This document shows positions 1-26,324 of a stretch of DNA of 26,324 nucleotides, piece by piece (the first letter of the stretch is position 1; the number at the start of each line of letters is the position of its first letter). A program made the position numbers and the translations under genes. The notes under the pieces were generated by a model, which was not told the DNA's origin, did not search any database, and saw nothing but the letters and a program-made list of their open reading frames with translations. This DNA comes from a virus. The stretch is taken from the IMG/VR virus record IMGVR_UViG_3300005663_000182, positions 1 to 26,324 of that record. The stretch is one strand, 5' to 3'.

Positions 1-28
1 ACTAACTATGCTATACTCTAGCCAATGA
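1..28 (+). CDS. 3' end of an upstream gene (partial)
   Basis: The frame beginning at base 2 is open from the window edge to a TGA at 26-28. That stop overlaps the ATG at 25 as ATGA, the junction used by many later genes here. The other two + frames hit stops at once. Only eight codons are visible, so no product can be named and the call rests on the junction pattern. Confidence 0.35.
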
Positions 29-201
29 AACTGCGACACTTATTGGATATTCGTGTGCGCCGCTGGTTGTGGAACCGCGCTAAACACAGATTCCTATTTA
101 GGTACAACCCCTCATATCGCAGGGACTATTTGTGTTATACGTTTTGGTTAGCACAAGAACGTAGAGAGGCAAATGAGCATCTGGGAACGCATCAAACTTG
201 A
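25..201 (+). CDS. Small basic hypothetical protein (58 aa)
   Basis: A 58-codon ORF starts at ATG 25, coupled by ATGA to the preceding open frame, and ends at TGA 199-201. The product is very rich in Arg, His, Trp and Tyr, with a strongly positive N-terminal half (for example RVRRWLWNRAKHR). It has no obvious membrane segment and no family I recognise. Its last 29 nt overlap the next ORF in another frame. I see no Shine-Dalgarno sequence, so translation would depend on coupling. It could be a nucleic-acid-binding accessory protein, but that is only inferred from charge. Confidence 0.45.
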   Translation: MKLRHLLDIRVRRWLWNRAKHRFLFRYNPSYRRDYLCYTFWLAQERREANEHLGTHQT

Positions 202-349
202 CCCAAAGCAGGACTTGTATTTTGAGTTTAAGTATTTATTCGATATTATAGAGACCAGACGCCTCACCAATCAGTTAGGTCGCCGTGTACGAGGCAAGAT
301 TCCGATTCAGTGGTACGAAGACGAACGAGAGGAAATGAGGAAGAAGTGA
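173..349 (+). CDS. Small hypothetical protein (58 aa)
   Basis: ATG 173 is preceded by a purine-rich AGAGAGG ribosome-binding site about 4 nt away, and the ORF ends with TGA 347-349. The product is mixed-charge and probably helical (it begins MSIWERIKLDPKQDL) and ends in a charged EDEREEMRKK tail. No known domain is visible. The stop overlaps the GTG start of the next gene as GTGA, which argues for a translated, coupled gene rather than a chance ORF. Function unknown. Confidence 0.55.
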   Translation: MSIWERIKLDPKQDLYFEFKYLFDIIETRRLTNQLGRRVRGKIPIQWYEDEREEMRKK

Positions 350-558
350 GGGGACTGTGGCTCACAGACGACGAGAGGCGCAGTATCACAAACAGATACT
401 ATGCGGGTAGCGACCCGAAGGAATTAGCGGATGAATATAATATACATTTTGTTTCAATTTATAGAGTCGCTAAGAATGCGCACTTCACCCATTACCGTTA
501 CTGTGAGAGATGTCTGTCCAGTCGTATTCATCAGAAGTGGTGCGATAAAGTGAAATGA
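346..558 (+). CDS. Small HTH protein; candidate small terminase subunit
   Basis: I choose the GTG at 346 rather than the upstream in-frame GTG at 310: it gives a 4-nt GTGA overlap with the previous stop and has an AGG-rich site just upstream. The 70-residue product has a helix-turn-helix-like pattern at about residues 8-42, including KELADEYNIHFVSIYRVAKN, as in resolvase- or homeodomain-like DNA-binding folds. The C-terminus has CERC followed by another Cys, too few ligands to be sure of a zinc site. Small terminase subunits are often short HTH proteins encoded just upstream of the large subunit, and no other candidate lies before it. Two small genes intervene, so the terminase role is inferred; a transcriptional regulator is the alternative. 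Confidence 0.55.
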   Translation: MRGLWLTDDERRSITNRYYAGSDPKELADEYNIHFVSIYRVAKNAHFTHYRYCERCLSSRIHQKWCDKVK

Positions 559-1040
559 TAAAGGCCCTGTTGCGGCGTTTCGGCGCAGAGATAGTATTTG
601 CTGCACTCGTCATTTTGGGGCTGATAATCCTCAACGCCGTATTCACAGGGAAATCATTGCTGCCGGACCCGAAGCCAGAATCTACTGTGACACCGAATCC
701 TTTACAACATGGTGGGTTTGCGGGTGAAGCGACTGTTGCGCCAGAATTTGACTGTGGGCGGGATTTCATGCTTCCCAATAAGCATGAAGACATGATGGCG
801 CTGGTTTTACTTGAAGTCCCTCCCGACAACTGGCCTGCCGAGGCTCTGACAAGAGATTTCGCTGGCACCGCGTTCCGGTATATGCACGGTGATGGGATGA
901 AATTCGAAGTTGGCTTTTGGAACTCGACGCATGAGTGGGTAGAGATTGTGGTCATTATTGGCATCTATGAATTGTGTGCGGATGGTTCGATTGAAATTCG
1001 CATTGATGATATGATGACACTTGAGAGGCCGCGGCAATGA
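555..1040 (+). CDS. Single-pass membrane-anchored hypothetical protein (161 aa)
   Basis: ATG 555 overlaps the previous stop (ATGA). The N-terminus is basic (IKALLRRFG) and followed by one hydrophobic helix at about residues 12-30, so it is probably an uncleaved signal anchor with the bulk of the protein outside the cytoplasm. A Pro/Thr-rich linker (about 36-52) leads to a compact domain of about 100 residues containing two cysteines (about C67 and C141) that could pair in an oxidising compartment. The fold is not recognised. It is not an obvious holin (one TM and a large C-domain) or spanin (no lipobox, no long coiled coil). A role at the host envelope is inferred. Confidence 0.7.
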   Translation: MIKALLRRFGAEIVFAALVILGLIILNAVFTGKSLLPDPKPESTVTPNPLQHGGFAGEATVAPEFDCGRDFMLPNKHEDMMALVLLEVPPDNWPAEALTRDFAGTAFRYMHGDGMKFEVGFWNSTHEWVEIVVIIGIYELCADGSIEIRIDDMMTLERPRQ

Positions 1041-1234
1041 AAATCACCCTGTTGGATTGGTCGGCTTATGCATTTCTAAAATTGCTGTATGATGTTGAAG
1101 AGATTGTGAGGATACTGGACAACGGAGAGGGCAACTGGCTCGTTATCCCGACAGGTGATGACGTGCCGTATAACGGCACAGCGTATCAGGGAGAGCGCGC
1201 AAAAGAAAGGGCAAAGAACTTTTTTCTCAACTGA
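1037..1234 (+). CDS. Small hypothetical protein (65 aa)
   Basis: The start overlaps the previous stop as ATGA, and GAGAGG lies about 10 nt upstream. The first half is hydrophobic and probably amphipathic-helical (LLDWSAYAFLKLLYDVEEIV), followed by a short beta-like stretch and a charged end (GERAKERAKNFF). There is no recognisable family. It sits immediately before the large terminase in the same transcription direction. Confidence 0.6.
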   Translation: MKITLLDWSAYAFLKLLYDVEEIVRILDNGEGNWLVIPTGDDVPYNGTAYQGERAKERAKNFFLN

Positions 1235-1254
1235 AGGTTGAGGTCAGGCAATGA

Positions 1255-2775
1255 ATGGACGGGCTAGGCTCCAGACAAGAAGCGATATTAAAACTAGGCA
1301 GAACAGATTCCGTTGATGGCTTTATCGTATTCTATACGGTGATTCATGACACTGCACCCCCGAAGCACACTCTCCCGTGGATACAAAAGCTATACGAGGC
1401 AAAAGAAAAAGATAAGGGCATCGTCATCGAGGCGTTTCGTGGCTCTACGAAAACGACACTTATGGCGACTTTTGTTGCACATCAAGTAGGTTTATATCCC
1501 CACAAAGCTAATCTGCTTATTCAACTCAATGATGAAGCTGCCAAAGATACCTGCCAGATAATTACTGGCATTATCGAGTTTAATAACGCATTCAAGTGGT
1601 TTTTCCATCATGTCGTCCCAGATAAGGAAAGGGGATGGAGTGCTAGTGGCTACGAGGTAGTGGATACTTCGATGCCGTACGATGACTGGCGCAGACTTAA
1701 TTCCAAGAGAAAAGACCCTACGGTATTGGGTCTTTCGAGAACGTCGCACGCCCTCATCGGAAAGCACCCCAACGGCATTTGTCTTGTCGATGATTTAGAC
1801 GACCAAACCTCCACTTCATCAGACAGGGAGAAAACCAAGACGCGTGAAATTCTCACGGGAACTATATTCCCCGCAGTTGATCCTGGCGCTCTCATAATTG
1901 TTATTGGGACGCCCTGGACGCTAGACGATACCATTGCCTACGTGAAAGCCACTGAAGAATTCATAGAACATCGCACACCCGTTTATCATAAGGGCGAACC
2001 AGTATGGCCGGAAATGTATGACGAGGAGAGAATTGCCAAGGAAAGAAGATTAGAGGGCGAATTACAATTCGCCCGCATGTACCTGCTTGATTTAACAGCC
2101 GCAACTGGTGTAACATTGAAACGGGAATGGTTGCATTACTTTCCCCATGAAGATATTGACCCGACATGGACAGACTTTATGGGCGTGGATTATGCCTCCA
2201 CTTCCGATAAGCAGAAGAAGGACGCCAAGCGAGATGACTTCGCTATGTGCTGGGGGAAAGTTACTCCTGGCCGCACAATGGTAGTTATGGACGGCTTTCT
2301 GGGGAAAATATCCCAGCAGGACTCCTATCAGAAACTGATAGGACAAGTACAGATGTTACCCTACCTTCAAACGATAGGGATAGAATCAATAGGAAAAGGG
2401 GAAGAGTTCTACGAACTCATGCGACTAGCACCAGAATTTCTGCCCCTATTTCCTATTCCATCGCATGTTGGTCGCGCCAGAAGTAAGGGCGGGCGCTTTG
2501 AAAATGTACTGGCACCGATGTTTCAGCGTGCAGATATATTGCTTTCAACGAAACTAACGCCGTTCCTAGAGTCGTTCAAGAATCAATGGACAACCTGGGA
2601 CAGCCCGAACTACGTTCACGACGATGCACTGGATGCGGTATACATGATGATAAAAGCTGCTGAAGGCTACATATCAGTTCCGAGGCTGCAATCGAGCAGA
2701 ACCAAATTACCCTGGTTCTTAGAGAAAGAGAAGAAACGACACCCATTGAGTGGATTAAGAAATGCCAAAATCTAA
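1255..2775 (+). CDS. terL: Terminase large subunit (ATPase-nuclease packaging motor)
   Basis: This protein docks on the portal, pumps DNA into the procapsid by ATP hydrolysis and cuts the concatemer. The 506 residues show the two-domain TerL layout. A Walker A-like loop is FRGSTKTT at about 61-68, with the upstream Arg typical of TerL. Walker B is ICLVDDLDD at about 175-183, followed by the coupling motif IIVIGTPW at about 214-221. The C-terminal RNase H-like nuclease has a first acidic strand, MGVDYAST (D312), a second acid near E377 in IGIES, and a final acidic group YVHDDALDA (about 454-461). ATG 1255 follows a GAGGTCAGG-like site; an ATG at 1251 is in another frame. The 3' end overlaps the portal gene by 14 nt. 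Confidence 0.93.
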   Translation: MDGLGSRQEAILKLGRTDSVDGFIVFYTVIHDTAPPKHTLPWIQKLYEAKEKDKGIVIEAFRGSTKTTLMATFVAHQVGLYPHKANLLIQLNDEAAKDTCQIITGIIEFNNAFKWFFHHVVPDKERGWSASGYEVVDTSMPYDDWRRLNSKRKDPTVLGLSRTSHALIGKHPNGICLVDDLDDQTSTSSDREKTKTREILTGTIFPAVDPGALIIVIGTPWTLDDTIAYVKATEEFIEHRTPVYHKGEPVWPEMYDEERIAKERRLEGELQFARMYLLDLTAATGVTLKREWLHYFPHEDIDPTWTDFMGVDYASTSDKQKKDAKRDDFAMCWGKVTPGRTMVVMDGFLGKISQQDSYQKLIGQVQMLPYLQTIGIESIGKGEEFYELMRLAPEFLPLFPIPSHVGRARSKGGRFENVLAPMFQRADILLSTKLTPFLESFKNQWTTWDSPNYVHDDALDAVYMMIKAAEGYISVPRLQSSRTKLPWFLEKEKKRHPLSGLRNAKI

Positions 2776-4630
2776 TGAAATAATGGTAAAGATAAAACGA
2801 ACGTCTGCGCGCATGATAGAAGCAAACAAAGGTTTGCGAAAAGCGCAACTGGCTTATGAGAGAATATCAAGATTGCAATACGAACTCCCCGCAGAATTAA
2901 ACGAACTCGACTGGATACGTCCCATTATTGATACAGCGCCCTATGATGCGTTACGTGGCATTGTCAGGGCTTTATCTAATCTTGATGAACAACTGAACAT
3001 TCATCCTGCAACTGTCTACAAAGTAAACGAAGACGATGAAAGCAGGGACGCCGGACTTACTGCCAATAAATGGGAGAAGAACTTACAGTGGCAAATGGGA
3101 GGAGTGGCAAAACGCCGAAAGGCATTCAGGTCGTCTATTATCAAGTCCGCCGCACTTTACGAAGAGATTGTGGGGCAACTTATTCATCTGCCTACGGAAT
3201 TCAAAGCTAGAGAACTCAGTGGTTCCCGTGAACGGGCGGCGCTGAGATTTGGCGATTGGGCTGCAAGGATGGTCGATGTAAAGACTGTGAATGTGGAATA
3301 CTCGGATTATATGCCCGAGAGAGTTTTGTGTGCCCAAATCAAAACTGCACAGGAAGTCGTGGACTTCCACGGCGATGCAGCAAGACTTGTACAAGTCAAA
3401 ATAAACAAAGACCCCGATTATGCGGCAGTTAGATTACTTGAGTTGGATTATGTAGATTACGAGAACAGGGCCATCTGGGTTATTGATGAACACGACGATG
3501 TTGCGAAATCAAGGGGCATCAGACTATTCGGCCCCGAACCATGGATGACAATTGCGGTTGGCAAAGACAAAGGCGAACCAGTTCCATTCCTGCCGTGGTG
3601 CGCAGTAGCAGGCGGTACAGACATAGATGCCGCACCAGAATTCCAACGCCAGCCGGTGTTCTTCCCCGTGTATCAGGCGGAACAGTGGGTAAACGCTAAT
3701 ATCATGGGGACTCTCGAAATGAGCCGTGTGACAGCGGAATTTGCTGCGCCCACGCATAAAATCACAAGCCCCAATCCCGATGATGTGGAAATAGAACATG
3801 GCACTGCTGGTGGAGCGATTAGACTTAGACCAGGAGAATTGTATGAGAAAGTTCGTAAAGACGGCCTAGACCCTGGCATTATGGAATTCAAAGACCGTCT
3901 CACCAATGCAATGCAGCGTGCTACTGTCTCGGATATTCTAGTAACGGGACAACCCACAGTGGGCGCTGGTCCTGTTTCGTTTGCTGCTTATAACTTACAA
4001 GTGCAGGTAGCACTGGCTGGTATCGGCAATATCATAGAATTGGGCGAGGGGTTCTACGACCAGCTTTATGAAAAGATGCTGCTCATATCTTTCTACACAG
4101 GCCAAGACATCACGGGCTACGGCAATGTAGAGAAGTACACCATTGATGCGCTCAACATCGACCCATCCACTATCTATCTCAACACGGAACTGAAACCAGA
4201 TGTGCCAGTAGACCGTGTGGCGAGAGTAACGGCGGCAGTGCAGATGGCACAGCAGCTTAAATACCCAGCCATCAAGATACTGGAATTCTTGGGCGAGAAC
4301 GACCCGCAAGGTGCAATGAGACTGTGGGAAATCGAGCAGATGGATAATGCTTTCCTGCAAGGACTAACAACGAAGTTGGAGGCTGAAGGCTCTGGCGAAC
4401 TAGCTCAATTGCAGCAGACAGTGGAACAGATGTCGCAGATGCTGGAACAGCAAATGCAACAGGCCCAACAGCAACCAGGACAGGGAACTCCTGAAAATCT
4501 AGCACAGGGCATGCCAGCAGTTGAGGGCGATATATTCAACTCGGCCACTATGACAAGCCCAGCCCAGGCAGGACCTTCTGGCAACAGAGAGGCTGCTGGC
4601 CCTGAAGCGGCAGGATTGGCGGAGATATAA
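2762..4630 (+). CDS. Portal (head-tail connector) protein
   Basis: Portal proteins form the dodecameric ring at one capsid vertex through which DNA enters and leaves. The assignment rests on position directly after terL (14-nt overlap), length (622 aa, in the usual range) and layout: a helical N-terminus, a mixed alpha/beta body with a segment reading VEYSDYMPERVL, and long helices ahead of a Gln-rich tail (about residues 540-575, including MLEQQMQQAQQQ), as often seen in portals of short-tailed phages. The final about 50 residues are Gly/Ala/Pro-rich and probably disordered. The start at 2762 has only a weak ribosome-binding site; ATG 2783 (residue 8) is a possible alternative. No catalytic motif is expected or seen. 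Confidence 0.8.
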   Translation: MPKSNEIMVKIKRTSARMIEANKGLRKAQLAYERISRLQYELPAELNELDWIRPIIDTAPYDALRGIVRALSNLDEQLNIHPATVYKVNEDDESRDAGLTANKWEKNLQWQMGGVAKRRKAFRSSIIKSAALYEEIVGQLIHLPTEFKARELSGSRERAALRFGDWAARMVDVKTVNVEYSDYMPERVLCAQIKTAQEVVDFHGDAARLVQVKINKDPDYAAVRLLELDYVDYENRAIWVIDEHDDVAKSRGIRLFGPEPWMTIAVGKDKGEPVPFLPWCAVAGGTDIDAAPEFQRQPVFFPVYQAEQWVNANIMGTLEMSRVTAEFAAPTHKITSPNPDDVEIEHGTAGGAIRLRPGELYEKVRKDGLDPGIMEFKDRLTNAMQRATVSDILVTGQPTVGAGPVSFAAYNLQVQVALAGIGNIIELGEGFYDQLYEKMLLISFYTGQDITGYGNVEKYTIDALNIDPSTIYLNTELKPDVPVDRVARVTAAVQMAQQLKYPAIKILEFLGENDPQGAMRLWEIEQMDNAFLQGLTTKLEAEGSGELAQLQQTVEQMSQMLEQQMQQAQQQPGQGTPENLAQGMPAVEGDIFNSATMTSPAQAGPSGNREAAGPEAAGLAEI

Positions 4631-4815
4631 TGGATGACAAAGAACGTTTCACCGCATGGTTAGAAATACAAGAAAAGTATCGGTTGTTAGAAGAAGAATG
4701 GCGAAATCATCGCAGAGGAAAAGTAGATGGCAGTAGTACAGAACGGGGGAGGCAAGAAGAAGCCCAAGCCGCCGGAAGTCCCGACGCCGGTAATCTCCCC
4801 GCTTCCATTACCTAA
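4630..4815 (+). CDS. Small helical protein (61 aa) overlapping the next gene
   Basis: The start is joined to the portal stop as TAATG, with a GGCGGAG-like site just upstream. Residues 1-30 form a strongly charged amphipathic helix (TAWLEIQEKYRLLEEEWRNH), likely coiled coil. The remainder is polar and low complexity, and its final 89 nt lie inside the next gene in another frame. That is an unusually long same-strand overlap for this phage, so the C-terminal half may be incidental readthrough to the first stop. Function unknown; a small connector or assembly factor is possible from position. Confidence 0.5.
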   Translation: MDDKERFTAWLEIQEKYRLLEEEWRNHRRGKVDGSSTERGRQEEAQAAGSPDAGNLPASIT

Positions 4816-5596
4816 AATCAGTCCGCTTTTGCGGAATCTGCTTGCTGGGACACCACAACAGCAGGCTGTTCAGCAACCCAAGCGGCAACTAACGCGATTC
4901 GAGATTATGCGGAATGCTATCGCTGGCGGGAACTTGCCGACTGTCTCTGGGCCTCCGACATTACCAGTGGGACGGGCTGACCCCAGAAGAGGACGCGGAA
5001 CTGGGGTTAACAGACCGTTTATTACTGATGTAGCAAGAAGTCTTGGTCTTGAACTAGGGCCATCAATATTCGGGGGATTCAGTACGGCTGACCCTCGCAG
5101 TCCAGCGTTCGGGCAAGAAACTCCAGCCACTTCATCTGCGGGATTGCTTCAAAGAACTCCAGCGGGTACTGGTTTCGATGCGGCCCCAGCCGCTCCAATA
5201 ACACCCCAAGTCACAACCCCCCAAAGCCCATTCGCACTTGAGGCAGGATTATTTCATCAAGCACGACAATTCGTAGTCAGGAAAATATTCGAGGCTGTAG
5301 ATACAAACAATCGCAATCGTCTCCCAGGAGAAATAACTAACGTTATTGCGGCACTATTGCCGTGGCGGGACTGGGGTTTCAGCAGCTACCAGGAAGCATT
5401 GAAGGCGCTCGGATATACAGAAATTCCAGGCGCAGGCACTTTGATAAAGGACGAAGAGATAACATCCTCGACAGTAGGAGGTTCTGGGGGTTTGACGAAT
5501 ACTGGTCAAGCTGTGCAGCAGGGGAGTTTCAACATAGGCGGCGGTGGCGCAATAAGAAGCCCTCAATTTTCAACACTCATTAATTGGCGAATATAA
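4727..5596 (+). CDS. Pro/Gly-rich hypothetical virion-associated protein (289 aa)
   Basis: ATG 4727 is preceded by a good ribosome-binding site (AGAGGAAAAG). Residues 1-170 are rich in Pro, Gly, Ala, Thr and Gln with a basic start (GGGKKKPKPPEVP), so they are probably mostly disordered. A more ordered helical segment lies at about 170-232 (FVVRKIFEAVDTNNRNRLPG, then LLPWRDWGFSSYQEALKALG). The last 45 residues are again Gly/Ser/Thr-rich. No family is recognised. The place between portal and the giant protein, in one tightly packed block, suggests a capsid-internal or portal-proximal component; this is inference. Confidence 0.7.
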   Translation: MAVVQNGGGKKKPKPPEVPTPVISPLPLPKISPLLRNLLAGTPQQQAVQQPKRQLTRFEIMRNAIAGGNLPTVSGPPTLPVGRADPRRGRGTGVNRPFITDVARSLGLELGPSIFGGFSTADPRSPAFGQETPATSSAGLLQRTPAGTGFDAAPAAPITPQVTTPQSPFALEAGLFHQARQFVVRKIFEAVDTNNRNRLPGEITNVIAALLPWRDWGFSSYQEALKALGYTEIPGAGTLIKDEEITSSTVGGSGGLTNTGQAVQQGSFNIGGGGAIRSPQFSTLINWRI

Positions 5597-8500
5597 ATGA
5601 CATTCCCTAGAGACCCAAGTGACTTCAACTTGGGAGGTGCGCCAGATGCCCCCAAGGCAGAGGGCACTCCCCCGAGTGGCGTAGAGAACCTCGAAAAGGT
5701 CCAGAAACTTAATCTTGCCAAATTCAGGAAGTTTGAGGAATCCCGCAAGGGAAAACTGTTTCTTCCTGGTCCCTATGAACCCTACCCAGGAGTATTTCAA
5801 AGTCCTCAAGCGTGGTTTGAAAAACAAGTCGCAAGTATGGCAGAAGTTTCCATGCCCGACTTTCTTCCCGTAAACACAGAGAGAGACGAGTATCATCTTC
5901 CAGTTGCATGGTCACAGAACTGGCAGAACCAAGTGCTTGGTCCCAATGACGAGGCACTGCCCAAAGGTGCTTTTAGTTGGGACAGGTTCGGAGAACCATA
6001 CTTTGGTGAACCTGGAGACTTCGGGTTATGGGGAGATTTCAAAAACTGGATAAAGAAGGCGTGGTGGCAATTATGGGTGCCCTCCGAAGACGCTCCCCCA
6101 TTCACGGCGTTTGGTAAAGACTGGGAGGCGAGATTGCTCGAAGCAACAGAAGGTCAGATTGTAGGGCCAGGACAGGCACTTTCTTCCATTAAACCATTTA
6201 TAGAAGTAGTTTATCCAGAAATAATGACGCTGCTCAAAGAGATGGGGGATAGGGCAAGAAACCCCGATGTAGCAGAGGGGCCTGTACGAACCATACTGGC
6301 GACGGGGGGTAGGGTAGCTGGAGAATTTATCAAGGGGGTCGGGGACCTAGTAAACCTCATTCCCCAGGCATTTGAAAAAATAACGGGGGCGGTGCTTGTT
6401 CCCGCCGCTGTGCTGGCTGACCGTTCGAGTCTTGCTCCGTTGGGAGACGAAGGTTGGGACAAATTCTTCAAGAACGCCAATTTCTTTGTAGTTGCTCCAG
6501 GACGTATTTATCAGATAGGGCGTGCGGTGGAAGCCGTTCTTTCGGGCAGATGGACACCGAAAGAAGCGATAGGCATTATCACAGACCTCGATACTAACTT
6601 TCAGGCAGCACGTATAGCCTATTCTCTTATTTCCCATGAAGGGTTGGCAGCCGACTATATAAGACGCATGGAGGAAGGCGCTGACCCCCGATTACTGGCA
6701 TTGGAACTCGAAGACCCAGTAGCAGAGATGTGGGGGCAGATATTGAACGACCCACTTGTATTGTGGGGAATGTTAGGTAAGGGGAAAAAGGCTGTCGCTG
6801 CTCTTGATATTGCCGACGCAAAACTGGCAGGCGATACGCAAATAATGGAATTAATGGCTCAATCTCCGACGACATCTACAAAAGGGATACTTGACCATCT
6901 TGATGAAATTGCCGAGGCAACCGGCAGACTCTACGACGACGTAAGACTTGGCACTACTGAATTAGGTGCACTAAGAAGGCGGAAGGTATTGATAGCTAGT
7001 GCCAAGCAATCTGTTTATGGGAGAGAGGCCCAGGACGTATTGGGCGTTCTCGCTGCGCATCACTACGGCGATGGTGACAAGCTGTTTGACACACTTGAAG
7101 CATTAGCTAGATTAGCTAGTGATGACATTCTAGTACGCAAACAAGCATGGCTGGCGCTTGGTAGGTCAGGATTGCCAGTAAGCTATTTAACCTCTTCGCC
7201 TGTTACACGAACTGCTATTGTTCTGCGTGACCTATTATTTGACTCTGGGGGGAGATTAAGTAGCGGGCTGGCAGACGATATTGCCAGAGTGGCAGGCAAT
7301 CCTGACGAACTCATAGAAATATGGTCGAAAAAGATAGATAACATCTATAAAGATAAGTTCCCCAATGTTCAACAGCAAGTAGCACAGGGCAAGAGATATG
7401 CTGAACTATTAGCCGACGATGCAGAGAAAGCTGCTGAATTTCTGCGAAAGAATCCACTCGCAGACCAAGCAATATCCCCGGGAATGTTGCGTGCGGCAGA
7501 CTTCCATAAGGCCATGACCAAATGGGTATTCAAGCCCATGCACGGCGCGCAGGGCGCTTTGTACATGGTGCTTAGTCCGGCGTATTGGGCTAGAAACCGT
7601 CTATCAAATGCGTTCCACGTTTTCGTTGACCATGGAATTAAGCCTGGGTTGCGGGCACTAAGATATGGCCCTGGTAAAGCACTCGAAGAAATAAGGATGA
7701 TGACTGGGGGCTGGTCGCCCACGGGAGCGCGCATGGCATTCGGAGGCCCTGCATCTGAGGCTGCTGGGTTTTTCCCCAGTCTCAAGAGAGGCTTTCTCGG
7801 CAAGGCCGCTAGAGATGAGGCTGCGGCAGGACAGGTTATTCAGGCTCACTCGATACGCAAGACCATGCTCAACGCACTTCAGGAAGGCCGTGCAATACCC
7901 GACCTATCCGCCATAAGAGGTATGACAGGAGACGAGGCGGCTTATCTCGTTGGATTAGTGCGTGACAATTTTGGTGATGTAGATAAGGCCATTACAGAAT
8001 TCTTCTCATTCAGGGGCCAAGCAAGACGCCACATGGGCTTCTTGTCTATAGAGGACCAAAAGATACTTAGAGACCACCGCATGTATGACGATGTGATGGC
8101 TTCCTACAGAGAAGGTGGAACTTGGGATGATGTCAGCTCTCGAATAGATGACCTGAAAGATGAATACGACGAACTCGCTGACCTGTCGGCGGGAGAGGCG
8201 GCGTCGCTAGATACGGCGAATATGACGGTGCAGGAAGCCAATACTTATACCAAGGATGTTGAGGCAATCAGGGCCAATATAGGTGATGAAGCGGCAGATT
8301 TAATGACTCGCAGAATCAATACCAATAGGGAATTCAGGAGAGTCAGTTCCAAGGCGGTCAGAGAAATAGAGACAATGGCCCATCGTCTGGACTCGGAAGC
8401 CGATGCTATCCGCGCGCTCAGTGACCCCGACTTCGCGCTCAGACAGAGAATGTCTAGCCTAGAAGAGATACCAGGACAAGCGGCGGATATTGGGTACACT

Positions 8501-11500
8501 CGCCTCAAGACCAAGTACGCCGAACAAACACAAGGCTTAGAGAATTTATGGGACGGTGTTTATAAGAGAGCCGATGACTTCCGAGAGTCTAGGTGGGATT
8601 TAACACGAAGGTCGAAGGAAAGGGGTGTTAATTTTAGAGAATTATGGAGAGAGGCTGGATTAGGGGACACTCCACCCAGAGGCTTGGGTAAAGAAGAATT
8701 CAATAGGGAACTTTGGAAGAACTATCGCACGAAAAGAGAGTTGATGTTCACGGGCGTCAGAGACCAGCAGTGGCAAATCGAAAACATCCTCATAGATACA
8801 CTTGAGGAATTCGTTCCAGGGCTAAATACAAACACAACTCTTCGCAATAGGGCCTCGGCGCTTTATGACCGTTCGCGGATGCTGGATAACGCATTCATAG
8901 ATGCGCAGGGGCGGGCTTGGACATTGCGGAGGTTGGCAGGTCCAGTAGATGAGGCTGCACTAGCCGCGGAACGAAGCGCGCTAAGAGATAGGCTATTTGA
9001 CCCAAAGACACCAGATACTGAATTAGACGCAATTAGAAAGCGCATGGTGGAGATAGATAATGAATTACAGTCCGCCGCCGCACGTATTGAAGAAATGCGC
9101 CAACCAGTATTCCAGCAAGAAAAGATTGACCAAATATCCGCAAGAGTTTTGAGAGGCGAAATTCCCAAGGAAGAGGGCGATAGGCTAATAGCCCTGCTGA
9201 CTGAAGAGGCCCCTGAAGCAGTTGGGTTTACAGATGAATTTGTACCGCAAGCCGAACTCGATGAAGCACTTAAGACACGCAAGATAGTGGATGGCGTTCC
9301 CGAGGGCGCTGAACCAATTCCTGCCGCAGAGACATCTGGGATAACGCCTACTGGGCCACGCGTTGCCGAAGAGACTAGAGGCGGGCTGTGGAAGTGGGTG
9401 GACGAAACTCTCAAGCCACAATTAGAGGAAAACTTCAACAGTGTTCCGGTATCATCAGAATCCGCAGTGCTGCAAAGCGACCTACGTGCTTGGGGAGTGG
9501 AGGCCAAGGCACGGGTTACTCAAGCTCGTGCGACATCAATAGAAATAGCCAATGAAGCACGCAAATTCACATTGCATGATTATGGGGAGCGTTTCGGGAT
9601 AGACCTCGCCGCAATGTATATATACCCGTACCAATTCTGGCACTCACGGACTTATATAAAATGGTTCAAGCGCATCATGGCTGACCCCGCGATATTCTCT
9701 GTGTATAGTACGTATCGAACTGCGATGGAGAAAGTACATGCAGGGCTACCTGATTGGTGGAAGTTCCAACTCAACACGAATGAACTTCTGGGGATAGAAT
9801 CGGAAAATCCTCTGTATTTCAATCTTGAGGCCACAATAAGTCCGCTCCATGCTTTGACAGGGGCAGACTACAACGACAAATACAAACGCGTGGACACAAT
9901 ATCCAGCGGCCTTGATGATTTGAATAAGTTTGGTCCCTCGACGTGGACTATATTTTCTTTGGCATTAGCGACTTACTATAATATCAAAGGCAAAGAAGAG
10001 GCAGCCGCCAGATGGGCTGGGAGACTGTTCACAGGAACCCGTGCTTTCAGAGACCTAACAGCGTTATTGGGCGTAGAAGAAGGCAGGGGAATAGAGATAG
10101 ACCCCCTCATCAATACGTTTTCTGGAGGCATTGGGCCATACGAACGCCCGCGGGTGGGGCTGGCATTGGGCGACATGCTTGACGAGGGCTATTCGGAAGA
10201 GGACTTAATTGATGCTGGAAACCAGCAATCGGGTCCTGTTTGGGAAGATGCGGTTGCCAGAATGATTCAAGCCCGTGCGGGAGGAAACTTGTTCGGGTTT
10301 ATTGCTGGCGTAGGATTCAAGCCACGTTCACAGACAGACATTCAAATAGACCAGATGTACAACGATATGTATGCGACTATCAGGAATAGGGAAAATTTCT
10401 CTGAACAAGAATACCAAGATAGGTGGGAACAACTGCGGGAGGCCTACCCATTCCTGGATGTTGTGCTGCTTTCGAGAAAGGGCGGATTAGAGAGAGACGA
10501 GGCATTCGCATGGAACGTACTGCGTAGAATTCCCCCCAGTATGAACAGAGAATTCGCAGGGCTAGTGGGGATGCAGGAAGAAGCCATTTCCAGGTTCTAT
10601 GAAAGCAAGGGAGACCTGACTTTGCTAACAGAATCTGAAAGAATGGATTTTATGGCGGGCATCATTGACCTCGGGGCAATTCTGGCGATACCGCCTGGAA
10701 CTACGAGACAGCAGTGGCAGAGGGCCAGAACTGCATATTCTGTGATGCGGGAACGGGGAGAAGAACAGTTCGGAGATGACATCTGGGACCGCATAGACGT
10801 GTACTTCGGTGCCAAGGGCGACACGCAATTAGAGAAAGATAGGGCCGAAACGATACTCAAGAGCGACCCCAAAATCAGCGAGGCATTGGACTGGCAGGCG
10901 CTATTCATAGGAAATAATCCATTCCTGAGTCCCTACTATAATGGCTTGAACAAGATAGAGGGCTACTTCAAGGGCCAAATGTACAAGACGCTAGAGGAGA
11001 ACTTCGGGTCTGACATCTGGGAGAAGTGGGATGTATATTGGGGATTGAAGGATATAGGCGGGGAATTCAGAGATTATTGGAAGGCCCATCCAGAACTGGG
11101 TAATTATAGTGAGATGAAGGAAGAACTCTTGGAGGGCATCGAGGACCACTTCGAGCAGTTCCAGGGGATATTCCCTGAAGCATTACCTGCTACCACGCGG
11201 CCAGACGTAGAGGCCGAGACGGCGGCCCAGCAAGCTTTACTCGAAGCATTGACTCAGCAGTTGCGACCGTCGCCACAAGAGTTGATACAGTTACTGGGAG
11301 AGCCATTATTTGGCCTAATCAGTCTAGGGGGACCACTCCCAGAGATAGCTGAGAGGCGACTGGAGGAGATAGCAGACGAACTAGGAATGACCTCGCAGGA
11401 TTTACAGCAATTGGCTACGACAGGATTTTTGCCTGCACCCCCAGAAGAATCCGCTTTGCCACCGGCGGCAGTAGCAGAGCAACCGATACCCACTGCGCCC

Positions 11501-12313
11501 TCTCCGCGGCCAGGGCGTGATTTTGCTCTTCTGCCTCAAAGACCACAACAGGGAGAAGCGGGCAGGGGCCTGATTGAAGGCCCGCGACCCGAGGGCGGCA
11601 TAGAGCGATTGGCGTATGATATTGTAACTGGCTTGATGACAGCGAATGAGTTTTTGTCTCCGGCCAAAAGAGGCGAGCGCGAGGGACTAAAAGAAGATTT
11701 GGCGGAGGACTTCCCAGGATTAACAGAAGATTTCTTGCAGATTATCAATTATGCTAAAGTTCGCGAAAGACCAAAACTACTTGAGCGCATGGGGGAAACT
11801 GGTGTTGTTGAAGACCAAATTGTAACACAAGCGCCAGGAGGAATAGCCGTAAGGTTTGATATTTTCGGCGATTTTGCCGAGGTGACTGGTCCCACACTAG
11901 TTCATGATTTATCTGACCGCAACATAGTGCTTCACGAATTGGCCCATCATGCAGACGCAGTGGTTGGAGGAACTGCGAGGAGAATATCGAGTAGTCCTGG
12001 GTTCAAACGAGCTATACAGGATGTTCGTGAAATGTTTGAAGAACGCGAAGAACACATAGATACGCCATATTATCCGATAATAGAACTTGTGGAGACGTTT
12101 CCGGGCATTGGCGGGAACGAGAGAACTCCGCTAGTTAATTGGGGCGGCAAAATAGAATTGTATGCCACAATCTTTGGGGCTGCAAAGGGCTTTTTAGATA
12201 ATATTCCCCCGCCAATGCGACCGTTTTTTGAGAGGTGGATGGAATTCGCCCCGCCGCAAGGTGAAGGGCGAAGGCCACCACAAAGAGAACGAATTAGGGG
12301 AGGTCAACCATAG
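5597..12313 (+). CDS. Giant multidomain virion-type protein with C-terminal HExxH metallopeptidase-like domain (2238 aa)
   Basis: The start abuts the previous TAA with no clear ribosome-binding site, so translation is probably coupled. Visible layout: residues 1-640, helical and Trp-rich in parts; about 645-680, a hydrophobic segment (ALYMVLSPAYWARNRLSNAF); about 844-1010, long charged helices, likely coiled coil; about 1080-1250, further charged helices; about 1326-1360, an aromatic hydrophobic segment (AAMYIYPYQFWHSRTYIKW); about 1720-1850, two related units around IWDRIDVYFG and IWEKWDVYWG; about 1945-2000, a Pro-rich linker. The end carries HELAHH with ligand-like H2113, E2114 and H2117, and a downstream ELYA (E2187) that could be the third ligand of a gluzincin-like zinc peptidase. 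Size and place suggest an internal or ejected virion protein, or a polyvalent-type effector. Head maturation is another possibility. Function is not established. Confidence 0.8.
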   Translation: MTFPRDPSDFNLGGAPDAPKAEGTPPSGVENLEKVQKLNLAKFRKFEESRKGKLFLPGPYEPYPGVFQSPQAWFEKQVASMAEVSMPDFLPVNTERDEYHLPVAWSQNWQNQVLGPNDEALPKGAFSWDRFGEPYFGEPGDFGLWGDFKNWIKKAWWQLWVPSEDAPPFTAFGKDWEARLLEATEGQIVGPGQALSSIKPFIEVVYPEIMTLLKEMGDRARNPDVAEGPVRTILATGGRVAGEFIKGVGDLVNLIPQAFEKITGAVLVPAAVLADRSSLAPLGDEGWDKFFKNANFFVVAPGRIYQIGRAVEAVLSGRWTPKEAIGIITDLDTNFQAARIAYSLISHEGLAADYIRRMEEGADPRLLALELEDPVAEMWGQILNDPLVLWGMLGKGKKAVAALDIADAKLAGDTQIMELMAQSPTTSTKGILDHLDEIAEATGRLYDDVRLGTTELGALRRRKVLIASAKQSVYGREAQDVLGVLAAHHYGDGDKLFDTLEALARLASDDILVRKQAWLALGRSGLPVSYLTSSPVTRTAIVLRDLLFDSGGRLSSGLADDIARVAGNPDELIEIWSKKIDNIYKDKFPNVQQQVAQGKRYAELLADDAEKAAEFLRKNPLADQAISPGMLRAADFHKAMTKWVFKPMHGAQGALYMVLSPAYWARNRLSNAFHVFVDHGIKPGLRALRYGPGKALEEIRMMTGGWSPTGARMAFGGPASEAAGFFPSLKRGFLGKAARDEAAAGQVIQAHSIRKTMLNALQEGRAIPDLSAIRGMTGDEAAYLVGLVRDNFGDVDKAITEFFSFRGQARRHMGFLSIEDQKILRDHRMYDDVMASYREGGTWDDVSSRIDDLKDEYDELADLSAGEAASLDTANMTVQEANTYTKDVEAIRANIGDEAADLMTRRINTNREFRRVSSKAVREIETMAHRLDSEADAIRALSDPDFALRQRMSSLEEIPGQAADIGYTRLKTKYAEQTQGLENLWDGVYKRADDFRESRWDLTRRSKERGVNFRELWREAGLGDTPPRGLGKEEFNRELWKNYRTKRELMFTGVRDQQWQIENILIDTLEEFVPGLNTNTTLRNRASALYDRSRMLDNAFIDAQGRAWTLRRLAGPVDEAALAAERSALRDRLFDPKTPDTELDAIRKRMVEIDNELQSAAARIEEMRQPVFQQEKIDQISARVLRGEIPKEEGDRLIALLTEEAPEAVGFTDEFVPQAELDEALKTRKIVDGVPEGAEPIPAAETSGITPTGPRVAEETRGGLWKWVDETLKPQLEENFNSVPVSSESAVLQSDLRAWGVEAKARVTQARATSIEIANEARKFTLHDYGERFGIDLAAMYIYPYQFWHSRTYIKWFKRIMADPAIFSVYSTYRTAMEKVHAGLPDWWKFQLNTNELLGIESENPLYFNLEATISPLHALTGADYNDKYKRVDTISSGLDDLNKFGPSTWTIFSLALATYYNIKGKEEAAARWAGRLFTGTRAFRDLTALLGVEEGRGIEIDPLINTFSGGIGPYERPRVGLALGDMLDEGYSEEDLIDAGNQQSGPVWEDAVARMIQARAGGNLFGFIAGVGFKPRSQTDIQIDQMYNDMYATIRNRENFSEQEYQDRWEQLREAYPFLDVVLLSRKGGLERDEAFAWNVLRRIPPSMNREFAGLVGMQEEAISRFYESKGDLTLLTESERMDFMAGIIDLGAILAIPPGTTRQQWQRARTAYSVMRERGEEQFGDDIWDRIDVYFGAKGDTQLEKDRAETILKSDPKISEALDWQALFIGNNPFLSPYYNGLNKIEGYFKGQMYKTLEENFGSDIWEKWDVYWGLKDIGGEFRDYWKAHPELGNYSEMKEELLEGIEDHFEQFQGIFPEALPATTRPDVEAETAAQQALLEALTQQLRPSPQELIQLLGEPLFGLISLGGPLPEIAERRLEEIADELGMTSQDLQQLATTGFLPAPPEESALPPAAVAEQPIPTAPSPRPGRDFALLPQRPQQGEAGRGLIEGPRPEGGIERLAYDIVTGLMTANEFLSPAKRGEREGLKEDLAEDFPGLTEDFLQIINYAKVRERPKLLERMGETGVVEDQIVTQAPGGIAVRFDIFGDFAEVTGPTLVHDLSDRNIVLHELAHHADAVVGGTARRISSSPGFKRAIQDVREMFEEREEHIDTPYYPIIELVETFPGIGGNERTPLVNWGGKIELYATIFGAAKGFLDNIPPPMRPFFERWMEFAPPQGEGRRPPQRERIRGGQP

Positions 12314-12329
12314 AAGACACACGTATAAT
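12301..12329 (+). promoter_or_regulatory. Candidate sigma-70-like promoter ahead of the scaffold/capsid genes
   Basis: One of the two largest gaps in the window (12314-12371) contains a perfect TATAAT at 12324-12329. A poor -35 match (GGTCAA near 12302) lies about 16-17 nt upstream, inside the end of the giant gene. Initiation near 12336 would leave a short leader containing the strong AAGGAG site at 12359-12364. High expression of scaffold and capsid genes would fit, but the -35 is weak and host preferences are unknown. Confidence 0.3.
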
Positions 12330-12371
12330 TGACAAACGGTACACTAATACAATAAGATAAGGAGATAAGAA

Positions 12372-13109
12372 ATGCCCGATGATGTAAAGGACGACGTTCA
12401 AGAAGGCGAAGAGGAACAAAAGGGATTACCAATCCCCGACATTTCTGCTGGCTCGACGGAAGCGGGTTCTGCACAACCAGGGTTTGACGCGACTGCGTTT
12501 GAGAAAAAGATTCTCGATAGCTTTGACGCTCTCAGGGAAAGTATTCCTAACTTGGTGGATGCTGGAATAAAGTCTACTAAGGATAAGCGGTTCAATAAGC
12601 TATCACAGGTAGAGGAAATTCTGGCGGCAGTAGAACTGTCCGGCGGAGACCCCGAAAAAGTCCGAGGAAAGCTGGAAAGCGACGCGCTTCTGAATCGGCT
12701 TGATGCCTTAGAAGAGAAACTCAGTTCCGGTGGGGCTGGTGGTACGGTGCCCGCCGAGGACGCTCAAACGGAACAACTAAAAGTTGATGCCGCGGAACTT
12801 CTAACGAAGGCCAAGGCCGAACATGGCGTTGAATTATCGGACGCGGACCTGACTGAGCTTATTAAAACACAGGAAAGATGGACTCCTGTAGAATGGCTAA
12901 ATGCACTGTCCAGTTCGGTAATCAAGAAAGCCAAGCAAGGCAACATTGGCTCCGGCGCATCTGTCGGCAAAAGCGGCGATGCCGTATTGCCCACGGATGA
13001 CGACGAGCTTCTGAACCAAATCGTGGAACTTCAGAGACATCCTGTGAAGAACCGCGAAGAGGTACAGAAACTCAATGCTGAGGCAGAGGAGCGCGGCCTT
13101 TTTAAATAA
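12372..13109 (+). CDS. Probable capsid scaffolding protein (245 aa)
   Basis: Scaffolds direct assembly of the capsid shell and are then expelled or degraded. This protein sits directly upstream of the capsid gene and is acidic, charged and apparently helical without a globular core, the usual look of scaffolds. The N-terminus is very acidic (DDVKDDVQEGEEEQ). Helical stretches occur at about 40-117, ending in LLNRLDALEEKL, with a Gly-rich break at 119-124. A helical C-terminus (about 205-240) is where scaffolds commonly contact the shell. The strongest ribosome-binding site seen in the window (AAGGAG, 7 nt spacing) precedes ATG 12372, consistent with a high-copy product. The call rests on position and composition, not a signature motif. 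Confidence 0.7.
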   Translation: MPDDVKDDVQEGEEEQKGLPIPDISAGSTEAGSAQPGFDATAFEKKILDSFDALRESIPNLVDAGIKSTKDKRFNKLSQVEEILAAVELSGGDPEKVRGKLESDALLNRLDALEEKLSSGGAGGTVPAEDAQTEQLKVDAAELLTKAKAEHGVELSDADLTELIKTQERWTPVEWLNALSSSVIKKAKQGNIGSGASVGKSGDAVLPTDDDELLNQIVELQRHPVKNREEVQKLNAEAEERGLFK

Positions 13110-13121
13110 AGGTAAATTTCA

Positions 13122-14351
13122 ATGACTATAACGCAGTTATCAACACTGCCAAACAGTCTGCGTGTTCGACACCTAAATGATTACCTTATGGGTGCAATGC
13201 GTCGTAGATTCTACGACCAAGTTGCATCGCCAATTGACGAGCTTTCTGCTGCGGCAGGTGCCGCAAATGACATGGCGGAGTTATCAAGGGGTGGAACTGT
13301 TCGGATTACGTTTATATCCGATATGGGCATTACCACCACGCCATTGAGTGAAGTTCAGGACATCGCCCCGCAGACACTTGCGGACACCTCCACAGATATA
13401 CTCGTGGATATGTACGGAGATGGTATCCAAACCTCACAGAAAGCCTTGATTGAATATTTCACCAACTATGGTGTTAGCTCTCCCGCAAAAGTTGGGCTTA
13501 ACATGATGGAGACGGTAGATTTCAAGGCCATGGAAGCTGCTCTTGGTGGAGATTTGGTATTCAGGCAACAGGTTAGAAATAAACTGGATGCCGGTACGAC
13601 AGCAGACAGAGCGTCAGATAGTGATTTTTCACAAGTTGCTGCACGACTCTCGCAATTCAATACCCCTGGATGGGAAGGGGAAAATCGTCCCATGAACTGG
13701 GTGGGACTCACTGACCATTTCGTTGTGAACGACATCGCTCAGGGCGGAAACGTGGTCAATGTTGCAATCTATCAGGACCAAGAAATGGTTTTGAATAATG
13801 AAATCGGAAGACTTCACCAAATCAAAATCGTAGCAAGCGGATTTGCGAAAATCTTCTTGGGCGCAGGAACAGTGAACACTAGCGCCGTGGCTACAACCAT
13901 CACAACTGCCGTGGGCAGACTTGCGCGCACAGTGGTTCTTGGTTCTACTGCTAATGTAGTGGTAGGCAAATGGCTGAATATCTGGAATGCCGAGGAAACA
14001 GGCAGCACATTCTATCCAGACAATGAGCGCGTGATGGTTGCGTCGCTCCCTGGTGGGACAACTGTTACCTTCGTAGGCAGCGCAGATAACGGTGGCTTAC
14101 GCTTTGCGCAGGCTGCTGGACGGACGGTAAACAACGCAGACAGCGTTCATACCATCTTGTTTGGAGGGCCAAGCTCGGTAGCAAAGATTTATGCACCTAG
14201 TGTCAACGAGTTTGGTACATTGGTCGGCCCGAAGTTACAGGGTCTTGCCGAGCAGTGGACTAGCTTCGCATGGAAATGGTTCGGCGGATATGGTATACCC
14301 AGTCAGAACTGGATACACCGTGGCGAATTTTCCGTAAGCGAGGAGGCATAA
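13122..14351 (+). CDS. Major capsid protein, N4 gp56-like, with an inserted beta-rich domain
   Basis: This would be the main shell subunit, with an HK97-type fold. Features matching the N4-gp56-like capsid family as I know it are an N-terminal helical arm (about 10-55), a domain containing the segment EIGRLHQIKIVASGFAKIF (about 227-245), and a C-terminal region QWTSFAWKWFGGYGIPSQNW (about 378-397) followed by a beta strand near the end. Residues about 248-348 are Thr/Val/Gly-rich and beta-like (TTITTAVGRLARTVVLGSTA), and look like an inserted domain, perhaps exposed on the capsid surface. The gene follows the scaffold by 12 nt, with a modest AAAGG site. Family assignment is from remembered sequence style; capsid identity is well supported by context. 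Confidence 0.8.
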   Translation: MTITQLSTLPNSLRVRHLNDYLMGAMRRRFYDQVASPIDELSAAAGAANDMAELSRGGTVRITFISDMGITTTPLSEVQDIAPQTLADTSTDILVDMYGDGIQTSQKALIEYFTNYGVSSPAKVGLNMMETVDFKAMEAALGGDLVFRQQVRNKLDAGTTADRASDSDFSQVAARLSQFNTPGWEGENRPMNWVGLTDHFVVNDIAQGGNVVNVAIYQDQEMVLNNEIGRLHQIKIVASGFAKIFLGAGTVNTSAVATTITTAVGRLARTVVLGSTANVVVGKWLNIWNAEETGSTFYPDNERVMVASLPGGTTVTFVGSADNGGLRFAQAAGRTVNNADSVHTILFGGPSSVAKIYAPSVNEFGTLVGPKLQGLAEQWTSFAWKWFGGYGIPSQNWIHRGEFSVSEEA

Positions 14352-14352
14352 C

Positions 14353-14943
14353 ATGGCTACTGGAACAAGTACTTATGATGGCCTCGGAATGGGGCTTCAA
14401 GGCGAATATGAACTCACGCAGCAAGTCTCTGCAACCGACTGCTTCACAATCACTGGCGCAGCCACAGATGGAGCTGGGACTCTGCTCACTATCCAAAACA
14501 GTGCCAAAGCTCCCGCAGTAAACGGGTTCCGCATCTTCGACTATGGACGGACAAGGTTAATCAGAACAGACGATGCTGCACATGGCGGGGCATTCAAGAA
14601 CGCTCTGGATGTCAAGTATGACCTCAATGTTGCCGCTGGCGCATCACAAATCTATGCCGCAACATTCATTCTTGACACAGCGGGCGGCACGTGGTCGGGT
14701 GGCCGTTTCTCGGTTATCCAGCTACAATCCTATGGTGATTCTGGAGTGTCGGCAGGAAATGCCGCATCTTGGATTCACTTAAATGACCTCGGCACTACCG
14801 AAGTAAAAACGTTCTTGCATGTCCTTGGTTCGACTATCGACACTGGGATTATGGAATCAATAACCGACGCAAGCACGACACACGGACTGGTGATGTATTG
14901 GCAGAATACAAAATACTACATCCTGGTAAGTAGCTCGTCATAA
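14353..14943 (+). CDS. Probable capsid decoration or minor head protein (196 aa)
   Basis: It starts 1 nt after the capsid stop, with GGAGG just upstream. The product is rich in Gly, Ala, Thr and Ser, with alternating beta-like stretches (ATDGAGTLLTIQNSA; AATFILDTAGGTWSGGRFSV), no signal peptide and no membrane segment. Compact beta-rich proteins encoded immediately after the capsid gene are commonly decoration proteins that bind the shell exterior. No specific family motif is seen, so a head-completion protein remains possible. Confidence 0.55.
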   Translation: MATGTSTYDGLGMGLQGEYELTQQVSATDCFTITGAATDGAGTLLTIQNSAKAPAVNGFRIFDYGRTRLIRTDDAAHGGAFKNALDVKYDLNVAAGASQIYAATFILDTAGGTWSGGRFSVIQLQSYGDSGVSAGNAASWIHLNDLGTTEVKTFLHVLGSTIDTGIMESITDASTTHGLVMYWQNTKYYILVSSSS

Positions 14944-14958
14944 GGTTAGGAGAAAAAG

Positions 14959-15273
14959 ATGGTACTGTCTGTACTTGATAGAGTCATACTGCTAACGATT
15001 CTTCCCAAAGAGGGAAACTATCTGACGCTGAAAATCCTCATGGATTTACGCATGACCATGTCGTTTACCGAAAGTGAGATGAAACAATTCAATCTCAAAA
15101 TAGATGACGAAACTGGTCAGACAACATGGGAAAATGCTGAAGATGTTGAAGTCCCAATAGGGGAAAAAGCTACAGACATAATCATAGAGGCCCTCGGGAA
15201 GCTAGACCAAGAGGGCAGCCTTAATCCAGAGATGATAGATACATACGAAAAATTCATCTCTCCAACTGAATAG
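14959..15273 (+). CDS. Small acidic hypothetical protein (104 aa)
   Basis: ATG 14959 follows a good TAGGAGAAAA ribosome-binding site. It starts with a hydrophobic helix (VLSVLDRVILLTILPKEGNY) and continues as an acidic alpha/beta protein with a segment EVPIGEKATDIIIEALGKLD (about 63-82). Similar small proteins occur in phage genomes to my recollection, without a known function. It is the last gene before the hairpin at 15282-15306, so it probably belongs to the capsid transcription unit. Confidence 0.65.
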   Translation: MVLSVLDRVILLTILPKEGNYLTLKILMDLRMTMSFTESEMKQFNLKIDDETGQTTWENAEDVEVPIGEKATDIIIEALGKLDQEGSLNPEMIDTYEKFISPTE

Positions 15274-15281
15274 AAAGGGAG

Positions 15282-15314
15282 ACTGGGGGCTGAAAACGCC
15301 CCCAGTAAACTTTT
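15282..15314 (+). terminator. Hairpin terminator or attenuator after the capsid block
   Basis: A 9-bp GC-rich perfect stem pairs 15282-15290 (ACTGGGGGC) with 15298-15306, around a 7-nt loop (TGAAAAC). After TAAAC there is a short T4 run at 15311-15314. The stem is strong, but the T-tract is short and not adjacent. It may act as a partial rho-independent terminator lowering expression of the downstream cassette, or as an RNA 3' stabiliser. The next ATG follows the T4 run directly. Confidence 0.6.
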
Positions 15315-16118
15315 ATGGAAATATCTGAATGCCGCATGTGCGGTGGTCCCATTCGCCTTATGCGCCGTGCGGACGGTTCTCTTGACCACTACGAACCAAT
15401 AAACGAGCATGACCGCCACGAACTTCCTAATCCCATATCACCAATTCTTGCAGATTATCTTAGGGCAAATCGAAAGGGAAAGAAGACAGTAGCCCTTGTT
15501 GGAATAGCGTGGTCTACTGGTCCCTGGACACCATTCGGGGAAACCGATGTTTGGGCCATGAATGAGCATCACGATGTTCCCTGGCTCAAAGAAGAGCATG
15601 TTACCGCATGGTTCCAGATTCACCACAAAGACGTTTTTACAGAGGAACTTGAGGCTGGCGTTAACCACTGGGGATGGCTTCAAGAAGAGCACCCCTTCCC
15701 TATTTACATGCACCAAGTTTATGACGATATTCCCTCCAGCGTGAAATTCCCACTTCGAGAAATACGAAAAGAACTTATAGGCAGTCTTTATCGCGGCGAA
15801 GAGAAAGTCAAAGGGCTTTTTTCTTCAACTTTTAATTACCAGATAGCCCTTGCGATATATCAGGGCTACGAAAGAATAGAGCTGTATGGCATCGAGATGC
15901 TTGGCCCAGGAGAATATGGCTGGCAAAGAGAGTGCATGGCGTACTGGTTGAGCAAAGCAGAAACCATGGGAATAGATATTTGGATGCCAGAAGACTGTGC
16001 ATTATTCAATCATCCTCTTTACGGATACGAAGAAGTAAGGGAAGGTGCCACGGGACAAGTTAGCTGGACCTCCTCTCGGAACGAAGAGCCAACATTCGGA
16101 CTTATGCAACCGAGATGA
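15315..16118 (+). CDS. Zn-finger plus Rossmann-like hypothetical protein, possibly glycan-related (267 aa)
   Basis: The start at 15315 has no Shine-Dalgarno sequence and lies just past a hairpin. It is kept because it preserves a CRMCGG knuckle (C6, C9), which with later His residues (DHYEPINEHDRHE) could bind zinc. The body begins with a nucleotide-binding-like strand-loop (KTVALVGIAWSTGPW, about 55-69), then ETDVWAMNEHHDVPW and WFQIHH, then SSTFNYQIALAIYQGYERIE and YGIEMLGPGEYGWQRECM. That pattern recurs in phage proteins of unknown function and resembles the layout of the next gene's GNG(E)SL protein. ATGA coupling to that gene suggests a shared role. A link to sugar transfer is inference. 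Confidence 0.6.
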   Translation: MEISECRMCGGPIRLMRRADGSLDHYEPINEHDRHELPNPISPILADYLRANRKGKKTVALVGIAWSTGPWTPFGETDVWAMNEHHDVPWLKEEHVTAWFQIHHKDVFTEELEAGVNHWGWLQEEHPFPIYMHQVYDDIPSSVKFPLREIRKELIGSLYRGEEKVKGLFSSTFNYQIALAIYQGYERIELYGIEMLGPGEYGWQRECMAYWLSKAETMGIDIWMPEDCALFNHPLYGYEEVREGATGQVSWTSSRNEEPTFGLMQPR

Positions 16119-16780
16119 TTCCCCCAACTGAATTGAAGTATGTCGATGCGGAGTGGACTGATAAATACGCAGGCGACACCGCTATCGTAATCGGCAACGG
16201 GGAAAGTCTGAAAAAGATACCTAGGGAATTACTAAACAAATATCCGAACTTCGGTGCTAATTGTATTTATCTGTTTCCGTTTCAACCAACGTATTACATT
16301 TGCATAGACACAAGGATGTTGAGGAACTATCCTAAAGATATATATGCCACGGCGGCGAAAGCCGAGATAGCATTTCTTAGTGACACGCATATGGGCGAAC
16401 CCGTTGAAGGATTAGAAGAGCTTTATCAACTAGAGAACGCTTATCTTTGCAATGAGAATACGGTAAGGTTTCCTGGCGAGGCTTGGTGGACGGGTGGCAC
16501 ATCGGCATATATGGCATTGAAAATAGCCTACGCCATGGGTTTCAGCACAGTTATTTTGGTAGGATGTGACAGGGACTATGAATGGAAGCATTTCTCAGAC
16601 GACTATCCCGAAGAATCTATAGAGGAATCCCGCAAAGCAGAATTCAGAAGCGGGCAAGAATATCATTTTGTAGTTGCAAGTATAGTTTATAAAGAGGCTG
16701 GCAGGCGCATTGTGAACCTGTCGCTTCCCTCGGCGCTGGACGAATACTTTGGGCGGGGAGAAATCGAGGATTATGCGTAG
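16115..16780 (+). CDS. GNG(P/E)SL-type putative glycosyltransferase-like protein (221 aa)
   Basis: The N-terminus holds DTAIVIGNGESLKKIPRELL (about 20-39). This is a strand-turn motif like the GNGPSL loop of DUF115/MAF-type proteins and CstII-like (GT42) sialyltransferases, which bind a nucleotide-sugar or related ligand. It is followed by GANCIYLFPFQPTYYICID, equivalent to the 'which residue or sugar acceptor' region in those families, and by WWTGGTSAYMALKIAYAMGF with VGCDRDYEW further on. The protein is short and complete, with no signal peptide. It is coupled by ATGA to the previous gene and overlaps the next by 8 nt. Sugar-nucleotide chemistry is likely in outline, but the reaction and acceptor are unknown; a non-catalytic relative cannot be excluded. 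Confidence 0.6.
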   Translation: MIPPTELKYVDAEWTDKYAGDTAIVIGNGESLKKIPRELLNKYPNFGANCIYLFPFQPTYYICIDTRMLRNYPKDIYATAAKAEIAFLSDTHMGEPVEGLEELYQLENAYLCNENTVRFPGEAWWTGGTSAYMALKIAYAMGFSTVILVGCDRDYEWKHFSDDYPEESIEESRKAEFRSGQEYHFVVASIVYKEAGRRIVNLSLPSALDEYFGRGEIEDYA

Positions 16781-17270
16781 GGCATTTTTCGTAATAGGAT
16801 GCGAGTCAACAGGCACCCGTATGATGACCAAGGCGCTTATATCGGCGGGAGCATTCGGGGACAGTGGGCACCAGCAGTCTCTGGACAATCTGAATTTCTA
16901 TGACCGCCCAGACATAATTGTGTTTCGCAGGAGTATTCCACACGCTGATATGTGGCCTCCAATAAACACGCTTCACAGAATGATGATAGCCGCAAGATAC
17001 ACGGTCGCTACGTTTATCATGTGGCGCAAGGAAGAATTCACGATTCAGTCCCAGTTGAGGCGCAACCATGTGCAGAGTGAGGAAAAGGCCAAGGAACAGA
17101 TAAAGAGGGCACTTAAATTAATAGGAGAGTTTTCCCACGGCAAAGAGTGTGAGGTGGTAGGATATGAGCATTTCGTGACTGATGAATGGTATCGCAGTGA
17201 GTTATTCTGGGATTATGGTTTACCCAAACCAACGATTGAATTCTACAACGCAAACGAGGCTTATAAATGA
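16773..17270 (+). CDS. Putative sulfotransferase-like P-loop protein (165 aa)
   Basis: I start at ATG 16773, with GGGGAG 12 nt upstream, rather than the in-frame TTG at 16749; the ATG gives an N-terminus that runs directly into the first strand. AFFVIGCESTGTRMMTKAL (residues 4-22) matches the 5'-phosphosulfate-binding loop style of PAPS-dependent sulfotransferases (hydrophobic strand, G-x-x-S/T-G-T-R/T, helix). DIIVFRRSIPHADMW (about 46-60) resembles the strand and Arg/Ser region that holds the 3'-phosphate. It is shorter than typical sulfotransferases (250-300 aa), so it may be a minimal version or another P-loop kinase or transferase. The genes around it are glycosyltransferase-like, which supports sugar sulfation as a hypothesis. 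Confidence 0.55.
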   Translation: MRRAFFVIGCESTGTRMMTKALISAGAFGDSGHQQSLDNLNFYDRPDIIVFRRSIPHADMWPPINTLHRMMIAARYTVATFIMWRKEEFTIQSQLRRNHVQSEEKAKEQIKRALKLIGEFSHGKECEVVGYEHFVTDEWYRSELFWDYGLPKPTIEFYNANEAYK

Positions 17271-18523
17271 CACTCACCTGTTTATGGCATTCGGCTCCTT
17301 GCTACTACCCGACTGGTTATGGAGTACAAACAAGAGGATTTGCCCACCGCATCGCTGTGTCAGAACATGATATTGCAGTAGTGATGACCACAATAAACCT
17401 TGGGATAGAATGGGAGGGCATACTCCATCTTCCAGGCGGTAAAGAACCATTCTCCATTGAGGGAGTTCTTGAATGGACTAGGAGATTAAAGGCCGACATA
17501 GTGTTCACTCTTTTTGACGTTTGGCCTCTGCCCGAAAATATGGGGGAATTGATAAACAGGATGGGCGCTAAGTGGGCACCTATTGCACCTATAGACCACG
17601 ACCCCATACCGCAAGATGTTTTGAAGAGGCTTATACACGCAGATTACCCCATTGCTATGAGTAGGTTTGCGGAGCGTGAGATGAAGCGAGTGGGCTTGGA
17701 GCCAATATACATTCCGCACGGTGTAGAAACGAACGTGTTTAAGCCCGTGCAGCCCGATAAATCCATGTTTGCTGCCGAAGATATGTTTATGGTGGGGATA
17801 GTAGCGACAAATCTTGAGCCAATGGACAGGAAGGGATGGAAACCCGCACTAGACGCATTTGGGAAGTTCTACCAAAAACACCCCAACAGCCGTCTGTATG
17901 CGCACTGTGAACCATCGCGGGCGGATAGCGGATATGACTTGGCGGCGATTGCCTCAGAATACGGATTTAAGGTTTACACGCCCGATATGTGGCAGCTTGT
18001 GGGCAATGGGATACCGAGTACACGCATGGCGCAAATCTACAGCACGTTCGATGTATTACTTATGCTAACGAGAGGCGAGGGCTTCGGGGTACCGCTGATT
18101 GAGGCACAGGCTTGTGGAACGCCGGTCATCGTTACTGATTTCACTGCCTGTTCAGACTTGGTTGGGGCAGGATGGAAGATACCGATAACTGGGAAACGCT
18201 GGACACCGATGAGTTCCTGGTGGGCAGAACCCGATGTGGATGCAGCAGTCGAGGCGCTAGAGGAAGCATATGATTTGTGGGAAAAGGGCGAGCTTGAAAA
18301 GAAGTTCAAGATAAAGGCTAGGGCATTTGCGAAAGCATATGACTTTGATGTAGTATATCAGATGTACATGGCACCATTTTTGGAGAGAGTAGATGGCGAA
18401 ATTAAAGCGGAAAAAAGTGATGAACGAAGTGGACAAGCGCCCAGTGAACACTCGGGACAAAGAGGAGTGGGTGATAGTGGACAGGGGGATAAACCAAAGA
18501 AAAAGCGTAAACGTAGGCGGTAA
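17267..18523 (+). CDS. GT4-family glycosyltransferase (418 aa)
   Basis: GT-B enzymes of this family transfer a sugar from an activated donor, retaining the anomeric configuration. The N-terminal domain opens with CLWHSAPCYYPTGYGVQTRG, whose Gly-rich loop is typical of the acceptor domain. The C-terminal domain has GIVATNLEPMDRKGW (about 183-197, with the Arg/Lys pair that contacts donor phosphates) and the E-x7-E motif EGFGVPLIE (E271, E279) followed by AQACGTPVI. The core ends near residue 375. The last 43 residues are low complexity, end in a basic cluster (PKKKRKRRR), and overlap the next gene in another frame. It is coupled by ATGA to the sulfotransferase-like gene. The acceptor could be a virion protein, host surface glycan or small molecule. 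Confidence 0.88.
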   Translation: MTLTCLWHSAPCYYPTGYGVQTRGFAHRIAVSEHDIAVVMTTINLGIEWEGILHLPGGKEPFSIEGVLEWTRRLKADIVFTLFDVWPLPENMGELINRMGAKWAPIAPIDHDPIPQDVLKRLIHADYPIAMSRFAEREMKRVGLEPIYIPHGVETNVFKPVQPDKSMFAAEDMFMVGIVATNLEPMDRKGWKPALDAFGKFYQKHPNSRLYAHCEPSRADSGYDLAAIASEYGFKVYTPDMWQLVGNGIPSTRMAQIYSTFDVLLMLTRGEGFGVPLIEAQACGTPVIVTDFTACSDLVGAGWKIPITGKRWTPMSSWWAEPDVDAAVEALEEAYDLWEKGELEKKFKIKARAFAKAYDFDVVYQMYMAPFLERVDGEIKAEKSDERSGQAPSEHSGQRGVGDSGQGDKPKKKRKRRR

Positions 18524-18716
18524 AGAAATTAGGCTATTTTCTTCAGGTGCAACCACCTACGACAAAAAGTTGGCTAATGAAATCAAAGACAAGTACAAAC
18601 ATGACCCCGACATTGGGGTTATTAATAAATCGCATGTCCGATTACAGGGCGCACACAAGACGCATTTTACGGTGCCAGCATTGCCGTGGAAAAAGAAACG
18701 CAACAAGAGGACATAA
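18393..18716 (+). CDS. Small basic hypothetical protein (107 aa) overprinting the glycosyltransferase tail
   Basis: ATG 18393 has a good GGAGAG site about 7 nt upstream, inside the glycosyltransferase gene, and the first 131 nt are read in a different frame from it. The product is Lys/Arg-rich, with beta-like stretches (EEWVIVDRGINQRKSVNVGG), a central GKEIRLFSSGATTYDKKLAN segment and a basic end (PWKKKRNKRT). It ends exactly where the adaptor gene begins. No family is recognised. The non-overlapping two thirds look protein-like and the position suggests a head-tail accessory; both are inferences. Confidence 0.6.
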   Translation: MAKLKRKKVMNEVDKRPVNTRDKEEWVIVDRGINQRKSVNVGGKEIRLFSSGATTYDKKLANEIKDKYKHDPDIGVINKSHVRLQGAHKTHFTVPALPWKKKRNKRT

Positions 18717-19613
18717 ATGGCAACTTTAAGCAACATTCTCAGGGACAGTCTCATGGAACTCGGCGCGGCCACCGTTGGCAAAGCCACTGGCGGCACGACC
18801 GTGACCGTGGTCGATTCCGCCCTCGGGGGTACAGACGACGACTACAACGGCGGGAGCGTCATCGTTACGTATGACAACGGCGGCGCAGCCGCTGCCCCAG
18901 AGGGAGAGTTTGCCAGAGTGGAGGACTACGCCCAGTCCACGGGAACCATAACCGTTCTGACGGCAGACACATTCACTGCCGCAGTGGCAGTAAGCGACGA
19001 GTATCTGGTATCCACGAAGAAGTATCCGCATCAGAAGATGATACGCACTATTAACAGGGCATTGGGGCAAGTAGGCGACATTCCGCGTGTGGACACGACT
19101 ACATTGGATACAGCGTCGTCTCAAACAGAATACACCTACGCATTAGCTTGGAAACGAAGTCCCCCATACCAAGTAGATATACAGATAAAAACCACCGACG
19201 CAAACGATAACCAGTGGCGCAAGATTAGCCGTGGCAAGTGGTATTATGTGCCTGCGGTGGGCGGGACTACAGCACTACTTGTTTTCAAAGAACAACTCCC
19301 CTCAAGCAGGGACCTGCGTATTTGGTACAAGGGGCCGCATCCTGTTGTACAACTGTATAGCGATACTATCTACGAAGGTATTCATGAGGAATGGCTGATT
19401 TGGGAGGTAGTCTACAGGGCGCTACGAGAGAGAATTGCCCGCAGAGACGGACTATCGGAGTGGGAAGTTCAGTTGATGAACGAAGCCAACGCCGAACGTA
19501 AGGAACAGCGTGCCCGTCACAAGATATGGTTCCCCAAGCGAGACACCAAGCTATTCATAGTAAGCCGTGCGGATGTTAGCAGAGACACGATAGCCACACC
19601 TGACCCGCCATGA
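18717..19613 (+). CDS. Probable head-tail adaptor protein (298 aa)
   Basis: The start abuts the previous TAA, with AGAGG upstream. The first ~100 residues are a beta-rich region (GGTTVTVVDSALGG; GGSVIVTYDNGG; FARVEDYAQSTGTITVLTAD) that resembles the 'event/edge' module found at the front of many phage head-tail structural proteins. It is followed by HQKMIRTINRALGQVGDIP, a second beta domain (about 135-215), and long C-terminal helices (LIWEVVYRALRERIARRDGL, then NAERKEQRARHKIWFPKRD) of the kind adaptors use to dock under the portal. Place between the capsid block and the beta-propeller tail gene agrees. Closest role by analogy: tail-tube A or adaptor proteins of short-tailed phages. Confidence 0.6.
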   Translation: MATLSNILRDSLMELGAATVGKATGGTTVTVVDSALGGTDDDYNGGSVIVTYDNGGAAAAPEGEFARVEDYAQSTGTITVLTADTFTAAVAVSDEYLVSTKKYPHQKMIRTINRALGQVGDIPRVDTTTLDTASSQTEYTYALAWKRSPPYQVDIQIKTTDANDNQWRKISRGKWYYVPAVGGTTALLVFKEQLPSSRDLRIWYKGPHPVVQLYSDTIYEGIHEEWLIWEVVYRALRERIARRDGLSEWEVQLMNEANAERKEQRARHKIWFPKRDTKLFIVSRADVSRDTIATPDPP

Positions 19614-19645
19614 TGCCTATAAACGACACAATTGAGACATTATGA
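19610..19645 (+). CDS. Possible 11-codon coupling minicistron
   Basis: An ATG-ATG start at 19610 overlaps the adaptor stop (ATGA), and the 11-residue frame (MMPINDTIETL) ends in a TGA that overlaps the ATG of the next gene (again ATGA). It would carry ribosomes across an otherwise weak 28-nt gap with no good ribosome-binding site. It could also be chance; the double overlap is the only support. Confidence 0.3.
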   Translation: MMPINDTIETL

Positions 19646-22533
19646 CGCTAACGTATAACGTAAACGACACAACTAAAGCCCCCTCGCACCACCTCATGTT
19701 GGTTGAAGGTAGCACCACTGTTGGGATAACTCTCAAGAGTTCCGAAGACATACAGCAACAGCCTTATAACCCCTCGTCTTTGCAGTTCAACACGGGCCGT
19801 CAGGGATACGGGTCGTTTGAACCTCCCTACACGTCGATAGACCAAACGGATTGGTCTGGTGGATTGGGCCAGCGATACTTCAAAGACACCTCCAAGTTCC
19901 TCGATAGCTATAACGCCTGGACGATGAACGAAAGCGGCTGGCTACCAGCGCCCATGGGAAGGTTCGCCAGGGGATTGAGGGCGGAAAACACCATTATGCC
20001 CAATTCTACCCAACTGAGAAGAGAGGGCGAGATTCCACTAAACCAAGGAATCGGTTGGACATCTTTGACCGGAAGCACTGCCTATAGAGGCACCGCATTT
20101 TTAACTACTGAAGCATATAGCGCGTCAGAAATATGGCTTTTCATGAGGTATTTTGGGAATCCCCCAACGCTCACTGTGGAAATAAGGGCCAACTCATCCA
20201 ATGAGCCAGGGAGTGTGATTACGAACGGTACCATAACCACGTCCTCTGCGACTTTAGCAGACATCATGCCCGAAGGTGCGGGGATAGGCCAATGGATACC
20301 ATTCAATCTTGATACAGCGGCTTCAATGAACAATGCCACTGTTTATCACGTAATAGTCGGCAATACTGAGGCTGGAACGCCGTCGGCAGATTATTGGGAA
20401 GTAGGCACACCTGGACTATCTACTACAACCAATAGCTATCCTACCACTAGTTCGGACGGCAGCTCTTGGTCATCGGGCGGCACGGTTCTCTATTTTAGAG
20501 TATTGGCGGCTCTTGTAGACGGGAAAGTGCATTTTGTAGAATATAAGAATGCGCTTTACGCCTGCACAGAACCGACAGATGGTTCGGCAGGAAAGATATA
20601 TCTCAATGGAGACAGGGGAGTGGCAACCGGAACATCTACAGCGAATAAACTTGTCGATACCACACAAAGCTGGGAGGATGACCAATATATAAATGCCTAT
20701 CTGCATATATTTAATGGTACGGGAGAAGGCCAAGTCCGCAGGATTGTTGATAGCGACGCGACATCGCTTACGGTTTACGACTCCAGCGAGACAGAAACTC
20801 TGGGAACGGGAACGCCGTTTGATATTACTCCCATCCAGGGCGGGACAGATACGGGTTCAGAATATGTCATTACAGGCACACAGCAATGGCAGAATGTCAC
20901 ACCCACCAATTCAACATTTACTATAACCAAACCCATTACTGACGTATTGGTGTTGTGGGGAGTGCTGTATTGTTGCCAGGGCGAAGATGCGAATGCGGCG
21001 AAACTGAGAGAATACAACGATAATTCCTCTCCTGGTGTGTGGTTTGACTTTCATGGTGAAAATGCCAATACACATGACACGCTTGTTATTGATGACGCCA
21101 ACTGGGTAGCACAGTATCTGGCCAAGACATACGACCCCAAAAACGAGAACTTCGTCTGGAGGGCGCGCAACCAGAATCCTGCCGAATGGACAGGAACTAA
21201 CCAGACTTCAGTTTCCAAGGCAGATGATGTGGTGTGGTCGGCTAATATGTCATTCGGTACTGGTATTCCAGTGGGCACTAGAGACCATCTGATTACGAAT
21301 ATTGCAGTTTATAACAACTTACTTTGGGTAGGGAAAGAGGATTCAGTTTGGTATATTGAATCCGATGGCACGTATGACCGTGCCCATCCGTTGCAAATAG
21401 GCCTTGAGGCTATGGCTGAACCTGATAATAATAGAGCCATGGTAGCCAAAGACTTGTTCCTGTTTTTTAACTGGGCGCATTCCGTCGAGAAATTGTATGG
21501 GTCTAATCTAACCGACATTGGGCCATGGCGAGGCATGGGACTACCAGAGAGGGCAAGAGGCCCCATCGTAGATTTAGTTCCTGCTATTGGATGGTTGTTT
21601 GCAGCAGTCGATGGCGGCGCAAAAGGACAATCAAGCGTATTAGCCTACAACGACAGGGGGTGGCACACTTTATACAGAGGGCCAGCCAGGGGAAAATCGG
21701 ACTTCGCACAACTCAGCAATCCACGAATAAGAAATCTTCACTGGCAGAGCGTGTCTGGGGAATTCGCATTAAACTTCTTGTGGTTCGAGAGCGGCGGAGA
21801 CATCATGTTCATGCGAATGCCTCGCAAAGCATTGAATCCTGCATTAGATTCTAGCATGGACTTGGCGCTTGTAAGTTACGTGACAAGTTCTATTCATGAT
21901 GCCGGATATTCCAACCTCGAAAAACATTTCGAGCAGGTGCATCTTTCGCATCCTGGGGCCAATCAAATAAGGTATGAAATAGATTATATAGCCGATGTTG
22001 CGCTTGACGAGGTAATGGGGTTTAATGCTTCCGCTGAGAAAGCATGGACGACTGTAACTGTTGATTCGGGGTTTGCGCCAGATTTCACATTCGACTTATC
22101 CCAAAGTAGAAAACGAACTATCATCCTGCGTACCAGAACTTCAACTTTGACCCGTTCAGTAAACCCAGTATCTGACAAGGCTCCTCCAGAATCCGAAGTG
22201 GTGGGAGAATCCGGCGCAGGCCCTGCATCACTTGAAGCCGTGGTGTTGGACGCCTTCGCACGTACCCCAGTGAAGTACAACTGGACGTTTCCCATTGTTC
22301 TTGACGAGCATCAGGAAACACTGGACGGCCAAGTTGACCTCAATTTAGAGACCAAGTTCACGCGGCTGAACAACTGGGCGAATCGGGCGCAGGAACTTGC
22401 GCTGTCGTCTACGTTCCATTGGCTGCACAATAAGACCGTGGTGATAGAACCATTACCGGCAACATTTGGTGGCTGGGACAATGAAACAGGAACAACCAGG
22501 GCTATGTTGTCTATTACATTGCGAGAGACGTAA
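19642..22533 (+). CDS. Large beta-propeller-type tail hub/nozzle protein with inserted beta domains (963 aa)
   Basis: Proteins of this kind (compare T7 gp12 and P22 gp10 in role) plug the lower tail of short-tailed phages. Residues about 148-290 form a jelly-roll-like domain of the exported-protein type (GTAFLTTEAYSASEIWLFMR; PPTLTVEIRANSSNEPGSVI; YFRVLAA). Residues about 325-400 hold a phage module with SANK-type LVDTTQSWEDDQYINAYLHI and GEGQVRRIVDSDATSLTVYD. Blade-like repeats follow: VLVLWGVLYCCQGED, NIAVYNNLLWVGKEDSVWYI, KDLFLFFNWAHSVEKLYG and AIGWLFAAVDGG. The C-terminal part (about 760-963) is another beta domain. No ribosome-binding site is obvious. The propeller call is by repeat pattern; the exact tail role is inferred from order. 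Confidence 0.65.
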   Translation: MTLTYNVNDTTKAPSHHLMLVEGSTTVGITLKSSEDIQQQPYNPSSLQFNTGRQGYGSFEPPYTSIDQTDWSGGLGQRYFKDTSKFLDSYNAWTMNESGWLPAPMGRFARGLRAENTIMPNSTQLRREGEIPLNQGIGWTSLTGSTAYRGTAFLTTEAYSASEIWLFMRYFGNPPTLTVEIRANSSNEPGSVITNGTITTSSATLADIMPEGAGIGQWIPFNLDTAASMNNATVYHVIVGNTEAGTPSADYWEVGTPGLSTTTNSYPTTSSDGSSWSSGGTVLYFRVLAALVDGKVHFVEYKNALYACTEPTDGSAGKIYLNGDRGVATGTSTANKLVDTTQSWEDDQYINAYLHIFNGTGEGQVRRIVDSDATSLTVYDSSETETLGTGTPFDITPIQGGTDTGSEYVITGTQQWQNVTPTNSTFTITKPITDVLVLWGVLYCCQGEDANAAKLREYNDNSSPGVWFDFHGENANTHDTLVIDDANWVAQYLAKTYDPKNENFVWRARNQNPAEWTGTNQTSVSKADDVVWSANMSFGTGIPVGTRDHLITNIAVYNNLLWVGKEDSVWYIESDGTYDRAHPLQIGLEAMAEPDNNRAMVAKDLFLFFNWAHSVEKLYGSNLTDIGPWRGMGLPERARGPIVDLVPAIGWLFAAVDGGAKGQSSVLAYNDRGWHTLYRGPARGKSDFAQLSNPRIRNLHWQSVSGEFALNFLWFESGGDIMFMRMPRKALNPALDSSMDLALVSYVTSSIHDAGYSNLEKHFEQVHLSHPGANQIRYEIDYIADVALDEVMGFNASAEKAWTTVTVDSGFAPDFTFDLSQSRKRTIILRTRTSTLTRSVNPVSDKAPPESEVVGESGAGPASLEAVVLDAFARTPVKYNWTFPIVLDEHQETLDGQVDLNLETKFTRLNNWANRAQELALSSTFHWLHNKTVVIEPLPATFGGWDNETGTTRAMLSITLRET

Positions 22534-22964
22534 TGTTCAGGTTCAAAGTCCCCAGGAAGCGCAGGCTTGCAGTGCCAGCATTGAGGATAAGCAAGCCGCT
22601 GGAGGGACTGACGGGCATAGTGCAGGGCTGGCCCGCCACGGATATTGAGGAGAGGATGTACATAGCGTTTCTGCATAATGCGGTGCTTCCCGACGACATA
22701 GAATTCCAGCCATCGTATCTGGCAGGAAGAAGCATGTTGGGAGAAATCAGGCCCGACTTTGCATTACACATTGGACTTATTCAAATTTGGTATGCGGACG
22801 AGGACTTTTTTCACCGTACTGCGGAACAAGCAAACAGGGACGCGTTTAATGATGCACGGTTATTCAATGAGATGCAGGGAGCCATAGAGTTCCCCATTCG
22901 CATCTCAGGCGATGACCTCGAAACCCAAGAGAAGGCCGATGCGGCTGTGCGAGGTAAATTGTAG
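22533..22964 (+). CDS. Small PD-(D/E)XK-like (Vsr/DUF559-style) protein in the tail module (143 aa)
   Basis: The start is joined to the previous stop as TAATG. After a basic, Pro-containing N-terminus (MFRFKVPRKRRLAVP), residues about 36-125 follow the pattern of compact restriction-fold proteins: an acidic helix (ATDIEERMYIAFLHNAVL, E39/E40), FQPSYLAGRSMLGEIRPDFA with Pro-Asp at 74-75, a hydrophobic strand GLIQIWYADEDFFH, and a charged helix (EQANRDAFNDARLFNEM) ending in a beta/alpha unit. The usual second acid-x-Lys is not seen at the IQIW strand, so it may be a non-catalytic version. Its function in the tail region is unknown. Confidence is high for the gene and modest for the fold. Confidence 0.5.
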   Translation: MFRFKVPRKRRLAVPALRISKPLEGLTGIVQGWPATDIEERMYIAFLHNAVLPDDIEFQPSYLAGRSMLGEIRPDFALHIGLIQIWYADEDFFHRTAEQANRDAFNDARLFNEMQGAIEFPIRISGDDLETQEKADAAVRGKL

Positions 22965-25918
22965 TGGGTAACTTATCAGACCCCACCATACGAATACTGA
23001 CTAAGATACCCGAAGTTGACCAGCAACTGGTGATGACGCTTGCCTCATTGCTGGATAACCTGGAAACCATGGCGATGGCAGGCGCAGCCTCGTCGCTGAA
23101 CCCCACGGTGCCGGTGGTCGGCGCACCGCAGTCGAACCCGAAGTACTTCAAACTAGCTGGAGAAACCAACGATGCTCCGTTGTGGCAGGGCGCTGGCATG
23201 TACTGGTATTCTGACAACGGAGTGACGCGCACGGGATACATTGACATGACCACGGCCACAGTGATGGAGATGGTGTACGCGGCTGATGGCACTCTGAACA
23301 TTGACTTGAAGAGTCAGGAGAACGATGCCGGAGGTCAGGTTGCCACGATAAAAGCCTACGGATTCAACAGCACTCCCGCAGAACAAGAATACGGGCGATT
23401 GGCGTTCGTCATAGACGACCCCACCGCTGGCTCAGAAGATAGTTCCATATTCTTGAAAACGTATGGCGCTGGGGTATTAGCCGACACGATGAAACTTGGC
23501 GGCGGCGGGGATGCGCAGGTGAATCTTTATTTTGAATCAGACCTCGAAAATGCCGGTAACGAGATATTCAGAATGCACTTCAGGGGGCTTAACAGCACTC
23601 AGACCGCACAGCAGTATGCCGAGATATATGCAAAGATAGATGACTCCCTCAATGATTCCGAAGACGGCCAAATCGGCTTCACGGTAATGAAAGCCGGTAC
23701 TCTGACAGACATCGTGAATATCCAGTCTACAAAAGTAACCATTGATGCTGACTTGGAGTTCACTGGCGCACAGACGCTATCGACAAGCACCGGACTGCTG
23801 ACGATAGTTACTGATACAGGCGTTATTATAGATGGCTCCGCAGACGTGGTGCAGTTGACGGTGCAGGCGCACAGCACACAGACGGCGAATATTATGGAGT
23901 GGGAGGACAGTAGCGGGAATGTGGTTGGGTTGATAGATGAGAGAGGAGTTCCCACATTTCATTTGAACACCAATGATTCCAATATTTTCATTGGCAAGGA
24001 TGCGGGGAAAACGACAGCCACGCGAGAGGACAATGTTGCTATAGGACGCCAAGCAGGACAAGACCTAACAACAGGAAGATTTAATGTTTTTCTTGGAACA
24101 GCAGCAGGAGCCAATGTAACTACGGGGATTTCTAATGTTTATATTGGGTATCTTGCTGGGGATACAACTACAGACGCCTCTTCAAACACAATGATAGGCA
24201 ACAGATCAGGGGAAGATTTAACAAGTGGACATACTAACACTTGTGTTGGATCAGGAGCCGGAAGAAATCTCACTACTGGAGTGCAGAATGTATTTATTGG
24301 AGCAAGTGCTGGAGATGCTCAAGTTGGTGGCGCTCAAGGTTTAGCTGTCGGCTATAACGCGGGGAAAAACAACACAGCATCAGAAAGCACCTTCGTTGGA
24401 GCCAATGCGGGTCTAGATCATACATCGGGTGTTGGAGTCACATATATAGGCAAAGGCGCGGGCGCTAATACCACAACGGGCGGGGCTAATACTTTCATTG
24501 GTAGGGATTGTGGCGAACTGATGACGACTGGGACAAATAACACAGCATTGGGCGACCAAGCTGGGGAGAATCATACCTCTGGAGGCACTAATACATATAT
24601 CGGTGCGCAATCGGGGCAAGTTGCATCTACGGGTTCGGGCAATGTTCATCTTGGTTTTTTTTCTGGGGGACAGAATACGCTCGATAGCAGATTGATTATA
24701 GATAATCAAGACCAAGGCTCCGAGGCGAACGAGATAACCGACTCTATCATTTATGGTGTTATGAGTGCGACAGTAGCGAGCCAGACGTTGAGATTCAATG
24801 CCAGCGTGGGCGTTGGGGTAACTCCTACTGCGAAACTACACATTGACCAGTTTTCAACCACAGGTGCAATCCCCGTCCTTCTCCTTGACCAGAGTGACGT
24901 TAGCGAACAGGCTATCAAAATCAGCTACAGTGCCGCTGACGTGGACATGATACTGATAGACGTGGATGTGACTGGCGACCCGCAGTTTCAGTGGGATCAA
25001 AGTCAGGAAAATTTCCTTTTCACCAAAGGTATAACTATAGGTGGGGCATCACCAACCAATGCTACGCTTTTGTCGATTGAAGATGGGATAACGTTCAAAG
25101 AGAGTGCTGCGCCTACAGCCGATGCTGGCTATGTAAAAATCTGGTCAACTACCGATAATGAATTGTTTTTCCAATCAGGGGATGGTGCCACGCATCTATT
25201 GCATAGCGATGCGTTTTCTAATATATGGTTTCATGGTTCAACTACTGGGGCAATGACTGTTGAGGTAACAATCTCAACACAAAACGCCATGACCATAATA
25301 AATTCTTTCACGGTTGTGGGAAACGAGGACGATTTAGCTAATGTGGTTGGTAGTAGCGCAAACAATACCCTAACTCTTTCTGCTATTGCCAGTGGGGAGT
25401 ATGAGATTTCTTATCATGCGTCTGTAACCGCGACTGGGGGAGCAGATAAAGAAATGATGGTTGCGCTTGGAATCGTACTCGCTACTCCCAAGGACATTAC
25501 CGATGTAACGGATGATACCATTACCCCAATTGTGATTACAAGTACCGCACATGGACTAGAAGATGGTGATATGGTTCAGATTTTAGGGGTCTTAGGGAAT
25601 ATCGCTGCTAATGGCTCATTCATAGTTGATGGTAAAACAGATAATACCTTTAAGATAGTTAAGTTAGATGGTTCCGCCACGACTGGCAATGGCAATTTTG
25701 ACGCCGGTAGCCCCACTGGGGATGTTACAATAGAATACCCTGGCAATATGATAATCCATCGCATGGTCAGGGGGGCAGATTTAGGCGCTATTTCGGCAAC
25801 GGGTGTACACATTCTTGCGAATAGTGATGTATTATCCTTATACGTTGCAAACCTTGATGGGATAACAAATTTGACCGTTGCAGCAGTCAGTTTTGATGCA
25901 TTTAGAATTGGAGACTAA
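22964..25918 (+). CDS. Modular tail fibre / receptor-binding protein (984 aa)
   Basis: The GTG start overlaps the previous TAG as TAGTG, with GAGGT upstream. N-terminal residues 1-60 likely attach to the tail. Two related beta units follow at about 130-178 and 205-254 (both reading G-x-N-S-T...Q-x-Y...IDD...SED). A QLTVQAHSTQTANIMEWEDS-type unit lies at about 297-331. Residues 340-576 hold fourteen 17-residue repeats of the NTxIGxxAGxxxTTG kind, expected to build a trimeric beta stalk. The C-terminal ~200 residues look like a C1q/TNF-like beta sandwich (YEISYHASVTATGG; VLSLYVANLD), with a segment ITSTAHGLEDGDMVQILGV inserted. The protein probably recognises the host surface. No peptidase S74-type autochaperone is visible. 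Confidence 0.82.
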   Translation: MGNLSDPTIRILTKIPEVDQQLVMTLASLLDNLETMAMAGAASSLNPTVPVVGAPQSNPKYFKLAGETNDAPLWQGAGMYWYSDNGVTRTGYIDMTTATVMEMVYAADGTLNIDLKSQENDAGGQVATIKAYGFNSTPAEQEYGRLAFVIDDPTAGSEDSSIFLKTYGAGVLADTMKLGGGGDAQVNLYFESDLENAGNEIFRMHFRGLNSTQTAQQYAEIYAKIDDSLNDSEDGQIGFTVMKAGTLTDIVNIQSTKVTIDADLEFTGAQTLSTSTGLLTIVTDTGVIIDGSADVVQLTVQAHSTQTANIMEWEDSSGNVVGLIDERGVPTFHLNTNDSNIFIGKDAGKTTATREDNVAIGRQAGQDLTTGRFNVFLGTAAGANVTTGISNVYIGYLAGDTTTDASSNTMIGNRSGEDLTSGHTNTCVGSGAGRNLTTGVQNVFIGASAGDAQVGGAQGLAVGYNAGKNNTASESTFVGANAGLDHTSGVGVTYIGKGAGANTTTGGANTFIGRDCGELMTTGTNNTALGDQAGENHTSGGTNTYIGAQSGQVASTGSGNVHLGFFSGGQNTLDSRLIIDNQDQGSEANEITDSIIYGVMSATVASQTLRFNASVGVGVTPTAKLHIDQFSTTGAIPVLLLDQSDVSEQAIKISYSAADVDMILIDVDVTGDPQFQWDQSQENFLFTKGITIGGASPTNATLLSIEDGITFKESAAPTADAGYVKIWSTTDNELFFQSGDGATHLLHSDAFSNIWFHGSTTGAMTVEVTISTQNAMTIINSFTVVGNEDDLANVVGSSANNTLTLSAIASGEYEISYHASVTATGGADKEMMVALGIVLATPKDITDVTDDTITPIVITSTAHGLEDGDMVQILGVLGNIAANGSFIVDGKTDNTFKIVKLDGSATTGNGNFDAGSPTGDVTIEYPGNMIIHRMVRGADLGAISATGVHILANSDVLSLYVANLDGITNLTVAAVSFDAFRIGD
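23981..24691 (+). repeat. Fourteen tandem 51-nt / 17-residue repeats in the fibre
   Basis: Residues 340-576 of the fibre break into units of 17 residues (one of 16) on the pattern N-[VT]-x-[IL]-G-x-x-[AS]-G-x-x-x-T-[TS]-G-x-x. Examples are NVFLGTAAGANVTTGIS, NTFIGRDCGELMTTGTN and NTYIGAQSGQVASTGSG. They are clear in protein but diverged in DNA, so they are old or under selection rather than a recent expansion. The stretch is about 40% GC, against about 60% in the fibre N-terminus. Confidence 0.9.
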
Positions 25919-25976
25919 CCTAAAAATGATTGGGGGTGAATATAGATAAATTATTAGAAGGAAAACAAAAACAATT

Positions 25977-26324
25977 ATGAAAATATTAAATTTGTATGCA
26001 GGGATTGGAGGTAATAGAAAACTTTGGCCGGCAGAACATGAAGTTACAGCTATTGAAAATAATAAGGAGATAGCTGAAATATACCAGGATTTCTTTCCAA
26101 ATGATAAAGTTATAGTTACAGATGCACACCAATATCTATTAAAACATTACAAAGAATTTGATTTTATATGGAGTAGTCCACCTTGTCCAACACATAGTCA
26201 ATTAAGAAAAGGTTTATCAATGGAATATGGTGCTAAAGCAGTTTATCCAGATATGAAGTTATATGAAGAAATATTATTTTTACAAGGTTATTTTAAAGGT
26301 AAATGGGTTGTAGAAAATGTTATA
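25977..26324 (+). CDS. DNA cytosine-C5 methyltransferase (5' part, cut by the window end)
   Basis: This transfers methyl from S-adenosylmethionine to cytosine C5 in DNA, often protecting phage DNA from host restriction. The visible 116 codons show motif I as LNLYAGIGGNRKLW (residues 4-17), the catalytic Cys in SSPPCPTHSQ (Cys70, motif IV), and motif VI as VVENV (ENV at 113-115). The target-recognition domain and the rest lie beyond the window. AAGGA at 25958-25962 is 14 nt from the ATG, a long spacing. The gene is about 29% GC with A/T-ending codons, unlike everything upstream, which suggests recent acquisition or a module boundary. Solitary or paired with a nuclease cannot be told. Confidence 0.88.
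   Translation, partial: MKILNLYAGIGGNRKLWPAEHEVTAIENNKEIAEIYQDFFPNDKVIVTDAHQYLLKHYKEFDFIWSSPPCPTHSQLRKGLSMEYGAKAVYPDMKLYEEILFLQGYFKGKWVVENVI

Follow-up and report, generated by a model that had tools for sequence, protein, structure and literature searches.

Introduction

Glycosylation of phage virions is known from mycobacteriophages, as cited in PMC12619734, PMC11256854 and PMC13313380. According to Freeman et al. (2023), as cited in PMC11256854 and PMC12619734, phages such as Che8 encode glycosyltransferases and carry glycans on their capsid and tail tube subunits. Phage Maravista encodes the glycosyltransferases that are associated with its capsid glycans close to the genome's 3' end, at a distance from the genes for the capsid itself (PMC11256854). 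Sulfotransferases also occur in phages, where their role has been called unclear (PMC10580990). Within the literature searched, we found no sulfotransferase alongside mycobacteriophage virion glycosylation, nor did we find, mostly among papers available without subscription, one that links a sulfotransferase with a glycan slot next to capsid genes.

Here we describe a four-gene cassette in the record of an uncultivated virus. The entire 26.3-kb record (26,324 nucleotides) was analyzed and is hereafter called the window. The function proposed for its cassette is like that of Che8-type virion glycosylation, which has been shown by experiment. Unlike the Maravista genes near the 3' end, the window cassette lies directly behind the capsid genes. 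Phages that glycosylate their virions are thus no novelty, but a capsid-linked slot for sulfotransferases looks new.

A cassette of predicted transferases behind the capsid genes

All main genes of the window lie on the + strand, in the following order:

1255-2775, +: TerL (phrog_38, 2e-50)
Between TerL and the scaffold-like gene: a portal-size gene, then a 2238-aa ORF
12372, upstream of the major capsid protein gene: scaffold-like gene
13122-14351, +: major capsid protein (MCP), 409 aa (phrog_1357 major head protein, 3.1e-9; 65-67% identity in relatives)
14353-14943, +: 196-aa head-block protein, candidate decoration protein (16-32% identity to positional counterparts)
14959-15273, +: conserved 104-aa head-block protein (about 47-55% identity; position shared by all relatives)
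15282-15306, +: GC-rich hairpin in the gap that separates the head block from g1, ending 8 nt 5' of the g1 ATG
15315-16118, +: g1, N-terminal Cys-x2-Cys segment and predicted GT42/MptE-like transferase domain; core gene
16115-16780, +: g2, nonulosonate/Kdo-type transferase-like (MptE/MAF, sialyltransferase, WaaZ); tailoring gene
16773-17270, +: g3, PAPS-sulfotransferase-like protein, 165 aa; tailoring gene
17267-18523, +: g4, GT4 glycosyltransferase by profile matches; core gene
18393-18716, +: conserved 107-aa ORF, read in a different frame from g4, whose 3' end it overlaps (four relatives at 47-62% identity)
18717-19613, +: 298-aa likely neck/head-tail protein by position (39-53% identity, same place in relatives)

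Tail-region genes, including a tailspike-like gene, follow downstream of ORF 18717. An earlier note on this DNA had described four coupled genes inside the structural block, and overlapping ORFs indeed occupy exactly 15315-18523, between the head genes and the likely neck gene. These four + strand ORFs fill the interval without gaps. Both the g1/g2 and the g3/g4 overlaps are ATGA, and g3 most likely starts at ATG 16773, after GAGG and shortly before the g2 stop. The placement of the cassette is not a matter of chance, because relatives keep it. They also keep the overlap between ORF 18393 and the 3' end of g4. ORF 18717, which had no PHROG or Pfam assignment below 0.01, is likely a neck gene by its position and forms the downstream border of the slot that holds the cassette.

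GT4 relatives recur beside capsid genes

The GT4 label previously given to the last gene is borne out by matches of g4 to phrog_2170 (4.8e-36) and to Glycos_transf_1 models above their cut-offs (PF00534, 1.2e-10, 41.6 bits against 26.4; PF13692, 40.5 against 27). In each of the four phage GT4s that were aligned, the donor-binding EX7E-type motif region reads G-E-G-[FW]-G and then E, with G270, E271, G272, G274 and E279 invariant. Judged by sequence family, g4 is beyond doubt a GT4 glycosyltransferase. Its closest solved structure by profile was the chlorovirus glycosyltransferase B736L (PDB 3oy2, 5.7e-12), which is likewise viral but comes from a eukaryotic algal virus and is only a distant GT4 relative of g4.

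To place g4 in context, we used 56 dereplicated GT4 loci whose upstream sequence spanned 1.5 kb or more, selected by sequence similarity and not by location. By uncurated, iterated capsid profiles, an MCP match ended within 3.5 kb upstream of the GT4 gene at 39 of the 56 loci, most within 1 kb, and PHROG tallies of the upstream genes agree with this count. The proportion was 34/51 without the window's clade. Upstream neighbors of the GT4 relatives matched major head PHROGs, and downstream neighbors matched GT2, epimerase and methyltransferase models. Random placement of a GT4 gene within a phage genome would seldom put it beside the MCP gene. Here, relatives retain a glycosyltransferase gene in linkage with the capsid module. 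Microcystis phage Mae-JY09 (GT4, GT2, SDR epimerase) and Pontimonas phage phiPsal1 (GT4, methyltransferase, GT2) have a homologous GT4 in the same order behind MCP, at 36-39% identity. Their cassettes differ in having other partner genes, no sulfotransferase and neither g1 nor g2. We found no published discussion of the capsid-adjacent slot in these two phages.

Taken with the layout of the window, these results strongly support a cassette of transferases tied to the capsid module. Given that GT4 genes recur behind MCP and have GT2, epimerase and methyltransferase neighbors, glycan modification of the virion is favored. A capsid-adjacent position is neither required for nor proof of virion glycosylation, because the Maravista glycosyltransferases lie away from capsid genes. 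Moreover, the 26-kb contig is perhaps incomplete, so the cassette may have targets other than the virion.

DNA is often decorated by phage glycosyltransferases, and the transferases described here could conceivably glycosylate, and perhaps sulfate, modified bases of the phage genome. In one metagenomic study, modifying nucleotides was proposed as a role of glyco- and sulfotransferases of phages (PMC10829341). However, the cassette sits behind capsid genes rather than replication genes, no thymidylate-synthase-family base-hydroxymethylase is found in the window, and PF00303 was matched in only 1 of 33 GT4-bearing records tested, most of them partial. We therefore regard DNA as a very improbable target.

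Predicted identities of g1, g2 and g3

Profile searches gene by gene, as the earlier note had suggested, matched g2 and g4 directly and g3 through its family profile, whereas g1 had no Pfam, PHROG or NCBIfam match. An AlphaFold model of g1 of moderate confidence (pLDDT 77) was closest in fold to the GT42 sialyltransferases CstII and Cst-I, which matched residues 53-233 with Z about 10. MptE-type HPPK and thiamine pyrophosphokinase ranked lower (Z about 8.2). As modeled, g1 is a Cys-x2-Cys segment joined to a Rossmann-type domain shaped like GT42 sialyltransferases; the earlier note had described it as Zn-finger/Rossmann-like. It differs from the GT42, Maf/MptE-like and WaaZ families in having no sequence match to them and in adding the Cys-x2-Cys N-terminal segment. 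Profile comparison detected no similarity between g1 and g2.

Three libraries agree with the proposal that g2 is a GNG(E)SL-type transferase: PF01973 (MptE-like/MAF; 2e-8, borderline at 34.6 bits against a cut-off of 34.6, with only residues 113-155 aligned), phrog_4603 sialyltransferase (5e-7) and the WaaZ model TIGR04437 (2.7e-4). At 20.3 bits, far under the WaaZ equivalog cut-off of 200, g2 appears from its sequence to be a distant relative of WaaZ and not a WaaZ. Although each single match is modest, g2 resembles in sequence proteins that either transfer sugars of the Kdo, sialic or pseudaminic type or have a fold in common with such proteins. No PF01973 match was found in 50 GT4-bearing records, and tblastn of g2 against 50,697 phage records returned nothing. 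Among the records compared, g2 is present only in the window phage.

Bacterial envelope glycans are substrates of GT4, Kdo/sialate-type transferases and sulfotransferases. This, along with the likeness of g2 to the LPS Kdo transferase WaaZ, would suit a cassette that remodels the surface sugars of the infected host, for example to block superinfection or binding to debris, with its late-operon location serving only for timing. Yet no membrane anchor, acetyltransferase or flippase genes were recognized nearby, the GT4 relatives are found time and again immediately after capsid genes in phages whose surrounding genes are otherwise unrelated, and capsid-linked late expression would come late for superinfection exclusion. 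The earlier note had weighed virion modification against host-surface remodeling. On gene position, the former is the better supported, and we consider the latter unlikely.

The window copy of g3 by itself matched no family library. A profile of its 24-member family matched human TPST1 (3e-4), and 9 of the 24 members matched Sulfotransfer_3. The AlphaFold model of g3 (pLDDT 95.7) has a predicted sulfotransferase fold, as solved structures at ranks 1-9 were all sulfotransferases (Z 11.3-12.3 over 149-158 residues, rmsd about 3). Across the family, R84 is invariant and S92 is at least 90% conserved. These residues stand eight apart (R-x7-S) and align with the 3'-phosphate-binding Arg...Ser of TPST1. 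In contrast, the 5' PAPS loop departs from P[KR]SGT, reading GPESSGTR in the family and GCESTGTR in the window: Gly and Thr are kept, and Glu replaces the Lys/Arg after Pro, so the usual basic residue is absent. A kinase-type P-loop NTPase identity was discounted, since g3 lacks a Walker A Lys and its structural matches rank sulfotransferases above kinases.

These features make g3 a likely, if putative, PAPS-dependent sulfotransferase, and the label of sulfotransferase-like P-loop protein holds for its family. It has the predicted fold and 3'-phosphate R...S spacing in common with TPST1/2, curacin-pathway and Stf0 sulfotransferases, from which it differs in its length of 165 aa, about 15% identity and altered 5' PAPS loop. 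Searching 50,697 phage records with three family members by tblastn returned nothing. A GT4 relative was located within the examined flank at 19 of 32 g3-family loci, some of which are near-duplicates. The family was also seen in four cellular contigs, one of which has adjoining phage-like collagen-repeat fiber genes (L149).

A conserved core with exchangeable tailoring genes

Loci related to the window were collected by GT4, g1, g3 and, unbiased towards the cassette, MCP. Scanning viral contigs with the single proteins g1-g4 gave no matches, and alignment queries were required. The MCP-defined set comprised 10 contigs (the window, L140, L141, L104, L009, L011, L008, L144, L145 and L010), all of which have the order MCP, variable ORF, 104-aa ORF and g1. 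Every contig reaching far enough (7/7) has g4 after g1. At about 48-59% identity, g1 and g4 kept each other's company and their position in all relatives that could be assessed. An MCP scan of genome contigs for host assignment recovered no relative.

The slot between g1 and g4 was far less uniform. It holds g2 and g3 in the window, a methyltransferase-like gene and g3 in L104 and L011, a Methyltransf_23 gene in L009 (as in L007, nearly a copy of it), an 86-aa unknown in L140 and, in L141, a sulfotransferase-like gene with a PKSGSHLL start that is truncated where the contig ends (weak PF00685-type match, 0.017). The slot is empty in L008, L010 and L144, and the L145 contig stops before it. Behind its ORF-18393 homolog, L011 has a second, clear PF00685 sulfotransferase (1.9e-13). 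Scans of 50 GT4 records with PF01973 and Sulfotransfer_3 added a single weak match, in L011.

Thus, g1 and g4 form a conserved core, and the genes between or beside them are exchangeable tailoring genes. The earlier note had read the four genes as one pathway whose members should co-occur in relatives. Co-occurrence was upheld for g1 and g4 but not for g2, which is unique to the window, or for g3, which is present in only some clade relatives and also in unrelated phages. Because the middle genes differ between relatives while g1 and g4 co-occur, the locus is better described as a core with interchangeable tailoring genes than as a single four-gene pathway, the set of four not being conserved as a set.

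Variation of the middle genes from phage to phage, and the restriction of g2 to the window, would also be expected if independent morons without a shared substrate had gathered behind the capsid operon, at a site that tolerates insertions. This is difficult to reconcile with the constant pairing of g1 and g4. Furthermore, every inserted gene that has been identified to date encodes a sugar- or group-transferase, except for one 86-aa unknown and homing endonucleases. We find such a gathering of unrelated genes quite unlikely.

A proposed glycan-modification slot of the head module

In our assessment, the head module probably includes this locus as a slot for glycan modification that is expressed late, in which the g1/g4 core builds a glycan on a capsid surface protein and exchangeable genes finish it. 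We infer the following activities and order of steps. Capsid proteins would be made first, in bulk, and a shared late transcript would also yield the transferases, their translation being coupled through the gene overlaps. The core enzymes g4 (GT4) and g1 (GT42-fold) would then build a short glycan on a head surface protein, most likely MCP or the product of ORF 14353. At 16-32% identity, against 65-67% for MCP, divergence is much the more rapid in the ORF 14353 family, as expected of an exposed protein, and its product is a possible glycan acceptor. Tailoring genes would alter the end groups of the glycan, with g2 acting as a second transferase in the window and g3 probably adding sulfate from host PAPS. 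APS kinase, which would indicate PAPS synthesis by the phage itself, was over the cut-off in 0 of 33 GT4-bearing records. Sulfation would be an optional step, and methyltransferases or other sulfotransferases may finish the glycan in relatives. The purpose could be altered virion charge, shielding or adsorption.

More tentatively, tailed phages may carry a dedicated capsid-side slot making a sulfated capsid glycan. Its exchangeable tailoring enzymes, comprising two distinct sulfotransferase types, methyltransferases and nonulosonate-type transferases, would act like a serotype-switching locus of the virion, which we view as possible rather than probable. Virion glycosylation has been shown for a few mycobacteriophages, and this locus suggests that it is widespread among environmental phages. 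The slot offers a recognizable place behind the capsid gene that is tailored by gene swapping, including of sulfotransferases. The proposal predicts negatively charged, sulfated capsid glycans that differ between close relatives with about 65% identical capsid proteins.

A conserved hairpin precedes g1

Of 10 relatives, 9 have upstream of g1 a hairpin whose stem pairs perfectly over 9-13 bp, and L140 has, by eye, an interrupted stem. Stem sequence varies between phages while pairing is kept; the fourth pair, for example, is G-C, A-T or C-G. Stems of at least 9 bp arose in 32 of 2000 mononucleotide shuffles. The distance from the hairpin end to the g1 ATG is steady at 7-10 nt in the perfect-stem copies. 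A plain intrinsic terminator was considered, but a translational role is preferred, because there is no consistent T-run and the distance to the ATG is steady. Attenuation of the enzyme genes behind the capsid genes is an alternative role. An SD-like AAAGGGAG lies directly 5' of the window hairpin, with an SD-like motif likewise 5' in several relatives, and the hairpin is likely a folded spacer that brings this ribosome site to the g1 start codon.

Hairpin upstream of the transferase-like genes

The gap between the head block and g1, the first transferase-like gene behind it, holds a hairpin that recurs among the compared contigs (L-numbers):

15282-15306, hairpin in the window
L010 2153-2184, L008 6995-7023, L009 2752-2780, counterparts
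L104 2722-2749, L088 7909-7936, further counterparts

L140, L141, L144 and L145 carry one at this site too. Its structure is kept across relatives but its sequence is not. The g1 start codon lies 7-10 nt past the end of the hairpin, and a Shine-Dalgarno-like motif is frequent on its 5' side. The hairpin is a candidate split ribosome-binding site or attenuator.

Other features of the window and its relatives

Three further window features were recorded:

5597-12313, 2238-aa ORF lying after the portal region and before the scaffold
14353-14943, head-block protein
18393-18716, conserved 107-aa ORF

The 2238-aa ORF had no Pfam or PHROG matches; its C-terminal part contains a metalloprotease-like HELAHH motif, and its L008 relative shares just 23% identity. 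The head-block protein is extremely variable, with 16-32% identity to its counterparts in relatives, and L007 and L009 each carry two copies of it; it is a candidate for a rapidly evolving decoration protein of the capsid. The 107-aa ORF runs, in a different frame, through the final 131 nt of the GT4 gene, an overlap also found in L008, L010 and L088.

Elsewhere, the sulfotransferase-like gene g3 occurs as two adjacent copies at 5992-7025 of L105, a 430-kb viral contig, downstream of a glycosyltransferase gene (phrog_13126). At 631-2482 of L145, an HNH-endonuclease-like ORF seemingly splits the capsid gene close to its 3' end, suggesting an intron or homing insertion. GIY-YIG-like ORFs surround the neck gene in L008.
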